DNA of 64,000 nt. It comes from Guyparkeria halophila (GTDB lineage: Bacteria; Pseudomonadota; Gammaproteobacteria; Halothiobacillales; Halothiobacillaceae). A model generated the notes under the pieces. That model was not told where the DNA came from. It searched no databases and saw only the letters and a list, made by a program, of their open reading frames with translations. Numbering within the stretch: the stretch's first letter is position 1; each line of letters begins with the position of its first letter. The translations under genes and the position numbers were made by a program. The stretch covers positions 441,501-505,500 of the forward strand of contig NZ_CP140153.1 of assembly GCF_034479635.1 (NCBI RefSeq), read 5' to 3'. This document shows, piece by piece, positions 1 through 64,000 of the stretch.

Positions 1-48
1 ACCAACGTTGCCGATCGCAAGCAGCTCGAGCTGTCCGATCTGAAGTAA
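1..48 (+). CDS. 3' end of a CDS, probably phosphate-binding protein PstS
   Basis: An open frame enters from the left edge and ends at a TAA at 46-48; the last residues read TNVADRKQLELSDLK. Only 15 codons are visible, so the sequence alone does not identify it. The inference of PstS, the periplasmic phosphate-binding subunit, comes from position: pstC, pstA and pstB follow on the same strand, and pstS is the usual first gene of that operon. A hairpin terminator lies about 55 bases behind it. Confidence 0.45.
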   Translation, partial: TNVADRKQLELSDLK

Positions 49-103
49 GCGAAGGAGTCGCTCCCCAGGGACGGGGAAAGGACGCCCTCCCAGGGACGGG
101 AAA

Positions 104-135
104 GGCCGGCGGGCATGCTCCGCCGGCCTTCTCTT
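104..135 (+). terminator. Hairpin terminator or attenuator after the first CDS
   Basis: A perfect 9-bp stem (GGCCGGCGG, 104-112, pairing with 120-128) closes a 7-base loop and is followed by TTCTCTT. It sits between the probable pstS end and pstC, so partial termination here could give more binding protein than permease. Just before it, the phrase CCAGGGACGGG occurs twice (65-75 and 91-101 approximately). Confidence 0.7.
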
Positions 136-138
136 GTC

Positions 139-173
139 GCAAGCGTTTGGCGGACTTGATGCCGAACGCTTGC
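139..173 (+). promoter_or_regulatory. Second hairpin in the pstS-pstC spacer
   Basis: Bases 139-151 (GCAAGCGTTTGGC) pair with 161-173 (GCCGAACGCTTGC) with one mismatch around a 9-base loop. No T-run follows, so it does not look like a terminator. It could protect the 3' end of the upstream message or shape the pstC leader. Its function is not known from sequence. Confidence 0.45.
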
Positions 174-274
174 AACAGGAGGCAGGTTCCCAATAATGGG
201 CCGCTTTGAATCCTTGGCCGACACGGCCTGCCGGCAGCTGCCGGCTTCGTGGTACACGACGGAATAGCGCAGAC

Positions 275-1534
275 ATGCAGACCGACCAGATACTGATGAC
301 GTTCTTCGCCGGGGTGCTTCTCCTGGGTGCGCTGGGGTTCTACCTCGGGCGCAGCAAGGCGGTCCGAACACGTGCCGACGGTGCCCACATGCATTCCCAG
401 CCGGATCAGTACGCCTGGTTTGCGGTGCTGACCTCGGCCGGGCCGGCCGTAATCGTCGCCTTCGTGTCGGCGATCATCCTGGGTTTGTTCGAAAGCGCGT
501 TTCCGGGTTGGCTGGCGGTGGCCGGCGCCTTGGGGCTGGGCGCATTCGGCCTGTTTATCGGGCTCAACCGCATCCGTCCCGAGCTGAAAGCGCGTGACTC
601 GCTCGAACACGCAGTCAAGTGGACGCTGCTGGCAGCCGCCTCTGTCTCCATCCTGACCACCTTTGGCATCCTGTTCTCCATCCTGTTCGAGGCGATCCGC
701 TTCTTCCAGATGGAGAGCTTCTGGTACTTCATCACCGGTACCAACTGGGCACCGGGGGATTCCTTCCTCGAGGCCGCCGGTCGCGCTGAGGCCGGGGAAG
801 GGTCCTCCGGCAACTTCGGCGCCGTGCCACTGTTCGCCGGCACCTTCATGATCACGATAATCGCCATGCTGGTTGCCGTTCCCATTGGCGTGTCGGCGGC
901 TATCTACATGGCCGAGTACGCCCCCGAGCGAGTGCGCACCGTGGCCAAGCCGGTGCTCGAGGTGCTCGCCGGCATCCCGACCGTGGTCTACGGCTTCTTC
1001 GCCGCGATCACCGTCGCCCCGCTGATCGTCTCCGCGGCCGGCTCGGTGGGCCTGGATGCCTCGTTCAACAACGCGCTGGCGCCCGGGATCGTGATGGGGA
1101 TCATGATCATCCCGTTCATCTCCTCGCTCTCCGACGATGTGATCACGTCGGTGCCTAATTCGATGCGGCAGGGGTCGCTGGCGCTGGGCACTACCCGCAA
1201 CGAAACCATCCGGTTCGTGGTCTTACCGGCGGCGCTGCCCGGCATCATATCGGCCACGTTGTTGGGCGTCTCGCGCGCGTTGGGCGAGACCATGATCGTG
1301 GTGATGGCCGCCGGTATGCGTCCCAATCTCACGGCCAACCCGCTCGAGGATATGACCACGGTCACCGTCAGCATCGTTTCCTCGCTGACCGGCGACAACG
1401 AGTTCGAGTCGGCCGCGACGCTCTCGGCCTTCGCGTTGGGCCTGATGCTTTTTGTGATCACGCTGGCCCTCAATTTCGTCTCCGTGTTGATGATCCGCCG
1501 CTTCCGTGAGAAGTACGCGGTAAACGATCTATAA
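275..1534 (+). CDS. pstC: Phosphate ABC transporter permease PstC
   Basis: Inner-membrane permease of the PstSCAB high-affinity phosphate importer. The protein is 419 aa, about 100 longer than the enterobacterial form, because of extra hydrophobic segments in the first 130 residues. The MetI-type core starts near residue 180 and contains the EAA loop (ALGTTRNETIRFVVLPAALP) that docks on PstB. I chose ATG 275; an in-frame TTG at 206 would add 23 unlikely Trp/Pro/Arg-rich residues. pstA follows 25 bases downstream. Confidence 0.93.
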   Translation: MQTDQILMTFFAGVLLLGALGFYLGRSKAVRTRADGAHMHSQPDQYAWFAVLTSAGPAVIVAFVSAIILGLFESAFPGWLAVAGALGLGAFGLFIGLNRIRPELKARDSLEHAVKWTLLAAASVSILTTFGILFSILFEAIRFFQMESFWYFITGTNWAPGDSFLEAAGRAEAGEGSSGNFGAVPLFAGTFMITIIAMLVAVPIGVSAAIYMAEYAPERVRTVAKPVLEVLAGIPTVVYGFFAAITVAPLIVSAAGSVGLDASFNNALAPGIVMGIMIIPFISSLSDDVITSVPNSMRQGSLALGTTRNETIRFVVLPAALPGIISATLLGVSRALGETMIVVMAAGMRPNLTANPLEDMTTVTVSIVSSLTGDNEFESAATLSAFALGLMLFVITLALNFVSVLMIRRFREKYAVNDL

Positions 1535-1559
1535 ACAGTTCTACCGGAAGCTCCCTGTC

Positions 1560-2726
1560 ATGGCCCAGTCCCTAGACGATATCTCCCGTCAGCTGAGAAA
1601 GCGTCACCGCAAGTCGGCACGCATGAAATGGCTGTCGATGAGCGCGCTCATCGCTGCTGCTGCATTCTTGGTGCTCTTTCTCGTTGACATGGTGGTCAAG
1701 GGGTTGCCGGCATTCCAGCAGGCTTACATCGAGGTCGAGATCGACTACAGCGAACGAGCCGCCGAGCTGCCGCTCGCCGCGGTCCAGGCCGACGTGCGCG
1801 ACCTGGTCAGCCGAGGTTATCTGCGCCTGATTCCGGGGCGCATGGCCGAGGACGAGTCGCTGCTGGGCACCCAGCGCATGGAGTGGGTGCTGGCGGACGA
1901 TGCCGTCGACCAGCACCTCAAGGGCCGGGACACGCGTCTGAAGGACAAGCAGAAGGCGGTGATCGAGCGGCTGGTTGAGTCGGGCCGCGCCGAGTTGAAG
2001 TTCAACATCGGTTTCTTCACCAATGGCGACTCCAAGCTGCCGGAGATGGCTGGTCTCGCCTCCGCGGCGATCGGGTCGGTGCTCGTGCTGATCGTGACCC
2101 TCGCGTTCGCCTTCCCGGTGGGCGTGATGACGGCGGTCTATCTCGAGGAATTCGCGCCGGACAATCGCTTCACGCGGTTTCTCGAGATCAACATCAACAA
2201 CTTGGCCGCGATCCCGTCCATTCTTTTCGGTCTGCTGGGCCTGGCTATCTTTATTAACTTCTTCGGCACGCCGCGCTCCTCAGCGCTGGCCGGTGGCCTG
2301 ACGCTGGGCCTGATGACGTTGCCGATCATTATTATCACCGCCAGGGCAGCGCTCCGGGCGGTTCCTGACACCATCCGGCAAGCGGCCTTCGGTGTCGGCG
2401 CTACTCGCTGGCAAGCAGTGCGCGATCACGTGCTGCCGTTGTCCATGCCCGGCATTTTGACCGGCTCGATCATCGGCATGGCCCAGGCCCTCGGGGAGAC
2501 CGCCCCGCTGATCATCATCGGTATGATCGCCTATATTCCGGACGCGCCTGGGAGCTTCACCCAGGCGGCGACGGTCCTTCCCGCGCAGATCTTCACTTGG
2601 GCGGGCATGCCGGAGTCGGCCTACATCGAGCGCACCGCGGCGGGCATCTTGGTGCTGCTGACGGTGCTGATCTCGCTCAATGCCACCGCCGTCTATCTGC
2701 GTAAGAAATTCGAGCACCGTTGGTGA
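1560..2726 (+). CDS. pstA: Phosphate ABC transporter permease PstA
   Basis: Second permease subunit of the phosphate importer, 388 aa. A cytoplasmic basic N-terminus and a first membrane segment (about residues 25-47) are followed by roughly 110 non-membrane residues. This is a large periplasmic insertion compared with the short enterobacterial protein. The MetI core starts near residue 160, and the EAA loop reads [21 protein letters not shown]. Gene order pstC-pstA-pstB and tight spacing indicate one transcript. Confidence 0.93.
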
Positions 2727-2790
2727 TCATGCCGGCGATGCAGACCGAAATCCCCTCAATGAACGCCAATCAACGACAGGTAAGGCGAGC

Positions 2791-3606
2791 ATGACAAGCA
2801 AACTCGCATCCCCCGGTGCCCCGGTCACCTTTAATCAAGAGACCACCCACGATATCGAGCTGACCGTGCGCGATCTCAAGCTCTGGTACGGGGATAAGCA
2901 AGCGCTGAAAGGCATCGATCTGGATGTTTACCAGCACAACATCACCGCGCTGATCGGTCCTTCCGGTTGCGGCAAGTCCACCTTCCTGCGCTGCCTGAAC
3001 CGCATGAACGACCTGATCCCCTCGGTGCGCACCGAGGGTGAAGTCGTGATGGAAGGGCGCAACGTGCTCTCCAAGCAGGTCGACGAGGTGGCCCTGCGCA
3101 AGAAGGTGGGCATGGTGTTCCAGAAGCCCAATCCCTTCCCGAAGAGCATTTACGAGAACGTCGCCTACGCACCGCGCATGCACGACATCGTCGCCAAGGG
3201 AAAGGAACAGGACGAACTGGTCGAAAAATCGCTGCGCGCCGCCGGCCTGTGGGACGAGGTCAAGGACCAGCTTGACCAGCCGGGCACCTCGCTTTCCGGC
3301 GGTCAGCAGCAGCGCCTGTGCATCGCCAGGGCCATCGCCGTGCAGCCGAGCGTGATCCTGATGGACGAGCCCACCTCCGCGCTCGACCCGATCTCCACGG
3401 CCACCATCGAGGAGCTGATGCACGAGCTCAAGCGTGAGTACACGATCGTCGTGGTCACGCACAACATGCAGCAGGCCGCCCGGATCGCCGACTACACCGC
3501 CTTCTTCCACCTGGGGGAAGTGATCGAGTACAACGACACTGCCACCATGTTCTCCACGCCGGAGCACAAGAAGACCGAGGATTACATCACGGGACGCTAT
3601 GGCTAA
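2791..3606 (+). CDS. pstB: Phosphate ABC transporter ATP-binding protein PstB
   Basis: ATPase of the phosphate importer, 271 aa, normal family length. Visible motifs are Walker [10 protein letters not shown], signature LSGGQQQR, Walker [13 protein letters not shown] and the H-loop VVVTHN. ATG 2791 is preferred because family similarity ([20 protein letters not shown]) begins soon after it and the in-frame upstream stretch overlaps pstA. phoU, which usually follows pstB, is missing: the next gene, fbp, is convergent. Confidence 0.96.
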
Positions 3607-3612
3607 GCCGAC

Positions 3613-3722
3613 AGCCGGAAGCTAGAAGCTGGAAGAGGGACGCAGGCGGCTTCGATTCGCCTTTCTGGTGGCCACGTAGCGGCTGCCGGCCTCTTCAGGC
3701 TTCAAGCTGTCAGCTTCCAGCT
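3613..3722. repeat. Imperfect inverted repeat of GAAGCTGGAAG type
   Basis: Bases 3613-3635 are rich in the heptamer-like phrase GAAGCTxGAAGCTGG. Bases 3692-3722 carry the complementary phrase (CTTCAAGCTGTCAGCTTCC). They can fold back on each other across about 55 bases between the convergent pstB and fbp genes. It looks like a simple-sequence intergenic repeat; no function is implied. Confidence 0.5.
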
Positions 3723-3725
3723 CCC

Positions 3726-3768
3726 GAAAAAAGAAGAAGCCCCGCGAGTCGATGACCCGCGGGGCTTC
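3726..3768 (-). terminator. Rho-independent terminator of fbp
   Basis: An 11-bp perfect stem (3736-3746 with 3758-3768, GAAGCCCCGCG) has an 11-base loop. On the minus strand it is followed by TTCTTTTTT, a good T-tract, so it terminates fbp. On the plus strand the tail is weaker but it may also stop pstB transcripts. Confidence 0.85.
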
Positions 3769-3795
3769 TTAATGCCCTGGACTGTCAGGCTGCGA

Positions 3796-4800
3796 TCAGC
3801 CTTCCTTGTGGTAGTCCCAGAGGCGCTGGACTTCGTTCTTGGAGCCCAGGATGACCGGCACGCGCTGGTGCAGCTTTTGCGGTTCGATGGTCATGATCCG
3901 GTCCGGGCCGGTGATCGACAGGCCGCCGGCCTGCTCGACGATCATGGACATCGGGTTCGCCTCGTACATCAGGCGCAGCTTGCCGCCGCGCTCACGGTGC
4001 TTGCTGTCGATCGGGTACATGAAGACGCCGCCACGCACCAGGATGCGGTGCACTTCGGCGACCATGGAGGCGACCCAGCGCATGTTGAAGTCCTTGTCGC
4101 GCTCGCCTTCGGTGCCGGCGAGGCACTCGTCGACGTAGCGCTTGACCGGGGCATCCCAGAAACGCTGGTTCGACATGTTGATGGCGAACTCGGCGGTGTC
4201 TTCCGGGATGGTCATGTTCGGGTGGGTCAGCTTGAACTCGCCCACCGAGCGGTCGAGCGTGAAGCCGTCGACGCCGTCACCGATGGTCAGGACCAGGATG
4301 GTGGACGGGCCGTAGGTCACGTAGCCGGCGGCGACCTGCTCGGTGCCCGGCTGCATGAAGTCTTCCTCGGTCGGGTTCTCCTTGCCGGTGGGGGCCTTGA
4401 GGACCGAGAAGATGGTGCCGACGGTGACGTTGACGTCGATGTTCGACGAGCCGTCCAGCGGGTCGTAGGTGCACAGGTACGGGCCGCGGTGCTTGCCGGC
4501 CGGCAGGTCGTAGACCTCGTCCATTTCCTCGGAGGCGAGGCCAGCTGTGTGGCCGCCCTCGGTGAGGATGTCGGTGAACTCGTCGTTCGAGATGATATCC
4601 AGCTTCTTCTGGGTCTCGCCCTGAACGTTCTCGGTCTCGGCGGAGCCCAGCAGGCCGATGAGGTTGCCGCGGCCGACCTGGTCGGCGATCAGCTTGCAGC
4701 CGGCGGCCACGTCGCTGATCAGGCCGACGAAGTCGGCGTCGACGCGGCCCTGGCGCTGGTGTTCGGCCAGGTACTGCGAAAGTCGCTTGGCATCAGACAT
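3796..4800 (-). CDS. fbp: Class I fructose-1,6-bisphosphatase
   Basis: Hydrolyses fructose-1,6-bisphosphate to fructose-6-phosphate, an irreversible step of gluconeogenesis and of the Calvin cycle. The 334-aa length fits class I. The metal/substrate motif [12 protein letters not shown] is present, with the GGVFMYP and substrate-binding [18 protein letters not shown] regions further on. The start at 4800 ([15 protein letters not shown]) is chosen over longer frames that would run through a low-quality upstream region. It is a single-gene unit with its own terminator. Confidence 0.95.
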
Positions 4801-4918
4801 GGAAAAATCCTCTGTGTCAGTCGAATGGGTAAACGGGATACCGGAGACAGGAAGTCTTTGAATGCGCGGGGCATTCAGAGCCGCCCTGTCCTCCGGGTCC
4901 GCCGCTCGAAGGGCGCCT

Positions 4919-4924
4919 ATAGTA
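4919..4924 (-). promoter_or_regulatory. Possible -10 element of the fbp promoter
   Basis: On the minus strand the hexamer TACTAT lies about 120 bases upstream of fbp. A weak TTCGGT is found 17 bases further upstream. The -35 match is poor, so this is only a candidate. Confidence 0.3.
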
Positions 4925-5083
4925 ACCGATCGCCGGCACCAACCGAACCACGGCCGACGAGAGGCGCTGGCATGCGGTTCCCGGGTGGCTGCAGGGCAAG
5001 GGCAAAATGGGTATGCTTGTCGGCGCTCGTGCCCGGGCCGCGTAGGCTGTCGAGGCGAACCCACCGATCCGGAGTCATCGGTC

Positions 5084-5791
5084 TTGGACGATCAGGACAT
5101 CAAAACCGTCCGCGCGCCGCGCACTATCGAGCGCTCGCTCGAGCGATTGTACGAGGCGCGCGGTCATGTCTGGCTGATTCCCGACGACGACCCCGACTTC
5201 CAGGGCCAGGTCCAGGTGGTGGGCAACGAGCCCGAGGCCCGGCGGCTGGTGCTCGACTGCCCGGATCCGGTGGTGCTGCGCCACCTCCTTCATGCCCGGC
5301 AGGTGCGGTTCCAGGCGGTCATCGACGGCCTGTTGAACTGGTTCTATTCCGCCGACCTGGCCACCCGTGAAGAGGGGGGCGATTGCTACCTTGCCGTCGG
5401 CTACCCCGAGGTGATGCAGCGTCTCCAGCGTCGGTCGGCCTTCCGCATCGACCTTCCCCCGGATGTTCCCGGTACGCTGGCGTTCTGCCCGTCGCCGCCG
5501 CGCGGCGTCACGTCCGGGGACGTGGTCAACCTCTCGGCCACCGGCTGCGCCGTGAGCGTAGTGGGCGACAAGGACCCGGGGCTAAAGCCCGGCGACGAAG
5601 TCAGCGCCGCGCGCCTGAAGGTCGGCGAGGGCATCGACGTGCGCCTGGAATTCATCGTCCGCAACCGCCGCCCCGGCGTGGGCAAGAGCGTGGTCTACGG
5701 CCTGGAATTCGCCGCGTTGCCCCCGCGCGACAGCCAGCTGATCGACCGCGAGGTCATGCGCCTGCAGCGCCTGCGTCTGACGCGGGGCTGA
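5084..5791 (+). CDS. YcgR-like c-di-GMP receptor with PilZ domain
   Basis: The predicted protein is 235 aa with two parts. The N-terminal YcgR-type beta domain (about residues 15-110) is followed by a PilZ domain (about 115-230). Both c-di-GMP contacts are visible: RxxxR as RSAFR and [D/N]xSxxG as NLSATG. Such proteins typically brake flagella or act on envelope functions when c-di-GMP rises. The start is uncertain: TTG 5084 has GGAG 9-10 bases upstream and begins where the domain-like sequence begins. An ATG at 4862 would add 74 compositionally odd residues. Confidence 0.82.
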
Positions 5792-5817
5792 TTATTCCGC
5801 GGCGTTGACCGGCGGCT

Positions 5818-6123
5818 TCAAGTCCGCAGCATGCCATTGTCGCCGGTGCCGTACGGATTGGGCACGTAGGCGTCGGCCGCTTCGTCGTTGTCCCAGTGCG
5901 CCTCGTCGATCAGGTAGCGAAAGGCATACTCCCCGCCTTGCGGCAGGTTGAGCGTGACCCGGTAGCTGCCATCGCGCTGGCGCTTTAATGGCAGGGGTTT
6001 CTCGCCCCAGCCGTTGAAGTCGCCGCGCAGTTCGACGCAATGTCTTGCCTCGTCGCCCGGTCGGTAGTTGAAGGTGACGCGACATTCGGGCCGCACCTTG
6101 AGTGATTTCTTCGTGATCGCCAT
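5818..6123 (-). CDS. Stand-alone CBM48 / isoamylase-N-like glycogen-binding domain protein
   Basis: A 101-aa protein that is essentially one early-set beta-sandwich. The run ELRGDFNGWGEKPLPLKR, then GSYRVTLNLPQGGEYAFRYLID and a closing PNPYGTGDN, is typical of the carbohydrate-binding domain of AMPK-beta and branching enzymes. No catalytic domain is attached. It might tether a partner to glycogen or another glucan. Start 6123 has GGAGG 8 bases upstream on the minus strand, which decides it over a start 36 bases further up. Confidence 0.8.
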   Translation of the reverse strand: MAITKKSLKVRPECRVTFNYRPGDEARHCVELRGDFNGWGEKPLPLKRQRDGSYRVTLNLPQGGEYAFRYLIDEAHWDNDEAADAYVPNPYGTGDNGMLRT

Positions 6124-6293
6124 GGCCTGAGCCTCCGCGTAGGGAATGGACACGCACAACCGACCGGACGCGCTGGTCGCCTGAATTGCCTAAGCAATGT
6201 CGGGCGAACCGGCAATCCAGTCAAGTGCTTGTTTACGCGACGGTCTTGACGGTTGTGTGACGCCGAGCGGAATTTCGCCCGGCGGGGCCGGGG

Positions 6294-6650
6294 TCAGCGC
6301 GTCAGGTTCTTCTCGAGCACGCGCATCAGGCGGCCCTCGCTGACCAGCCCGGCCGTGACGAAGGCCAGCAGCAGGAGCACCAGCAGCCCCACGGCGAGGA
6401 ACAGCATCGGAGCCGTCACCGCCAGCAGGGCCTGGGTGGCCGAGTCGAGGTTGCCGGTCTGCATCAGTTCGAGCACGTGCAGCGGATTGACCAGGATGGG
6501 GCGCTGGAAGAAGGCCCAGACATAGAAGCCGATGGTCACCGTACCCAGCAGCAGGGCGATCGCCGGCCAGATGCGAATCAGCCGGCGCCGGCGGGAAATG
6601 ATCTGACGCATTTCCCGGTGCATGTCGTTGGTGGCTTGTTTCCTGCCCAT
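6294..6650 (-). CDS. Small two-helix membrane protein of unknown function
   Basis: 118 aa. An N-terminal basic stretch (ISRRRRLIRIW) precedes a membrane segment at about residues 28-48. A second, strongly hydrophobic segment spans about 82-104 (LFLAVGLLVLLLLAFVTAGLV). I do not recognise a family. It ends 3 bases after the MoaD-like gene stops on the same strand, so the two are probably co-transcribed. Confidence 0.65.
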   Translation of the reverse strand: MGRKQATNDMHREMRQIISRRRRLIRIWPAIALLLGTVTIGFYVWAFFQRPILVNPLHVLELMQTGNLDSATQALLAVTAPMLFLAVGLLVLLLLAFVTAGLVSEGRLMRVLEKNLTR

Positions 6651-6653
6651 GGC

Positions 6654-6881
6654 TCAGCCTCCGGTCACCGGTGGGAAGAAGGCAACCTCGTCGCCATCCG
6701 AGAGCGGATGATCCAGGTCGACATATTCGTGATTGACGGCCGCCAGGGTGTTGCTGGGGCGCTCGATGTCGGTGACCTGCTGCCAGGCCTCGGCCACCGT
6801 GGCCGGGGTCTGATCGAGCCGGGTCTCGTCGAAGCCGATGCGCTCGCGCAGGCTGGCAAACAGGCGGACGGTGATGCTCAT
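6654..6881 (-). CDS. moaD: MoaD/ThiS-family sulfur carrier, probably molybdopterin synthase small subunit
   Basis: 75 aa with the beta-grasp MoaD pattern: MSITVRLFASLRERIG at the start and a C-terminal VTGG, the double glycine that is adenylated and thiocarboxylated. It would donate sulfur in molybdopterin synthesis with MoaE, but no moaE or other moa gene is nearby. The start at 6881 gives the normal family length; a longer frame to 6962 would add 27 residues without similarity. Confidence 0.8.
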   Translation of the reverse strand: MSITVRLFASLRERIGFDETRLDQTPATVAEAWQQVTDIERPSNTLAAVNHEYVDLDHPLSDGDEVAFFPPVTGG

Positions 6882-7084
6882 GGTCGGTCGTTTCGCTGAC
6901 GGTGTGTGTGCGTGCCACCGAACGTTTCGACGCCTGCGAACGCCCGGTCTGGCAAGGCCCATTGTCTGCTAAAGTCTGAACCAATCCTAGTCCGGATTGC
7001 GCCCCGAGCCACGCGAATCAAGCGGGCCGATCGGACCAACCGGGCCACGCCTGCCCGGCCATCGACATTCGAGGACGACCCTGC

Positions 7085-9496
7085 ATGAAATGGATCAAGC
7101 GCATTGGCCTGCTAATCGTTGCGATCGTGATGGTCGCCATCCTGGCGATCGTCGCCTTCGCGCTGACCTTCGATCCCAACGACTACAAGCCGCAGATCGC
7201 CGCCCAGGTGGAAAAGCAGACCGGGCGGAGCATCCAGTTCAACGGGGACCTGTCGGTAACGATCTTCCCCTGGCTAGGGGCGGCCACCGAGGACGTGGTG
7301 CTGGCCAATGCCGAGGGCTTCGAGCCCGAGGCAATGGTGGAAATCAAGCGCCTCGAGGCCCAGGCGGCGCTCCTGCCGCTGCTGCGCGGCGAGTTCGAGA
7401 TCGGCACCCTACTGCTCGAGGACGCGCAGATCCACCTGACCCGCCACGAGGATGGCCGCAACAACTGGGACGACCTGCTCGAGCGCTCCGCCGAGTCGGC
7501 CGAGGCCTCGACCGGCGAGCCGGACACGGTCGAGCCGCAGGATGGTGACGGCCCGGCGATGGTGCTGACCGTCGGTGGTGTCGATATCCGCAACGCCACC
7601 CTGCACTGGCGTGACGAGCAGGCAGATCAGCAGTTGACCATCGACGGGCTGGATCTGACCACCGGCGAGCTGGCCGACGGCGCGCAGACCGACATCGAAC
7701 TGGTCTCGGGCTTTCGCCTGGCAATGCCCGACATGCCGGTCCTGAGCGGTAGCGTCGACCTGTCCACCCGGGCCCAACTGTGGCTGGATCGGCAGGACAT
7801 GCTGTTCGAGGGGATCGAACTCAACCTGGTGGCCAGCCATGAAGAAGGCATCGAGGCCGGGCTGCCCGAGCGCATCGAGGCGATGCTGCAGGTGGAGAAG
7901 GCCGACGTGCGCCTGGCCAAGTCGCAGGCACGGCTCGACGGCGTGGTCCTCGATCTCAACGGCAAGGGCGTCGGCCCGCTGACCTACCTCGAGAGCCGGC
8001 TCGAGACCGTGCTGGAGGCCGACTGGTCGGCCGAGCGCTACCAGTTGCCGCGTCTCTCCCTGAGCGCCGATCTCAAGGGACTCCCCGAGGTCGACGGCAC
8101 GCTGAGCGTTTCGGCCAGCGCGATGGTTGACGCCGACCTGGCCGCCGGCACCGCCTCCATCAGTGATCTTGTGCTCGCCTCCGATCCGGTCAGGGCCTCG
8201 GGGCAGGTCGATGTCGGCGGTCTGGACAGCGGCGAGCTGGTCGCCTCCGGTCCGATCGAGATCGCCGCCTTCGATCCGCGTGAGTTGGCCGACCGGCTGG
8301 GCATGACCGTGCCCGAGATGCGTTCGGACGAGGCGCTGCGCGCCTTCGCGCTGACCGGCCAGATCGACGTGACCCCCGCGCGGGCGATGCTCAACGAGCT
8401 GCGCATCACGCTCGACGACAACGAACTGACCGGCCGTGCCGGTATCGACAACCTCGAGACCGGGCGGCTGTTCGCCCGCTTGCAGGGCGGTGACTTGAAT
8501 GCCAACCCGTACCTCGCGCCGACGACCCAAGATGACAAGGGCGACAAGGACGCCGGCGGCTCGTCCGAGTCGGGCAATGGCGGCAGTGCGCAGAGCGTGG
8601 CCGCCGCCAGGAGCGCCGAGATCGAACTGCCGGTCGAGACGCTGCGCGGGCTCAATCTCGATGCCCGCCTGCAACTGGCCAGCCTGCGCTACGAGGACTA
8701 CCGCCTGACCAGCCCGGTGGTGCACGTCACGGCGGCCGGTGGCCGGGTGCAGCTGGCCGAGCTGACCGCCAATGCCTTCGACGGGGCGATCAACGCCAGC
8801 GGGGGGCTGGACGTGCGCGGCGAGGTGCCGAGCTATGCCGGTAAGGGCCGGGTGCAGGGCGTGTCCCTGCAGCCGCTGCTCACCGCCGTCATGGACGAGG
8901 ACCGCTTGCTCGGCAAGGGCGATGTCGCCTTCGACGTGACCACCCAGGGCAAGCGCGTCGACCAGCTTAAGTCGGGGCTCGACGGCACGGCCGATTTCGC
9001 GCTGCGCGACGGCAAGGTCAAGGGCTTCGATATCGGTTACCTGCTGCGTCGGGCGCAGGCGCGCCTCGAGGGCCAGACCGAGCCGGAACCCGAGGAGCTG
9101 TCCACCGACTTCACCGCGATCACTGGCACGGCGGCCATCCGCAACGGCGTGGTGCGCAACGACGACCTGGCCGGCTCCTCGCCGCTGCTGCGGGTCGCCG
9201 GCGAGGGCCAAGTCGATCTGCCGCGCGAGGAGATCGACTATGGCCTGACCGTCACCGTGGTCAATACCGCCACCGGCCAGGGCGGCAAGGATCTCGAGCG
9301 CCTCAAGCAGGTGCCGGTGCCGATCCGCATCAAGGGGACGTTCAGCGACCCGTCGATCTCGCTTGATCTCGAGTCGTTGGCCAAAGAGGCGGTCAAGAGC
9401 GAGGTGAAGGAGCGTGTCGAGGAAGAGATCGACAAGCGCCTCAAGGACAAGGGCGGCGACGCGGTCAAGGAACTGATAAAGGGCTTCGGTCTGTGA
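7085..9496 (+). CDS. AsmA family protein
   Basis: 803 aa. One N-terminal membrane anchor (residues 7-28) is followed by a long periplasmic region, giving the N-in/C-out layout of AsmA proteins. The N-terminal AsmA part (FDPNDYKPQIAAQVEKQTGRSI) and the C-terminal AsmA_2 part (about 600-770, with GTADFALRDGKVKGFDIGY) are separated by a low-complexity Asp/Gly/Ser linker near residue 485. These proteins are thought to carry phospholipid between the membranes as bridge-like proteins. The C-terminus is a charged coil. mutY starts 52 bases later. Confidence 0.9.
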   Translation: MKWIKRIGLLIVAIVMVAILAIVAFALTFDPNDYKPQIAAQVEKQTGRSIQFNGDLSVTIFPWLGAATEDVVLANAEGFEPEAMVEIKRLEAQAALLPLLRGEFEIGTLLLEDAQIHLTRHEDGRNNWDDLLERSAESAEASTGEPDTVEPQDGDGPAMVLTVGGVDIRNATLHWRDEQADQQLTIDGLDLTTGELADGAQTDIELVSGFRLAMPDMPVLSGSVDLSTRAQLWLDRQDMLFEGIELNLVASHEEGIEAGLPERIEAMLQVEKADVRLAKSQARLDGVVLDLNGKGVGPLTYLESRLETVLEADWSAERYQLPRLSLSADLKGLPEVDGTLSVSASAMVDADLAAGTASISDLVLASDPVRASGQVDVGGLDSGELVASGPIEIAAFDPRELADRLGMTVPEMRSDEALRAFALTGQIDVTPARAMLNELRITLDDNELTGRAGIDNLETGRLFARLQGGDLNANPYLAPTTQDDKGDKDAGGSSESGNGGSAQSVAAARSAEIELPVETLRGLNLDARLQLASLRYEDYRLTSPVVHVTAAGGRVQLAELTANAFDGAINASGGLDVRGEVPSYAGKGRVQGVSLQPLLTAVMDEDRLLGKGDVAFDVTTQGKRVDQLKSGLDGTADFALRDGKVKGFDIGYLLRRAQARLEGQTEPEPEELSTDFTAITGTAAIRNGVVRNDDLAGSSPLLRVAGEGQVDLPREEIDYGLTVTVVNTATGQGGKDLERLKQVPVPIRIKGTFSDPSISLDLESLAKEAVKSEVKERVEEEIDKRLKDKGGDAVKELIKGFGL

Positions 9497-9548
9497 GGCG
9501 GCTAGGTGCTGGCCTCAGGCGATCGATCGGCCGTTCCCGTCGCGGGTC

Positions 9549-10592
9549 GTGACCGCGCCGTTCGCCGACCGGCTGCTGGCCTGGTTCGACCAGCACGGCC
9601 GGCATGACCTGCCGTGGCAGCACCCGCGCACGCCCTACCGGGTGTGGCTCTCGGAGATCATGCTCCAGCAGACCCAGGTGGTCACGGTCATACCGTACTT
9701 CGAGCGCTTCATCGCCCGTTTCCCCGATATCGACGCGCTCGCGGCCGCCGAGGCCGACGCGGTGCTCGCCCTGTGGTCGGGGCTGGGCTACTACGCCCGC
9801 GCCCGCAATCTGCATGCCGCCGCCCGACGGATGGTCGAGGCGGGCGTGCCCGACTCGGTGGAGGGCTGGGCCCAGCTGCCGGGCGTCGGGCCGTCGACCG
9901 CCGCGGCGATCGTCGCCCAGGCCTTCGACCGCCGCGCCGTGATCCTGGATGGCAACGTCAAGCGCGTGCTCGCGCGACATGCCGCCGTCGACACCCCGCA
10001 GGAGGCCGCCGCGACCCAGCGCACGCTCTGGGCCCTGGCCGACGAGCGCACCCCCGCGGCACGCGCCGCCGACTACACCCAGGCGATCATGGACCTGGGC
10101 GCGACCGTCTGTCGGCGCGGCATGCCGCGTTGCGAGGCGTGCCCGGTCAGCGACGATTGCCAGGCGCGCCGGCAGGGGCGGGTTGCCGAGTTGCCCGTGC
10201 GTCGGCGGCGCAAGCCAAAGCCGGTACGCCAGCGCGTGCTGCTGTGGCTGGAAGACGGCGATGGGAGTCTGTTCGTCGAGAAGCGCCCGCCCAGCGGCAT
10301 CTGGGGCGGGCTTGCCTGCCTGCCGGTGGTCGAGACCACGGCGGATGCCGAATCGCGGCTGGACGCGCTGGGCTTGGCGCGCGATGCCGACTGGCGCGAG
10401 CAGGATCGCCTGCGCCACGTCTTCAGCCATTTCGAGCTTGATGCCCGGGTGATTGCCGCCCGCGTCGCCCCGCGGGGCGTGGCCGAGTCCGCCGGCGAGT
10501 GGCACCCGATCGAACGGCTGGCCCACGATCCGCCCGTCGGTCTGCCTGCCCCGGTGCAGCGCCTGATTCGCGAGCGGGTTGCGGGTCATTGA
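9549..10592 (+). CDS. mutY: A/G-specific adenine glycosylase MutY
   Basis: Removes adenine mispaired with 8-oxoguanine. The 347-aa protein contains the glycosylase pocket EIMLQQTQV with its catalytic Glu. It also has the helix-hairpin-helix LPGVGPSTAAAI, the catalytic Asp in ILDGNVKRVLAR, and the 4Fe-4S ligands in the spacing C-x6-C-x2-C-x5-C. A NUDIX-like C-terminal domain recognises 8-oxoG. The start is GTG 9549 and no strong ribosome binding site is visible. The mutY-yggX order is conserved in Gammaproteobacteria. Confidence 0.95.
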   Translation: MTAPFADRLLAWFDQHGRHDLPWQHPRTPYRVWLSEIMLQQTQVVTVIPYFERFIARFPDIDALAAAEADAVLALWSGLGYYARARNLHAAARRMVEAGVPDSVEGWAQLPGVGPSTAAAIVAQAFDRRAVILDGNVKRVLARHAAVDTPQEAAATQRTLWALADERTPAARAADYTQAIMDLGATVCRRGMPRCEACPVSDDCQARRQGRVAELPVRRRRKPKPVRQRVLLWLEDGDGSLFVEKRPPSGIWGGLACLPVVETTADAESRLDALGLARDADWREQDRLRHVFSHFELDARVIAARVAPRGVAESAGEWHPIERLAHDPPVGLPAPVQRLIRERVAGH

Positions 10593-10605
10593 TCCGGCGC
10601 GGGGT

Positions 10606-10680
10606 GTCGGACTGAAGTCCGACCGACGGGTTTCGTTGCATCGGGCGCAGGGTTGGCCGTAGGTCGGGCTTCAGCCCGAC
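10606..10680. repeat. REP-like family A doublet
   Basis: Two copies of a short palindrome lie between mutY and yggX: GTCGGACTGAAGTCCGAC at 10606-10623 and GTCGGGCTTCAGCCCGAC at 10663-10680. The second is preceded by GTAG in inverted orientation. The stems differ by paired changes (A-T to G-C), so each remains a perfect hairpin. Confidence 0.75.
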
Positions 10681-10781
10681 GATCCATCGGGCTGAACGGC
10701 TAGCCCCACCGCCCTGCCGCGAGCGCGGGGCACTGTTATCATCGCGGCAAACCATGCATCCGAACCGCGAACGAGGTTTTC

Positions 10782-11063
10782 ATGACTGACCGCACCGTCT
10801 TCTGCCAGCGCCTGCAATGCGAGGCCGAGGCCCTGCCCAAGCCGCCCTATCCGGGCGAGATGGGCGAGCGCATCTACAACAACATCTCCAAGGCTGCCTG
10901 GCAGCAATGGCTGGGCCACCAGACCATGCTGATCAACGAGTATCGCCTGACGCCGATCGACCCCAAGGCGCGCGAATTCCTGGTCCGCGAGATGGAGAAA
11001 TTCCTGTTCGAGGGCAAGGAAGACAAGCCCGAGGACTACGTCCCGCCGAGCGAGGGCGAGTAA
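10782..11063 (+). CDS. yggX: YggX family Fe(II)-trafficking / oxidative damage protection protein
   Basis: 93 aa, normal length, beginning [21 protein letters not shown] with the conserved Cys, and containing [24 protein letters not shown]. Family members protect iron-sulfur clusters and the labile iron pool from oxidative damage. GAGG 8 bases before ATG 10782 supports the start. It lies downstream of mutY, an enzyme that carries a 4Fe-4S cluster; the pairing is conserved in related genomes. Confidence 0.95.
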
Positions 11064-11095
11064 ATCCCGCGAGCGGGGTCTTCGGTCGGTCGTTT

Positions 11096-11158
11096 GTCGG
11101 ACTGAAGTCCGACCTACGGTTGACGAGGTGCCCGCTGTAGGTCGGACTTCAGTCCGAC
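11096..11158. repeat. REP-like family A inverted doublet
   Basis: GTCGGACTGAAGTCCGACCTAC (first 18 bases palindromic, 11096-11117) is mirrored by its reverse complement at 11137-11158, with 19 bases between. The doublet sits between the convergent yggX and nucleotidase genes and could work as a bidirectional transcription or RNA-decay barrier. Confidence 0.8.
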
Positions 11159-11173
11159 ATGCTCAGGGCGCGG

Positions 11174-11905
11174 TCAGGCGTTAGAGCGCGGCGCCAAGGC
11201 CGCCGTCGCGGCGAGAAAGTCGTCCAGCGCCACGAACGGCGCGGTCTCCATCGGCTCGCCCTGGCTGTTCGGCAGGGTGATCGCCCGCAGGTGGCGGATG
11301 CCGAAGTCCTCGGCGGCCGCCAGGGCGACCAGGTTGTCGTCGACCAGCAGGGTGCGGTCGGGGTCGAAGTGCAGTTGTTCGGCCAGCCGGTCCCAGAAGC
11401 GCGGCGATTCCTTGGCCGCGCCGATCTCGTGGGCGTTGAAGAGGCGATCGAGCCGCGCCGAGAGGTCGACCCGCTCGAACTTGAGATCGACGCTGGCCGG
11501 GTGGGCGTTGGTGACCAGCACCCGCTGTTTGCCGGCCCCGCCCAGGCGTTCGAGGAATTCGGGTACGCCGTGGCGGTAGCGGATGTGGTGGGCCAGTTCG
11601 CGCTTGAGGGCGACCAGGTCGAGCTCGTTGCGGCAGTCGGGCGCCAGGGCCCGGTGCCAGTCGTCGAGGCAGTACCAGGCCAGCTGGCCCTTGAGGCCCT
11701 CGAAGCGGGCATTGAGTCGCGCCATCGCCTCGGGCTCGGTAAGGCCGCTAAGCTCGACGTAGCGCTGCGGGAAGTGCTCTTTCCAGAAGCGGGCGTCGAA
11801 ATCGAGATCGAGCAGGGTGCCGTCCATGTCCAGCAGGACGGTGTCGATCTCGCCCCAGGGCAGGGCGGACGACGCGGCAGAGGCGGCCCGGGGTGTTTCA
11901 CTCAT
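11174..11905 (-). CDS. yrfG: HAD-superfamily GMP/IMP nucleotidase (YrfG-like)
   Basis: 243 aa. HAD motif I is DTVLLDMDGTLLDLDFD, motif II is in RVLVTNAHP, motif III is the Lys of GAAKESPRFW and motif IV is TLLVDDNLVAL. Length and the LDFDARFWKEHFPQRY cap sequence fit the YrfG group that dephosphorylates GMP and IMP. The start at 11905 (MSETPRAAS) is the first Met in front of the conserved domain. It is convergent with yggX. Confidence 0.85.
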   Translation of the reverse strand: MSETPRAASAASSALPWGEIDTVLLDMDGTLLDLDFDARFWKEHFPQRYVELSGLTEPEAMARLNARFEGLKGQLAWYCLDDWHRALAPDCRNELDLVALKRELAHHIRYRHGVPEFLERLGGAGKQRVLVTNAHPASVDLKFERVDLSARLDRLFNAHEIGAAKESPRFWDRLAEQLHFDPDRTLLVDDNLVALAAAEDFGIRHLRAITLPNSQGEPMETAPFVALDDFLAATAALAPRSNA

Positions 11906-12020
11906 GGGTGTCGGCTTTTCGGGGAATGGGATGGGATCGGTCGGCTGTCGGCCGGTCCCGAAGTCTACCAGTAGAGACAATCGAGCCGGGGCGGCGGTTC
12001 CGGCGATGGAGGAGAAGAGG

Positions 12021-12236
12021 ATGGCTGAATCGATGGTCCGGATCGAGCTCAACGGCGAGCCGCGGGACGTGCCCGAGGGCACCACGATCGAGGCGCTGGT
12101 CACGCTGGCCGGGACGAGCGGCAAGCGCTACGCGGTCGAGGTCAACGGCGAGATCTGCCCGCGTGCCGAGCACGCCAGCACCGTGGCCGCCGACGGCGAC
12201 CGGGTCGAGATCGTCCAGGCGATCGGCGGGGGCTGA
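12021..12236 (+). CDS. thiS: Sulfur carrier protein ThiS
   Basis: 71 aa beta-grasp protein: MVRIELNGEPRDVPEGTTIEAL near the start and the C-terminal QAIGGG, whose last Gly is thiocarboxylated for thiazole synthesis. A strong purine-rich ribosome site (GGAGGAGAAGAGG) precedes ATG 12021; ATG 12033 is an alternative. thiG, which normally follows, is not adjacent; ggt starts 2 bases after the stop instead. Confidence 0.9.
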   Translation: MAESMVRIELNGEPRDVPEGTTIEALVTLAGTSGKRYAVEVNGEICPRAEHASTVAADGDRVEIVQAIGGG

Positions 12237-12238
12237 GC

Positions 12239-13936
12239 GTGAACATCCTGCGCCGGATCGCCCTCGTTCTTGTCCTCCTGCCGGTAGGGCTCGTCCAGGC
12301 AGCACCCACGGCGCCGGGCCAGGCCGCGATCGCCACCGCCCACCCGATGGCCACCGCGGCCGGGCGCGAGGTGCTCGAGGCCGGCGGCAACGCCTTCGAT
12401 GCGGCGGTCGCGATCACGGCGACACTCGCGGTGGTCGAGCCCTACAGCTCCGGCCTGGGGGGCGGCGGCTTCTACCTGCTTCATGACGCGGCAAGCGGGC
12501 GCGACGTGATGCTCGATGCCCGCGAGCGGGCGCCGGGCCAGGCCAGTCGCGACATGTATCTCGACGACGAGGGCAATCCGCAACCGGATCTGTCCGTCGA
12601 CGGGCCGCTGGCCGCCGGCATCCCCGGCATTCCCGCCGCGCTCGATCACCTGGCCGAGGAATTCGGCCGCCTGCCCCTGAGCACGACACTCGATCCGGCC
12701 ATCCGCGCCGCCCGTGACGGTTTCCAGGTCACCGAGATGTATCGTCGCCTGGCCGGCTTTCGCGAGGAGCTGCTGGCCGACGATCCGGGCAGCCGGACGA
12801 TCTTCCTCGACGAGGGCAAGCTGCCGGCGCTGGGTCATGTCATCCGGCAGCCCGACCTGGCCGAGACGCTCGAGCGCATCGCCATCGAGGGCCGCGACGG
12901 TTTCTACCAGGGCGAACTGGCCGGGCGACTGGTCGACGGGGTGCGCAAGGCCGGCGGCATCTGGTGTCGCTCGGACCTGGCCGGCTACCGCGTGGTCGAG
13001 CGCGAGCCGGTGGTCAGCCGCTTCCGTGGCTTCGAGGTGGTCTCCGCCGCGCCGCCGTCCTCCGGCGGCGTGGCCATCGCGCAGATCCTCAACACCTATG
13101 GCGTACTTGAGCGTCGTGCCGGCGAGCTGGACGACCTGTCCGTGCTGGGCCTGCACTACCGGGTCGAGGCGATGCGCCGCGCCTACCGTGATCGCGCCGA
13201 GTACCTGGGCGACCCCGACTACGTCGACATGCCGCTCGAGCGTCTGACCAGCGACCACTACGCCGCCGGGCTGGCGGTGGGTATCTCGCCCACCGATGCC
13301 ACGCGCTCGGCGAGCCTCGCCCCGGTGGTGACCGAGCCCGAGGGGCCGCACACCACGCATTTCTCGGTGATGGACGGCGAGGGCAACTACGTCGCCGCCA
13401 CCCTTTCGATCAACTACCCGTTCGGCGCCGGGGTGACCGTGCCCGGCACCGGCGTGCTCTTGAACGACGAGATGGACGACTTCTCGCAAAAGCCGGGCGT
13501 GCCCAACGTCTACGGGCTGGTCGGCGCCGAGGCCAATGCGGTTCAGCCGGGCAAGCGGCCGCTGTCCTCGATGTCGCCCACCTTCGTGCGCAGCGACGAG
13601 CTGGTCGGCGTGCTGGGTACGCCCGGCGGTTCGCGCATCATCACCATGGTGCTCGGTGGCGTGCTGGCGGCGACCCGCGGCGAGCCGGTCGACCAGTGGG
13701 TGGCCGGCCCGCGCATCCATCACCAGTACCTGCCCGACCGGATCGAGGTCGAGCCCGGCCTGCTCGACGCGGATCAGCGCGCCGAGCTCGAACTGATGGG
13801 GCATCGCATCGAGGTCAATGACGGCTTTGGCAACATGCAGGCGGTCGCCTGGTGGCGTGAAGACGGCCGGCTCGAGGCGGCCAGCGACCCGCGCGGCGAG
13901 GGGCAGGCAGCCGTGTTTGCCCCCAAGGCCCCATGA
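12239..13936 (+). CDS. ggt: Gamma-glutamyltransferase
   Basis: 565 aa exported enzyme that cleaves and transfers the gamma-glutamyl group of glutathione. A signal peptide is visible (ILRRIALVLVLLPVGLVQAA). The autoprocessing site and catalytic Thr lie in GPHTTHFSVMD, so the large subunit is about 350 and the small about 195 residues. GTPGGSRI near residue 460 is the usual oxyanion/substrate loop. Start is GTG 12239, two bases after thiS; ubiC overlaps the stop by 4 bases. Confidence 0.94.
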   Translation: MNILRRIALVLVLLPVGLVQAAPTAPGQAAIATAHPMATAAGREVLEAGGNAFDAAVAITATLAVVEPYSSGLGGGGFYLLHDAASGRDVMLDARERAPGQASRDMYLDDEGNPQPDLSVDGPLAAGIPGIPAALDHLAEEFGRLPLSTTLDPAIRAARDGFQVTEMYRRLAGFREELLADDPGSRTIFLDEGKLPALGHVIRQPDLAETLERIAIEGRDGFYQGELAGRLVDGVRKAGGIWCRSDLAGYRVVEREPVVSRFRGFEVVSAAPPSSGGVAIAQILNTYGVLERRAGELDDLSVLGLHYRVEAMRRAYRDRAEYLGDPDYVDMPLERLTSDHYAAGLAVGISPTDATRSASLAPVVTEPEGPHTTHFSVMDGEGNYVAATLSINYPFGAGVTVPGTGVLLNDEMDDFSQKPGVPNVYGLVGAEANAVQPGKRPLSSMSPTFVRSDELVGVLGTPGGSRIITMVLGGVLAATRGEPVDQWVAGPRIHHQYLPDRIEVEPGLLDADQRAELELMGHRIEVNDGFGNMQAVAWWREDGRLEAASDPRGEGQAAVFAPKAP

Positions 13937-14433
13937 ACGAGTATCGGCGGTTTGCCCTGGGCTGCTTTCGGGCCACGGCCCGGCCGGCGGGTGACCCGAT
14001 GCTGTTCCGCCTCCCGGCCGCGCAGCGTCGCCTGGCGACCACGACCGGGTCGTTCACGCGGGCGTTGCATCGGCATACCGGCCACCCGGTGGTGGTGCGC
14101 CGCCTCGACGAGGGGTGGCGCGGGCACGTCGCCGGTCGCTGGCCGACCCCAAGGGTCACGCGCGTCTGGGCGCGCCGCGTCCGGCTGGAGAGCGCCGATG
14201 CCCGGGTCGAGGCCCTGACCGAGGTGGTCGGCCCGCTCAGCCCGCGCCTGCGCCGCGCGATCACCGGCCTGGCCGACACCCCCCTGATGGAGGTGCTCGC
14301 CCGGCAACCGCGCTGTCGCCGGCTGAGTTTCCGCGTCAGCCGCGCCGGCCGCCGGGTCAGCCGCGAGACGGTCTACCGCATCCATCTGGCCCGGGTGCGC
14401 GTCACCGAGTGGTTCGATATCGATCTGCGCTGA
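13933..14433 (+). CDS. ubiC: Chorismate--pyruvate lyase UbiC-like protein
   Basis: 166 aa. The family pattern is visible: GSFTRALHRHTGHPVVVRRLDEGW, then VWARRVRLES, LADTPLMEVLARQP, SRAGRRVSRETVYRIH and the terminal Glu in VTEWFDIDL that takes part in catalysis. The reaction is chorismate to 4-hydroxybenzoate plus pyruvate, the first step to ubiquinone. ATG 13933 overlaps the ggt stop, indicating translational coupling. Arginine content is unusually high. Confidence 0.8.
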   Translation: MNEYRRFALGCFRATARPAGDPMLFRLPAAQRRLATTTGSFTRALHRHTGHPVVVRRLDEGWRGHVAGRWPTPRVTRVWARRVRLESADARVEALTEVVGPLSPRLRRAITGLADTPLMEVLARQPRCRRLSFRVSRAGRRVSRETVYRIHLARVRVTEWFDIDLR

Positions 14434-14451
14434 TTTTCAGGGCACACAACG

Positions 14452-14607
14452 AAGCCCCACTGTGGGAGCGAGCCTCGCTCGCGAAGGCCGCATCAGCGGC
14501 CGTGCTGGGTCGGGATGGCAATCCGCCTGATGTGAGCTTCCTCGGTTGGTCGGGGCTCGCGCGTTCCGCGCGATTCGCGAGCAGGGCTCGCTCCCACAGT
14601 GGGGTTT
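14452..14607. repeat. REP-like family B inverted doublet
   Basis: The arm at 14452-14485 (AAGCCCCACTGTGGGAGCGA and on to CGCTCGCGAA) is repeated in inverted orientation at 14574-14607, the outer 24 bases nearly perfectly. Each arm also carries its own small hairpin (GCGAGcctCGCTCGC). The layout resembles the paired REP sequences of Pseudomonas. Confidence 0.8.
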
Positions 14608-14620
14608 CCTTTCAGGCATG

Positions 14621-14658
14621 AAAAAGCCGCGCCCGGGGAATCCGTGGCGCGGCTTTTC
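14621..14658 (-). terminator. Terminator of the ferredoxin reductase gene
   Basis: A perfect 12-bp stem (AAAAGCCGCGCC at 14622-14633 with 14646-14657) gives a GC-rich hairpin with a T-tract on either strand. It lies 24 bases past the stop of the minus-strand reductase gene and may also end ubiC transcripts. Confidence 0.85.
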
Positions 14659-14681
14659 TCTCTCGGGCTGTGGAGTCGGTC

Positions 14682-15344
14682 TTAGCCGAATTCCATGCTC
14701 TGGGTGTTGCCGCCCAGATCGCCGAGGGTCTTTTTCACCTGATCGGTGAAGGCCGGCGGGCCGCAGACGTAGAACTCCTCGGAGAGATCGCGCACGTGCT
14801 CGCGGATAAAGCCGTCGTCGACGTGGCCGCTGTGGGTGCACAACGGCGAGTGCTCGCGGGTGCAGACGAAGTGGGCGTTCTCGCCGAAGGCGGCCTCGAG
14901 TTCGCGCTGCTGGATGATGTCGCCGGCGGTCTTGTTCGAGTAGATCAGCTTCTGCCCCTCGAGCTGGCCGCGGTCGGCGAGATCACGAATGATGGCGAGG
15001 AACGGCGTGATGCCGGCGCCGCCGGCGATGAACCAGCCCGGCCCGTCGTAGGTGAAGCTGTCGAACGGCTCGGAGAGCAGCAGCTTCTGTCCCGGCTGAG
15101 ACTTGCCCAGCGTCTGCGTCATGCCGTCGTGATCGCCGTAGCTCTTGATCATCAGTTCCAGCACGCGGTCGTCGACCCGGTTGGTCAGCGTGAACGGGCG
15201 GCCCTGGTCGCGCCATTTGGGGTCGTCGATGGCCAGTTCGATCGCCTGTCCGGGCGTGAACGAGAAGCCCTCGGGCTTGGCCAGGATGTAACGCTGGACG
15301 TCGTGGGTAACGAATTCGCGCAGGAGCAGTTCGGTCTGGAACAT
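14682..15344 (-). CDS. Ferredoxin/flavodoxin--NADP(+) reductase family protein
   Basis: 220 aa single-module flavoprotein. FAD contacts RPFTLTN (the RxYS-like motif), an NADP-binding GGAGITPFLAIIR and the C-terminal YVCGPPAF are in order. It would move electrons between NAD(P)H and ferredoxin or flavodoxin. It is shorter than plant-type FNR and closer to small bacterial reductases. Start at 15344 (MFQTELLLREF) is chosen where similarity starts; no strong ribosome site is visible. Confidence 0.85.
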   Translation of the reverse strand: MFQTELLLREFVTHDVQRYILAKPEGFSFTPGQAIELAIDDPKWRDQGRPFTLTNRVDDRVLELMIKSYGDHDGMTQTLGKSQPGQKLLLSEPFDSFTYDGPGWFIAGGAGITPFLAIIRDLADRGQLEGQKLIYSNKTAGDIIQQRELEAAFGENAHFVCTREHSPLCTHSGHVDDGFIREHVRDLSEEFYVCGPPAFTDQVKKTLGDLGGNTQSMEFG

Positions 15345-15686
15345 AGTGGTGTTTAATCGTCGTTCGGCTGGAAAATGTCGGGGGAGTCTAGTCGATTTGC
15401 CGGTCGAATGGCGGGGTGTCCGTCGCGCGCCGCGGCGAATGGATGCCGAAAACCGCATGTTGTTGGCGGCTCTCGGGCCATCGTCGGGCCATCGTCGGGC
15501 TGTCGTTGAGCGGCCGCCGGGCGGCGGCGCGGCGATGCCGTTCTTAAAAAATCGCGCCGAATCCGGTACATTGACCGCCAGTTTCCGCGCGTGCGCCCGT
15601 CCGACCGATGCCGGTTTCGGCGATCGGCACGGGCGCTGCTCGACCGAATTTCCCCGAATCTTTCCTAATTATCCGAGGACCGCGAG
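15345..15686. other. Divergent intergenic region between the reductase gene and rpe
   Basis: 342 bases without a convincing gene; it must hold promoters for both directions. A near-tandem repeat of about 12 bases (CATCGTCGGGC, around 15480-15503) is visible. TTAAAA/TACATT around 15544-15573 with a 17-base gap is a weak candidate promoter for rpe. Nothing else is recognised. Confidence 0.5.
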
Positions 15687-16379
15687 ATGAGCGACTACAT
15701 CATTGCCCCGAGTATCCTGTCGGCCGACTTTGCCCGCCTGGGCGAGGAAGTGGACAACGTCCTGAAGTCCGGCGCCGACTGGGTGCACTTCGACGTGATG
15801 GATAACCACTACGTGCCCAACCTGACCATCGGCCCGCTGGTCTGCGACGCGCTGCGCAAGCACGGCGTCACCGCGCCGATCGACGTCCACCTGATGGTCA
15901 AGCCGGTCGATCGCATCATCCCGGACTTCGCCAAGGCCGGCGCGACCTCGATCACCTTCCACCCGGAGGCCTCCGAGCACGTCGACCGCAGCCTGCAGCT
16001 GATCCGTGACGAAGGTTGTCAGTCGGGCCTGGTCTTCAACCCGGCCACCCCGCTGGACGTGCTCGAGTGGGTGATCGACAAGGTCGACATCGTCCTGCTG
16101 ATGTCCGTCAACCCGGGCTTCGGCGGCCAGAAGTTCATCCCGGCGACCCTCGAGAAGGCCCGCCAGGCGCGCGAGATCATCGACCGCTCCGGCCGTGACA
16201 TCCGCCTCGAGATCGACGGCGGCGTCAACGCCGACAACATCGGCGAGATCGCCGCGGCCGGCGTCGACACCTTCGTCTCCGGTTCGGCGCTGTTCGGCAA
16301 GGGCCAGGATTCCGACCCGAACCGCTACGACAGCATCGTCAAGGCGATGCGCGACGAGCTGGCCAAGGTCGGCAAGTAA
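15687..16379 (+). CDS. rpe: Ribulose-phosphate 3-epimerase
   Basis: Interconverts ribulose-5-phosphate and xylulose-5-phosphate in the pentose phosphate and Calvin cycles. The 230-aa TIM barrel shows [13 protein letters not shown] at the start, the metal/substrate motif [36 protein letters not shown] and EIDGGVN. GAGG lies 9 bases before ATG 15687. The stop overlaps the gph start by one base (TAATG), so the two are translationally linked. Confidence 0.96.
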
Positions 16380-17053
16380 TGGCCCGGTTCACCCCGCGCA
16401 TGGTGCTGTTCGACCTGGACGGCACCCTGGTCGACTCGGTGCCCGATCTGCTGGTGGCGGTCAACGCCATGCAGCGTGAGCTGGGCAACCCCGAGCGGGC
16501 GGAAGAGGACGTGCGCAACTGGGTGGGCAACGGCGTCGAGCGGCTGGTCGAGCGCGCGCTCACCAACGACCTCGACGGCACGCCCGACCAGGCCGCCTTC
16601 GAGGCGGCCCTGCCCGTGTTCAAGCGGGCCTACGCCGAGAGCAACGGCAAGCACTCCAGGCTCTTCGACGGCGTCACCCAGGGGCTGGATTTCATCCGGT
16701 CGCTGGGCCTGTCGGTCGGTTGCGTGACCAACAAGGCCTCGGCCTTCACCCTGCCGTTGCTCGAGCAGACCGGGTTGAAGGACCACTTCGAGGTCATCAT
16801 CAGCGGCGACACCCTGCCGTTGAAGAAACCGGACCCGGCGCCGCTGATCTACTCGGCGGGCTGGTTCCACGTGCATCCCTCCGAGGCGCTGATGATCGGC
16901 GACTCGATCTCCGACGTGAAGGCCGCGCGCGCCGCGGGCTTCTCGATCGTCTGCATGAGCTACGGCTACAACCACGGCAAGGACATTCGGGACTTCGACC
17001 CGGACGCCGTCATCGACTCGATGACGGAGCTTGCGGGGCTCGTCGGCAGGTAA
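16379..17053 (+). CDS. gph: Phosphoglycolate phosphatase
   Basis: 224 aa HAD hydrolase with motif I FDLDGTLVDSVPDL, Lys motif LKKPDPAPL and acidic motif GDSISDVKAARAAG. It removes phosphate from 2-phosphoglycolate, the toxic oxygenation product of RuBisCO. The rpe-gph pairing is common in Gammaproteobacteria and is fitting for an autotroph. trpE follows after a short leader region. Confidence 0.94.
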   Translation: MARFTPRMVLFDLDGTLVDSVPDLLVAVNAMQRELGNPERAEEDVRNWVGNGVERLVERALTNDLDGTPDQAAFEAALPVFKRAYAESNGKHSRLFDGVTQGLDFIRSLGLSVGCVTNKASAFTLPLLEQTGLKDHFEVIISGDTLPLKKPDPAPLIYSAGWFHVHPSEALMIGDSISDVKAARAAGFSIVCMSYGYNHGKDIRDFDPDAVIDSMTELAGLVGR

Positions 17054-17058
17054 GCATC

Positions 17059-17121
17059 ATGGCGGCAACAGGGACGATGGCTGCGGGGACGTTCCGATGG
17101 CGGAGACGATGGCGTAGCTGA
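17059..17121 (+). CDS. Candidate trp leader peptide
   Basis: A 20-codon frame between gph and trpE reads [20 protein letters not shown], with two Trp codons in the last seven residues. AGG stands 8 bases before its ATG. Leader peptides of this size with Trp codons control trpE by ribosome stalling in other bacteria. CGATGGCG occurs twice (about 17094 and 17107) and could pair alternatively with CGCCGCCCATCG near 17133. No U-tract is visible, so a classical attenuator is not established. Confidence 0.35.
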
Positions 17122-17165
17122 ACGCCACCCCTCGCCGCCCATCGAACCCCCTTCCGGAGCCCGTC

Positions 17166-18680
17166 ATGCCCAACCGTTTCCAGCCCTACCAGCCCACCCG
17201 CGTCGACCTCGAGCAGCTCGCCGCCGAGGGCTACAACCGCGTTCCCGTCACCCGCCGCGTACTGGGCGACTACGACACGCCGCTGTCCGTCTACCACAAG
17301 CTGGTGGAAGGCCCGTTCGGCTACCTGTTCGAGTCGGTCACCGGCGGCGAGCGCTGGGGGCGCTACTCGATCATCGGCCTGCCGTCCTCGACGGTGCTGA
17401 CCGTCCACGGCCACCGCGTGGTGGTGAAAAAGGACGGCGAGGTGGTCGAGGACGAAACGGTCGACGACCCGCTCGCCTGGATCGAGACCTTCAAGGCCCG
17501 CTACCGCGTCTACGAGCCCGCCGACATGCCGCGCTTTCACGGCGGGCTGGTGGGCTACTTCGGCTTCGAGACCGTCGGCTACATCGAGCCGCGCCTGGCC
17601 AACTTCGACGCCGACGACCCGCTGGGTGTGCCCGACATCCTGCTGATGGCGAGCGAAGAGGTGGTCGTGGTCGACAACCTCTCCAGCGAGCTGCTGCTGG
17701 TGACCCTGATCGACCCCGCGGAGACCGGTGCGCTCGATCTGGCCAATGTGCGTCTCGATACGCTCGCCGCGCGCCTGCGCGAGCCGGTGGCGCACTACGG
17801 CTCGTCTGCCCCGGGTCGCGACATCGACGAGAACGATTTCACCGCCACCTTCACCCGCGAGGGCTACGAGAACGGCGTGCGCGCCATCCGCGAGTACATC
17901 GCGGCGGGCGACGTCATGCAGGTGGTGCCCAGCCAGCGGATGAGCATCGAGTTCGGTGCCGCGCCCATCGACCTCTACCGGGCGCTGCGCTCGATCAACC
18001 CCTCGCCGTACATGTACTTCATCGATGCCGGCGAGTTCACCGTGGTCGGCTCCAGCCCCGAGATCCTCGCCCGCCTCGAGGACGGCACGGTCACCGTCCG
18101 CCCCATCGCCGGCACCCGCCCGCGCGGCGCCACCGAGGCCGAGGACAAGGCCCTCGAGCAGGATCTCTTGAGCGACCCCAAGGAGATCGCCGAGCACGTC
18201 ATGCTGATCGACCTGGGACGCAACGACACCGGCCGCGTCGCCCGGGTGGGCAGCGTCAAGCTCGAGGAGCGCATGATCATCGAGCGCTACTCGCACGTGA
18301 TGCACATCGTCTCGCAGGTCACCGGCCAGCTCGACGAGGGGCTGAACGCCATGGACGTCCTGCGCGCGACCTTCCCCGCCGGCACCGTCTCGGGTGCACC
18401 GAAGATCCGCGCGCTGGAGATCATCCAGGAGCTCGAGCCCGTCAAGCGTGGGGTCTATGCCGGGGCGGTGGGTTACTGGGCCTGGAACGGCAACATGGAT
18501 ACGGCGATCGCCATCCGTACCGGGGTGATCAAGGACGGGCAGCTGCATGTTCAGGCTGGGGGCGGGATCGTTGCTGATTCCGTGCCCGCGACTGAATGGG
18601 AGGAGACGTTGAACAAGCGGCGGGCGTTGTTTCGGGCGGCGAATATGGCGAGTCGGGGGTTGGATGGCGATCAAGACTGA
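17166..18680 (+). CDS. trpE: Anthranilate synthase component I
   Basis: 504 aa, the chorismate-binding subunit that makes anthranilate in tryptophan synthesis. The regulatory N-terminal part holds the feedback-binding LLESxS-type segment as [19 protein letters not shown]. The catalytic end has [51 protein letters not shown] and [22 protein letters not shown] lies 7 bases before ATG 17166. The glutaminase gene trpG is not downstream here; a small membrane protein gene follows. Confidence 0.95.
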
Positions 18681-18733
18681 TTGCTAGCCGCGGTGTCTTG
18701 ATCGGTACGTTGGCTGCATGGAGGCTCCAGGAA

Positions 18734-19168
18734 ATGAACCGTCTGACGCGCATAACTTTGTCTGTCCTCGTCGGTATCGGGACAGTGTTTTTCCTGCTTC
18801 CAACCACCGTTGTCTACGTGTTCGGCTACTTGTTTCTCTTGGGGCCGGCATGGGCGAGTCATCCCGAACCCGCCACGCTGGTGTTTTCCATTGTTTGCCT
18901 GCTTCCCGGGTATGGCCTTTACTCGGTGTGGTGGTTGGTATTGAAGAACCGCAGCGCTTCGTTCTACCAAATTCCGAAGTATGTTTGGGTTGGTTTGGCC
19001 GTGGGTTGTTTGATTGCGGTGCTTTTTTATTTCCCCTTCATGTTGTCAAATTCTGATACTTCATACCGTGACCAACTTGCACAAACGCTTCTGTTTGGTG
19101 GTGGCGTGTTCCTGGTTGCCGTGACGACGTTGACCGCGATGTGGCTGGAGCGGCATGAAGGTGAATGA
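18734..19168 (+). CDS. Hypothetical four-helix membrane protein
   Basis: 144 aa with four likely membrane segments at about residues 7-30, 43-66, 82-103 and 117-138. Aromatic residues are common (FYQIPKYVWVGL). No family is recognised. The local base composition is visibly more AT-rich than the neighbours, which may indicate recent acquisition. CAGGAA precedes ATG 18734. A clean terminator follows the stop. Confidence 0.6.
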   Translation: MNRLTRITLSVLVGIGTVFFLLPTTVVYVFGYLFLLGPAWASHPEPATLVFSIVCLLPGYGLYSVWWLVLKNRSASFYQIPKYVWVGLAVGCLIAVLFYFPFMLSNSDTSYRDQLAQTLLFGGGVFLVAVTTLTAMWLERHEGE

Positions 19169-19213
19169 CTCGCACGGGGTCGGGCTTGGCCAACTGCTTG
19201 ATATGGCAATCTT

Positions 19214-19236
19214 AGCCCCTCTGATGAGGGGCTTTT
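19214..19236 (+). terminator. Terminator of the 18.7-kb membrane protein gene
   Basis: AGCCCCTC pairs with GAGGGGCT over a 4-base loop (19214-19233) and is followed by TTT. It lies about 45 bases after the stop codon. Confidence 0.85.
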
Positions 19237-19311
19237 CATGTCTTAGGGCGTCATTTTTGCCATCAAAACTGATCTCGTAAGAGGTTGCAGTTGTTCCCCG
19301 CCGTGAAGCGC

Positions 19312-19585
19312 GGTGGAACGGTTTCACGCGCTCGGTGCGTGAGGTGGCAACGCTTTGGCCCCGTGCCTGGCGCGCGAGTCGGTTTTCTTGCTTGTCCAAG
19401 AAAACCGACGAAAAGAAGGACACCCCGACGCCTTGGCCCTGCGGGCCTGATCGCTGCGCGATCAGCCTCGCGAACGGGCAATCGCGGACGGGTCGGTTCG
19501 ACGCGACGTCCTGTCGCGGCGAACCTCGGGCTTGCGTCCATGCAAGCCCGACCCTGCGATCCCCCGCTCGCGAGGCAAGGCGTAA
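19312..19585 (+). repeat. Mosaic hairpin repeat, copy 1 (forward)
   Basis: From outside to inside there is an outer segment (GTTTCACGCG and on to GGCGCGCGAG) and then four hairpins. H1 is at 19379-19408 (12-bp stem, loop CTTGTC). H2 is at 19448-19464 (TGATCGC stem). H3 is at 19502-19518 (CGCGAC stem, loop GTCCT). H4 is at 19527-19550 (CGGGCTTGC stem, loop GTCCAT). The spacer after H1 reads CGAAAAGAAGGACACCCCGA, and CCCTGCGGGCC precedes H2. Confidence 0.85.
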
Positions 19586-19698
19586 GGGGATTCGCCCTTC
19601 GATCCGCATAGTTGCCCGATCTGAGGCGCGCGACTTCCCTTTGATCTCTGGTGGAGTGAACGCTCGTCGGTCGGCACGGCGGTAGGCGAAGGTTGGTG

Positions 19699-19710
19699 CC
19701 CCCCCCCCCC
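19699..19710 (+). repeat. Poly-C tract of 12
   Basis: An uninterrupted run of 12 C lies in the spacer between mosaic copies 1 and 2. It is outside any supported gene, so length changes would not shift a reading frame; it is a likely sequencing or replication slippage site. Confidence 0.8.
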
Positions 19711-19727
19711 TGGGGCTTGCCTCACGG

Positions 19728-19995
19728 CCGGCGGGTGGCCGGGGTCGGAGCGACATGGACGTCGCTCCGAGGCTCAGCGCGACAGGAGGTCGCGTCGAGC
19801 CGGCCCCGAGACATTCGCTGGTCGTGAGGCTTCGAGGTCGGACCTTGTCCGGCCTCGAAGGCCCGAAGGGCCAAGCCGTGGGGTGTCTTTCTTTTCGCCC
19901 CTTTTCTTGGACAAGCAAGAAAAGGGGCTCGCGCGCCTGGCAGGGCGATCAATATTGCCCGCGCTACGCAACCGGCGTGCGAAACGATCCACCAT
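19728..19995 (-). repeat. Mosaic hairpin repeat, copy 2 (reverse)
   Basis: Reverse-oriented partner of copy 1. H4 is at 19746-19769 (CGGAGCGAC stem), H3 at 19778-19794 and H2 at 19831-19859 (TTCGAGG...CCTCGAA with an extended tip). H1 is at 19898-19927 (CCCCTTTTCTTG stem, loop CTTGTC on the minus strand). Stems of H1, H2 and H4 differ from copy 1 but remain paired. Confidence 0.85.
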
Positions 19996-20034
19996 CATTT
20001 GGCCGAGAACTGACGTAGTCGGCCTTTGGCGGAC

Positions 20035-20056
20035 GTCGGACTGAAGTCCGACCTAC
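20035..20056 (+). repeat. REP-like family A single copy
   Basis: GTCGGACTGAAGTCCGAC followed by CTAC, identical to the copies near 11.1 kb, standing between a mosaic repeat and a truncated one. Confidence 0.75.
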
Positions 20057-20149
20057 AGGAGTGGCGAGGGTCGGCCTATTTCTCGGGCGCTTGTTCTTCC
20101 CAATCCGCCTAGACGAGGGGGGCAAAACAGTTTTCCGAATTTTCCGTGA

Positions 20150-20262
20150 TGAGGGATCGGTTTCATGCGCCTGTTGCGCGAGGTGGCATGGACTCGCCCC
20201 CGTGCTCGGAGCGCGAGTCGCTTTTCTTTTGCCAGGCAAGAAAAGACCCTCACGCATCGGGT
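20150..20262 (+). repeat. Truncated mosaic hairpin repeat
   Basis: It keeps the outer segment (GGTTTCATGCGCCTGTTGCG and on to GAGCGCGAGTCG) and a decayed H1 (CTTTTCTTTTGCC / GGCAAGAAAAG), then stops at the 3' end of the MscS gene. H2, H3 and H4 are absent. Confidence 0.7.
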
Positions 20263-20267
20263 AAGGC

Positions 20268-21329
20268 TCAGGACGGTTCCTGGTCGTCCACCAGCCGGGC
20301 CCTCAAGCGAGGCAATTGCGCCGGGTAGTTTTCCTGGATGAAGGTCACAAGCCCTTCACGAATGGCGCACCGAAGGTCCCAGTTCCGGGAGGAGTCCGGT
20401 GCGCTCATCAAAAAACGGACCTGCAGGGCCCGGTCGCTGGCATCGGTTACCTGCACCGTGGCAACCTTTCCGTCCCAGAGATTCGAATGGGCAAGCAGGC
20501 GGTTGAATTCCTCTCGAAGCGGTTCTATCGGCATGGTGTAGTCCACCCAGATAAACACCGTTCCCAACAGTTCGGAGCTGTGCCTGGACCAGTTCTGGAA
20601 CGGGTTGTCGATAAACCACTGCAACGGAATAACCAGGCGCCGCAAATCCCAGACCCTGACCACCACGTAAGTGGCGGTCACCTCTTCCACCCAGCACCAC
20701 TCGCCCTCGACGTTAAGTACATCGTCGATGCGAAAGGGCTGTGTGAGCGCAATCTGCATCCCGGCCAGCAAGTTGCTGAGCACCGGGCGGGCAGCAAAAC
20801 CCAGAATCAAGCCGCCCACACCGGCGGACGCCAGCAGACTGGCTCCCATATGCTGAACGGAATCAAAGGTCATCAGGGCCGCGCCAATCCCGATGATCAC
20901 GATCAGGATCTTTAGCGCCCGCACAAGAAACCGGGTTTGGGTTTCAACCTTGCGTGCTCGCTTCCACTCGCCTTCAAGCACGGGGTTCAGCGCGACAATT
21001 ACGTCGCCAATCGCAGACGTCAGCCGCACCGAGGCCCAGGTAATCGCAAGCACCAGCAATAATGAGGTGGTGTGCTGGATGCCTGTTAGCAAGGGCAGAT
21101 CAGGTGGCGCCGACGCGAGCGTTCCCGTTAACGCCAGCAGGGATAGTACCGCCCCGAGGGCACCGGCCGCGGCGTCGACAAATAGCCGAAGTACCGCCCG
21201 TGATTCGGAGAAGTGGCGGAAAACCGCCAGTGCGGCGCGGTAAATGGCGTAGGTGACCACCACCGAGAGAACGGCCGACAACCCGGGCCACAACCACGCT
21301 TTCAAACCGGCTTCCAACGCGTCCAGCAT
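20268..21329 (-). CDS. MscS-family mechanosensitive ion channel
   Basis: 353 aa. Four membrane segments are predicted, the last being the pore-lining TM3 with its Gly/Ala pattern (ASLLASAGVGGLILGFAARPVLSNLLAGMQI). It is followed by the beta domain (PFRIDDVLNVEGEWCWVEEVTATYVVVRVWDLRRLVIPLQWF) and a cytoplasmic alpha/beta vestibule. Such channels open on membrane tension to release solutes after hypo-osmotic shock. It is larger than E. coli MscS because of the extra N-terminal helices. Confidence 0.9.
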   Translation of the reverse strand: MLDALEAGLKAWLWPGLSAVLSVVVTYAIYRAALAVFRHFSESRAVLRLFVDAAAGALGAVLSLLALTGTLASAPPDLPLLTGIQHTTSLLLVLAITWASVRLTSAIGDVIVALNPVLEGEWKRARKVETQTRFLVRALKILIVIIGIGAALMTFDSVQHMGASLLASAGVGGLILGFAARPVLSNLLAGMQIALTQPFRIDDVLNVEGEWCWVEEVTATYVVVRVWDLRRLVIPLQWFIDNPFQNWSRHSSELLGTVFIWVDYTMPIEPLREEFNRLLAHSNLWDGKVATVQVTDASDRALQVRFLMSAPDSSRNWDLRCAIREGLVTFIQENYPAQLPRLRARLVDDQEPS

Positions 21330-21477
21330 CCATCCTCCGCAAGCGCGCTATTTATGAATCGCAAGAACAGCGAAAAAGTGCACTTGCCCGCTTTCGGGGA
21401 GAATTGCACCAGCCTCTATCCAGCAGAGAGATTAGTCGTGATGGAGTAGATCGCAGGATCTGATCCAAGTATTGCTG

Positions 21478-21577
21478 CAATCCGAGGCCCGTCGCGACAC
21501 GACGTCGCGTCGAGTTGGCCCCGAGGTCGTGAGGCTTCGAGGACGCGCCGCGTCCGGCTTCGAAGGCCCGAGTGGCC
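21478..21577 (-). repeat. Truncated mosaic hairpin repeat
   Basis: H3 (21493-21509, CGCGAC with loop ACGAC) and an H2-like hairpin (TTCGA...TCGAA, about 21536-21563) are present, then GGCCCGAGTGGCC. H1 and H4 are lost. The inner end touches the stop codon of the Gly-rich protein gene. Confidence 0.7.
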
Positions 21578-22204
21578 TCAGCAACCGCCACCCCCGTCAC
21601 CTCCGCCGCCAGCACCACCACCGCCTGCACCGCCCCCGCGGCCGGGCAGAACCCAGAAGCTCAGGTGTGCGGCCAGCAACAGGGGTTCAAGCTCCATGGG
21701 CTGCACGGCGGTAATTTCGTAGCTGCGGTGGTCGTGCGGGTCGGAGTCTAGGCGGGCGATCAGTTGGTTGTCACATAACCACTGGGCAGTCAGGTCCCTG
21801 GTGAGAAAGCGGCGTTCGTATCGGGCGGCGACTGTATATTGGCCCGACTCCAGTTCGAACCAGCCGGTGGGGCGTTTCCAGGAGTCTGCTTCCCGCCCCA
21901 TGTCGATGCGTTTGCCTCCGGCTGAATGCCAACGCATACGCTCGCGGCGTCCGGAGAAATGCCGGAAGAAGTCACTGAAGAATTCGGCGAGGGAGACATC
22001 CCCCGGGCTGCGCAGTTCATAGCGCCGAAAGCCGATCCAGAGTTGGGTGCGTCCGCGTCTCGTGCCCATGCGGCCGACTTCTTCGCCGTCGACGAGCAAC
22101 ACGCGGTCGGCGTGGCGAAACGGGTTGAGTGTTTCCGTCACACCGGGATCGAGCACTTCGATCTTGCTGTTGGGGGTGACTTCGGTCGGGAGTTTCTCCG
22201 GCAT
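21578..22204 (-). CDS. Uncharacterised protein with a Gly-rich, Cys-terminated tail
   Basis: 208 aa. The first about 185 residues look like a soluble, beta-rich domain (HADRVLLVDGEEVGRMGTRR, LWIGFRRYEL, WFELESGQYTVAARYERRF). A short hydrophobic stretch follows (PLLLAAHLSFWVLPG). The protein ends in a tail of Gly with Ala/Asp whose last residue is Cys (GGGDGGGGC). Start 22204 is the first Met in front of the conserved-looking part. I do not recognise the family. Confidence 0.65.
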   Translation of the reverse strand: MPEKLPTEVTPNSKIEVLDPGVTETLNPFRHADRVLLVDGEEVGRMGTRRGRTQLWIGFRRYELRSPGDVSLAEFFSDFFRHFSGRRERMRWHSAGGKRIDMGREADSWKRPTGWFELESGQYTVAARYERRFLTRDLTAQWLCDNQLIARLDSDPHDHRSYEITAVQPMELEPLLLAAHLSFWVLPGRGGGAGGGGAGGGGDGGGGC

Positions 22205-22309
22205 GACTGGCTCCCTGTCTGTGCCTGAAGGAGATGGGCGCGCTACGTGGGAGAGAGTGTGGGGTGATGGTTGGGGGGATCGCAACCTTGGCGCCAAGCG
22301 TGAGGTGGC

Positions 22310-22375
22310 ATGGCCGCGCAGGGCGGTTGTTATTGCCCGCTCCGCGCAGCAGGCGTGCGAAACGATCCCGCGGCG
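22310..22375 (-). repeat. Outer-segment-only mosaic repeat fragment
   Basis: ATTGCCCGCTCCGCGCAGCA and the following GGCGTGCGAAACGATCC match the outer segment of reverse copy 2 (19956-19989). No hairpins H1-H4 follow. Confidence 0.55.
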
Positions 22376-22413
22376 GTTAGTCGATGGGTCGGGGTAGTCG
22401 GCGGATGGCCGAT

Positions 22414-22435
22414 GTCGGACTGAAGTCCGACCTAC
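22414..22435 (+). repeat. REP-like family A single copy
   Basis: GTCGGACTGAAGTCCGAC plus CTAC, placed between the Gly-rich protein gene and the degenerate GGDEF gene. Confidence 0.75.
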
Positions 22436-22484
22436 AGCGGGTGGCAGTCGGGGGAGCCTGGCAGAACCCTCTTTATCCCGGTGA

Positions 22485-23120
22485 TCAACCGGGCTGGCGA
22501 TCCCCCCAATCCGCCTGCGCCGCCCGGCTCTCGTCGAGCGCCTCGTAGGCACGCTGGACGACTGCATCGGCATCCTCATCCTCGACCCGGAACGCATCCA
22601 CGCCCACGCTGACATCAAATCTCGTCGTTGCCTCGGCGTCCTCGACCAGGAAGTAGGCCGCCGCCAGGCGCAACTTGTCCGCTACCGCCGAGGCACCGTT
22701 TACGGGGGTATCGGGCAGGATCACGGCAAACTCGTGCTCGGCAATCCGAAACGACATGTCCATGCCACGCAGCGTCTCTCGCAGGCAATCCCCGAACGCA
22801 CGCAGCACGCGGTCTTCGGCCGACGGCCCGTGGTGGTTTATGTATTGGACGATGTCGAGCAGGATCAGGCTCACCGGCAGGTCATTGCGCTGATTTTGAC
22901 TGAACAGGGTGTCCAGTTGGCGCACGAAGTCGCGGCGATTGCCCAGGCGGGTGAGGTCATCGATCAGCGCGTGCCGACCGAGCCACAGACGTTCACGCCC
23001 GTGAAGCAAGTCGAGTTCAGCGGCCATGGCGCGCACACGCTCGATCAGATCCTCGCGATCTAGCGAGTCGATATCCGCCAGCCAATGCGCGGACGGGGTG
23101 GTGGAAGGGGACTGACTCAC
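22485..23120 (-). CDS. Degenerate GGDEF-domain protein with retained RxxD site
   Basis: 211 aa, a coil followed by one GGDEF-fold domain (DDLTRLGNRRDF at about residue 55). The catalytic GGDEF is replaced by AEHEF, so cyclase activity is unlikely. The inhibitory site is kept: RGMD stands exactly five residues before AEHEF, the I-site spacing, so c-di-GMP binding is plausible. GTG 23120 is chosen because AAGGAG stands 6 bases before it; ATG 23147 lacks a ribosome site. Confidence 0.82.
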   Translation of the reverse strand: MSQSPSTTPSAHWLADIDSLDREDLIERVRAMAAELDLLHGRERLWLGRHALIDDLTRLGNRRDFVRQLDTLFSQNQRNDLPVSLILLDIVQYINHHGPSAEDRVLRAFGDCLRETLRGMDMSFRIAEHEFAVILPDTPVNGASAVADKLRLAAAYFLVEDAEATTRFDVSVGVDAFRVEDEDADAVVQRAYEALDESRAAQADWGDRQPG

Positions 23121-23584
23121 GGAAGACTCCTTTTCTGACCTGGTCATGCGGCTGAACTGCAGCTATGACAATAGCAAGCTGAAGGCAAGATGGGACGATG
23201 AGCCCGGATGCTGCGCGCTGAATGGAGTGAGAGCGGCGGTCCGCGATGGCGTGGCGGGCTGTTTATACTTGCTCCACGCGCGAACGGCACACCGATTCGC
23301 CGTTGTTCCGGGCGTAAGCAATATGCCTCCGAACCCACGTCGCAGGTGGCCGTGCTGCCATCCGTGCCCCGCCCGCTGTGATAGGCTCGCCTGGAAGCCA
23401 CTTCGACAGGAAGTCGAGACGCTTGGAAGGGAATCCGTTGTTTTCCGACCTTCCCCCGGTCGGCGTTGCCACGCCGGCCATCCAAACCGGCTGGCGCCCC
23501 GGCTCCGCAGGGCTCCCGTCGTCTCCCGTCTTGACCGTCCTGCGTGCTTCACAAAAAACCAAGAACCAAAAAAGGAATAAGAGC
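23121..23584. other. Intergenic region upstream of the DUF4282 gene
   Basis: 464 bases with no supported gene. The part from about 23375 to 23560 holds several possible hairpins (CTTCGACaggaaGTCGAG, GCCGGccatccaaaCCGGC, GGCGTTGCCACGCC) and could be a structured leader or a decayed repeat. It matches no riboswitch that I recognise. The promoter for the next gene is not clear. Confidence 0.4.
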
Positions 23585-23839
23585 ATGAAAGACCTTCTTT
23601 TCTTCGACAAGATGCTGACGCCGAAATTTATTACCGTCATCTACTGGCTGCTGTTGGCCGGCGTGGTAATCGGCGGCATCGGCATGATGTTCGCCAATTA
23701 CGGCGGCATGTCGTTCGGCTCGTTCATGGCGGGCTTGCTGACCATCGTGTTCGGCGCGATCGGGGTGCGCATCTGGTGTGAGCTGATGATCGTGCTGTTC
23801 AAGATGAACGAGGCGCTCCAGGACCTACGTCACAAGTAA
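23585..23839 (+). CDS. DUF4282 domain small membrane protein
   Basis: 84 aa. The opening FFDKMLTPKFITVIYWLLLAG and the following GGxG-containing hydrophobic segments are the DUF4282 pattern: two membrane helices with a short loop, and a C-terminal LMIVLFKMNEALQDLR. Function is unknown for the family. AAGGAATAAGAG precedes ATG 23585. A strong terminator follows, so this is a single-gene unit. Confidence 0.85.
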   Translation: MKDLLFFDKMLTPKFITVIYWLLLAGVVIGGIGMMFANYGGMSFGSFMAGLLTIVFGAIGVRIWCELMIVLFKMNEALQDLRHK

Positions 23840-23879
23840 CGGCCGTTGCTGGCCCGGTGAGCCCGGGCCGTTGAAGAGA

Positions 23880-23918
23880 AGTCGCAGTCTGACCCGGCGC
23901 GGTCACTGCGGCTTTTTT
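23880..23918 (+). terminator. Terminator of the DUF4282 gene
   Basis: AGTCGCAGT (23880-23888) pairs with ACTGCGGCT (one G-T pair). The stem is extended by GACC/GGTC past a 2-base bulge and is followed by six T (23913-23918). A second GC stem lies just before it (GGCCCGG, 23851-23869). Confidence 0.9.
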
Positions 23919-24096
23919 GCGTCATGGCGGGGCTCGGTGGCCGAGTGGCGGTTCGTCCACGCGGTTGGCCCGCCCGTCGTCCACTACAATCCATTCAGGA
24001 TCAGCGGGCCGGAGATCAGCGGCTTGCGGTTGGTGCGGCGGTGCCCATGTCGCTGAGTCCGGCCTGTGCCGTTATGTCGATCGAGGCGGGGGATAG

Positions 24097-25560
24097 ATGA
24101 CTGCGATTGCCCCGGAACTGAGTTACGCCGTTCGCATGCGCGTGCTGGCGAAGTACCTGGGGCTGCTGGCCTCCATGCTTGCCCTGCTGACGCTGGTGCC
24201 GCTGGGCGCGGCGGTGCTGTTCCAGGACTACGGCATTGCCCTGCGTTACCTCGTGGTCATCGCCGTGCTGCTGGCCGCCTGGGGGGCGTCGCGCTCCATT
24301 CCCGAACCCCGGCGGATACAGACGAACGAGGCGCTGACCATCGTCGCGCTGGCCTTCGTGCTTTCCCCGCTGCTGATGACCTTCCCGTTCATGGGCAGCG
24401 GGTTGAGTTTCTCCAGCGCCTTGTTCGAGGCGATCTCCGCGGTTACCACCACGGGCCTGTCGGTGACCACCGACCTGGCCGGCAAGCCGGAGACCTTCCT
24501 GTTCGCCCGTTCCTGGGTGCAGTGGTACGGCGGCCTGGGGGTGGTGGTGCTTTCGATTGCCATCCTGATGGGGAGCCAGATGCCCACCCGCCGCCTGGGC
24601 AAGCCGCTGGGGGGTGAAACCCTGGCCACGACGACCCGCGCCCACGCGCGCCAGGCGCTGGTCATCTACAGCGCCCTGACGGTGGCCGGTATTGCGGTGG
24701 TGTGGTTGATCTCCGGCAATGGCGCGGTGGCGATCAACCATGTGCTGGCCGCGGTGTCGACCGGGGGGTTCTCGTCTTTCGACAACAGCCTGGCGGGCCT
24801 CGATAGCTGGGCCAGCCGCTTCGCCATTATCGGCATCAGCCTGTGCGGGGCCTTGCCCCTGACGCTCTATGCGCTGATGGCCTCGAGGAAGTGGCGTCGG
24901 GGCGTGCAGGATGCGGAGCTGCTTGCCCTGGTGGCGGCCATTGCGCTGGTCGCGCTGCTGTTGTTTCTGTCGTTGCGTTTCCAGACGGGCATGGCCCTGT
25001 CGGATGCCGCGGGCCATGCGCTGTTTCTTGCCACGTCGGCGCAAACCACGGCGGGGTTTGCCACGCTCGATCTGGGCGCGATCGATGACAGCGCCAAGCT
25101 GAGCATGATCGTGTCGATGTTGATCGGTGGTGGCGTCGGGTCGACGGCTGGCGGGATCAAGTTGTTGCGTGTGCTGATCCTGCTGCGCCTGATCCAGGTG
25201 GTGCTGCAACGCACGGCGATGCCGTCCAGTGCGGTGCACTATGCAAAACTCCGCGGCAGGGTGCTGGACGATGACGCGATACAGCGCGTGCTCATCCTGA
25301 TCCTGCTGTACGTTGGCGTGGTGGCCGTCTCCTGGTTCGCCTTCCTGGTGTATGGCTATGCGCCGATGGACGCGCTCTTCGAGGTGGTGTCGGCGACCGC
25401 CACGGTCGGTCTGAGCACCGGCATCACGTCGGCCGAGATGCCGACCTTCCTGAAGGGGGTCTTGTGTCTGGACATGCTGCTCGGGCGGGTGGAAATCATT
25501 GCCTTGCTGGTCGTCCTGTATCTCCCCAACTGGGTCGGAACGCGTAAGGGTGCGTCATGA
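24097..25560 (+). CDS. TrkH/KtrB-type potassium transporter membrane subunit
   Basis: 487 aa with about ten membrane helices arranged as four M1-P-M2 repeats. The selectivity loops are readable: TTTGLS, STGGFS, TTAGFA and ATVGLS, each with the Gly that lines the K+ filter. ATG 24097 is preceded by GGCGGGGG. It overlaps the downstream RCK gene by 4 bases, so this is a self-contained uptake system separate from the trkA-trkH locus at 53.6-56.8 kb. Confidence 0.92.
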   Translation: MTAIAPELSYAVRMRVLAKYLGLLASMLALLTLVPLGAAVLFQDYGIALRYLVVIAVLLAAWGASRSIPEPRRIQTNEALTIVALAFVLSPLLMTFPFMGSGLSFSSALFEAISAVTTTGLSVTTDLAGKPETFLFARSWVQWYGGLGVVVLSIAILMGSQMPTRRLGKPLGGETLATTTRAHARQALVIYSALTVAGIAVVWLISGNGAVAINHVLAAVSTGGFSSFDNSLAGLDSWASRFAIIGISLCGALPLTLYALMASRKWRRGVQDAELLALVAAIALVALLLFLSLRFQTGMALSDAAGHALFLATSAQTTAGFATLDLGAIDDSAKLSMIVSMLIGGGVGSTAGGIKLLRVLILLRLIQVVLQRTAMPSSAVHYAKLRGRVLDDDAIQRVLILILLYVGVVAVSWFAFLVYGYAPMDALFEVVSATATVGLSTGITSAEMPTFLKGVLCLDMLLGRVEIIALLVVLYLPNWVGTRKGAS

Positions 25561-26300
25561 AAGCGATATTTGTCGGTGCCAGTTCCACTGCCGTCATGAC
25601 GGCGCAAGTGCTGTTGAAGCGGAACCACGAAGTGGTGGTTATCGATCGGGAAAAGGCGAAGCTCGATCAGTTGAGTAACGAACTGGACTGCGGGTTTCTG
25701 CTCGGTGATGGCAGCAAGCCCGCCCTGCTGCGCGAGACGAACCCGAAGGAGGGTGACGTGCTCTACTGCCTGACCGGCCATGACCAGACCAACATCATCG
25801 CCAGCCTGGTGGGGCGGTCGCTGGGGTTCGAGACGGTGGTCACCAAGATCCAGGATCCGAGTTACGAGCATATCTGCATCGAACTGGGGCTCGATTCCAC
25901 GATCATCCCGTCCCGTACCATCGGTCGGCACCTGGCGGACATGTTCGAGGGCCGTGACCCGTTCGAGCTCTCGACCATCTTCCGTTACGACGCCTCGGCC
26001 TTTTCCTTTGTCGCCAAGGAAGAGCAGGTTGGCACCATCAGCGACCTGGCCTTGCCCAAACCCAGCCGCGTCATGTGCCTCTATCGCGACGAACAGTTGA
26101 TCATCCCGGATGACGACGAACGGATCGAGATCGGTGATGAGGTGGCGGTCATCACGCATCGGAAAAATATCGATGCGTTGCATGAGACATTGGGTCTGGT
26201 CATCGACGCGGAATCGGATGGCCCGGATGGCCCGGATGGCCCGGATGGCCCGGATGGCCCGGATGGCCCGGATGGCCCGGATGCCACGCCACCGGCGTGA
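25557..26300 (+). CDS. TrkA/KtrA-like RCK protein with a C-terminal GPD repeat
   Basis: 247 aa: RCK_N Rossmann domain (about 1-120, VVVID and DGSKPALLRE) and RCK_C domain (about 135-215), the usual size of a single RCK gating ring subunit. The nucleotide-binding loop is atypical: GASSTAVM where GxGxxG is expected. After the domain come seven copies of Asp-Gly-Pro encoded by a perfect 9-bp tandem repeat, then DATPPA. It partners the TrkH-type protein by overlap and gene order. Confidence 0.9.
   Translation: MKAIFVGASSTAVMTAQVLLKRNHEVVVIDREKAKLDQLSNELDCGFLLGDGSKPALLRETNPKEGDVLYCLTGHDQTNIIASLVGRSLGFETVVTKIQDPSYEHICIELGLDSTIIPSRTIGRHLADMFEGRDPFELSTIFRYDASAFSFVAKEEQVGTISDLALPKPSRVMCLYRDEQLIIPDDDERIEIGDEVAVITHRKNIDALHETLGLVIDAESDGPDGPDGPDGPDGPDGPDGPDATPPA
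26217..26279 (+). repeat. In-frame 9-bp tandem repeat, seven copies
   Basis: GATGGCCCG is repeated seven times without a mismatch and reads Asp-Gly-Pro. Copy-number change would keep the frame and only lengthen or shorten the tail of the RCK protein. Confidence 0.95.
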
Positions 26301-26396
26301 AGGCGAACGGATCGGTGAGAACGATCACCGCTGTGATTGAGTGCACCGGGGCCGATCGAGGTGGAATCCTCGCCGCGCTCTGGCATGCTTGCGGCC

Positions 26397-27464
26397 ATGT
26401 TTGCCCAACGACATCTTCTTCTACTGACTCGTGCCGGCTATGAAGGCGATTGCGCCGCCCAGGTGCAGGCCGTCGCCGCCGAGGCCGGCGTGCATGGCTT
26501 CTGCAAGGCCAAGGCCGATACTGGCTACCTCACCTTCATTGCCCACGACGCGCACGCGCTCGCCGCGTGGTTCGAGACACTGTCCCTCGACGACCTGATC
26601 TTCGCCCGGCAGCTGTGCCTTGCCGGCGAGCCGCTGGACGACCTGCCGCCGGCCAACCGGCTGGGGCCGATCCTCGCCGCGCTCGACGGTCAGGAGTTCG
26701 GCGGCGTGTATGTCGAAACGCCGGATGCCGAGGCGACTCGGCCGCTGATGCGATTGGCCCGCCAGTTCACCAAGCCGCTGGAGCAGTCGATGCGCAAGCG
26801 CGGGCTGCTTCAGCCCGGGAACCGCGAGCTGCCGCGGCTGCACCTCACCTTTACCGACACCACCACCGCGATCCCCGGCTGGTCGCATCCGGGGCAGGCG
26901 GCCCCGCAGCCGATGGGCATCCGGCGCCTGAAAATGGCGAAGGACGCACCCAGCCGCTCGGCGCTCAAGCTCGAGGAGGCCCTGATCACCTTTCTCTCGC
27001 CGGCGGAGCGCAAGGACCTGCTGCGCGCCGGACTGGAGGCGGTCGACCTGGGTGCCGCGCCCGGCGGCTGGACCTGGCAGCTGGTGCGCGACGGGTTGAT
27101 GGTGACCGCCGTCGACAACGGCCCGATGGCCGAGGTGCTGACCGGGCACGTGTCCGTCGAGCACCGTCGCGAGGATGGCTTCACCTTCCGCCCCGAACGG
27201 CCGGTCGAGTGGCTGGTTTGCGACATGGTGGAAAAGCCCTCGCGCGTGGCCGACCTGATGGCCGACTGGATGGCGCGCGGGGACTGCCAGCGGGCGATCT
27301 TCAACCTCAAGCTGCCGATGAAAAAGCGCCAGCAGGCGGTGATGGACGCGGTCGAGCGGATCGCGGCTCGGCTGGAGGAGGCCGAGGTGGGGTTCGAGAT
27401 CGATGTTCGGCAGTTGTATCACGATCGGGATGAGGTGACGGCTTACTTACGACGAGTGTCGTAG
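26397..27464 (+). CDS. rlmM: 23S rRNA 2'-O-ribose methyltransferase RlmM
   Basis: 355 aa. An N-terminal THUMP-like region (RHLLLLTRAGYEGDCAAQVQ) precedes a Rossmann methyltransferase domain with SAM motif VDLGAAPGGWTWQL. The catalytic Lys are in SRSALKLEEA and FNLKLPMKK. In E. coli it methylates C2498. The start is ambiguous: ATG 26397 aligns best with the family N-terminus, ATG 26385 is 12 bases upstream, and neither has a clear ribosome site. Confidence 0.92.
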   Translation: MFAQRHLLLLTRAGYEGDCAAQVQAVAAEAGVHGFCKAKADTGYLTFIAHDAHALAAWFETLSLDDLIFARQLCLAGEPLDDLPPANRLGPILAALDGQEFGGVYVETPDAEATRPLMRLARQFTKPLEQSMRKRGLLQPGNRELPRLHLTFTDTTTAIPGWSHPGQAAPQPMGIRRLKMAKDAPSRSALKLEEALITFLSPAERKDLLRAGLEAVDLGAAPGGWTWQLVRDGLMVTAVDNGPMAEVLTGHVSVEHRREDGFTFRPERPVEWLVCDMVEKPSRVADLMADWMARGDCQRAIFNLKLPMKKRQQAVMDAVERIAARLEEAEVGFEIDVRQLYHDRDEVTAYLRRVS

Positions 27465-27477
27465 TCGTCTCTCGTCA

Positions 27478-27790
27478 GGCGTGGTTTGTGGTTTCGCACG
27501 CCGGTTTCGCTCGGTGGTTTGCGGGATGACGCCATGCCCGGCGCGCGAGCCCCTTTTCTTGCTTGCCCAAGCCAAGCTATGACTCCGGGGGCGAAAAGAA
27601 GGGCACCCCGTCGTCCTGGCCCTGCGGGCCTTCGAGCCCGGACGACGTCCGGTCTCGAAGCCTCGCGACCGGCGGCTGTCTTCGGGGCCGGCTCGACGTG
27701 ACTTCCTGTCACGGCGAGCCTCGGAGCGACGTCCCTGTCGCTCCGACCCCGAGCCAACCACCGGCCGCGAGGCAGGACGCAAGGGAACCT
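27478..27790 (+). repeat. Mosaic hairpin repeat, copy 3 (forward)
   Basis: The outer segment (GGTTTCGCACGCCGGTTTCG) is followed by H1, interrupted by about 24 extra bases (CAAGCCAAGCTATGACTCCG), so its stem is broken. H2 is at 27631-27659 (TTCGAG...CTCGAA). H3 is at 27697-27713 (CGTGAC/GTCACG, a compensated variant). H4 is at 27722-27745 (CGGAGCGAC, loop GTCCCT). The spacer GCGAAAAGAAGGGCACCCCG matches copy 1. Confidence 0.85.
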
Positions 27791-27869
27791 GATTCCCAAC
27801 CATCAGGTGGCGTAACGTAACTCTCCAAGGGGGCTGCTGCCCTGAGGTCGCGGTCTGGGCCTAATCGAA

Positions 27870-28165
27870 GAGTTGAGTCCCCTTGTGCCTTGCCTCGCGA
27901 GCGAGGGGTTGCAGGGTCTGGCCGGCAGGGAGGCCGGCCAGAGGTTCGCCGCGACAGGACGTCGCGTCGAACCGACCCGTCCGCAATCCCTCGTTCGCGA
28001 GGCTGATCGTCGCGGATGCAATCCGCGGCGATCAGGCCCGCAGGGCCAAGGCATCGGGGTGTCTTCTTTTCGTCGGTTTTCTTGGACAAGCAAGAAAATC
28101 GACTCGCGCGCCGGGCACTGCGGCAATTCCTTGCCGACTCGCGCAACCGGCGCACGAAATATCAT
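27870..28165 (-). repeat. Mosaic hairpin repeat, copy 4 (reverse)
   Basis: H4 is at 27918-27941 (CTGGCCGGC stem, a third sequence at this position). H3 is at 27950-27966 and H2 at 28004-28034 (TGATCG...CGATCA with a CGCGGAT tip). H1 is at 28073-28102 (one mismatch), and the outer segment extends to about 28165. Confidence 0.85.
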
Positions 28166-28231
28166 CCAGCGGCAAAGCACGTGTCCTCCAAAGGCGCGTG
28201 CAACTGCCTTGTCGAGCTGGCCCGTCGCTGA

Positions 28232-28256
28232 TGCGGCCTTAGCGGACGAGGCTCGC
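28232..28256 (-). repeat. REP-like family B half element
   Basis: GAGGCTCGCTCCCACAATGG at the end of this stretch matches the right arm of the doublet at 14.5 kb, but no left arm is found nearby. Confidence 0.55.
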
Positions 28257-28416
28257 TCCCACAATGGCTGGATGGTATCGATTCTTGGCCGTGATGTCGG
28301 CAAGGGGTCGTACAGTCGCAACAAGCCGTCGCTGGCAGCTATATTTCCTCTTGCCGTACCACCGAGCTGACAACCTGTTGTCACACCCAGCGATTCACCC
28401 CAGCCGGAGCCCCTCG

Positions 28417-29796
28417 ATGCCGCAGTCCGAGAAAATTCAGCAGCTTGCCGAGGTCTTCGAACGCTTCGAACGCGAGGAGATCGAGGCCGACGGTCTCTGC
28501 GATGACCTGGGTGCCGTGCGCGACCAGGACATCGCCCGGGCGATGGCGGGGTTGTCGACCGACGGCATGTCGCGGGTGGTGGATGTGCTGCCGGACGACC
28601 GCCGAGCCGCGGTGTTCGGTTTTCTCGAGCCCAGGGCGCAGTACGCGCTGGTCGAGAGGCTCGGCGAGACGAGGGCGCGTGAATTGCTCGAGGCGTTGCG
28701 CCCGGACAACCTGACCGCGCTACTCGAGCATCTCGAACCGGAAGAGGGCGAGGCGGTGGTGCGCCGCCTGAGCCCTCACCGGGTGCAGCAGGCCCTGCGG
28801 CTCTTGGGCTATCCGCCGGAGAGCGCCGGGCGGCTGATGACGCCGGAGTTCATCGCGTTGCGGCCGGAGTGGACACTGGCCTACGCGCTCGAACACGTGC
28901 AGCAGCATGCCGGTCGCAGCGAGACCATCGACACGCTTTACGTCACCGACGCGCACGGCCGGCTGCTCGGCTGGACCGGCCTGCGCAAGCTGGTGCTGGG
29001 TGCTCCCCAGTCCACGGTGGAGTCGCTGATGGACAGTGATCCGGTGCATGCGGTGGTCGGCGACGACCGCGAAGAGGTCGCCCGCCAGATCCAGCACTAC
29101 GATCTCACCGCCCTGCCGGTGGTCGACGAGGGGGGCGTGTTGCTCGGCATGGTGACCATCGACGATGTCATGGACGTGGTCGAGGAGGAGGCCACCGAGG
29201 ACATCCACAAGCTCGGCGGCCTGGGGGCAAGGCAGGTCAGCCTGCGCGGGGCGTCGATCCTCGATCTGTTCAAGAAGCGCATCGGCTGGCTGTTGCTGCT
29301 GGTGTTCCTGGCCATCTTCGCCGCCGGGGCGGTTTCGGCCTTCGAGGAGACGCTGGAGGCAGCGGTGGTGTTGAGCTTTTTCCTGCCGTTGATCATCGGC
29401 TCGGGCGGCAACGCCGGCTCGCAGGGGGCGACCATGATGGTGCGCGCCCTGGCCACCGGGGACGTGGGGCCCAAGGACTGGCTCAAGCTGTGGGTGCGGG
29501 AGCTGGGCGTGGCGAGCGCGCTGGGCCTCACCATGGGCGCGGCGGCCTGGGGGATCGGGCTGTTCTACGGTGGCACGATGCTGGCCAACGTGGTGTTTCT
29601 GTCGATGATCGCGGTGGTGGTGTTCGGCAGCATGGTGGGGATGCTGATGCCGTTCCTGCTCACCCGCTTCAACCTTGATCCGGCCACCGCCTCGGCGCCG
29701 CTGATCACCTCGATCGCCGATATCGGCGGCATCCTGATCTACTTCGGCATCGCGACCGCCTGGATCGGGGTGACCGGGGCGAGCCCGGCGGGCTGA
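28417..29796 (+). CDS. mgtE: Magnesium transporter MgtE
   Basis: 459 aa with the MgtE order. A helical N domain (about 1-130) is followed by two CBS motifs (about 135-255), a plug helix and five membrane helices from about 285. The pore motif IIGSGGNAGSQG is present. The cytoplasmic domain senses Mg2+ and closes the channel. ATG 28417 has GGAG 8 bases upstream and begins with MPQSEKIQQLAEVF, where the N domain begins. Confidence 0.95.
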   Translation: MPQSEKIQQLAEVFERFEREEIEADGLCDDLGAVRDQDIARAMAGLSTDGMSRVVDVLPDDRRAAVFGFLEPRAQYALVERLGETRARELLEALRPDNLTALLEHLEPEEGEAVVRRLSPHRVQQALRLLGYPPESAGRLMTPEFIALRPEWTLAYALEHVQQHAGRSETIDTLYVTDAHGRLLGWTGLRKLVLGAPQSTVESLMDSDPVHAVVGDDREEVARQIQHYDLTALPVVDEGGVLLGMVTIDDVMDVVEEEATEDIHKLGGLGARQVSLRGASILDLFKKRIGWLLLLVFLAIFAAGAVSAFEETLEAAVVLSFFLPLIIGSGGNAGSQGATMMVRALATGDVGPKDWLKLWVRELGVASALGLTMGAAAWGIGLFYGGTMLANVVFLSMIAVVVFGSMVGMLMPFLLTRFNLDPATASAPLITSIADIGGILIYFGIATAWIGVTGASPAG

Positions 29797-29808
29797 TTCT
29801 CCGGACGG

Positions 29809-31044
29809 TCAGTCGCGGCCCGACGATTGGCCGGGCTCTCGCCGCTCCGCCGGTCCGTCGCGGCGCTGCCGCTTCTGCTGGTACATCCGGCCATCGGCAC
29901 GCGTGATCAGTGTGTCGAGATCGTCGCCTTCCTCGGGCCAGCGCGCCCAGCCGATGCTCAGCCGCGGGTGGATGCGGTGGTCGGCCACATCCAGCGGACG
30001 TTCGAGTTCGGCGCGCAGGCTGGCCTCGAGTGGGGGGGTGGCATTGTCGCCGTCGGGGGCCAGCAGGCAGAACTCGTCGCCGCCCAGTCGAGCGACGATG
30101 CCCGGCTCACCGGCGAAGGCCTGCAGTCGCTCGGCAAGCCGGGCAAGGACGTCATCGCCGATGGCGTGGCCGTACTGGTCGTTGACCGGCTTGAAGCAGT
30201 CCAGGTCGATGTAGGCCAGCGCGAACGGCGCGCGGTCGTCGTGGATGCGCCGGTGGGCCCGTTCGTAGAAGGCCCGCCGGTTAAGCAGTCCGGTCAGGGC
30301 ATCGTGGCTGGCCTCGAAACGCAGTCGTTCGCCGGCCTGGTCGAGCCGTTCGGCCTGTTCGTGCAGCTCGTGTTGCAGGCGCCGGAAGGTGCGACGGGTG
30401 CTGACCATCAGGACGCCGGCGAACAGGATGCCGCCGAGGCCGAACCAGAGCATGAACTGTCGCGAGGTTTCGGCCGTGTCGCGGGCGCGGTCGACGGCCG
30501 CCTGCATGTTGGCCTGCTCGTGACGGCGCAGTTCCTGGATGACGCCGTCGAACTCGCGATCGAGATCGAACAGTTCGCTGCGCACGATCTGCATGGCGGG
30601 CTCGAGTTGGTCGCGCGCGGCCAGATCGACGACGCGATCCTGCAGCGCGACGGTCCGCGGGATCAGTTCGTCCTGTCGCTCCATCAGCGCCAGGCTGCGC
30701 TCGTCATCGAGCCGGGCGCGCAGCGCGTTACGAGCCTCGCCGACGCGGTTGCCCCACTTGTGATAATCCATCATCAGGGCGTCGCGCTCGAACGGGTCGT
30801 GGGTGAGCAACTGGTTGATCATGGTCTGGTGGCGGTTGTAGGCCGCCTCGAGCAGGTCGCTGGCCAGTTGCAGGCGTTGGCCGTGGTCCTGGGTGACGCT
30901 CTTGAGCTCGACCTGCAGGCGGTGGTTCTGCCACAGGCCATTGGCGACCACCACGATCATGCCGGCGAGCAGGATGCCGAAGGCGGCGGTGATCACGCCG
31001 ATCTGTCGGCCGTGCGTTTCGCGCAGGTGGTGGCTGAACTTCAT
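29809..31044 (-). CDS. Membrane-bound diguanylate cyclase (GGDEF)
   Basis: 411 aa. Two membrane helices (about 17-40 and 195-215) flank a helical periplasmic sensor region of about 150 residues. A coiled coil and a GGDEF domain follow (DALTGLLNRRAFYERA at about 245). The active site RLGGDEF is intact. No RxxD I-site stands five residues upstream (GEPG instead), so product inhibition through that site is unlikely. It probably makes c-di-GMP in response to an envelope signal. Confidence 0.92.
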   Translation of the reverse strand: MKFSHHLRETHGRQIGVITAAFGILLAGMIVVVANGLWQNHRLQVELKSVTQDHGQRLQLASDLLEAAYNRHQTMINQLLTHDPFERDALMMDYHKWGNRVGEARNALRARLDDERSLALMERQDELIPRTVALQDRVVDLAARDQLEPAMQIVRSELFDLDREFDGVIQELRRHEQANMQAAVDRARDTAETSRQFMLWFGLGGILFAGVLMVSTRRTFRRLQHELHEQAERLDQAGERLRFEASHDALTGLLNRRAFYERAHRRIHDDRAPFALAYIDLDCFKPVNDQYGHAIGDDVLARLAERLQAFAGEPGIVARLGGDEFCLLAPDGDNATPPLEASLRAELERPLDVADHRIHPRLSIGWARWPEEGDDLDTLITRADGRMYQQKRQRRDGPAERREPGQSSGRD

Positions 31045-31084
31045 GGCGTCGTCTTCTTCCCTGTGTTGCCGTTATCGGGGCGGA

Positions 31085-32593
31085 TCAGCCCTTGCCGGAG
31101 CGGTCGCGTTTGACGGCCTTCTCCACCGCCTCGGCCGCGATGCGCATCACCTCGACCCGTGCGTAGCGCTTGTCGTTGGCCGGGATGATGTGCCACGGCG
31201 CGTACTCGGTGGAGGTGCGGATCACCATCTCGTTGATGGCGGCCTTGTAGGCATCCCACTTGTCGCGATTGCGCCAGTCGTCGGGCGTGATCTTGTGCTT
31301 CTTGTAGGGCGTCTGCTGGCGGGCCTCGAAGCGCTTGAGCTGCTCCTCGGGCGTGATGTTGAGCCAGAACTTGAGCAGGGTGACGCCGTGGTCGGCGAGC
31401 TGCTCCTCGAAGGTGTTGATCTCGTGGTAGGCACGCGCCCAGTCGGGCTGGGGGGCGTAATCCTCGACCCGCTCGACCAGTACCCGGCCGTACCAGGAGC
31501 GGTCGAAGATGGTCCAGTAGCCGTCGCGCGGCATCTGTCGCCAGAAGCGCCACAGGTAGTGGTGATCGGCCTCCTCGTCGGTGGGCGCGGCAATGGGAAT
31601 CACGCGGTAGAGGCGGGCGTCGAGCGCCTCGGTCAGGCGGCGGATCGCCCCGCCCTTGCCGGCGGCATCCCAGCCCTCGAACAGGGCGACGACCGGCCGG
31701 CGTGCCTCGAAGCCCTGCCAGCCGAGCCGGTTGAGGCGGGCGTCGAGCTCGCGTTTTCTGTGCTTGTAGTCCGCCTTGTCCAGTACCCGGTCATCGGGGA
31801 CGTGGTCGACGATGGTGCGCCGGGCACTGTCGGCCTCGGGCAGGGCCGGGGCGTGCGAGACCTTGATGGAGTTTTGCTTTGCGCCGTTCGCCAGGCGGGT
31901 GTCGATGGCGCGCAACAGGGTCTTGCCGGCGGTCAGGTCGCGAAAGTGCGGATCGGTGGCCTCGATCAGGAACCACGGTGCCTCGCCGGTATCCGTCTCG
32001 CGCACCACGCGGGTGGCGATGTCGATGAACTGATCGTAGTGGTTGGCCGCCTTGGCCGTTTCCGGGGCCATGTGCCAGTGGCTCTGGGGGTCGCGGCGTC
32101 GTTCTTTGACCCGGCGGGCCTGTTCCTTGGCCGGGAGGTGAAACCAGAACTTGATCAGCAGCACGCCGCCGTTGATCAGCATGTGCTCGGTCTCGCGGAT
32201 GCGTTCGAGCTCGCCGCTGATGCCGTCTTCCTCCAGGTGGCCGTGCTGGGCGTCCTCGATCAGGTGCTGGTACCAGCCGCCGAATAGCACGCCGATCTCG
32301 CCGCCCCCCGGCATCGCCCGCCAGTAGCGCCACCAGCGCGGGCGCTGCTTCTCCTCGTCGGTCTCGTCCCAGAACACGTGTGTCTGCACGCCGCGCGAAT
32401 CCAGCCATTCGAGCAGGTGATTGACCAGCTCGCCCTTGCCGGCGCCGGCCACGCCGTTGATCAGCAGGAGCACCGGCAGGTTGGCGGCCCGCGCACGGCG
32501 CTGGGCGTCGAGCAACTGCAGGCGCAGGGCTGGCACGGCGTCCTTGAAATCGGCCTTGGCGAGGCGGCGGCCCAGTTCGGCGGCTTCGAACAT
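31085..32593 (-). CDS. pap: Polyphosphate:AMP phosphotransferase (tandem PPK2 domains)
   Basis: 502 aa made of two PPK2 domains. The first (about 1-245) has NGVAGAGKGELV at its P-loop; the second (about 270-500) has the more typical EGWDAAGKGGAIRRL with FDRSWYGRVLVERVE. Fused PPK2 proteins of this size are class II enzymes that phosphorylate AMP to ADP with polyphosphate. AGGAA stands 6 bases before the start at 32593. The next gene on this strand is the cyclase, 40 bases away. Confidence 0.92.
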   Translation of the reverse strand: MFEAAELGRRLAKADFKDAVPALRLQLLDAQRRARAANLPVLLLINGVAGAGKGELVNHLLEWLDSRGVQTHVFWDETDEEKQRPRWWRYWRAMPGGGEIGVLFGGWYQHLIEDAQHGHLEEDGISGELERIRETEHMLINGGVLLIKFWFHLPAKEQARRVKERRRDPQSHWHMAPETAKAANHYDQFIDIATRVVRETDTGEAPWFLIEATDPHFRDLTAGKTLLRAIDTRLANGAKQNSIKVSHAPALPEADSARRTIVDHVPDDRVLDKADYKHRKRELDARLNRLGWQGFEARRPVVALFEGWDAAGKGGAIRRLTEALDARLYRVIPIAAPTDEEADHHYLWRFWRQMPRDGYWTIFDRSWYGRVLVERVEDYAPQPDWARAYHEINTFEEQLADHGVTLLKFWLNITPEEQLKRFEARQQTPYKKHKITPDDWRNRDKWDAYKAAINEMVIRTSTEYAPWHIIPANDKRYARVEVMRIAAEAVEKAVKRDRSGKG

Positions 32594-32709
32594 CGGGATT
32601 CCTGCATAAACGGGGAAAACAGCAAGCCTAGCACCGCCCGCGTGTGTTGCCGCATTGTCCGTCGGGCTGTGCCATTCTCGGGGCCGGGATCGACTGATGG
32701 GGTGATGGG

Positions 32710-35070
32710 ATGAATCGATTGCACAAGTGGCTGTGGCCGCTCGTCCTCCTGGCGATGACCATGACCATGACCATGACCATGGCCATGGCCCGGGCCGGGG
32801 CCGGCGGTCCGGCCGTGGCCGAGAATCGCTTGGCGGACACCGCCTCGGATTACCTGCGCGATCACGCCGACAACCCGGTCGACTGGTATCCCTGGACTGA
32901 AGAGGCCTTGGCGTTGGCCCGCGAGCAGGACAAGCCGATCTTCGTCTCGGTGGGCTATTCCACCTGCTACTGGTGCCACGTCGCCAAGCGCGAGCTCTAC
33001 CAGGACCCGGAGATCGCCGCGGCGATGAACGCGGGGTTCATCAACATCAAGGTCGACCGCGAGCAGCGCCCGGATCTCGATCGCGTGCTGATGGCGGCCA
33101 CGCGGGCGTTGGGCGAGGGCGGCGGCTGGCCCAACAACGTCTTTCTCACCCCACAGCTCGAGCCGTTCTTCGCCGGCAGCTATTTCCCGCCCGAGCCGTT
33201 GCCGGGACGCGAGAGCTTCCCGCAGATTCTCGAGCGCCTGTCCGAGCAGTGGCAGACGAATCGCGAGCCACTGCTAGAGCGGGCCACCAGAACGGCCGAG
33301 GCGCTGCGCGAGGGTGCGGATGCCAGTCTGGCGCCCGAGCGCATCGACCCGGCGGGCTGGCAGGCGCGTGCCATCGAGACGCTGGCAGGGCAGTTCGATC
33401 CGCTGGTGGGCGGGTTCGCCCCGGCGGGGCAGTCGAGCCGCTTTCCGCAGTCACCACGGCTGGCGTTGTTGATCTCGGCGCTCGATGACGACGAGCAGGC
33501 CGCCATGGCCGAGCCGATGCTGCGCCAGACCCTGGCGGCGATGAGCATCGGCGCGCTGTTCGATCACGTCGGCGGCGGATTCCACCGCTACACCGTCGAT
33601 CCCGAGTGGGCGATCCCGCACTTCGAGAAGATGCTGGTCGACAACGCCCAGTTGGTCGGTCTCTACGCGCGGGCCGGGCAGCGACTGGGCGATGACTGGT
33701 TCGACGACGTCGCCGCGCGCAGCGTCGATTATCTCGAGCGCCGGCTGTGGGCGGATGAGGGGGGCTATTTCACCGCGGAAAACGCCGAGCTCGACGGCAT
33801 CGAGGGCAAGAGCTACGTCTTCACCAGCGAGGCGATCCGCGCGGTGCTGGGCGAGGATGCCGAGGCATTCCTCGACTGGCATCAGCTGGTCGCCCTGCCG
33901 GAAAGCCGGATCGATCACCAGCTGCCCGATGGCGGGGCCGTGAATCTGGCCGTGGGCCGGGCCCTTGATGCCTTCGAGCAGGGCGAGCTGGCCGAGTCGA
34001 TCGGCGGATTCGATACGGATTACGCCGCCCTGCTCGAAGCGCGCCAGGCGCGCGGCCTGCCCCAGCGCGATCGCAAGCGGGTGGCCGAGTTCAACGCCCT
34101 GGCCGGTCTGGGGATGCTGGCGGCAGCCCAGCCGCTCGATCGGGGCGACTGGCACGCGCGCGCGCAGGCGGTAGGTGACTGGCTCTGGACGAGACTCTGG
34201 GACGCCGATGCGCAGCGCCTGAATCGACAGGCCTACCAGGGCGAGGTCTCCGGCGAGGCGTTCCTTGCCGATCACGCGGCCGCGGGTCGCCTGATGCTGG
34301 CCCTGTACGGGACGAGTCACGACATCCGTTGGCTGTTCCGTGCCCAGCGGCTCGCTGCAACGATCGAGCGCGATTACCTCGACGAGTCGGGGCGGCTGCA
34401 CGAGCGCCCGCCCCAAGCGGGTGGCGGATTGCCGCTCTCGCCGCCGCTGGTGGGAGACGATGCCTCGCCTTCGGGGCATTCGCAGGCGGTGGTGTTCCTG
34501 CTGGATCTCGGCGCCGTGCTCGAGGACTCGGCGCGGCAGGAACGCGCGGTGCGTGCCCTGGCGGGGTTTGCCGCCGAGGTGGATGCCGCGCCGGCGGACT
34601 GGGGCTTCCTGGTCGGGGCGCTGGCCCGGCCCTCACGCGCCGAGGCGGTGACGCGCGAGGCGGTGCGCCTGGTCGAGGCGGCCGATGCCGGCGGCGGGCC
34701 GGGCGAGACGCGCGATCACGTCGAGGTCGAGGCGCGCCTGATCGAGGGTGGCGCGGCCATCCTCGTGCGGCTGGCGATCGATGACGGTTTTCACCTCAAT
34801 GCCAATCCGGCCAGCGAGGATTTCCTGGTGCCGACGCGAATCACCGCGCTGGACGGCGAGATCGGGCCGATCGACTACCCGCCGGGCAAGCCCTTCCGCG
34901 CCCAGTTCGCCCGTTCGGCGATCGATGTCTACGAGGGCGCGCTCGAGTTGCGGGTGCCGGTCACCGGCGAGAGGCCGACGCGTCTGCGCCTGGAGCTGCA
35001 GGCCTGCAACGACGAGGTCTGCCTGGCGCCGGACGAGGTGGAGGTGGCGGTTGATCGGGGCGGCCAATAG
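32710..35070 (+). CDS. Exported DUF255 thioredoxin-like protein fused to a DsbD-N-like domain
   Basis: 786 aa. A signal peptide is followed by a DUF255 thioredoxin fold with [16 protein letters not shown] (CxxC). A glycosidase-like alpha-toroid runs to about 640 ([30 protein letters not shown]), as in YyaL/SPATA20 proteins. The last about 120 residues look like the N-terminal domain of DsbD ([17 protein letters not shown], two Cys). Most YyaL proteins are cytoplasmic and lack this end, so this form probably acts in periplasmic thiol chemistry. Confidence 0.88.
32755..32790 (+). repeat. Hexanucleotide repeat inside a signal peptide
   Basis: ATGACC is repeated four times, followed by ATGGCC twice, encoding Met-Thr and Met-Ala pairs in the hydrophobic core of the signal peptide. 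Slippage would change the core length by two residues per unit without breaking the frame. Confidence 0.9.
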
Positions 35071-35085
35071 CGGCCCGAAACGGCC

Positions 35086-35154
35086 GTAGGAGCGGCTTTA
35101 GCTGCGAAATGGCAAGGCGTCACCCGATCCCATCGCGGCTAAAGCCGCTCCTAC
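35086..35154. repeat. REP-like inverted doublet, GTAGGAGCGGCTTTAGC type
   Basis: GTAGGAGCGGCTTTAGCTGC at 35086-35105 and its reverse complement at 35133-35154 bracket about 27 bases. It is related in layout to family B but differs in sequence. Confidence 0.8.
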
Positions 35155-35166
35155 AGCGCCCGGCGC

Positions 35167-35290
35167 CCCCTGTGGGAGCTTGCCCTGCAAGCGAACCGCG
35201 CCGCGAGGCGCGGGCCCCGGGCGGATTGGTCATCACAGGACGGCGACTGCCGTCGTCTTCGCGGGCAGGGCCCGCTCCCACAGTGGGGCT
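35167..35290. repeat. REP-like family B inverted doublet
   Basis: The left arm CCCCTGTGGGAGCTTGCCCT and the right arm GGGCCCGCTCCCACAGTGGGG are inverted, about 70 bases apart. The inner stems differ from the 14.5-kb doublet but the TGTGGGAGC core is shared. Confidence 0.75.
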
Positions 35291-35395
35291 TTGCTTGCTC
35301 GGCCGGCCAAACGAGTCGGGCCGCGGCCGACCGGTGGGTCAGTCGCGGCCCGTGCTGGCCGTCTTGTCCTGTGCTGGCCGTCTTACCGTGGGCGA

Positions 35396-36394
35396 TCAGG
35401 CCGAGGCGGAGGCCGGCGCGCTGTCGGCCGGTTCGTCGAGCTGGCAGCCCTCGGGGATCAGCGGGGTCAAGCCCAGCTTTTCGAACATCGCCTCGTCGGC
35501 TGCCGCGTCGGCGTTTTCGGTCGTCAACAGCTTCTCGCCGTAGAAGATGCTGTTGGCCCCGGCGAAGAAGCACCAGGCCTGGATCGCCTCGCTCAGGCCC
35601 TCGCGGCCGGCGGACAGGCGCACGTGCGAACTCGGCATCAGGATGCGGGCGACCGCGATGGTGCGGATGAACTCGATCGGGTCGAGCGCCGGCACGTCGG
35701 CCATCGGCGTGCCGGGGATGCGCACCAGCATGTTCAGCGGCACGGATTCCGGCGCGCGTTCGAGATTGGCCAGCGTGGTCAAAAACGAGGCACGATCCTC
35801 GCGGGATTCGCCCATGCCGAGGATGCCGCCGGAGCAGACGTTGATGCCCGCCTCGCGCACATGGTCGAGCGTCTCGAGGCGGTCGTCGATCGAGCGGGTG
35901 GTAATCACCTGGTCGTAGAACTCGGCCGAGGTGTCGATGTTGTGGTTGTAGTAGTCGAGCCCGGCTTCCTTGAGGCGGCCGGCCTGCTCGGGCTTGAGCA
36001 TGCCGAGCGTGACGCAGGCCTCCATGCCGGTCTCCTTGACCACGCGCACCATGTCGATGACCCGCTCGAGCTGGGTGTCGGTGGGGTTGCGCCAGGCCGC
36101 GCCCATGCAGAATCGCGAGGCGCCCTTTTCGCGCGCCCGGCGGGCGGCGGTGCGCACCTCGTCGAGAGGCAGCAGGCGCTCGCGTTCGAGGCCCGTGTCA
36201 TAGCGGGCGCTCTGCGAGCAGTACTTGCAGTCCTCCGGGCAGGCACCGGTCTTGATCGAGAGCAGGGTGCTGACCTGGACCGCATTGGGATCGAAGTGCT
36301 CGCGGTGCACCGTCTGCGCCTGGAACAGCAGGTCGTTGAAGGGCTTGTCGAACAGGTCGAGCGCTTGTTGCTTGCGCCAAAGCGGGCGGGTCAT
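35396..36394 (-). CDS. bioB: Biotin synthase
   Basis: 332 aa radical-SAM enzyme that inserts sulfur into dethiobiotin. The SAM cluster motif CPEDCKYC is in [18 protein letters not shown]. The second cluster Cys, [31 protein letters not shown] and the C-terminal [10 protein letters not shown] are in order. A short Ala/Pro/Ser-rich tail ends the protein. The divergent comF and the intervening small gene resemble the common comF/bio arrangement. Confidence 0.97.
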
Positions 36395-36399
36395 GGGAA

Positions 36400-36831
36400 T
36401 CAGTTATCCTCGAACGATTCGGGCGGTTCGGTGAAGGAATCTTCCCAGGTATCTTGCTTGATCCGGTAGAGGTCGTAAAGCGACCAGGGGATCAGGATCA
36501 CCGCGGCAATCGCCCAGAGGACCAGGTAGAAGGTCAGGCTCGGCGGGGCGAATACGGCGACCACCATGGCGGTGCCGGCCACGCCGTAGAAGCGATAGGC
36601 GGCCCATTGGGTGTAATAGCCCACCTTGGGATTGGGGTGGTGCTTGTTCAGCGCGTAGACCAGCATGGAAAGGCCGGTCCAGAAGATCGCCAGCGGCAGC
36701 GGCACGATCATCGCGACGATGTTGCCCCAGTTGAACCAAGTGGCAGCCCGACGGGCCGACTTGCCCGAGATGCGAGTCGGGACGTGTTCGTCGTTCGACT
36801 CGAGTGTCTGGGCGGATGCATCGTGGTTCAT
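36400..36831 (-). CDS. Hypothetical membrane protein
   Basis: 143 aa. A hydrophilic N-terminus of about 33 residues is followed by three membrane segments (about 34-62, 76-97 and 101-121). The C-terminus is acidic ([16 protein letters not shown]). No family is recognised. It stops 5 bases before bioB starts, so the two may be co-transcribed. GAGG lies 10 bases before the start at 36831. Confidence 0.65.
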
Positions 36832-36861
36832 GATGAAACGACCTCTAAATATGCGTATGGG

Positions 36862-37590
36862 ATGCAGATTAGCATGGAATGGAAGCCCTCGCGACGGCGG
36901 CGCTGGTTCGACGCACCCTGTCATCTCTGCGGCCTCGATACCGTCGATGCCGATGGTCTGTGCCCGGACTGCCGCCGCGAATGGCGCGCCGGGCTGGGCC
37001 GGCCGCGATGCCGGGCCTGCGGGCTGATCCTTGCTGGCGACCCGACCGCCGGGGCGGGGGACGAGACCTGCGCGGCCTGTGTCGGTCGGCAATCGCCGTT
37101 CGAGCGCGTGATCGCGGCGGTCGATCTCGACCCGGCGGTACGCGCGCTGATCCATCGGCTCAAGTATCGTCAGGATTTCAGCGTCGTGCCGCTGTTGCAA
37201 GCCACGCTGGTCGAGGCCGTGGCCCAACAGGTGCCGGCGGTGGGCCCCGATGCGCTGGTGCCGATGCCGCTCCATCCGCGGCAGCGCCGCCGCCGCGGCT
37301 TCAACCAGGCCTGGTTGCTGGCCGACGGGGTGGCCCGCGCGACCGGCGTGCCGTTGCTGCGTCACGGGGTGCGACGGGTGCGCGATACCGGGTCGTTGAC
37401 CGCGCTGTCGGCCCGTGCCCGTCGTGGCGCGTTGCGCGGCGCCTTTGTCGCGGAGGGCGCGATTCCCCGCCACGTCGCGATCATCGATGACGTGCTGACC
37501 ACCGGCGCGAGCGCCCAGGCGCTGGCCGCGGCCTTGCATCGGGGCGGCGCGAGCGCCGTGTCCGTCTGGGCGTTGGCGCGAACGCCCTAA
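36862..37590 (+). CDS. comF: ComF family phosphoribosyltransferase-like protein
   Basis: 242 aa. The N-terminal zinc-ribbon-like part has CHLCG, CPDC, CRACG and CAAC pairs. The C-terminal PRTase domain shows VPMPLHPRQRRRRGFNQA and the PRPP loop VAIIDDVLTTGAS. ComF proteins are needed for processing of incoming single-stranded DNA in natural transformation. ATG 36862 and ATG 36874 are both possible starts. It is divergent from the bioB-linked gene. Confidence 0.9.
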   Translation: MQISMEWKPSRRRRWFDAPCHLCGLDTVDADGLCPDCRREWRAGLGRPRCRACGLILAGDPTAGAGDETCAACVGRQSPFERVIAAVDLDPAVRALIHRLKYRQDFSVVPLLQATLVEAVAQQVPAVGPDALVPMPLHPRQRRRRGFNQAWLLADGVARATGVPLLRHGVRRVRDTGSLTALSARARRGALRGAFVAEGAIPRHVAIIDDVLTTGASAQALAAALHRGGASAVSVWALARTP

Positions 37591-37626
37591 CCCGGATATT
37601 TCATGAAATCCACGCGTAGATGTGGC

Positions 37627-37655
37627 TTGTGCCGTGCCGGGAGTTTGGGTAGAAT
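37627..37655 (+). promoter_or_regulatory. Sigma-70 promoter of rpmE2
   Basis: TTGTGC (37627-37632) and TAGAAT (37650-37655) are separated by 17 bases. Transcription would start near 37662, giving a leader of about 165 bases. Confidence 0.6.
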
Positions 37656-37661
37656 CTCGCG

Positions 37662-37825
37662 CCTTGGCCGTCCCGGCCGCGTACGCCCGTGGTGATTGTC
37701 AAATCCCGGCGTGTAGCGGCGGGGCGGCGGCCCCGCGAGGGGCGAACCCGAAGACGATCAACCTGAGATGCGGCCCCGGCGGCATCCGACCCAACTTTCG
37801 AACCTTTACCAGGGGCAGAATCGAG
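37662..37825 (+). promoter_or_regulatory. Long GC-rich leader of rpmE2
   Basis: The predicted 5' UTR contains several stems (GGCCGtcccGGCC near 37667, and GGGGCggcGGCCCC near 37722). Ribosomal protein genes often have autoregulatory leaders, but I do not recognise a known L31 leader motif here. Confidence 0.35.
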
Positions 37826-38074
37826 ATGAAAGAAGGCATTCACCCGAACTACCAGCCGGTGGTGTTCCAGGACGTCGCGGCGGACTTCGCCATCCTGAGT
37901 CGTTCGACCATGAAGTCGAAGGAGACCATCAAGTGGGAAGACGGTAACGAGTACCCGCTGGTCAAGATCGACGTATCCTCCGCGAGCCACCCGTTCTTCA
38001 CCGGCAAGCGTTCCGAGGGCAGCATGGCCAAGCAGGTGGACAAGTTCCGCAACCGTTACGGCCAGAAGAAGTAA
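37826..38074 (+). CDS. rpmE2: 50S ribosomal protein L31 type B
   Basis: 82 aa. It begins [16 protein letters not shown] and contains [22 protein letters not shown]. The Cys pairs of zinc-binding L31 are absent, so this is the zinc-independent paralogue, usually made when zinc is scarce. A Zur site is not evident upstream. A strong terminator follows 42 bases after the stop. Confidence 0.96.
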
Positions 38075-38115
38075 GACCGGTATGGTCGCGTTCCTGCCAA
38101 TCGGCCGGGCGCAGC

Positions 38116-38150
38116 AAAAGGGCACCGCGGGTTTTCCCGGTGCCCTTTTT
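38116..38150 (+). terminator. Terminator of rpmE2
   Basis: A perfect 12-bp stem (AAAAGGGCACCG with CGGTGCCCTTTT) and a T-run end at 38150. It overlaps the upstream part of the nuclease frame, which argues for the later start of that gene. Confidence 0.95.
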
Positions 38151-38162
38151 CGTGTGCGCTTG

Positions 38163-38966
38163 ATGGGGTTGGCCGCGCTGTTCGTCGCATTGGTTGTCTC
38201 CAACGGCTGCGTGGCCGAGGAGCCGCCCCAGTCGCCCACGGGGAGCTGCGCGCCACCGCCGGAACGGGCGCTCGAGTCGGCCACGGTCGGCTACGTCAAC
38301 GACGGCGATACCGTCCGGCTTGCCAACGGCGACCGGGTGCGCCTGGTTGGCATCGACACCCCCGAGCTGGGGCGCGATGGCGCGGCCGATGAGCCCTATG
38401 CCGCCGAGGCACGGCAGGCCCTGCGCGCGTTGCTGGCCGAGTCGCGCAACCGCGTGACCGTGGTCGATGCCACCGAGGGCGAGGACCGCTACGGCCGCCG
38501 GCTTTCCTATCTCTACCTGCCCGACGGGCGCTCGGTGCAGGCGCGGCTGCTCGAGCAGGGCATGGCCATGGCGGTGTTCGTCGCCCCCAACCTGGAGCTC
38601 GCGGACTGTCTTGTGGCGCACGAGAAACGCGCACGGCAGGACGAACGCGGCATCTGGTCATTGTCCGCCTATGCCCCCGGCCTGCCGAGTGCGGCGGGGA
38701 TTCCCGAGACGGTGCAGGGCGCGGCGATCGTCCGCGGCCGCGTGGTGTCGGTGGGTGACAGCCGGCGCCATGTCTGGCTCAACCTGGAAGGCCGGGTGGC
38801 CGTGCGCATCGACAAGGCCGACCTCGCGCGTTTCCCCGGCTGGGATTTCGAGGCGTTGGAAGGCGAGGAACTGCGGGTTCGCGGCTGGATCGTGCACCAC
38901 AGCAACCGCTACCAGGACTGGTTTATCCCGGTGGATTCGGCGCATGCCCTCGAGCGGCTGGATTAG
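38163..38966 (+). CDS. Exported thermonuclease-family (SNase-like) protein
   Basis: 267 aa. A signal peptide or lipoprotein signal (MGLAALFVALVVSNGC; the lipobox is weak) precedes a staphylococcal-nuclease domain. Catalytic residues are visible: the Arg in VRLVGIDTPELG, Glu/Arg in ATEGEDRYGRRLSYLY, and DERGIW. About 90 residues follow that look like an OB-type domain. ATG 38163 is chosen because a longer frame would start inside the rpmE2 terminator. Confidence 0.85.
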   Translation: MGLAALFVALVVSNGCVAEEPPQSPTGSCAPPPERALESATVGYVNDGDTVRLANGDRVRLVGIDTPELGRDGAADEPYAAEARQALRALLAESRNRVTVVDATEGEDRYGRRLSYLYLPDGRSVQARLLEQGMAMAVFVAPNLELADCLVAHEKRARQDERGIWSLSAYAPGLPSAAGIPETVQGAAIVRGRVVSVGDSRRHVWLNLEGRVAVRIDKADLARFPGWDFEALEGEELRVRGWIVHHSNRYQDWFIPVDSAHALERLD

Positions 38967-39011
38967 CGTGACCCCGTCACGACGCTAGCCGGGAATGAAC
39001 GCCGTAATCAA

Positions 39012-39042
39012 AGAGGGCGAACCCAACCGGGTTCGCCCTTTT
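39012..39042 (+). terminator. Terminator of the nuclease gene
   Basis: AGGGCGAACCC (39014-39024) pairs with GGGTTCGCCCT (39029-39039) around a 4-base loop, followed by TTT. It lies about 50 bases after the stop. Confidence 0.9.
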
Positions 39043-39106
39043 CTGTGGGATGGTGCGTGCCCGCTAAGTGGGCGTGCGCGGCACCCCGGGACTCGCGTTT
39101 TCCCTC

Positions 39107-39185
39107 GTAGGTCGGACTTCAGTCCGACAATCCGTCCGGTTGCGAGGACGGAGCGGGAGCGATGTCGGGCTGACGCCCGACCTAC
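39107..39185. repeat. REP-like family A inverted doublet
   Basis: GTAG plus GTCGGACTTCAGTCCGAC at 39107-39128 faces GTCGGGCTGACGCCCGAC plus CTAC at 39164-39185. The second palindrome has paired A-T to G-C changes relative to the first. It lies between the nuclease gene and convergent hemF. Confidence 0.8.
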
Positions 39186-39232
39186 TGGAGGGGGCTTGTG
39201 CGGTTATCAGCTGGCCGATGATCTGACGCGAT

Positions 39233-40189
39233 TCAGCGTTCGGCCAGCCAGTCCCGCGGGCGCAGGAACTCGTCGTAGAGTCGTGCCTCCTCGCTGCCCG
39301 GCTCGGGGTGGTAGTCGTAGCGCCAGGCGGCGCGCGGCGGCATGGACATCAGGATCGACTCGGTGCGCCCGCCCGACTGCAGGCCGAACAGGGTGCCGCG
39401 GTCGTAGACCAGGTTGAACTCCACGTAGCGGCCGCGACGGTAGGCCTGGAAGTCGCGCTCGCGCTCGCCGTACGGGGTGGCCTTGCGCTTTTCGACCAGC
39501 GGCAGGTAGGCCGGCAGGTAGTGGTCGCCCACCGAGCGCATGAAGCCGAAAGCGGTATCGAAGTCGACCTGGCCGTCGGCACCGTAGTCGTCGAAGAACA
39601 GGCCGCCCACGCCGCGCGGCTCGTTGCGGTGCTTGAGCCAGAAGTACTCGTCGCACCACTGCTTGAAGCGCGGATAGTGATCGTCGCCGAACGGCCGGCA
39701 GGCGGCCTCGGCCTGCTCGTGCCAGTGGACGGCGTCCTCGGTAAAGCCGTAGTAGGGCGTCAGGTCGAAACCGCCGCCGAACCACCACACCGGCTCGACG
39801 CCTTCCTTCTGTGCCTGGAAGAAGCGCACATTGGCATGCGAGGTGGGCGCGTACGGATTGCGTGGGTGGATCACCAGCGAGACGCCCATCGCCTCGAACG
39901 AGCCGCCGGCCAGATCCGGGCGGTGGGCCGTGGCCGACGGCGGCAGCTTGTTGCCGGTCACATGCGAGAAGTTGATCCCGGCGCGCTCGAAGGTGCCGCC
40001 ATCCTCGAGGATGCGGCCCCGACCCTCGCCGTTGAGGTGGTCGCCGGGCGGGCGCTTCCAGTCGTCGTGCAGAAAGCGCGTGCCGTCCTCCTGGCTCTCC
40101 AGGCCGGCCACGATCCGGTCCTGCAGGTCGATGAGGTAGTCACGAATGGCCTGGAGGTCGGCCTGCGTATCGGCCTTCTTGTCCGCCAT
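39233..40189 (-). CDS. hemF: Oxygen-dependent coproporphyrinogen III oxidase
   Basis: 318 aa. Converts coproporphyrinogen III to protoporphyrinogen IX with O2. Family sequence is continuous: [66 protein letters not shown] stands 6 bases before the start at 40189 and overlaps the end of tsaC. It is the last gene of lysM-dprA-smg-topA-tsaC-hemF. Confidence 0.97.
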
Positions 40190-40190
40190 G

Positions 40191-40751
40191 TCAGCTCCTG
40201 ATGGTCCGCCCGGTGGGCCAGTGGATGATCTGGGAGGGTCGGGCGCGTCGATCGACGTTGCCCGGGATGATCTGGACGTCGGCGCGCGCGAACAGGCGTC
40301 GTGCCGTCAGCGCATCGCGCGCCGCCGGGCGGCCGCTGATGTTCGCGCTGGTGGAGACGATCGGGCCGCCGAAGGCGCGACTGATCGCGCGCGCCGTCTC
40401 GTGGGCCGGGACCCGCAGGGCAATCTCCTTGCGCCCGCCGGTCAGCCAGGGCGGCACGCCGTCGGCCGCCGGCACGATCACGGTGCGCGCCGCCGGCCAG
40501 TCGGCCGCAATGCGCGCCCACTGTTCGGCATCCACCGCGGCGAACGGCTGGAGCATCTCCGGGGTGTCGGCGATCAGGATCAGCCCCTTGCCGACCTCGC
40601 GCTGCTTGAGGGCGAGCAGGCGCATGACCGCGAACGGATCGAGCGGCGCGCAACCCAGACCGAAGACCGCCTCGGTCGGGTAGGCGATCAACCCGCCGTC
40701 ATCGAGGTGCCGAGTGATCTCGCGCAGCTGGAACGGCGACGGGATGCTCAT
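40191..40751 (-). CDS. tsaC: Threonylcarbamoyl-AMP synthase
   Basis: 186 aa YrdC-fold enzyme that makes threonylcarbamoyl-AMP for the t6A37 modification of tRNA. Key sequence: [41 protein letters not shown] and [15 protein letters not shown]. The start overlaps the topA stop (ATGA) and the gene is followed by hemF after one base, so it is translated from the operon message. Confidence 0.96.
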
Positions 40752-43252
40752 TCAGCCTTGTCTCCGGAGGCGCTTTTCGGGGCGCTCTTCTTGGCCGCGG
40801 TCTTCCGGGTGGTGGTCTTCTTTGCCGGTGCCTTCTTGGCAGGGGCCTTCTTCGCCGGTGCCTTCTTGGTCGTGGTCTTGCTCGCCGGCTTTTTGGCCGT
40901 CGCCTTCGTGGTCGACTTGGCAGTGGTCTTCTTCGCGGCCGTCTTGGGTGCCGCCTTGCGACCGCGGCCCTTGCGCTCGGGCGCCTTGGCGATCATCTCG
41001 ATCGCCTGCTCGTGGGTGATCGCCTTGGGGTCGTCGTCCTTGGGGATCTTGGCGTTCTTGTTGCCGTCGGTCACGTAGGGCCCGTAGCGGCCGTTGAGCA
41101 CCTGGATGCCGTCGTCGAACTCGTTGATGATGCGGTTCTTCTCGGCGAGCTTCTTGACCTCGATGATCTCCAGCGCGCGCGGCAGCTCGACGGTGTAGGG
41201 GTCGTCGTCCTTGCCCAGGGAGGCGAACTTGTTGCCGAATTTCACGTAGGGGCCGAAGCGGCCGATGTTGGCCTCGACCGGCTCGCCCTCGGGCGTCTCA
41301 CCGAGCTTGCGCGGCAGCTTGAACAGCTCCATCGCCTCGTCGAGCGTGATCGTCGCGATGCTCTGGTGCGGGCGCAGCGAGGCGAATTTCGGCTTTTCCT
41401 CGTCGTCCTTGGTGCCGATCTGGACGAACGGGCCGAAGCGGCCCAGGCGGGCAACCACCGGCTTGCCGCTCTTGGGATCGGTGCCGAGCTCACGGCCCTG
41501 CGCGGCCTCCTGGCGGGAGACGTTCTGCTGGGTGTGCTCGATGCGCTTGGAGAACGGTTCCCAGAATTCGCGCAGCAGCGGCACCCAGTCCGTCTCGCCG
41601 CGCGAGACGGCATCGAGCTCGTCTTCGAGCTTGGCGGTGAACTCGTAGTCGACCACGTCGCGGAAGTATTCGGTCAGAAAGCCGTTGACCACGCGGCCCA
41701 TGTCGGTGGGCTTGAAGCGGCGCTGCTCGAGCTCGACGTATTCGCGCGAACGCAGCGTCGAGATGATGCTGGCGTAGGTCGACGGGCGACCGATGCCGTA
41801 TTGCTCGAGCGTCTTGACCAGGCTCGCCTCGGTAAAGCGCGGCGGCGGCTCGGTGAAGTGCTGGGTGGCGTTGATCGCGGCGAGTTCGATCTGCTGGCCT
41901 TCCTCCAGCGGCGGCAGGCGACGATCGTCGTCCTTGTCGGAGGCCTGGTCGTCCTCGTCCTCGCGGTACGCGGCGATAAAGCCCGGGAACTTCAGGGTCG
42001 AGCCAGTCGCGCGGAAGCTGTGCTCGTCACCGGCGGCCAGGTCGACGGAGACCTGGTCGAAGATCGCCGGGTTCATCTGCGAGGCCAGCGTGCGCTTGAA
42101 GATCATCTCGTAGAGACGGAACTGGTCGCGGTTGAGAAACGCGCGCACCTTGTCCGGCGTGTTGGCAATCGAGGTCGGGCGGATCGCCTCATGGGCCTCC
42201 TGCGCGTTCTTCGACTTGGTGCGGTACTGGTTGGGGGTTTCCGGCACGTAGTCGGCGCCGTAGCTCTGGCCGATGTGGTGGCGGATCTCGCCGATGGCAT
42301 CGTTCGACAGGTTGACCGAGTCGGTACGCATGTAGGTGATCAGACCCACGGTGCCCTGGCCGATGTCGACGCCCTCGTAGAGCTCCTGGGCGGTGCGCAT
42401 GGCGCGCGAGGCGGTCAGCCCGAGCTTGCGCACCCCCTCCTGCTGCATGGTGGAGGTGGTGAACGGCGGCGCGGCGTGGCGCTTGCGCTCGCGGCGATCG
42501 ACCTTGGCGACGCTGAGCTTGCCAGCGGCGGCCGCCTCGAGGCGTTCGCGCGCCGAGGTGGCGCTGGTCTCGTCCTCGAGGGTGAACTGCGCGACCTTCT
42601 TGCCGTCGAGTTGATAGAGGCGCGCGGCGAACGGCTGGTCGTGGGTGCGGCAGTCGGCGGCAATCGACCAGTATTCGCGCGGGTTGAAGGCCTCGATCTC
42701 CTGCTCGCGCTCGACGATCATCCGCAGGGCCGGGCTCTGCACACGGCCGGCCGACAGGCCCGGGTTGATCTTCTTCCACAGCAGCGGCGAGAGGTTGAAG
42801 CCCACCAGGTAATCCAGCGCCCGGCGTGCCTGCTGGGCGTCGATCAGGTCCTCGGACAGCCCGCGCGGATGGGCGATGGCCTCCTGCACGGCGCGCTTGG
42901 TGATCTCGTAGAACACCACGCGCTTGGCGTCCTTGTCCTTGAGCAGGCCGCTGTCCTTCAGCAGTTCGTAGAGATGCCAGGAAATGGCCTCGCCTTCGCG
43001 GTCGGGGTCAGTCGCGAGCAGCAGGGTGTCGGCCTTCTTGAGCGCCTTCTTGATGGCATCGACGTGCTTCTTGTTCTTGTCGATGATCGTGTAGTTCATC
43101 GCGAAGTCGTTGTCGGGGTCGACCGCGCCGTTCTTGGGCACGAGATCCCGCACGTGGCCATAGGAGGCCAGCACTTCGTAGCCGGGGCCGAGGTATTTCT
43201 TGATCGTCTTGGCCTTGGCAGGCGACTCGACGATAACGAGATTTTCGCTCAT
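40748..43252 (-). CDS. topA: DNA topoisomerase I
   Basis: 834 aa. The TOPRIM domain (LVIVESPAKAKTIKKYLGPGY, DPDREGEAISWH) and the type IA core with catalytic Tyr in GLITYMRTDSVNLS are present. The C-terminal part has three GRFGPYV-type repeats (GRFGPFVQIG, GRFGPYVKFG, GRYGPYVTDG) instead of Cys4 zinc ribbons. It ends in a tail of about 65 residues rich in Lys, Ala, Pro and Thr (KKAPAKK repeats), probably DNA-binding. Confidence 0.97.
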   Translation of the reverse strand: MSENLVIVESPAKAKTIKKYLGPGYEVLASYGHVRDLVPKNGAVDPDNDFAMNYTIIDKNKKHVDAIKKALKKADTLLLATDPDREGEAISWHLYELLKDSGLLKDKDAKRVVFYEITKRAVQEAIAHPRGLSEDLIDAQQARRALDYLVGFNLSPLLWKKINPGLSAGRVQSPALRMIVEREQEIEAFNPREYWSIAADCRTHDQPFAARLYQLDGKKVAQFTLEDETSATSARERLEAAAAGKLSVAKVDRRERKRHAAPPFTTSTMQQEGVRKLGLTASRAMRTAQELYEGVDIGQGTVGLITYMRTDSVNLSNDAIGEIRHHIGQSYGADYVPETPNQYRTKSKNAQEAHEAIRPTSIANTPDKVRAFLNRDQFRLYEMIFKRTLASQMNPAIFDQVSVDLAAGDEHSFRATGSTLKFPGFIAAYREDEDDQASDKDDDRRLPPLEEGQQIELAAINATQHFTEPPPRFTEASLVKTLEQYGIGRPSTYASIISTLRSREYVELEQRRFKPTDMGRVVNGFLTEYFRDVVDYEFTAKLEDELDAVSRGETDWVPLLREFWEPFSKRIEHTQQNVSRQEAAQGRELGTDPKSGKPVVARLGRFGPFVQIGTKDDEEKPKFASLRPHQSIATITLDEAMELFKLPRKLGETPEGEPVEANIGRFGPYVKFGNKFASLGKDDDPYTVELPRALEIIEVKKLAEKNRIINEFDDGIQVLNGRYGPYVTDGNKNAKIPKDDDPKAITHEQAIEMIAKAPERKGRGRKAAPKTAAKKTTAKSTTKATAKKPASKTTTKKAPAKKAPAKKAPAKKTTTRKTAAKKSAPKSASGDKAE

Positions 43253-43268
43253 AAGGTGTCTTTTCTAG

Positions 43269-43742
43269 TCAGTGCAGGACGGCGGCGTCGTCGAAGACGA
43301 GGTCTTCCATCCAGGCAAAGGCCTGTTCCTCGCCGGGTTTGGCGAACAGGACCAGCAGGACGATCCACTTGAGACGCTCGACGTCGATTTCATCCTCGCC
43401 CAGCGCCATGGCGCGCTCGATCACCGTCTCGCGGGCCGAGGGCGAGAGCACGCCGATCTGTTCGAGTTGCATCAGAAAGCCGCGAGCGTCGACGTCGAGC
43501 ATCATCTGCTCGTCGTCACTGTAGACCCGGAAGGCCTGGTCGCGCTCGGGGCCGGACTCGCTGCCCTGTTCCAGTACGCCCTCGAGCCAGGCGAAGGCAT
43601 GTTCGATCTCGTCGTGGTCGAAGCCGGCCTCGAGCAGCTTCATCTGCAGGCCGGCGCGCTCGTTTTGCGGGGGGAAGCGGTCCTCGTCTTCCATGTAATT
43701 CTCGAAGAGGAACATCAACAGGTCGAGAACGGTCTCTTTCAT
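43269..43742 (-). CDS. smg: Smg (DUF494) family protein
   Basis: 157 aa acidic protein, starting MKETVLDLLMFLFENYMEDE and ending LKWIVLLVLFAKPGEEQAFAWMEDLVFDD, the Smg pattern. It is located between dprA and topA as in many Gammaproteobacteria, where it is linked to dprA. Its biochemical role is unsettled. Start 43742 is chosen by alignment to the family N-terminus. Confidence 0.93.
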   Translation of the reverse strand: MKETVLDLLMFLFENYMEDEDRFPPQNERAGLQMKLLEAGFDHDEIEHAFAWLEGVLEQGSESGPERDQAFRVYSDDEQMMLDVDARGFLMQLEQIGVLSPSARETVIERAMALGEDEIDVERLKWIVLLVLFAKPGEEQAFAWMEDLVFDDAAVLH

Positions 43743-43828
43743 CGGCTCACCGGGACATGATGGCTTGAGTCTGCGCACGCGGGCGGGAATGCGATCGGTG
43801 CGGCGGCAGGCGCGGTCGGCAGGATGCT

Positions 43829-45013
43829 CTAGCTCGTGCGGACGTATAGACCGCCGGGCAGGGTGGATACATCTCCCGCCAGTTCAAGCATGAGGAGGAT
43901 GGAGGAAACCTCACCGGCGGTCAATCCGCTCGCCTCGATCAGGGTGTCGGCCGGCTGCGGGTCATGGCCGAGCAGGTCGAGGACGCGCTGCTGGTCCGGA
44001 TCGCGCGCCGGGGTGGCCCCTTCGCTCGCCTCGTCGGTAGCGGTGGTAGCGGTCGGGTTCATGGCGGCGGCCGTGGCTTCCAGTTGGCGGCGCAGGGTGG
44101 GGGCCAGTTCCTCGAGCACGTCCTGGCCGGTCTCCACCAGCTTGGCGCCCTCGCGTATCAGGCGGTGGCATCCACGGGCCAGCGGGTTGTGGATCGAGCC
44201 GGGGATGGCGAGCACGTCGCGCCCCTGCTCGCCGGCCAGGCGGGCGGTGATCAGCGAGCCGCTCTTGACCGAGGCCTCGACCACCAGCACTCCGCTGGCC
44301 AGTCCGCTGATCAGGCGGTTGCGGCGCGGGAAGTGCCCGCGGCGTGGTTCGGTGCCCGGCAGCCATTCGGACAGGATCACCCCGCCGCCGGCGACGATCT
44401 CGTCGGCCAGGGATGCGTGCTCGGGCGGGTAGATGCGGTCGATGCCCGAGCCGAGCACGGCGATGGTGATCCCCTCGGCTTCCAGCGCGCCGCGATGGGC
44501 CTCGCCGTCCACGCCCAGGGCCAGCCCGCTGGTGATCACCAGCCCCTGGCCGGCCAGATGCCGGGCAAAGGCACGGGCGTTCTGCCGCCCGCCGGTGGTG
44601 GGCGTGCGCGAACCGACCATCGCGACCTGCGGCTCGGTGAGCGCGGTGAGGCGACCGCGGACAAAGAGTGCGGCGGGGGCATCGGGGAGATCGTCGAGGG
44701 CAGCGGGGAAATGCGGGTCGCCGCGGGCAACCAGGTGATGGGTCGCGTCGGCGGCCAGCCAGTCGGTGATTGCCGCGACCTTCTCGGCATCGGGGCGCGC
44801 CTGGACGACGCCCTCGGGCAGTCCGGCGCGACGCCATTCACCGCGCGGGCTGTCGAGGGCATCCCTTGGCGTGCCGAAGTGGGCCAGCAGCAGAGCGAGC
44901 CGCTTGGGACCCATGCCGTGGATCCCAAGCAGCTCGATCAGTGCGGTGGTCTCGAGGCCGATGCCCGGCGCGGTCGTCCGGGCGCTCGGTGGGGAGGTTG
45001 GTGCGGGAGGCAC
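43829..45013 (-). CDS. dprA: DNA-processing protein DprA
   Basis: 394 aa. Loads RecA on incoming single-stranded DNA in transformation. An N-terminal helix-hairpin region (LLGIHGMGPKRLALLLAHFG) is followed by a Rossmann domain with MVGSRTPTTGGRQNA, SGLALGVDGEAHRGAL and LGSGIDRIYPPEH. The C-terminal winged helix is at about 335-390. Start is GTG 45013, 3 bases after the lysM-gene stop. With comF in the window, this suggests natural competence. Confidence 0.96.
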   Translation of the reverse strand: MPPAPTSPPSARTTAPGIGLETTALIELLGIHGMGPKRLALLLAHFGTPRDALDSPRGEWRRAGLPEGVVQARPDAEKVAAITDWLAADATHHLVARGDPHFPAALDDLPDAPAALFVRGRLTALTEPQVAMVGSRTPTTGGRQNARAFARHLAGQGLVITSGLALGVDGEAHRGALEAEGITIAVLGSGIDRIYPPEHASLADEIVAGGGVILSEWLPGTEPRRGHFPRRNRLISGLASGVLVVEASVKSGSLITARLAGEQGRDVLAIPGSIHNPLARGCHRLIREGAKLVETGQDVLEELAPTLRRQLEATAAAMNPTATTATDEASEGATPARDPDQQRVLDLLGHDPQPADTLIEASGLTAGEVSSILLMLELAGDVSTLPGGLYVRTS

Positions 45014-45016
45014 CGC

Positions 45017-46210
45017 TTAGAGGCGACTTTCCTGGACCGGGGTCTGGGCCAGGTCGCCCTCGTGGACCGGCTGGGTGGCCTTGATGACCAGCGCGTAGCT
45101 GACGCGGTCATAGGCGCGGAAGACCATGGCGGTGCCGATCGGGTGATCCGGCAGCAGCACGGCCGGGCCACGAGTGGCCTCGCGGCCATCCTCGCCGGCA
45201 TCACGCTCGGCGAAGCGGTCCTCGACCACGCGCCCGCGCTTGCTGATCTGCAGCAGGTCGCCGGCCGTCACGCCCGACTCCATGCCGCGGTCGATCACGA
45301 TCACCTGCTGGCTGCCCACCTGGGTGATGGCGTCCGGCAGCAGGATGATGGTCGCGTCGATCGGGAAGGCCGGGATCTGGGGGGTGACGTCGCGATCGAA
45401 GGCCTCGTCGGTCATCTCGACCAGTCGGTCGCCTTCGTCGACTTCGCGCACGGTATCTTCGAGTTCGACGGTGGTCGGATCGTCGATCTCGACCACGTTG
45501 GCCTCGCCCTTGAAGATGGCGCGGTAGCCGAGGTGTTCGCCGGTGCGGCCGTCGACCAGTGCCTTGCCCTGCTCGACGACGGCAAAGCGCTGCTGCGAGC
45601 CGTCGAGCGGCGGGCGGACGTAGGCGGTGTCACCGCTGCTGGCGTGAATCGAGCCTTCACGGTTGGCGAGGATGTAGGGGGCGGCCTCGAACTCGTCCTC
45701 GGTCATCACCTGGTCGTGGGTCAGGAACGGACGCACCAGGTCGAGCGGCACGGCGGCGACCAGCGGCGGCAGCGATTCGTAGCGGATGTGCGGGCGCAGG
45801 CCGACGGCCAGCCGCGGGCGATCACCGACAAAGACGATCTGGATCCGGTCGCCCGGGTAGATGCGGTGCGGATTGGCAATCTCGGGGTTCGCGTACCAGA
45901 TCTCGGGCCAGTAGTAGGGATCCTTGAGGAAGTGGTTGGCGATCGACCAGAGGGTGTCGCCTTCCTTGACCACGTAGTCCTCGGCGGACAGGTCACGGAA
46001 CTGGTCGCGGGTTTCCTCGGCGCTCAGCTGCCGCTTGACCGGGCCGCGCTCGGCGCCCAGCGGCAGGGCATCGGCCGACATGGGTTCGCGCGGGTTGACC
46101 ACGTCGTCTTCGGTCAGTGCGCAGCCGGTGAGGCTGCCGGTCAGCGGCACGAGGCCCGCGAGCGCGAGTGCCAGGGCTGGTGCCAGGGGGAGTCCTTTGG
46201 TCGATCTCAT
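45017..46210 (-). CDS. LysM domain lipoprotein
   Basis: 397 aa. A lipoprotein-type signal ends in LTGC (about residue 29). One LysM domain lies at about 78-130 (YVVKEGDTLWSIANHFLKDPYYWPEIW...IYPGDRIQI). A long C-terminal beta-rich region resembles the flagellar-type or carbohydrate-binding ends of related proteins. Position upstream of dprA is conserved. AAGGA stands about 10 bases before the start at 46210. Confidence 0.93.
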   Translation of the reverse strand: MRSTKGLPLAPALALALAGLVPLTGSLTGCALTEDDVVNPREPMSADALPLGAERGPVKRQLSAEETRDQFRDLSAEDYVVKEGDTLWSIANHFLKDPYYWPEIWYANPEIANPHRIYPGDRIQIVFVGDRPRLAVGLRPHIRYESLPPLVAAVPLDLVRPFLTHDQVMTEDEFEAAPYILANREGSIHASSGDTAYVRPPLDGSQQRFAVVEQGKALVDGRTGEHLGYRAIFKGEANVVEIDDPTTVELEDTVREVDEGDRLVEMTDEAFDRDVTPQIPAFPIDATIILLPDAITQVGSQQVIVIDRGMESGVTAGDLLQISKRGRVVEDRFAERDAGEDGREATRGPAVLLPDHPIGTAMVFRAYDRVSYALVIKATQPVHEGDLAQTPVQESRL

Positions 46211-46307
46211 CGTTACAACGTCCTTGGTGTCCGGCCGAGAGCAGCCCGCGTGCGGACTGTCCCCCCGTGATTGTCGACATTCATCTGGGTTCTGCCGAGT
46301 GCTGGCG

Positions 46308-46340
46308 TACAATGTATCCCCAAATACGGCTTGTTGTAAA
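46308..46340. promoter_or_regulatory. Overlapping divergent promoters of the lysM-dprA and def-fmt operons
   Basis: On the minus strand, TTTACA (complement of 46335-46340) and TACATT (complement of 46311-46316) are 18 bases apart and would drive the lysM operon. On the plus strand TACAAT at 46308-46313 is a candidate -10 for def, with only a weak -35. The two -10 hexamers overlap, so the promoters may compete. Confidence 0.5.
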
Positions 46341-46435
46341 AGATTTCGCCCCTGCCGTCCAGTCGGCCAGTGGGCGACCGAAGTGCCGTGCCAGTGACGC
46401 CGCCACGGCGAATAACCCATACCAGTGACCGACGT

Positions 46436-46942
46436 ATGAGTCTGCGAGACATCCTCATTTATCCCGACGATCGCCTGCGCGAGATTGCCCGCCCGGTCGA
46501 TTCCTTCGAGCCCGCGCTGGCCGAACTGGTCGCCGACATGTTCGAGACCATGTACCAGGAGAGCGGCATCGGCCTGGCTGCCACCCAGATTGACGAGCAC
46601 CGGCGGCTGTTCGTCGCCGACGTGAGTGAGGATCGCAGCGGGGCCATGGCGTTCGTCAATCCCGAGATCGTGGCGCGCGCCGGGGAGGTCGAATCCGAAG
46701 AGGGCTGCCTGTCGATCCCGGGGATCAACGAGACCATCCCGCGCGCCGAACGCATTCGCGTGCGTGCCCGCGACGAGAAGGGCAAGGCCATCGAGCAGGA
46801 TCTCGACGGGCTGCTGGCCATCTGCTTCCAGCACGAACTCGACCACCTGGACGGCCGGTTGTTCATCGACTACCTCTCGCCGCTCAAGCAGCAACGCATC
46901 CGCAAGAAGATGGAAAAGGCCGCGCGCCGGGAGCGTGTATGA
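46436..46942 (+). CDS. def: Peptide deformylase
   Basis: 168 aa. Removes the formyl group from new proteins. All three motifs are present: GIGLAATQ, EEGCLSIPG and QHELDHLDG (metal-binding Cys and two His). Start 46436 (MSLRDILIYPDDRLREIA) aligns with the family. It overlaps fmt by 4 bases (ATGA). Confidence 0.97.
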   Translation: MSLRDILIYPDDRLREIARPVDSFEPALAELVADMFETMYQESGIGLAATQIDEHRRLFVADVSEDRSGAMAFVNPEIVARAGEVESEEGCLSIPGINETIPRAERIRVRARDEKGKAIEQDLDGLLAICFQHELDHLDGRLFIDYLSPLKQQRIRKKMEKAARRERV

Positions 46943-47892
46943 GCCTGCGCGTGGTCTACTGCGGCACGCCCGATTTTGCCGTGCCGGCACTCGAGGCGCT
47001 GGCGCGCCTCAACGAGATCGGCGGCGAGAAGGTCGAACTGGTCGCCGCCTACACCCAGCCCGACCGCCCGGCCGGGCGGGGCAAGAAACTTACCGCCCCG
47101 CCGGTCAAGCAGGCCGCCCTCGAGCTGGGCTTGCCGGTGGAGCAGCCGCTCAACCTGAAGGACGACTCGGCCCAGGCACGGCTGGCCGAGCATCGCCCCG
47201 ACCTGCTGGTCGTCGCCGCCTACGGATTGATCCTGCCGCCCGCCGTGCTCGAGATGCCGCGTCTGGGCGCGATCAACATCCATGCGTCATTGCTGCCGCG
47301 CTGGCGCGGGGCCGCGCCGATCAACCGCGCCATCGAGGCGGGCGACACCGAGACCGGCATCACCATCATGCAGATGGAGGCCGGGCTGGATACCGGCCCG
47401 ATGTGGTTCAAGCGGATCGAGCCGATCCATCCCGACGATACCGCCGCCACCCTGCACGATCGGCTCGCGCCACTCGGTGCCCAGGCGCTGATCGAGGCGC
47501 TGCCGGCCATCATCCGTGGCGAGGGGGCGCCCGAGCCTCAGGACGATACGCAGGCCTGCTATGCCGCCAAGCTCGCCAAGCCCGAGGCAAAGGTCGACTG
47601 GCGCGAGCCGGCGGACCTGATCGAGCGGCGCGTGCGCGCCTTCAATCCCTGGCCCGTCGCCCAGACCACGCTGGCCGGCGAGCCATTGCGCCTCTGGGGC
47701 GCCCGAGTGGTCGAGGGCCGCGAGGGGGCGGCCGCCGGCGAGGTGATCGAGCTGACCGCCGACGGCCTCGTGGTGCAGACGGGCAGCGGTGGTCTGGAGT
47801 TGACCCGCGTGCAGCGCGCCGGCGGCCGGCCGGTGGCAGCCGCCGACTTCGCCCGCGGTCGAGATCTGCTGGGGGTGCGGCTTGGCGGATAA
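46939..47892 (+). CDS. fmt: Methionyl-tRNA formyltransferase
   Basis: 317 aa. Formylates initiator Met-tRNA. N-terminal GTPDFAVPALEAL, the folate/catalytic segment INIHASLLPRWRGAAPINRAI and DTGITIMQM-type EAGDTETGITIMQM are clear. The C-terminal tRNA-binding beta domain follows from about 205 (RVRAFNPWPVAQT). It overlaps def upstream and rsmB downstream. Confidence 0.97.
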   Translation: MSLRVVYCGTPDFAVPALEALARLNEIGGEKVELVAAYTQPDRPAGRGKKLTAPPVKQAALELGLPVEQPLNLKDDSAQARLAEHRPDLLVVAAYGLILPPAVLEMPRLGAINIHASLLPRWRGAAPINRAIEAGDTETGITIMQMEAGLDTGPMWFKRIEPIHPDDTAATLHDRLAPLGAQALIEALPAIIRGEGAPEPQDDTQACYAAKLAKPEAKVDWREPADLIERRVRAFNPWPVAQTTLAGEPLRLWGARVVEGREGAAAGEVIELTADGLVVQTGSGGLELTRVQRAGGRPVAAADFARGRDLLGVRLGG

Positions 47893-49294
47893 CCCACAGG
47901 CCGATCGCCAGTCCAGGCGCCGCCCCGACGGCCAGCGGGGGCGTCCGCGTCGCCGCCCCGCTGGTGCCGATCACGGCGGGCCGCCGCGCTCGCCCGAGGC
48001 CCTGGTCGCCGAAGGGTTGCTGCAGGTGGTCGATCACGGCCGTTCCCTCGATAGCGTGCTGCCCGAGCTGACCGCGCGCGCCCAGACCGCGCACCGCAGC
48101 GTGGTCCAGGCGATGAGCTACGAGGTGTTGCGCCACTACGAACCGTTGGCCTGGTGGCGCGACCAGCTGCTCGACCGGCCGCTCAATCCCCGCGCCGCCG
48201 AGGTGGGCATGCTGCTGCTGGTCGGCCTCGAGCGCCTGACCGGCTCCAAGCGCGAGCCCTCGCGCGTGGTCAATGCCGCCGTGCATGCCGCCCGCGAACT
48301 CAATCACAACTGGGCCACCGGACTGGTCAACGCGGTACTGCGGCGCGCGGTACGTCAGATCGAGGCCGGTGAGACGCCATTCGACAACGCGCCGCCGGCG
48401 GTACGGGCCCGTCTCCCGGACTGGCTGTTCGGCATGCTGGCGAACGACTGGGGCGAGGAACGCACCATCGCACTGGGCGAGCAGCTGGCCACCCACCCGC
48501 CCATGACGCTGCGGGTGAATGCCGCCGAACAGAGCGTGTCGGCCTATCTCGAACGTCTGGCCGAGCAATCGATCGAGGCCAGCGCCACGCGCCACGCGCC
48601 GCATGGGGTGGCCCTGGCCACGCCGCTGGATGTCGAGCGACTGCCGGGCTTTCATCAGGGCGAGGTGTCCGTGCAGGACGAGGCGGCCCAGTTGGTGGTC
48701 GACCTGATGGACCTGTCACCGGGCTTGCGCGTGCTGGATGCCTGCTGCGCCCCGGGTGGCAAGACGTTGGCTATGCTCGATGCCCAGCCGGCCGTGCAGA
48801 TGACCGCGGTGGATATCGACGTCACCCGGCTGGCGCGGGTGCAGGACAATCTCGAACGCTCCGGGCGCTACGCCGAGCTGGTCTGCGCCGATCTGACGTC
48901 GCAGTCGATCGAGCCGCCGGCGAGCTTCGACCGCATTCTCGCCGACGTGCCCTGTTCGGCCACCGGCGTGATCCGGCGCCACCCGGACATCAAGCGGCTG
49001 CGTCGCCCCGAGGATCTCGACGCCCTGGTGCGTCGACAGCGCGAGATCCTCGAGCGGCTGTGGGCGCTGCTGCGCCCGGGCGGGCGCCTGGTCTACGCGA
49101 CCTGCTCTATCCTCAAGCGCGAGAATGACAAGCAGGTCGAGTCGTTCCTGCGCGATCACCCGGATGCGGTGGCGGTGCCGCTGGATGTCGACTGGGGCGA
49201 GCCGCAGGTGGTCGGTCGGCAGCTGTTCCCGCAGGTCGATGGCCACGACGGGTTTTATTACGCGGTATTGGAAAAGCCGGTGGCCAACGGATGA
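47882..49294 (+). CDS. rsmB: 16S rRNA m5C967 methyltransferase RsmB
   Basis: 470 aa. An Arg/Pro-rich N-terminus (about 35 residues) is followed by a NusB-like RNA-binding domain (about 38-170). The methyltransferase domain has VLDACCAPGGKTLAML, ADVPCSATGV and YATCSI, which carry the two Cys of the catalytic mechanism. Start is TTG 47882, overlapping fmt by 11 bases; a later start would cut into the NusB domain. Confidence 0.95.
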   Translation: MADNPQADRQSRRRPDGQRGRPRRRPAGADHGGPPRSPEALVAEGLLQVVDHGRSLDSVLPELTARAQTAHRSVVQAMSYEVLRHYEPLAWWRDQLLDRPLNPRAAEVGMLLLVGLERLTGSKREPSRVVNAAVHAARELNHNWATGLVNAVLRRAVRQIEAGETPFDNAPPAVRARLPDWLFGMLANDWGEERTIALGEQLATHPPMTLRVNAAEQSVSAYLERLAEQSIEASATRHAPHGVALATPLDVERLPGFHQGEVSVQDEAAQLVVDLMDLSPGLRVLDACCAPGGKTLAMLDAQPAVQMTAVDIDVTRLARVQDNLERSGRYAELVCADLTSQSIEPPASFDRILADVPCSATGVIRRHPDIKRLRRPEDLDALVRRQREILERLWALLRPGGRLVYATCSILKRENDKQVESFLRDHPDAVAVPLDVDWGEPQVVGRQLFPQVDGHDGFYYAVLEKPVANG

Positions 49295-49869
49295 TCCCGG
49301 CGCGCGTGTCACGTCCCGGTTGGTTGCTCCTGATGCTCGTGGTCGGGCTCGGCGGCTCGACCGGGCTGCACGCGGATGCCCGGGTGATCGACGTGCACGC
49401 CGAGGTGCGCGAGGAGTCGGTGTTCCTCGATGCCAACCTCGAACTGTCCTTGGGCCACGAGGTAATCGAGGCGCTGCGCAACTCGATTGCCGTGAACCTG
49501 ATCGTCGAGGCAGAGATCGCCGAGCCGCGCGAATGGCTCTGGGATCGGCGCCTGCTGACCGATCGGCGCCGACTGCGTCTGGAGTATCACGCGCTGTCCC
49601 GTACCTGGATGGTTACCGATTTCCATGCCCGCGAGACGCACACCTTCTCCGAGCTGGCCGGCGCGGTCGAGTCGCTCTCGCGCGTGCGGGCGTGGCGGCT
49701 GGGACCATGGGCGGCGCTGGCCGACAAGCCGCGTCTGCTGGGCAAGCTGCGCGTGACGCTGGACGTGAACAAGCTGCCACTGCCACTGCGTGTCCCGGCC
49801 CTGTTCGAGGACGCCTGGGACCTGGACAGCGACTGGTTCCTGTGGGGGCTGTCTGAGGTGAGGCGATGA
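49291..49869 (+). CDS. DUF4390 exported protein
   Basis: 192 aa. A signal peptide of about 28 residues precedes a beta-rich domain with LSLGHEVIEALRNSIAVNLIVEAEI, the DUF4390 pattern. Genes of this family lie between rsmB and ntrY in many Gamma- and Betaproteobacteria and overlap the kinase gene, as here by 4 bases. A link to the kinase is inferred only from this context. Confidence 0.88.
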   Translation: MIPARVSRPGWLLLMLVVGLGGSTGLHADARVIDVHAEVREESVFLDANLELSLGHEVIEALRNSIAVNLIVEAEIAEPREWLWDRRLLTDRRRLRLEYHALSRTWMVTDFHARETHTFSELAGAVESLSRVRAWRLGPWAALADKPRLLGKLRVTLDVNKLPLPLRVPALFEDAWDLDSDWFLWGLSEVRR

Positions 49870-52247
49870 CGCGTCTGGGCCGCCGCATGCAACGCTGGGT
49901 GAGGCGCGCCATCCCGCCGATCAGCGCGATGGTCATCGTGCTGTTGCTGGTGCTGCTGTATCTCGTTTCCGACTCGCTGCGTGCCGTCGAGCAGCCCGAG
50001 GGGCTGTTCCTGACCCTCCTGGGCGTCAGCGCGGTGGGGCTGCTGTTCCTCGCCATCGTGGTGCTCTGGCATATCGTCCGGCTGATCCGCGATTATCGCC
50101 GTGGCACGCCCGGCTCCCGCTTGACTGCGCGCCTGGTCGTGACCTTCGTCGCGTTGTCGGTGGTGCCGGTGGCGATCGTCTTCTACTTCTCGCTCACCTT
50201 CGTGCAGCGCGGCATCGATTCCTGGTTCGACGTGCAGGTCGAGCAGGCGATGACCGATGCCCTCTCCCTGTCGCAGATGTCCTTCGATGGCCGCATGCGC
50301 CAGGCACTGGAGCAGACTCGCCGTGCCGCCAGCGAGTTGCAGGACGGCGGCTCGGAGCTGATCGCGCTGGAGCTCTCGCAGATGCGGCGCACGACCGGGG
50401 CCGAGGAAATGACCATCCTCGGTCAGCGCAACCTGATCGTCGCCTCCTCCTCCGAGGATGCCACCAGTATCGTGCCGGCGCGTGCCGACGAGACCGCACT
50501 GGCACATGCCCGCTCCGGGCGGGATTTCATCGGGCTGGATCCCGGTGGCGACGGCAACCTGCAGATCCGCGTGGTGGTGCCGATGGAGGCCGGGCTCACC
50601 AGCGAGGGCGGCAAGCGCGTCCTGCAGGCGCTGTTCGACGTGCCCGATGAGGCCAACGAGCTTTCCAAGAGCGTTCAGGATGCCTTCAACAACTACCGCG
50701 AGCTGGTCTACCTGCACAGCTCGCTCAAGCAGACCTTCACCCTGGCCCTGACCCTGGCGCTGTTGTTGTCCCTGCTGACGGCGGTCTGGCTGGCCTTCCT
50801 GGCCGCGCGCAAACTTCTCAGTCCGATCCGCGAACTGGCCGCCGGCACCCACGCGGTGGCCGAGGGCGACTACAGCCTGCGCCTGCCGGTCGACCGGCGT
50901 GACGACCTGGGTCAGCTGGTCCAGTCGTTCAATACCATGACGGCCCGGGTACGGCGCGCCCACGAGGTGATGCGTGAGCTCCAGGAGCTGGCCGACAAGG
51001 AGCGCGACTACCTGGACACCGTGATCCAGCACCTGTCCTCGGGCGTGCTGACACTGTCCTTCGACGGGCGCATCATCAGCGGCAACTCGGCGGCGCAGCA
51101 GATCCTGGGGGTGGCGTCGGACGAGCTGTTCGAGGGCTCGCTGCAGGCGGTCTGTCGCGAGCACGCCAGCCTGTTGCCACTGTGCGAGGCGTTCCTCGAT
51201 AGGCTGGGCGCGGCCGGGCCGCCGCCGGGCGAGACGGTCGAGGCCCAGGTGCGCATCATGAACGGCAGTGGCCGCAAGGTGCTGCTCGCCAGGCTCGCGG
51301 CCTTGCCCCCGGACGGCGATGTGGACGCCGGCGGCTACGTGATGGTGCTCGAGGACGTCACCGCGCTGATCCAGGCGCAGCGGGATGCGGCCTGGTCGGA
51401 AGTGGCGCGTCGCCTGGCGCACGAGATCAAGAACCCGCTCACCCCCATCGGCCTGTCGGCCGAGCGGCTGCGCCGGCGTATCCTGCCGCAGCTCGACGAA
51501 GGGCATGCCCCGATCCTTGACCGGGCCACCGCCACGATCATCGCTCAGGTCGACGCCATGAAGCACATGGTCAACGAGTTCGCCGATTACGCGCGCAGCC
51601 CGCAGGTGAGCTTCGAGCGGCTCGACTTGCAGGCCCTGGCCGGCCAGACCGTCGAGCTCTACCGCGGCAACACGGCCGTCAAGGTCCGTTACCTGCCGGA
51701 GGTCGACGAGCCGGTCTGGGTCGAGGGCGATGGCAACCGGCTGCGCCAATTGCTGCACAACCTGATTCGCAACGCCAGCCAGGCGCTGAATGAACGCGGC
51801 GCGGTGGCGGGCGAGCCGATCGTGTTGCTCGACCTGCGGGTGATCGGTGAACAGGGGCATTGCCTGGCCGAGCTGACGGTGGCCGACAACGGCCCCGGTT
51901 TCCCGGCAGAGATGCTCGATCGCCTGTTCGAGCCCTACGCTACCACCCGGCCCAAGGGCTCGGGCCTGGGGCTGGCGATCGTCAAGAAGATCGTCGAGGA
52001 GCATGCCGGGGCCGTGCATGCCTGGAACGCGTTCGAGCAGCCGGAGAACGACGACACCGAGGCGGGCCGGCGGCTTGCCAATCACGGTGCACGCGTTACG
52101 ATTCGCCTACCCTTGGAATCGGGGCGCTGCGAGGCGCGCGGCAATCGCCGCCGGGAAGACGCCCCCATCGAAAAGGGCCGCCACGAGGGCGACCACGTCG
52201 ATAAGGGTCGCCAAGGTGGCCCCCACGGAGAAACGGGAATTTCCTGA
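49866..52247 (+). CDS. NtrY-type membrane sensor histidine kinase
   Basis: 793 aa. Three N-terminal membrane helices, an extracytoplasmic region of about 185 residues and another helix (about 295-318) are followed by HAMP (about 320-372). PAS (about 385-500) precedes the HisKA domain with phosphoacceptor His in RRLAHEIKNPLTPI. The ATPase domain has N-box LIRNASQAL and DNGPGFP, and GSGLGLAIV. A highly charged tail of about 40 residues after the kinase core is unusual. It pairs with the next gene. Confidence 0.93.
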   Translation: MTRLGRRMQRWVRRAIPPISAMVIVLLLVLLYLVSDSLRAVEQPEGLFLTLLGVSAVGLLFLAIVVLWHIVRLIRDYRRGTPGSRLTARLVVTFVALSVVPVAIVFYFSLTFVQRGIDSWFDVQVEQAMTDALSLSQMSFDGRMRQALEQTRRAASELQDGGSELIALELSQMRRTTGAEEMTILGQRNLIVASSSEDATSIVPARADETALAHARSGRDFIGLDPGGDGNLQIRVVVPMEAGLTSEGGKRVLQALFDVPDEANELSKSVQDAFNNYRELVYLHSSLKQTFTLALTLALLLSLLTAVWLAFLAARKLLSPIRELAAGTHAVAEGDYSLRLPVDRRDDLGQLVQSFNTMTARVRRAHEVMRELQELADKERDYLDTVIQHLSSGVLTLSFDGRIISGNSAAQQILGVASDELFEGSLQAVCREHASLLPLCEAFLDRLGAAGPPPGETVEAQVRIMNGSGRKVLLARLAALPPDGDVDAGGYVMVLEDVTALIQAQRDAAWSEVARRLAHEIKNPLTPIGLSAERLRRRILPQLDEGHAPILDRATATIIAQVDAMKHMVNEFADYARSPQVSFERLDLQALAGQTVELYRGNTAVKVRYLPEVDEPVWVEGDGNRLRQLLHNLIRNASQALNERGAVAGEPIVLLDLRVIGEQGHCLAELTVADNGPGFPAEMLDRLFEPYATTRPKGSGLGLAIVKKIVEEHAGAVHAWNAFEQPENDDTEAGRRLANHGARVTIRLPLESGRCEARGNRRREDAPIEKGRHEGDHVDKGRQGGPHGETGIS

Positions 52248-52250
52248 CGA

Positions 52251-53651
52251 ATGAGTATCGGACACATCCTGGTCGTCGATGACGAGAGCGAGATCCGCAA
52301 TCTGCTGGTCGACGTGCTCGAGGACGAAGGGTTTACCGTCAGCAGCGCGGCCGATGCCGTCGAGGCACGCGGCTCGATCGCGGTCCGACGGCCCGACCTG
52401 ATCCTGCTGGATATCTGGATGCCGGGCACGGACGGCATCGCGCTGCTGCGCGAATGGCACGAACGCGACCAACTGGTCTGGCCGGTGGTCATGATGTCGG
52501 GCCACGGCACGGTCGAGACGGCCGTCGAGGCCACCCGTCTGGGCGCCTTCGACTTCATCGAGAAACCCATCTCGCTTGACAAGTTGCTGCTGCTGATCGA
52601 GCACGCGCTCGACAACCGGCGCCTGGCGCAGGAAAACGCGGCACTCAAGCGCGGTGAGATCGACCCGCTCGACCTGATCGGCGACTCCGAGTACATGCAG
52701 GAGTTGCGCGACCAGGCGAAGAAGATCGCCGACCACGACGCCTGGGTGCTGATTTCCGGCGAGCCGGGCACCGGCAAGCAGGCGCTGGCTCGATTCATCC
52801 ATCGGCATTCGGCCCGTCGTCACTTCCCCTTTGTCGACACCGGCGGCAGCGCGGTTTCCGGGCGCCAGAACGCTGCGGTCGAGCTGTTCGGTGCCGAGGA
52901 CGACGGCCGCATCCGTTACGGGCTGCTCGAACAGGCCAACGGCGGCACGCTGTTCATCGCCGAGGCGGCGGACATGGACGAACAGACCCAGATGCAGCTG
53001 ATCTCGGCGCTCGAGAGCCAGTCGTTCTTCCGCGTCGGGGGCAACGAGCCGGTGCGCGTGGACGTGCGCGTGATCGCCGCGACCCGCAAGGACCTCGAGG
53101 CCGAGGTGCGCGCCGGCAACTTCCGCGAAGATCTCTACTACCACCTTTCGGTGGTGCCGGTGCACATCGAGTCGCTGCGCGAGCACCCCGAGGACATTCC
53201 GGTGCTGCTGTCCCACTACCTGGAGACGGCCCACAAGGTGGAGGGATTGCCGCGACGCGAGCTGACCATCGGCGCGCGCAACCTGCTGCGCTACCACCAT
53301 TGGTCAGGCAATGTCCGCGAGCTCAAGAACCTGGTCCAGCGCCTGCTGATCCTGGGCAGTGGCGAGGTGATCGACGAGCAGGAGGTCCAGCGGGCACTGG
53401 GGCTGGCGCCCATGGACGAGGCCGGGGCGGACAAGAGCTCGGCCCTGGTATCGCTCAACCTCGATCTGCCCCTGCGCGAGGCGCGTGACGAGTTCGAGCG
53501 GCGCTATCTGCTCGCCCAGCTGAAGAACGTCGAAGGCTCGATGACCGAGCTGTCGCGGCGAACGGGCATGGAGCGCACCAATCTCTATCGCAAGCTCAAG
53601 TCGCTGGGCATCCAGACCGGCGGCGAACGCTCCACGGGGACCAACGCATGA
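52251..53651 (+). CDS. NtrX-type response regulator with inactive-looking AAA+ domain
   Basis: 466 aa. Receiver domain with phospho-Asp in LILLDIWMPG, AAA+ domain (about 140-380) and Fis-type HTH (MTELSRRTGMERTNLYRKL). The Walker A is GEPGTGKQ. The GAFTGA loop that contacts sigma-54 is deleted (ELFGAEDDGRIRYGLLEQ), as is usual in NtrX. Walker B reads FIAE where FLDE is normal. It therefore probably does not activate sigma-54 transcription and works as a DNA-binding regulator. trkA overlaps its stop. Confidence 0.92.
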   Translation: MSIGHILVVDDESEIRNLLVDVLEDEGFTVSSAADAVEARGSIAVRRPDLILLDIWMPGTDGIALLREWHERDQLVWPVVMMSGHGTVETAVEATRLGAFDFIEKPISLDKLLLLIEHALDNRRLAQENAALKRGEIDPLDLIGDSEYMQELRDQAKKIADHDAWVLISGEPGTGKQALARFIHRHSARRHFPFVDTGGSAVSGRQNAAVELFGAEDDGRIRYGLLEQANGGTLFIAEAADMDEQTQMQLISALESQSFFRVGGNEPVRVDVRVIAATRKDLEAEVRAGNFREDLYYHLSVVPVHIESLREHPEDIPVLLSHYLETAHKVEGLPRRELTIGARNLLRYHHWSGNVRELKNLVQRLLILGSGEVIDEQEVQRALGLAPMDEAGADKSSALVSLNLDLPLREARDEFERRYLLAQLKNVEGSMTELSRRTGMERTNLYRKLKSLGIQTGGERSTGTNA

Positions 53652-55024
53652 AGGTAATCGTGCTGGGGGCCGGCCAGGTCGGCAGTTCGGTCGCCACCGC
53701 GCTGGCGACCGAGACCGACAACTCGGTCACGGTCGTCGATACCGACGCCGAGGCGCTCAACTGGCTGCAGGAACGTCTGGACATTCGCACGGTGACCGGC
53801 CTGGGCTCGCAGCCCAGCGTGCTCCAGGAGGCGGGGGCGGCCGATGCCGACATCCTGATCGCGGTGACGCAGTCGGATGAGACCAACATGCTCGCCTGCC
53901 AGATCGCCTGGACACTGTTCCACACGCCGACCAAGATCGCGCGGATACGGGTGACCGACTACCAGGATCACCCGGCGCTGTTCGACAACGCGGCGATCCC
54001 GGTCGACTTCATCATCAGTCCCGAGCGGCTGATCAAGGACTACATTGCCCGGCTGATCCAGTATCCCGACGCCCTGCAGGTGCGCGAGTTCGGCGACGGT
54101 CGGCTGCTGCTGATCGGCATGGAGGTCGACCGCGGCGGTCCGATGGTGGGCGAGCCCATCCATCGCCTGCGCGAACTGTTGCCGGGCATCGAGGCGCGGG
54201 TAGCGGCGATCTACCGCCACGACACGTCGGTCCCGCCCGAGGGCGACACCCGCCTGCTGGCCGGCGACGAGGTGTTTTTCCTGGCCAGGAAGAGCGACAT
54301 CCGCCGCGTGATGAGCGTGATGCGCCCGCTCGACAAGCCCTACAAGCGCATCATGATCGCCGGCGGCGGCAATATCGGCGGGGCGTTGGCGGGCAAGCTC
54401 GAGGGCGATTACCAGGTCAAGCTGATCAGCCACAATCTGCGCCGGGCGCGCGAGCTGTCGGCCGAGCTCGATCGCAGTATCGTGCTCTCGGGCAATGCCT
54501 CGGACACGGAACTGCTCGAGGAAGAGAACATCGAGGACATGGACGTCTTCCTCGCCCTGACCAACGACGACGAGGACAACATCCTCGCCGCCATGCTGGC
54601 CAAGCGCCTGGGCGCCCGGCGCGCGATGTGCATCGTCAACCGGACCGAGTACGTCGACCTGATCGAGATGGGCTCGATCGACATCGCCCTGTCGCCGCAC
54701 CAGATCACCATCGGCGAGGTGCTGACCCACCTGCGCCGTGGCGACGTGGTCAGCGTGTATTCCCTGCGCCGCGGCGCGGCCGAGGCGATCGAGATCATCG
54801 CCCGCGGCGATGAAAGTACCTCGCGAGTGGTCGGTCGGCGCATCGATGCCTTGAATCTGCCGCGCGGCACCACCATCGGCGCGATCCTGCGCGATGACGA
54901 AGTCCAGATTGCCCACCACGACACGGTGATTCGTGCCGATGATCATGTGGTGCTGTTTCTGACCGACAAGCGCCGTATCGGCGAGATCGAGCAGTTGTTC
55001 TCGGTCGGCTTCGGCTTTTTCTAG
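53648..55024 (+). CDS. trkA: Trk potassium uptake regulatory protein TrkA
   Basis: 458 aa, two RCK units in tandem. The first starts KVIVLGAGQVGSSVATAL and the second IMIAGGGNIGGALAGKL near residue 234, both with GxGxxG-type nucleotide loops. It gates the TrkH channel in response to NAD(H)/ATP. trkH follows after a 287-base spacer that contains a palindromic element. Confidence 0.96.
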   Translation: MKVIVLGAGQVGSSVATALATETDNSVTVVDTDAEALNWLQERLDIRTVTGLGSQPSVLQEAGAADADILIAVTQSDETNMLACQIAWTLFHTPTKIARIRVTDYQDHPALFDNAAIPVDFIISPERLIKDYIARLIQYPDALQVREFGDGRLLLIGMEVDRGGPMVGEPIHRLRELLPGIEARVAAIYRHDTSVPPEGDTRLLAGDEVFFLARKSDIRRVMSVMRPLDKPYKRIMIAGGGNIGGALAGKLEGDYQVKLISHNLRRARELSAELDRSIVLSGNASDTELLEEENIEDMDVFLALTNDDEDNILAAMLAKRLGARRAMCIVNRTEYVDLIEMGSIDIALSPHQITIGEVLTHLRRGDVVSVYSLRRGAAEAIEIIARGDESTSRVVGRRIDALNLPRGTTIGAILRDDEVQIAHHDTVIRADDHVVLFLTDKRRIGEIEQLFSVGFGFF

Positions 55025-55291
55025 GGAAGATCTTCACGAATGTCATACCGCTCTGCGTGCCTTGAAGCGGGTAGATGCAAGGCGACCGTCCGCCGTGGAA
55101 GGGTGACTCCCTTTCCAAGGACGGCAACGCCGCAGATGCGCGGTTCAAGGCGCGCCCTGCGGGGCTCGGCGAGCCGCCCGTCCCCCGCGTTGCAATGTGT
55201 TGGCGAGGTCGCCGACACGCCGGCGACACGCGCCTTGATCACGAACGGCTCGCCACGCCAGAGCGGCATGGCATTCGTGCAGATCGTCCCT
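55023..55291. mobile_element. MITE-like palindromic element between trkA and trkH
   Basis: The first about 38 bases (from AGGGAAGATCTTCACGAATG at 55023) recur as an inverted copy at the right end (ending 55291). The first 33 aligned positions have about 29 matches. The interior of about 190 bases is GC-rich, with further small palindromes such as GGCTCGGCGAGCC. No transposase and no clear target duplication are seen. The left end starts within the trkA stop codon. Confidence 0.55.
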
Positions 55292-55311
55292 GACGTCGGC
55301 AGCGAGAACCA

Positions 55312-56763
55312 ATGCAATTCCTGATCGTCATCCGTATTCTCGGGATCCTCCTGATGGTCTTCGGCCTGACCTTCATCCCGCCGTGGTTGGTCGGCTGGGT
55401 GATGGGGGACGCCAACCTGACGCCCTTTACCCTGAGCTTCGTGATCAGCGTCACGCTCGGCGGCATCCTCTGGAGCCTGACCCGCAACTACCGCCGTGAG
55501 CTGAAGCTGCGCGACGGGCTGCTGATCGTGGTGTCGTTCTGGGTCGTGCTGGGCCTGATCGGCTCGACGCCGATCTACCTGCAGCCGGAACTGGGCCTGA
55601 GCTTCACCCAGGCGGTGTTCGAATCGGTCTCGGGCATCACCACCACCGGGGCGACGGTGATCACGGGGCTCGACGAGTTGCCGCGCTCGCTGTTGTTCTA
55701 TCGCCAGCAACTCCAGTGGCTCGGCGGCCTGGGGATCATCGTGTTGGTGGTCGCCTTCCTGCCGCTGCTGGGCGTGGGCGGCATGCAGCTTTACAAGGGC
55801 GAGATGACCGGCCCGATCAAGGATTCGCGCCTCTCGGGGCGCATCTCGGAGACCGCCAAGGTCCTCTGGCTGGTCTACACCGGCATCACCGTGTTCTGTG
55901 CCCTGGTCTACAAGATCGGCGGGATGACCTGGTTCGATGCCGTCAGCCACGCCTTTTCGACGGTCGCCACCGGCGGGTTCTCCACCCACGACGCGAGTTT
56001 CGGCTATTTCCAGAGCCCGAGCATGCAGGTCGCGGCGATGATCTTCATGATTCTCGGGGCGATGCCCATGGCGCTGCACTTCATCGCGCTGCGCCACGGC
56101 TCGTTGCGCGCCTATTGGCGGAGCGCCGAGGTGCGCTTCTATTTCGGCTGGATGGCTGCGATCGCTGCGATGGTGGTGGTGTTCTTTCTCGTCAACCTGC
56201 CCGACGGCAGCTGGCTGGAGACGGTGCGCCTGAACCTGTTCAACCTGGTTTCGTTTGCCACGACGACGGGATACACCGCCACCGATCACACCGCCTACGG
56301 GCCGTTTTTGATGCTGTTGCTGGTGATGACCACCGTCATCGGGGGCTGCGCCGGCTCGACCACCGGCGGGATGAAGTCGGTGCGGGTGATGCTGCTGGCC
56401 CGCCAGGGTTTCCACGAGGTGCGTCGCCTGATCCATCCGCACGCGGTGTTCGTCATCCGCCTGAGTGGCCGACCGCTCGACCCGGGCGTGATCAGCGCCG
56501 TCTGGGCCTTCTTCGCCGCCTGGATGTTTACCTTCCTGTTCTTCTTCTTCGCCATGCTGTTCACGGGCATGGATATCGAATCGGCGCTGGGGGCAGTGCT
56601 CGCCACCCTGGCCAACCTCGGCCCCGGCATCGGTTCGGTGGCCAGCAACTTTGCCGGCGAATCCGACACGGTGTTGTGGCTGGGCATGATGGCGATGATC
56701 CTTGGCCGCCTGGAGATCTTCACCGTGCTGGCCATTCTGCTGCCGATGTTCTGGCGGCGATGA
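55312..56763 (+). CDS. trkH: Trk potassium transporter membrane subunit TrkH
   Basis: 483 aa with ten membrane helices. The filter loops are SGITTTGATV, ATGGFSTHD, ATTTGYTATD and TLANLGPGIGSV. CAGSTTGGMKSVRV in the middle is typical of TrkH. It forms with TrkA the second K+ uptake system of the window. The stop overlaps the start of the acyltransferase gene. Confidence 0.95.
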   Translation: MQFLIVIRILGILLMVFGLTFIPPWLVGWVMGDANLTPFTLSFVISVTLGGILWSLTRNYRRELKLRDGLLIVVSFWVVLGLIGSTPIYLQPELGLSFTQAVFESVSGITTTGATVITGLDELPRSLLFYRQQLQWLGGLGIIVLVVAFLPLLGVGGMQLYKGEMTGPIKDSRLSGRISETAKVLWLVYTGITVFCALVYKIGGMTWFDAVSHAFSTVATGGFSTHDASFGYFQSPSMQVAAMIFMILGAMPMALHFIALRHGSLRAYWRSAEVRFYFGWMAAIAAMVVVFFLVNLPDGSWLETVRLNLFNLVSFATTTGYTATDHTAYGPFLMLLLVMTTVIGGCAGSTTGGMKSVRVMLLARQGFHEVRRLIHPHAVFVIRLSGRPLDPGVISAVWAFFAAWMFTFLFFFFAMLFTGMDIESALGAVLATLANLGPGIGSVASNFAGESDTVLWLGMMAMILGRLEIFTVLAILLPMFWRR

Positions 56764-57698
56764 CTCGCCGGAGTGCCGCTGTCGGTCCGCCGGCCTTTCG
56801 GCGCGGGCTGCTCGCCCCGCGTTACTGGCCGACCTGGCTGGGGATTGGCCTGCTGCGACTGCTGGCCGTCGGCGGGCATCCGCTGCGCCGTGCGGTGGCA
56901 CGGCTGCTTGCCGGGCTCTACCGGCGCGTCAATCCGCGCCGGGTCGGCATCATCGCCACCAACCTCCGCCTGTGTTTCCCGCATAAGACGGCCGCGACCC
57001 GTGAGCAGTGGCTGCGCGAGTACCTGGAACGGCACATGCTCGCGTTGCTCGATCTCGGCCGCATTCGCCGCGCGCGCCGTGGTGAGCTGACCCGTCAGAC
57101 CGAGATCGAGGGGCAGGCGGTTCTCGACCGGTTGCGCGTCGAGCCCGGCCTGATCCTGACCGTGCACAGTGTCGGCCTGGAGTGGGCCGCGGCCATGCTG
57201 GCCGAGACGGTCGAGGGCTCGACCATCTACAAGCCCTTTGCCGACAACCCGGTGATCGACTGGTGGTTCAGTGGGATGCGCACCCGGCATGGCACCGAGG
57301 CCCTGCCGCGCGAACGTGGCATGGGGCCGCATCTGCGCGCCCTGCGCTCGGGGCGGAGTTTCTTCTATATCGCCGACGAGGATCTGGGCGCCGAGCACAG
57401 TGTCTTCGCGCCCTTCTTCGGTGTGGAGAAGGCGACCCTGCCGCTGGCGGGCAAGCTGGCGCGGGCCAGTCGGCGGCCGGTCTATCCGGTGATCGGTCAG
57501 CTCGATCAGGTCACCGGGCGGTACCGGTTGCGCTTTCTCGAGCCGGTCGAGTTGCCGGCCGGTAACGACCGCGAGGCGGCCACCGCGATCAACCGCGTGA
57601 TCGAGGCGCTGGTGGTCGATGATCCGGCCCAGTTGATGTGGTCGCTCAAGTACTTCAAGACCACGCCGCCGGGCGAGGATGATCGCTACCGGGATTGA
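56760..57698 (+). CDS. LpxL/HtrB-family lipid A acyltransferase
   Basis: 312 aa. N-terminal hydrophobic anchor, then the HxxxxE/D acyltransferase motif in TVHSVGLEWAAAM, RERGMGPHLRALRSG, and DEDLGAEHSVFAPFFGVEKATLPLAGKLA. This order fits secondary acyltransferases that add laurate or myristate to lipid A. ATG 56760 overlaps trkH. It is convergent with a second gene of the same family and same length. Confidence 0.9.
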   Translation: MTRRSAAVGPPAFRRGLLAPRYWPTWLGIGLLRLLAVGGHPLRRAVARLLAGLYRRVNPRRVGIIATNLRLCFPHKTAATREQWLREYLERHMLALLDLGRIRRARRGELTRQTEIEGQAVLDRLRVEPGLILTVHSVGLEWAAAMLAETVEGSTIYKPFADNPVIDWWFSGMRTRHGTEALPRERGMGPHLRALRSGRSFFYIADEDLGAEHSVFAPFFGVEKATLPLAGKLARASRRPVYPVIGQLDQVTGRYRLRFLEPVELPAGNDREAATAINRVIEALVVDDPAQLMWSLKYFKTTPPGEDDRYRD

Positions 57699-57715
57699 CC
57701 GGCGGACGCCTGCCG

Positions 57716-58654
57716 TCAGTCTTCCTGACGCTGCTCGCGCCGGATCCGGCCGCTGGCCTGGCGCCGAAAGCGCGGGTAGGTCCACTGGTACTGGGCGGGG
57801 TTCTCCCGCACGACCCGCTCGACCTCGCGGTTGAGGGCCGCGGCCGCCTCGGCCGGGTCCTCATGAGCGATGGGCTCGGCGACGGCTGCGTAGTGAATCG
57901 CAAACCCGCGGGCCTCGGGCAGCCGTTCGGCCCAGCCGGTGAAGGCGGCCGCGCCGGTGCGTCGAGCCAACGTACGGATCAGGGTCATGGTCAATGCCGG
58001 CTGACCGAAGAACGGCGCCATGACGCCCTCGCCGTGTCGTGGTGCCTGATCGGGCAGGATGGCGACCAGCTCGCCGCGCTTGAGCGCGCGCAAGGCCTTT
58101 CGCACCCCGCCGAGGTTGGCCGGGGCCATGTCGGCGCCGAAGCCCGAACGCAGTTCCACCAGCAGGGCTTCCATGGCCGGCTCGCGTGGCGGGCGGTACA
58201 TGACGGTCGTGGGCGTGCGGATGCCGGTCATCAGCCCGCCCAGTTCCCAGTTCCCCATGTGAGGAGCGAGTAGGATCGCGCCTCGCCCTTTTTCCAGCGC
58301 CCGCTCGATCTGCTCGAATCCGGGCATGCCGGTCACGATGGGCTCGATTCGCTCGCGGGGCCAGCGCCAGGTGGTGCCGGTCTCGATCAGGCCCATGCCG
58401 GTCTCGATCAGGCTGCGTCGAGCTAGGCGGGCACGTTCGTCGGGGTCAAGTTCCGGCAGGCAGCGCGCGAGGTTGTCTTCGACGGTGCGTCGCGTCTTGC
58501 CGTTGGTCACCCAGAACAGCCGTCCGATCACTCGACCCAGCCGCTGCGCCCCGGCGAGTGACAGCCCGCCGAGCAGGCGGAGCAGCAGGCCCGCCAGTCC
58601 GACGCGCAGTCTCCCGCGCAATCGGTACCAGGCGCTGTCCCGGCGTCGGCTCAT
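57716..58654 (-). CDS. LpxL/HtrB-family lipid A acyltransferase
   Basis: 312 aa. Membrane anchor (about 15-35), TRRTVEDNLARCLPEL near residue 53, catalytic ILLAPHMGNWELGG (HxxxxE), RPPREPAMEALL, and LPDQAPRHGEGVMAPFFGQPALTMTLI. This copy is closer to the typical LpxL pattern than its neighbour. It overlaps ttcA by 4 bases and is co-transcribed with it. Confidence 0.93.
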   Translation of the reverse strand: MSRRRDSAWYRLRGRLRVGLAGLLLRLLGGLSLAGAQRLGRVIGRLFWVTNGKTRRTVEDNLARCLPELDPDERARLARRSLIETGMGLIETGTTWRWPRERIEPIVTGMPGFEQIERALEKGRGAILLAPHMGNWELGGLMTGIRTPTTVMYRPPREPAMEALLVELRSGFGADMAPANLGGVRKALRALKRGELVAILPDQAPRHGEGVMAPFFGQPALTMTLIRTLARRTGAAAFTGWAERLPEARGFAIHYAAVAEPIAHEDPAEAAAALNREVERVVRENPAQYQWTYPRFRRQASGRIRREQRQED

Positions 58655-59517
58655 GATTGTTGTGCCGTGAGCGGGGCGGCGTGCGCCATGGCATGGGCCT
58701 GGGCCTGGTGTTGGGCTTGGGCGTGCGCGATCGCCCGGTCGGCGCCGTCGGCGACCAGCGGTGCGATCGCCGACCTGAGTGAGTGGAACAGCTGGCCATT
58801 GCCCTGCTCTTCGGTCGCGAGCAGCTGCTTGAAGTGTTCGCGCTGGGTCGGCATGGCAAAGCAGGCGGGGCAGTTGTCGTTGATCACCGGCAGCTCGAAG
58901 CGGCGGGCGAAGTCGACCAGGGCCGATTCGCGCACGTCGACCAGCGGGCGGATGATGCGCACGTCGCCGGCATCGTTGAGGTAATGCGCCTTCATGGTGT
59001 TGAGCTTGCCACCGTGGAACGCACTCATCATGAAGCTCTCGGCGAGATCGTCGAGGTGTTGGGCCAGTGCCAGCACGTTGAAGCCTTCCTCGCGGGCGAG
59101 ACGATAGATCAGCCCACGCTTGAGCCGCGAGCAGAACGAGCAGTAGGAGTCCCCGCTCATGTGGTCGTCGGCCAGCGCGACGATGTCTTCCTGCACCCGG
59201 TAGTGGCGCACGCCGAGGGTTTCGAGGTAACCACTGAGCGGGCCGGGGTCGAAACCGGGCACCATCGGGTCGACGGTGACCGCGGCGATCTCGAAATCGA
59301 TCGGGGCGCGTCGCTGGATATGCCGCAGGATGTGCAGCAGCGAGAGCGAGTCCTTGCCGCCGGACAGCCCCAGCAAGACTCGGTCGCCGTGATGCAGCAT
59401 CTGATAGTGCATCACGGCGCGGGCGACCTGTTTCTGCAGCCCGCGGCCGGGTGTGGCCCAGCGCCCTTTGGGCGTATCGGCGATATCGACGGGATCGTTC
59501 TTCAGGGTGACGGGCAT
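58651..59517 (-). CDS. ttcA: tRNA 2-thiocytidine synthetase TtcA
   Basis: 288 aa. Thiolates C32 of tRNA using an iron-sulfur cluster. The PP-loop LLGLSGGKDSLSLL, the CxxC in SYCSFCSRLKRG and the third Cys in NDNCPACFAMP are visible. After the normal end come about 25 residues of Ala, His and Gln (HAQAQHQAQAHAMAH), encoded by imprecise repeats; this tail is not typical of the family. Confidence 0.95.
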   Translation of the reverse strand: MPVTLKNDPVDIADTPKGRWATPGRGLQKQVARAVMHYQMLHHGDRVLLGLSGGKDSLSLLHILRHIQRRAPIDFEIAAVTVDPMVPGFDPGPLSGYLETLGVRHYRVQEDIVALADDHMSGDSYCSFCSRLKRGLIYRLAREEGFNVLALAQHLDDLAESFMMSAFHGGKLNTMKAHYLNDAGDVRIIRPLVDVRESALVDFARRFELPVINDNCPACFAMPTQREHFKQLLATEEQGNGQLFHSLRSAIAPLVADGADRAIAHAQAQHQAQAHAMAHAAPLTAQQS

Positions 59518-59599
59518 GGGACGGCTCGATGGAGTCGTTGATGATGGACGGCCATCTTACCAGTCGTGATCCGGCCGCGGCCTCGCCGTATCGCGCGGG

Positions 59600-59860
59600 C
59601 TATTCGTCGTAGAGGGGGCGGCCGCGGTAGTAGCCGCGGATGCGCGGGCCGGGTTGAGCGGGCTCTTGAGGTTCGGCGGCAGTCGCGGGCTGGTCGAGCG
59701 ATGCGGCGAGGGCCTGGACCGCCGGATCCTCGCTCGCCCGGGCAAGGCGCAGCAGGCGCTGCTCGACGCCGTAGCGAGACATGTCGACGGTGATCCCCAT
59801 GTCCTTTTCCAGGGCGCGCTTGAGTTCGATCAGGCGTTGCATTTGCTCGCGTTGTGACAT
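59600..59860 (-). CDS. Small hypothetical protein
   Basis: 86 aa, soluble. A helical N-terminal part (MSQREQMQRLIELKRALEKDMGITVDMSRYGVEQRLLRLAR) is followed by a Pro/Ala/Gln-rich stretch and a C-terminal GYYRGRPLYDE. GGAG stands 8 bases before the start at 59860. No family is recognised. It lies upstream of ttcA with an 82-base gap. Confidence 0.6.
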   Translation of the reverse strand: MSQREQMQRLIELKRALEKDMGITVDMSRYGVEQRLLRLARASEDPAVQALAASLDQPATAAEPQEPAQPGPRIRGYYRGRPLYDE

Positions 59861-60090
59861 GAGGGTCTCCGGTGAGGCATTGACGTCGAGTTAGCAATAT
59901 CCACACCATGGCGCCGGCCCCCCGCCATGGCGGCCAGTCGTCGATCGGGCATCAACCGTTGCACCGGTACGGAGCGTGTCGGCCGCCGGCTGCGCGGTAA
60001 CGAGGCGTTGTCGATCCATACCAAGTTTCCCTAGACTGAATCCGGCCATCCGGCCTGTTCGTCCATCGCAGCCAATCGAGGTCCGCCAGC

Positions 60091-61041
60091 ATGCGTGCGC
60101 TCTATCCCCCGATCGAACCCCTGGTCAATCACAGCCTGCCGGTCGGCGATGGGCATGTCCTGCATGTCGAGGAGTGTGGTCGGCTGACCGGTCTGCCGGT
60201 GCTGTTCCTGCACGGTGGGCCCGGGGCGGGCTGCACCCCGATGCATCGACGGTTCTTCGATCCGGATCGTTACCGCATCGTCCTGCCGGACCAGCGTGGT
60301 GCGGGGCGTTCGACGCCGCATGCCGGGCTGGAAGCGAATACGACCGCCGACCTGATCGCGGATCTGGAATTGCTCCGTGAGACCTTGGGCATCGACCGCT
60401 GGCTGGTCTTCGGTGGCTCCTGGGGCTCGACCCTGGCCCTGGCCTATGCCCAGGCCCACCCTGAGCGGGTGACCGGCCTGATCCTGCGGGGCGTGTTTCT
60501 CTGTCGTCGGCAGGACATCCGCTGGTTCTACCAGGATGGCGCCTCGCACGTGTTCCCCGATTACTGGCGCGATTACCTCGAGCCGATTCCCGCCGCCGAG
60601 CGTGCTGACCTGGTCGCCGCCTATCACCGTCTGCTCAATGGCGACGACCAGATCGCCCAGTACCAGGCCGCGCGGGCCTGGTCGGTGTGGGAGGGGCGCT
60701 GTGCCACGTTGCGGCCTGAGCCCGAGGTGGTGGACTACTTCGCCGATGCCCATCACGCCCTGTCGATCGCCCGGATCGAAAACCACTATTTCACGAACGA
60801 TTCGTTCCTCGAGACACCGCTACTCGATGGCATGGATCGCCTGGCCGACATCCCGGGGCACATCGTCCATGGACGTTACGACATGGTCTGTCCCATCGAC
60901 CAGGCCTTTGCGCTGCACGAGCGTTGGCCGAATGCCACGTTCGAGGTGATCGATGATGCCGGTCATGCGGCGAGCGAGGCGGGGATCGTCGATGCGCTGG
61001 TGCGTGCCACCGACCGATTCGCCGACGAGGCGCGTTCATGA
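60091..61041 (+). CDS. pip: Proline iminopeptidase
   Basis: 316 aa alpha/beta hydrolase that releases N-terminal proline. HGGPGAGC oxyanion region, [12 protein letters not shown], nucleophile elbow [11 protein letters not shown], catalytic Asp in GRYDMVCP and His in DDAGHAASE are all present. GAGG is 10 bases before ATG 60091. It overlaps dtd by 4 bases. Confidence 0.95.
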
Positions 61042-61490
61042 TCGGCCTGATCCAGCGCGCGCGGCGGGGTGCCGTGCGGGTGGATGACGAGGTGGTTGGC
61101 GAAATCGGGATGGGGCTGGTCTGTCTGGTGGGGGTCGAGCAGGGGGATGGGCCGGCCGAGGCCGAGCGCCTGGCCGAGCGGGTGCTCAGTTACCGCGTAT
61201 TTCCCGACGAGGCCGGCCGGATGAATCGATCCCTGCGGCAGGCCGAGGGTGGGGTGCTGGCCGTGCCGCAATTCACGCTGGCGGCGGACACGCGCCGCGG
61301 CAATCGGCCCAGTTTCACCCCGGCGGCCGATCCCGGCGTGGCGGAAGGGCTGTTTGATGTCTTCGTCGAATCGCTCAGCCGCCGTTACCCCGGGGCGGTG
61401 GCGACCGGGCGCTTCGGCGCCGACATGCAGGTGGAGCTGGTCAATGATGGGCCGGTGACCTTTTGGCTGGAAGTGCCGCCGCCCGCTTGA
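61038..61490 (+). CDS. dtd: D-aminoacyl-tRNA deacylase
   Basis: 150 aa, normal length. Hydrolyses D-amino acids from mischarged tRNA. N-terminal [27 protein letters not shown], the SQFTL-type motif as [18 protein letters not shown] and the C-terminal [10 protein letters not shown] (Gly-cisPro-like loop) are visible. Coupled to pip by the ATGA overlap. Confidence 0.96.
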
Positions 61491-61538
61491 TCTGCCCGCC
61501 GCGGTGGGCCGCGTCCCGCCCAGAGAAAACGTCAGGCA

Positions 61539-61568
61539 CAAAAAAAGGCCCGCCGAGTGGCGGGCCTT
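61539..61568 (-). terminator. Terminator of soxYZ
   Basis: AAGGCCCGCC (61545-61554) pairs perfectly with 61559-61568 over a 4-base loop. On the minus strand it is followed by a run of T (complement of the A-run at 61540-61546). It lies 25 bases past the soxZ stop. Confidence 0.95.
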
Positions 61569-61592
61569 GTCCTTCGGGTAGCTCAGTCTGCC

Positions 61593-61898
61593 TTAGGCAG
61601 CCTGGGTAGCCTCGTCGGACTCGCCGGTGTTGGAGGTCCAGGAGATCTTGACCTCGTCACCTTTCTTGCCCGGTACCTTGATGTTCAGGTAGGGGTTCTT
61701 GGAAACGGCTTCCGACAGGTTGCCGTCCATGACGTTCTCACCGTTGACGGAGACCATCAGCTTCTGGATGTAGTTCGCCGGGATCTTCTCGCCGGTGGAC
61801 TTGTCTTCGCGGTTGCCGGATTCCATCGGGTGACGGATCAGGGCCTTCACGTCCAGAACGTCGCCGGCCGGAGAGATGCGCATGCGGATAGTAGACAT
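61593..61898 (-). CDS. soxZ: Thiosulfate oxidation carrier subunit SoxZ
   Basis: 101 aa, Ig-like periplasmic protein. It forms the SoxYZ carrier on which thiosulfate sulfur is bound and oxidised. The sequence RMRISPAGDVLDVKALIRHPMESG and DGNLSEAVSKNPYLNIKV is typical. No signal peptide is present: SoxZ is exported in complex with SoxY. AGAGG is 9 bases before the start at 61898. It lies 57 bases after soxY. Confidence 0.97.
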   Translation of the reverse strand: MSTIRMRISPAGDVLDVKALIRHPMESGNREDKSTGEKIPANYIQKLMVSVNGENVMDGNLSEAVSKNPYLNIKVPGKKGDEVKISWTSNTGESDEATQAA

Positions 61899-61955
61899 AA
61901 TCTATACCTCTTGGGTTATCTGTCTTTAATCAATGACTTCGGGTTCAGAGGCTGA

Positions 61956-62426
61956 TTAGCCGCCGCAGCCACCGATGGTTACCTTGACTTCCTTGGACGC
62001 CTTGTACAGCTTGCCGCCCGCGTGAACTACGCCGGTGACGTCGTCGGTCTCGCCCATGCGGATACGGGTGGAGACGAACGGGTTGGCGCCGGACAGGTCG
62101 AAGGAAGCGACCAGCGGGGTCGGGTTCTTCGATACGAAGATGGCGACCTTGTCGGAGTCGGCGATGGAAGACTCGACGGTGACCGGGACAACCGCGCCGT
62201 TCTCGGCGATGTCCGGGGCCTTGACGGAGACGTCGCCGGACTCGGCAGCGTCAGAAGAACCGAACAGCTCGTTCAGGCCGTTGTCCATGCTCTCGGAATC
62301 GAAAGCGGCAGACGGCCAGTCGGCCGCCAGAACCGCACGCGGGGACAGCAGGCCGGCACCAACAGCCAGACCAGCAGCACTGGCAGCGAGGCTGCCCTTC
62401 AGAAATACGCGACGCTTGGTTTGCAT
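61956..62426 (-). CDS. soxY: Thiosulfate oxidation carrier protein SoxY
   Basis: 156 aa. A Tat signal (RRVFLKG, then a hydrophobic core and AVLAA cleavage site) is followed by the SoxY domain. It ends in the swinging arm GGCGG, whose Cys carries the sulfane/sulfonate intermediates. GAGGAG is 8 bases before the start at 62426. Other sox genes (soxA, X, B, C, D) are not in the window. Confidence 0.98.
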   Translation of the reverse strand: MQTKRRVFLKGSLAASAAGLAVGAGLLSPRAVLAADWPSAAFDSESMDNGLNELFGSSDAAESGDVSVKAPDIAENGAVVPVTVESSIADSDKVAIFVSKNPTPLVASFDLSGANPFVSTRIRMGETDDVTGVVHAGGKLYKASKEVKVTIGGCGG

Positions 62427-62471
62427 ATCTTAACTCCTCGTTAATGTGTGGGTGTCCACGCCTTCAGTGAA

Positions 62472-62486
62472 GCATGGCCCGTGCCA
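62472..62486 (-). promoter_or_regulatory. Sigma-54 (-24/-12) promoter of soxYZ
   Basis: On the minus strand, TGGCACGGGCCATGC has the -24 TGGCAC and -12 TGC elements with the invariant GG-N10-GC spacing; one base of TTGC is changed (ATGC). Transcription would start near 62460, about 34 bases before soxY. The upstream neighbour is a sigma-54 activator gene. Confidence 0.75.
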
Positions 62487-62536
62487 GATTTGTAACTCAT
62501 TGTCGTAGCAGGGGAATGTGGGGTTTGGGGCGCCCG

Positions 62537-62581
62537 TTGCAAGTTGCAATCTGCAATATTGATGCGTCCGGCATTGCAATG
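62537..62581 (-). promoter_or_regulatory. Candidate upstream activator sites of soxYZ
   Basis: A cluster of TTGCAA/TGCAA words (62537-62556) and the perfect palindrome CATTGCAATG (62572-62581) lie about 65-110 bases upstream of the -12 element, the usual range for enhancer sites bound by sigma-54 activators. Confidence 0.55.
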
Positions 62582-62616
62582 AGTCCGGCCGCGTTCAGTG
62601 CAAGGGCGCGTGGCGA

Positions 62617-63972
62617 TCACTTCTTGCCGTAGTTCTGCAGCTTGCGCCAGAGGGTCGACTTGTTGATGCCGAGGATGTTGGCGGTCTTCTCGCGGTTGCC
62701 CTCGGTGTGCTTGAGCGTCTTTTCGATGTAGCGACGCTCGAGCTCCTCGAGGGTCGGGAGATCGGCGTCGATGGCGCTCGTCTCGTTACCGGTTGCCACC
62801 GGCGCGGTGTCCTCACCCACCAGTTCCAGGTCGATCTCCTCGCTGTCGGACAGGGCCACGGCCCGCTCGATGGCATTCTTGAGTTCGCGCACGTTGCCGG
62901 GCCAGGGGTAGTCGAGGATCGCCCGCTCGGCACGTTCGGTCAGGCGTTGGGCCGGCCGGCGAAATCGGCCAGCGAACTCGTCGATGAAGTGCTGGGCGAG
63001 GGCCGGGATGTCCTCGCGTCGTTCGCGCAGTGGCGGCATCAGCAGGCGCACCACGTTCAAGCGGTGATAGAGGTCGTGTCGGAACGTGCCCTCGCGCACC
63101 ATCTCGGCGAGGTTGCGATTGCTCGCGACGATGAAACGCACGTCGATGGGAATGGTCTGCACCCCGCCGACGCGGGTGATTTCCTGTTCCTGCACCACTC
63201 GCAGCAGTTTGACCTGCATCGCGTCCGAGATGTTGCCGATCTCGTCGAGAAAGACCGTGCCGCCACTGGCGACCTCCAGCAGGCCGGGCTTCGCGGTGTT
63301 GGCGCCGGTGAAGGCGCCCTTCTCATGGCCGAACAGCTCGTTCTCCAGCAGCGTGTCGGTCAGCGCGCCGCAGTCGATCACGATGTACGGCGTGCCGGCA
63401 AAGTCGGAGCGTTCGTGGGTGGCGCGTGCGGCCAGTTCCTTGCCCGAACCGGATTCGCCCTCGATCATCACGTTGATGCGCACGTCGCGGATCTTGTCGA
63501 GGATGTGATACACCGCCTCGATCGCCTTCGACTGGCCCAGCATCGCCCGTTCGCCCGGCTCGGCCGCGGCGGGTGGCTGGGTCGGCCCCTCGTCGAGCAG
63601 CCGGCGCACCAGGTCGATCAGCTCCTCGGGGTCGTAGGGCTTCTTGACGAAATCGCTGGCGCCGAGCCGCAGCGCCTGGATGGCGTTGTCGATGGTGGAA
63701 TAGCCGGTGATCAGGATCACCGGCAGTTCCGGCCATTCGCCGCGCAGCCATTCCAGGAATTCCAGGCCGTTCATGCCCGGCATCTTGAGATCCGAGATGA
63801 CCAGGTCGACCGCGTTGTCGGTCAGCCATGTCTGGGCGGCCTCGACCGACTGAAAGCCGTGCACCGTCAACCCTTCAGTGTGCGCGTAGCGCGTGAACAG
63901 GTCCGAGGCGCGTTCGTCGTCGTCGACGAAGGCGATGACCGGTGGGTTGTCGTTTGGCCTGGCAGTCGTCAT
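62617..63972 (-). CDS. Sigma-54-dependent response regulator upstream of soxYZ
   Basis: 451 aa NtrC-type activator. Receiver domain with phospho-Asp in LVISDLKMPGMNG and Lys in FVKKPYDP. The AAA+ domain has GESGSGKE, KGAFTGAN (sigma-54 contact intact) and TVFLDEIG. The C-terminal Fis-type HTH is NREKTANILGINKSTLWRKL. It lies directly upstream of soxYZ on the same strand. I recall a comparable sigma-54 regulator (TspR) controlling sox genes in Acidithiobacillus caldus; orthology is inferred. Its start overlaps the upstream gene. Confidence 0.92.
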   Translation of the reverse strand: MTTARPNDNPPVIAFVDDDERASDLFTRYAHTEGLTVHGFQSVEAAQTWLTDNAVDLVISDLKMPGMNGLEFLEWLRGEWPELPVILITGYSTIDNAIQALRLGASDFVKKPYDPEELIDLVRRLLDEGPTQPPAAAEPGERAMLGQSKAIEAVYHILDKIRDVRINVMIEGESGSGKELAARATHERSDFAGTPYIVIDCGALTDTLLENELFGHEKGAFTGANTAKPGLLEVASGGTVFLDEIGNISDAMQVKLLRVVQEQEITRVGGVQTIPIDVRFIVASNRNLAEMVREGTFRHDLYHRLNVVRLLMPPLRERREDIPALAQHFIDEFAGRFRRPAQRLTERAERAILDYPWPGNVRELKNAIERAVALSDSEEIDLELVGEDTAPVATGNETSAIDADLPTLEELERRYIEKTLKHTEGNREKTANILGINKSTLWRKLQNYGKK

Positions 63973-64000
63973 GGCGTCGGTGTCGATTGTTTGGATGTTT
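63969..64000 (-). CDS. 3' end of a CDS, probably the cognate sensor kinase
   Basis: A frame enters from the right edge on the minus strand and ends at a TGA (63969-63971) that overlaps the regulator start as ATGA; the last residues read TSKQSTPTP. Too little is visible for a family call. A coupled gene just upstream of an NtrC-type regulator is most often its histidine kinase. Confidence 0.4.
   Translation of the reverse strand, partial: TSKQSTPTP

Follow-up and report, generated by a model that had tools for sequence, protein, structure and literature searches.

The question raised by this locus is what kind of element its repeated hairpins form, and whether their structure serves a folded RNA or the DNA itself. 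The window, by which we mean the whole 64,000-nucleotide stretch of Guyparkeria halophila DNA analysed (genome positions 441501-505500), had been described in a sequence-only reading as carrying four similar units, each with hairpins H1 to H4 in a constant order.

Two divergent dimers in the window

The four copies are present at 19379-19550, 19746-19927, 27560-27745 and 27918-28102. Taken by that reading as independent units, they are really the arms of two divergent dimers, at 19322-19984 and 27492-28159, that each combine one A-type with one B-type arm. The strand that functions is not the one described but its complement, referred to below as the AYGGAY strand. Every position of the H4 stems, CGGGCTTGC, CGGAGCGAC (in two copies) and CTGGCCGGC, is paired as had been reported, the CGCGAC/CGTGAC change in H3 is compensated, and the H2 cassettes are swapped as entire palindromes. 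The H3 and H4 loops agree with those listed, but H1 is neither constant nor intact in all four copies. In the 27560 copy the H1 loop is CTTGCC, an insertion interrupts the stem in its right arm, and the H1 module scores 34 bits versus 63-69 bits for the other three copies with R2, our model of the 3' module. The earlier description lacked the long closing stem, a small GGCCCGAAGGGCC hairpin, a pseudoknot formed by the H1 loop, and the terminal inverted repeats.

Element 1 (19322-19984) has its A arm on the minus strand and its B arm on the plus strand, and is bounded by the terminal inverted repeats TTTCACGCGC and GGCGTGCGAAA, which are sharp in the alignment of seven dimers. The 5' domain of its A arm (19463-19582, minus strand) is a TwoAYGGAY three-way junction with two GGA-loop hairpins, scoring 58.8 bits with RF01731 at 19463-19578 and 124 bits with R1, our own model of this domain. 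The 3' module of the same arm, comprising the linker, pseudoknot and H1 hairpin, lies at 19372-19439 on the minus strand (R2 67 bits; pseudoknot TGTC/GACA). On the plus strand, the B arm has a TwoAYGGAY-type 5' domain at 19713-19832 (RF01731 46.6 bits at 19740-19808; R1 105.9 bits) and a 3' module at 19867-19934 (R2 69.2 bits). Element 2 (27492-28159) starts 28 bp past the rlmM stop codon, and carries its arms in the reverse order to element 1, with the B arm on the minus strand and the A arm on the plus strand. Its B arm has the 5' domain at 27658-27779 (minus strand; RF01731 50.7 bits at 27655-27782; R1 110.7 bits) and the 3' module with the interrupted H1 stem at 27543-27622 (minus strand; R2 34.2 bits; alignment A1). 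The A arm has the corresponding parts at 27886-28005 (plus strand; RF01731 56.1 bits at 27886-28004; R1 125.6 bits) and 28043-28109 (plus strand; R2 63.6 bits).

Aligning the seven dimers of the 2.45-Mb complete genome gives a single unit type of ~665 bp, in which an A' arm and a B arm diverge from a variable spacer of ~100-150 bp between sharp inverted ends, TTTCGCRCGC...GCGYGCGAAA. H1 motifs in the genome nearly always occur as inverted pairs ~520 bp apart, and each arm, read outward, specifies a structured RNA of about 260-300 nt. The spacer of element 1 contains a run of ~12 C (window 19703-19714). A truncated intergenic B-arm fragment, with the H3/H2 part and without the R2 module, lies at 21457-21577 of the window, and a further fragment, from the outer end of a unit, at 20154-20267.

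Fold of an arm and the RNA strand

Read 5' to 3' on the AYGGAY strand, each arm consists of a closing stem P1 (~21 bp), a short junction stem, H4, H3, the H2 cassette hairpin, the small GGCCCGAAGGGCC hairpin, a GGGG linker, H1 and a terminal stem ending in GCGAAA. H3 and H4 become a three-way junction through the long closing stem, GCCTCGCGA...TCGCGAGGC, and two stem-loops of this 5' domain present A(N)GGAN closed by C-G. The H4 loop is ANGGAN and the H3 loop is mostly the pentaloop AGGAN, with ATGGAN in some relatives, so both are of the AYGGAY type. The sequence-only reading knew of no named family with this structure; the H4 and H3 half, on the opposite strand, is Rfam RF01731 (TwoAYGGAY), whose curated gathering score of 43 bits is exceeded by all four arms. 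RF01731 was the sole match in the Rfam search of the window, and no Csr/Rsm family was matched. TwoAYGGAY RNA was listed from human gut, gammaproteobacteria and Clostridiales (Weinberg et al., 2010, PMC2864571). The element shares with it the three-way junction, the two GGA-loop hairpins and a score above the cut-off; the Rfam model, however, covers the 5' half only, without the pseudoknot 3' module, the divergent pairing, the sharp ends or the alternative front domain found here.

Among 126 distinct copies, the H4 loop is CANGGANG in nearly all and the H3 loop is CA(N)GGANG in ~110, whereas some B arms, 14 of the 126, have lost the GGA from H3 (ACGA). Despite wholesale change of the stems, ~97-98% of H3/H4 cells are Watson-Crick in these copies, and covariation in a 25-sequence alignment (0.399 versus 0.160) lies above all 500 shuffles and every slid control. 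One orthologous A-arm pair shows exactly four base-pair differences, all changed on both sides, and no loop differences. Over ten orthologous arm comparisons, counting pairs that are paired in at least one species, 30 of the 46 changed pairs kept pairing.

The mismatches separate the two strands. If selection acted on DNA palindromes alone, any one strand would show G-T and A-C mismatches equally often. On the AYGGAY strand, G-U outnumbers A-C by 217 to 22 in P1 (~10:1; the count uses a model-fitted alignment of related copies, which leaves the exact ratio soft and the direction firm), by 63 to 2 in the junction stem and, in a count that used no covariance model, by 96 to 3 in H1. The counts in other families are 39:1 and 17:0. 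A comparison of minimum folding energies between strands was set aside; the sense strand folds better, yet random windows of the genome are also biased.

The 3' domain consists of H1, whose apical loop pairs with the preceding linker, followed by the short terminal hairpin ending in GCGAAA. The H1 loop opens with four bases that form a 4-bp pseudoknot with the four linker bases right after GGGG, a pairing examined in 76 Halothiobacillaceae arms. The pairing changes in step on both sides (TGTC/GACA, TGCC/GGCA, TGCA/TGCA, TGTG/CACA, CGTC/GACG, CGTG/CACG and CGCA/TGCG) and is perfect in 68 of the 76 arms, compared with a mean of 17.4 and a maximum of 30 in 2000 permutations. These statistics come from a permutation test, as formal pair counting on alignment A7 is upset by gap placement in the linker. 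Other families have loop-linker complements that are as long or longer, such as AAGAGCC/GGCTCTT and GTGCCC/GGGCAC, with a mean complementary run of 4.26 bp against a permuted mean of 3.25 (maximum 3.78). The H1 stem covaries as well (0.660 versus 0.179, above 500 of 500 shuffles). The 3' module (linker, pseudoknot and H1) has no Rfam match, and neither this module nor the divergent pairing, sharp ends, alternative front domain or motif sequences came up in the papers searched; the pseudoknot hairpin at the arm's 3' end is previously undescribed.

Since G-U far exceeds A-C on one strand only and the pseudoknot covaries, RNA is favoured, and it is very probable from these alignments that the architecture folds strand-specifically as RNA. 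Together with the compensatory stem changes, this strongly supports selection on a folded single strand, one of the explanations offered in the sequence-only reading.

Distribution, modularity and mobility

Model searches of the G. halophila genome gave numbers far above chance, with 15 RF01731 matches and 24 R2 matches. In a sample of 299 Pseudomonadota genomes, in which families are unevenly represented and model E-values are rough, R2 matches occur in 57 genomes from 30 genera and RF01731 matches in 25. R2 matches that are at most 1 kb apart are divergent in 44 of 50 cases, across eight families. Two kinds of front domain precede R2 and never occur together: the CA(N)GGANG hairpins, or a TGTYTGA...RYGAGTT hairpin, which is found in 37 of 65 arms and almost only in the sense orientation. 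The latter prevails in genomes that lack CsrA and is also present in several genomes that encode it. At loci L278-L280, L325-L326 and L334-L340, this second domain reads TGTYTGAGCG...CGNAGYGAGTT inside a long stem and has no Rfam match. Almost no copies are on plasmids or phages. A TwoAYGGAY-like core without the 3' module was observed in Firmicutes and spirochaetes, including Lederbergia, Ureibacillus, Sporosarcina, Pseudobutyrivibrio and Treponema, among others (L068-L142). The 3' module was not found beside the Firmicutes copies, so that there the core is the more widespread unit.

Taken together, the chances are about even that dispersed RNA elements sharing the 3' pseudoknot module form a class of their own, unnamed so far and widespread in Pseudomonadota. 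Such a class would have divergent twin arms and an exchangeable, host-matched 5' protein-binding domain (twin CsrA/RsmA hairpins in some CsrA-bearing lineages, the unrelated TGTYTGA...GAGTT domain in others), and would act as a distributed protein sponge or tether that swaps its ligand domain in evolution. With the present results TwoAYGGAY, an orphan family since 2010, becomes a front domain, alternating with one other, of a larger modular RNA repeat whose pseudoknot is conserved, and gains a physical organisation as divergent twins. In genomes without CsrA, the replacement front domain points towards another RNA-binding partner.

Several Guyparkeria species have the elements at orthologous positions. 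In eight of ten species, the unit downstream of rlmM starts at the same nucleotide, 73-75 bases past a conserved coding word; in the other two it is absent or decayed. Its arm order is A'-B in some species and B'-A in others. Identical stem cassettes recur at separate loci and between species, so that the mosaic is most simply explained by exchange between copies, and the shared cassettes together with the arm-order flips at one locus suggest that this exchange is ectopic. A copying process that regenerates palindromes, the other possibility raised by the sequence-only reading, is supported to this extent only. We lean slightly towards the view that the unit descends from a mobile element and is now mostly at fixed positions.

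Exchange of this kind, along with partial and degenerate copies, could also be expected of passive relics that gene conversion keeps alike and that have no present function. Conversion alone, however, gives neither the G-U/A-C asymmetry nor the covarying pseudoknot, and structure is kept at orthologous sites by compensated changes. We consider the relic reading very unlikely.

Another explanation is a mobile element acting at the DNA level, MITE-like or IS200/REP-like, whose hairpins would be recognised as single-stranded DNA by a trans-acting transposase or recombinase, with RNA folding incidental. The dispersal, the sharp ends with terminal inverted repeats and the inverted arms are as this would predict; in one genome (G243), ~15 R2 matches tie at the top score, suggesting recent spread; and the G. 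halophila genome has four Y1-type (Y1_Tnp) transposase loci. The nearest of these is ~10 kb from any copy, however, and the nucleotide position is unchanged across species. The strand-specific excess of G-U, the conserved GGA loops and the covarying pseudoknot fit RNA better, and we judge this explanation unlikely. The unit resembles bacterial MITEs in being short, non-coding and dispersed with inverted ends, but differs in its conserved RNA covariation; by inspection, the seven dimers have inverted ends and no evident target-site duplication, and no linked or parent transposase was seen. With REP, REPIN and BIME sequences it shares the extragenic, dispersed and mosaic palindromes, often in inverted pairs, whereas its arms are ~300 bp with a multi-domain fold and ends TTTCGC...GCGAAA, not 20-40-nt palindromes with a GTAG/GGAG head. 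A simple REP/REPIN was rejected on end sequence, size and the absence of a neighbouring RAYT, and the tested features give no support to a simple REP/MITE, which the sequence-only reading had allowed for. Conventional short REP-like palindromes, GTAGGTCGGACTTCAGTCCGAC, lie near the element ends at window 20015-20058 and 22394-22437.

Candidate CsrA sites and genomic context

The CsrA/RsmA consensus is RUACARGGAUGU, in short hairpin loops (quoted in PMC7937890), and the GGA hairpin loops with their CANGGANG context fit this SELEX-type site. A link between TwoAYGGAY and CsrA was already proposed by motif matching (PMC4333381). The G. halophila genome encodes one CsrA, a global regulator. CsrA is encoded in 25 of 25 sampled genomes bearing RF01731, compared with 180 of 299 overall, and GGA hairpins occur in 9 of 31 arms from CsrA-bearing genomes versus 0 of 34 from genomes without it (Fisher p 0.0006; arms picked by the 3' module alone). 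We weigh this co-occurrence lightly because the families are few, not independent and confounded by phylogeny; in several CsrA-bearing families the 3' module is preceded by a non-GGA front domain. Judging by loop sequence and distribution, the twin GGA hairpins probably bind CsrA, and from known CsrA dimer behaviour their spacing would suit one dimer.

Most units lie between codirectional genes, several just downstream of a gene. The flanking genes (dapC/dapD, cusBA, rlmM, mgtE, dnaE, acrB and others) have no common theme, and cis-regulation of a pathway was rejected on this ground. Spurious coding was also rejected, as ORFs across the elements fail the gene-calling codon score. No promoter conserved between the arms was noticed by eye.

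Placement just past genes, as after rlmM, would suit a bidirectional 3'-end element whose paired arms would stop read-through or shield the 3' ends of mRNAs on both sides, CsrA being irrelevant; the fold is very stable both ways, and any crossing transcript reads one sense arm. Both window elements, however, have no U-run after H1 or the last hairpin, as an intrinsic terminator would, and codirectional genes flank most units. This explanation also leaves unexplained the near-invariant GGA loops and their absence in CsrA-less genomes, and we find it quite improbable.

The reading that we prefer, and consider fairly likely, is an old, dispersed, modular and palindromically paired RNA element, here displaying CsrA/RsmA dimer sites. 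The twin GGA loops (CANGGANG) of an arm would bind one CsrA dimer. With the arms inverted, a transcript crossing a unit in either direction would contain one correctly folded arm, and each transcribed unit would offer CsrA a site, either at the 3' end of the transcript or in read-through RNA. At least 15 such dispersed sites in the genome could titrate CsrA as a distributed sponge, mark and protect transcript 3' ends, or both. The pseudoknot module may stabilise the RNA end, probably protecting or processing it. As a putative mobile-element descendant, the element would diversify by swapping whole stem cassettes between copies.

The CsrA-sequestering sRNAs CsrB and RsmX/Y/Z likewise have GGA stem-loops fitting the CsrA consensus, and titration is proposed for both; unlike them, the element has two sites per copy in many dispersed copies, without an intrinsic terminator or a single sRNA gene. 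Csr/Rsm network models rest on one to three sRNA antagonists. If CsrA does bind, these models miss tens of dispersed CsrA/RsmA sites in many proteobacteria. Binding would also suggest why repetitive palindromic intergenic regions turn up in Rsm pull-downs. In Pseudomonas putida KT2440, ISPpu8-flanking intergenic sequences are recovered in pull-downs with RsmA, RsmE and RsmI, a "long palindromic region" among them (PMC7937890). Compared by description only, these palindromes are possibly the same element, with ISPpu8 targeting it. The Pseudomonas fluorescens intergenic repeats R178 and R200, of 101 and 320 bp and up to tens of copies (Silby et al., 2009, PMC2718517), would fit the element in size, copy number and intergenic location, again by description only.

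Two further features were observed nearby and elsewhere in the genome. A tandem array of the 9-bp unit CGGATGGCC lies close to the end of a predicted gene (window 26206-26295). At genome 1551233-1554146 (L184), several arms cluster around a 394-aa ORF without a Pfam match, which may represent a larger composite.

Follow-up and report, generated by a model that had tools for sequence, protein, structure and literature searches.

A predicted sigma-54-dependent two-component switch for soxYZ in Guyparkeria halophila and related sulfur oxidisers

Comparative analysis of the soxYZ locus of Guyparkeria halophila indicates that the two genes are very probably controlled through sigma-54 by the two-component system encoded next to them. 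SoxYZ is the carrier acted on by other Sox enzymes. The Sox pathway has few known regulators (PMC10318464), and a Guyparkeria pangenome study suggested constant expression of the split sox genes, with no need for complex regulation (PMC9032823); SoxYZ nevertheless appears to have a conserved switch of its own, which conflicts with that suggestion. The window, i.e. the whole stretch of 64,000 nucleotides analyzed here (G000:C1:441501-505500), is part of a complete 2.45-Mb genome, and the gene order on its minus strand is histidine kinase, NtrC-type regulator, 190-nt spacer, soxY, soxZ and terminator. The features of the locus, in window coordinates, are as follows.

63969 to 64000, minus strand: 3' end of the gene for the partner sensor histidine kinase, the rest lying past the window edge (ORF map, Pfam, AlphaFold model of an ortholog)
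62617 to 63972, minus strand: NtrC-type response regulator, recognition helix GINKSTLWRKLQ (ORF, Pfam, GAFTGA)
62572 to 62581, minus strand: CATTGCAATG, left half-site belonging to an upstream operator (sequence; offset -23 recurring in orthologs)
62544 to 62556, minus strand: enhancer inverted repeat 1, TTGCAGATTGCAA (exact TTGCA-N3-TGCAA)
62537 to 62549, minus strand: enhancer inverted repeat 2, TTGCAACTTGCAA, shifted 7 bp relative to repeat 1 (exact TTGCA-N3-TGCAA)
62471 to 62486, minus strand: sigma-54 -24/-12 element TGGCACGGGCCATGCT (score; conserved within the host family and outside)
62434 to 62439, minus strand: soxY ribosome binding site GAGGAG (sequence; top enriched 6-mer among 52 spacers)
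61956 to 62426, minus strand: soxY, thiosulfate oxidation carrier protein (TIGR04488, 168.5 bits, cut-off 125)
61593 to 61898, minus strand: soxZ, carrier complex partner (TIGR04490, 117.9 bits, cut-off 76)
61545 to 61568, minus strand: strong intrinsic terminator 3' of soxZ (10-bp GC-rich stem and T run)

Both SoxY and SoxZ score above their NCBIfam cut-offs and are true family members, and soxYZ looks like a two-gene unit because of the intrinsic terminator that follows soxZ. The DNA of the locus is 91-92% identical to that of Guyparkeria sp. SCN-R1 and of a metagenome-assembled genome labelled Halothiobacillus.

The original prediction, made from the letters of the window, had placed a sigma-54-like element 45-60 bases before soxY, and it is indeed present: TGGCACGGGCCATGCT begins 60 nt before the soxY ATG (62426) and is the top-scoring sigma-54 element of the whole window, strict matches as good as this one being expected 0.10 times per shuffled window by chance. 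Its -12 motif is ATGC where the consensus has TTGC, and transcription of soxYZ is predicted to start near 62460. A single -24/-12 pattern with one mismatch is uninformative genome-wide, sigma-54-like matches not being rare. No sigma-70-like promoter was found in the spacer by a simple scan covering classical sigma-70 sites only.

Further upstream, the window contains exactly two copies of the pattern TTGCA-N3-TGCAA, which overlap by 6 bp, compared to a mean of 0.01 sites per shuffled window and no shuffle with two. The TTGCAA words, which the first reading of the sequence had listed without recognizing their arrangement, thus form overlapping 13-bp inverted repeats. That reading had put these words and a palindrome 65-110 bases upstream of the promoter, a distance that is right when counted from the -12 end but not from the -24 end (about 51-95 bases); measured to the -24 element, the repeat centres are 57 and 64 bp upstream. 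It had also overlooked that the palindrome, CATTGCAATG, sits in register with the first repeat, exactly 23 bp ahead of it, and had missed the overlap between the kinase gene and the regulator start codon. A TGCA at offset -23 recurs in 10 of 39 site-bearing spacers of orthologous loci, and two repeats with at most one mismatch lie 23 bp apart in 4 of 35 thinned spacers.

The gene upstream of the spacer was found to encode a GAFTGA-positive activator, as had been claimed. The protein combines REC, Sigma54_activat and Fis-type HTH_8 domains, all above the Pfam cut-offs, and has the domain composition of an NtrC-type (group I) enhancer-binding protein; among its best 25 NCBIfam matches, none of the equivalog cut-offs is exceeded. 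The phospho-acceptor Asp61, Lys111 and the HTH helix GINKSTLWRKL are invariant across nine aligned orthologs. The kinase gene (L009:4469-6523:-, 684 aa) has a stop codon overlapping the start codon of the regulator gene, and its product comprises a periplasmic dCache-type sensor and HAMP, HisKA and HATPase_c domains, the last three assigned by Pfam. In the AlphaFold model of an ortholog, the sensor region has a mean pLDDT of 89.7 and resembles sensors of the double-Cache type, the best match having Z 20.8 and an rmsd of 3.3 across 252 residues. Of 80 ortholog loci, 78 have a kinase match upstream of the regulator. The genome has one copy of rpoN (PF04552, E 1.1e-68) and eight full sigma-54 activators, and the STLWRKLQ helix occurs in a single one of the seven C-termini inspected, that of the regulator adjacent to soxY. 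A second sigma-54-type response regulator is encoded at window positions 52251-53651 on the plus strand, with a sensor kinase gene directly upstream (49866-52247); the pair has an NtrY/NtrX-like layout, and its activator domain score is well under those of the other full activators.

Comparing the spacer in related sulfur oxidisers, as the original prediction had proposed, revealed that both the promoter and the TTGCA sites are conserved. Among 27 genomes of the host family, Halothiobacillaceae, soxY was found in 24; all 24 have a TGGCA-type element before it and nearly all have TTGCA-type sites, and the combination is kept in all four genera of the family. The regulator gene lies directly upstream of soxY in 21 of these genomes, and in loci of two more Halothiobacillus genomes the distance is 1.4-1.6 kb, the sites remaining at soxY. 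One scan of genome contigs gave 80 regulator ortholog loci, with Thioalkalivibrio, Chromatiales, Ectothiorhodospiraceae and animal symbionts among them. In the 52 distinct regulator-soxY spacers obtained by pooling these loci with those of a separate genome search (21 from the host family, 31 from others), TTGCA-N3-TGCAA was present exactly in 27 (0.1 by shuffling) and with at most one mismatch in 39 (1.4), while a sigma-54 score of at least 13 was reached in 46 (3.0) and a strong element, with a score of at least 14, was present in 41 (0.5), the shuffle expectations overstating independence because the loci are related by descent. Enrichment of 6-mers across these spacers, calculated without any prior motif, likewise placed the ribosome binding site, TGGCAC and TTGCAA-type words on top.

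Outside the host family, a site with at most one mismatch is found in 18 of the 31 spacers and the remainder mostly carry GTGCA-N3-TGCAC-like repeats, the shorter pattern TGCA-N3-TGCA being present in 46 of all 52. Some regulator-soxY spacers are without a recognisable sigma-54 element. Those of L195, L118 and L200 are short, with GTGCA-type repeats and no clear sigma-54 element, and control at these orthologs may differ. An annotation-free scan of 369 gammaproteobacterial genomes for the joined repeat and promoter pattern gave matches in 15 genomes vs. one for the reversed pattern used as control. Five of the matches outside the host family are regulator-soxY spacers; those in L074, L075, L077, L078 and L089 point to unrelated genes and could reflect chance or other regulators.

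The distance from repeat centre to -24 element was analyzed in 22 thinned spacers. The values cluster near 62, 72, 83, 93 and 103 bp and look helically phased, with a best period of 10.2-10.8 bp (p 0.0006-0.013, varying with which of several sites is counted), a result taken as supportive only because the rule giving the lowest p was picked after overlapping pairs had been seen. Activation by looping would be expected to keep enhancer and promoter in such helical phase.

In the whole genome there are three exact TTGCA-N3-TGCAA sites and none of the reversed control pattern. Two are those at soxY and the third (C1:68093-68105) precedes a soluble cytochrome c gene (L048:1672-2010:+, equal to G000:C1:68264-68602; Pfam Cytochrom_C), and all three lie 50-75 bp before a strong sigma-54 element. 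The third site is 75 bp ahead of its element, TGGCATGGAACCTGCT; measured from repeat centre to -24 element the distance is about 82 bp, which fits the distance series above. Two other genomes of the genus have the cytochrome c gene with a site at identical spacing, and site and promoter are also seen in a third; this gene is predicted to be a second target of the regulator. A scan of the other sox loci for the same signals, also proposed at the outset, gave a divided answer: the soxB and soxC regions have neither a site, even with one mismatch allowed, nor a sigma-54 element placed before the genes, whereas the cytochrome c gene has both elements. A wider regulon read from one-mismatch sites was considered and rejected; the genome holds 14 such sites vs. 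12 for the reversed-pattern control, so the count does not exceed the control, and none of the 14 has a strong sigma-54 element. The data therefore support soxYZ and one cytochrome c gene as targets, not the whole Sox pathway.

A separate observation concerns L087 and L088, two genomes of one genus in which the regulator ortholog is present away from soxY. On the minus strand of both, a conserved ORF-less stretch, which ends in a hairpin and T run and in L087 lies downstream of groEL, is preceded by a sigma-54 element (promoter near 1515) together with several TTGCA-N3-TGCAA-type sites. This stretch is possibly a sigma-54-dependent small RNA. Identification of the sites as Vibrio Qrr promoters was rejected, there being no Rfam match and a regulator ortholog in both genomes.

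Taken together, the conserved promoter and TTGCA sites, the single rpoN and the spacer in which no sigma-70-like promoter was found favour two-component, sigma-54-dependent control of soxYZ, the central claim of the original prediction. The following model would account for these features. The membrane histidine kinase, through its periplasmic double-Cache sensor, would detect an extracytoplasmic small molecule, probably thiosulfate or another reduced sulfur compound, and would phosphorylate the NtrC-type regulator at Asp61. The regulator would then bind the TTGCA-N3-TGCAA repeats and assemble into an oligomer, perhaps with the aid of the half-site 23 bp farther upstream, and would remodel sigma-54 RNA polymerase at TGGCACGGGCCATGCT, presumably in the direction of activation, so that soxYZ is transcribed from near 62460. 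The same regulator may also drive the soluble cytochrome c gene, whose product is a plausible electron acceptor for Sox.

Other explanations have to be weighed against this model. That promoter and TTGCAA words are a chance resemblance without regulatory role might be argued from the frequency of sigma-54-like matches in the genome, but their joint conservation across families, where chance expectations are 0.01-0.5, makes this scarcely credible, and the comparative data as a whole render a chance origin very unlikely. Another of the eight sigma-54 activators could act at the TTGCA sites of this promoter, with the adjacent regulator controlling something else, since enhancer sites work at a distance. 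However, site, regulator and soxY stay together across many families, and the recognition helix is both invariant in the nine aligned orthologs and confined to the adjacent regulator among the C-termini read, which makes this decidedly improbable. It is also conceivable that the regulator represses or fine-tunes soxYZ and that transcription comes mainly from a sigma-70 promoter missed by the simple scan. GAFTGA and the strong sigma-54 element argue instead for activation, as does the helical phasing expected for activation by looping, and we give this reading little probability in spite of the limitation of the scan to classical sites and of the constant expression suggested for the split sox genes (PMC9032823).

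The remaining alternative, that the system is an ortholog of TspS-TspR with drifted binding sites, starts from an equal architecture. According to PMC6335251, TspS-TspR of Acidithiobacillus caldus activates sox-II through the upstream activating sequence (UAS) TGTCCCAAATGGGACA, is modelled as thiosulfate-sensing (citing Li et al. 2017) and shares the layout of kinase, NtrC-type regulator, UAS, sigma-54 promoter and sox genes; here too, a sigma-54 two-component system lies directly upstream of sox genes. Among the genomes analyzed, the exact UAS occurs in two of one family (L214 and L215), in the order activator gene, TGTCCCAAATGGGACA, sigma-54 element about 127 bp later, soxX and soxY, and these TspR-type clusters are useful as a TspSR reference. 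TspR is represented in our tree by one sequence, taken from beside the exact published UAS. It shares 38% identity with the window regulator, a level close to that of the genome's own unrelated activators, falls outside the clade of the window regulator (100/100 support) and has a different recognition helix, GISRKQLRTKMKNF. The enhancers are unrelated in sequence, TGTCCCANNTGGGACA is absent from the G. halophila genome, and the first gene of the TspS-TspR clusters is soxX instead of soxY. A composite pattern with the TspR UAS and a promoter at 30-60 bp had no matches, because the actual spacing is about 127 bp. Orthology with TspS-TspR is thus unlikely. The difference in sites suspected from the beginning extends to the regulator itself, and the two systems appear to have their layout in common but neither clade nor DNA code.

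Adjacent two-component control of soxYZ would accordingly be a switch of a known kind, yet not the one described in Acidithiobacillus. On balance we favour the broader view that gammaproteobacterial sulfur oxidisers have a widespread, TspSR-independent system, in which a dCache kinase and an NtrC-type regulator act by the LuxO operator code on soxYZ and the gene of an electron-accepting cytochrome c, with a small RNA as a possible further target in one lineage. If this holds, there are two sox switches with unrelated DNA codes, and sigma-54 control would have been recruited to sox at least twice. Such a TspSR-independent switch appears to be undescribed in the literature searched, and the 2017 TspSR paper might mention related loci. 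Enhancer, promoter, regulator and sensor are all defined, which makes control of soxYZ directly testable, with co-regulation of the cytochrome c gene as a prediction.

Among other known systems, SoxR/SoxS control sox in Alphaproteobacteria (PMC10318464), and thus have their target pathway in common with the present regulator, but they are of the ArsR family and involve no sigma-54 activator. A kinase and a sigma-54 activator also adjoin a sulfur-compound oxidation operon in Thioalkalivibrio and Guyparkeria, where they are found beside thiocyanate dehydrogenase (PMC5744179, PMC6504805); that system has another target, a GAF-domain kinase and a different locus. A further likeness is to LuxO of Vibrio, likewise an NtrC-type REC-AAA+-HTH protein; both soxY sites fit its enhancer consensus TTGCA-N3-TGCAA (PMC3352281; given as TTGCAWWWTGCAA in PMC10162802) without mismatch. 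The critical residues of LuxO include G409, S423, I425, Y426, R427, K428 and L429 (PMC11407668). When these published positions were mapped onto the ortholog alignment, G409, S423, R427, K428 and L429 were found to be kept at equal spacing, whereas the soxY regulator has Leu and Trp in place of I425 and Y426. Its score with the LuxO family profile is 321.9 bits, well short of the NCBIfam cut-off of 800. LuxO acts in quorum sensing and activates the Qrr sRNAs via the quorum phosphorelay, whereas the soxY regulator is paired with an adjacently encoded dCache kinase and has soxYZ as its predicted target. The operator match offers a chance to study one DNA code in two unrelated circuits.
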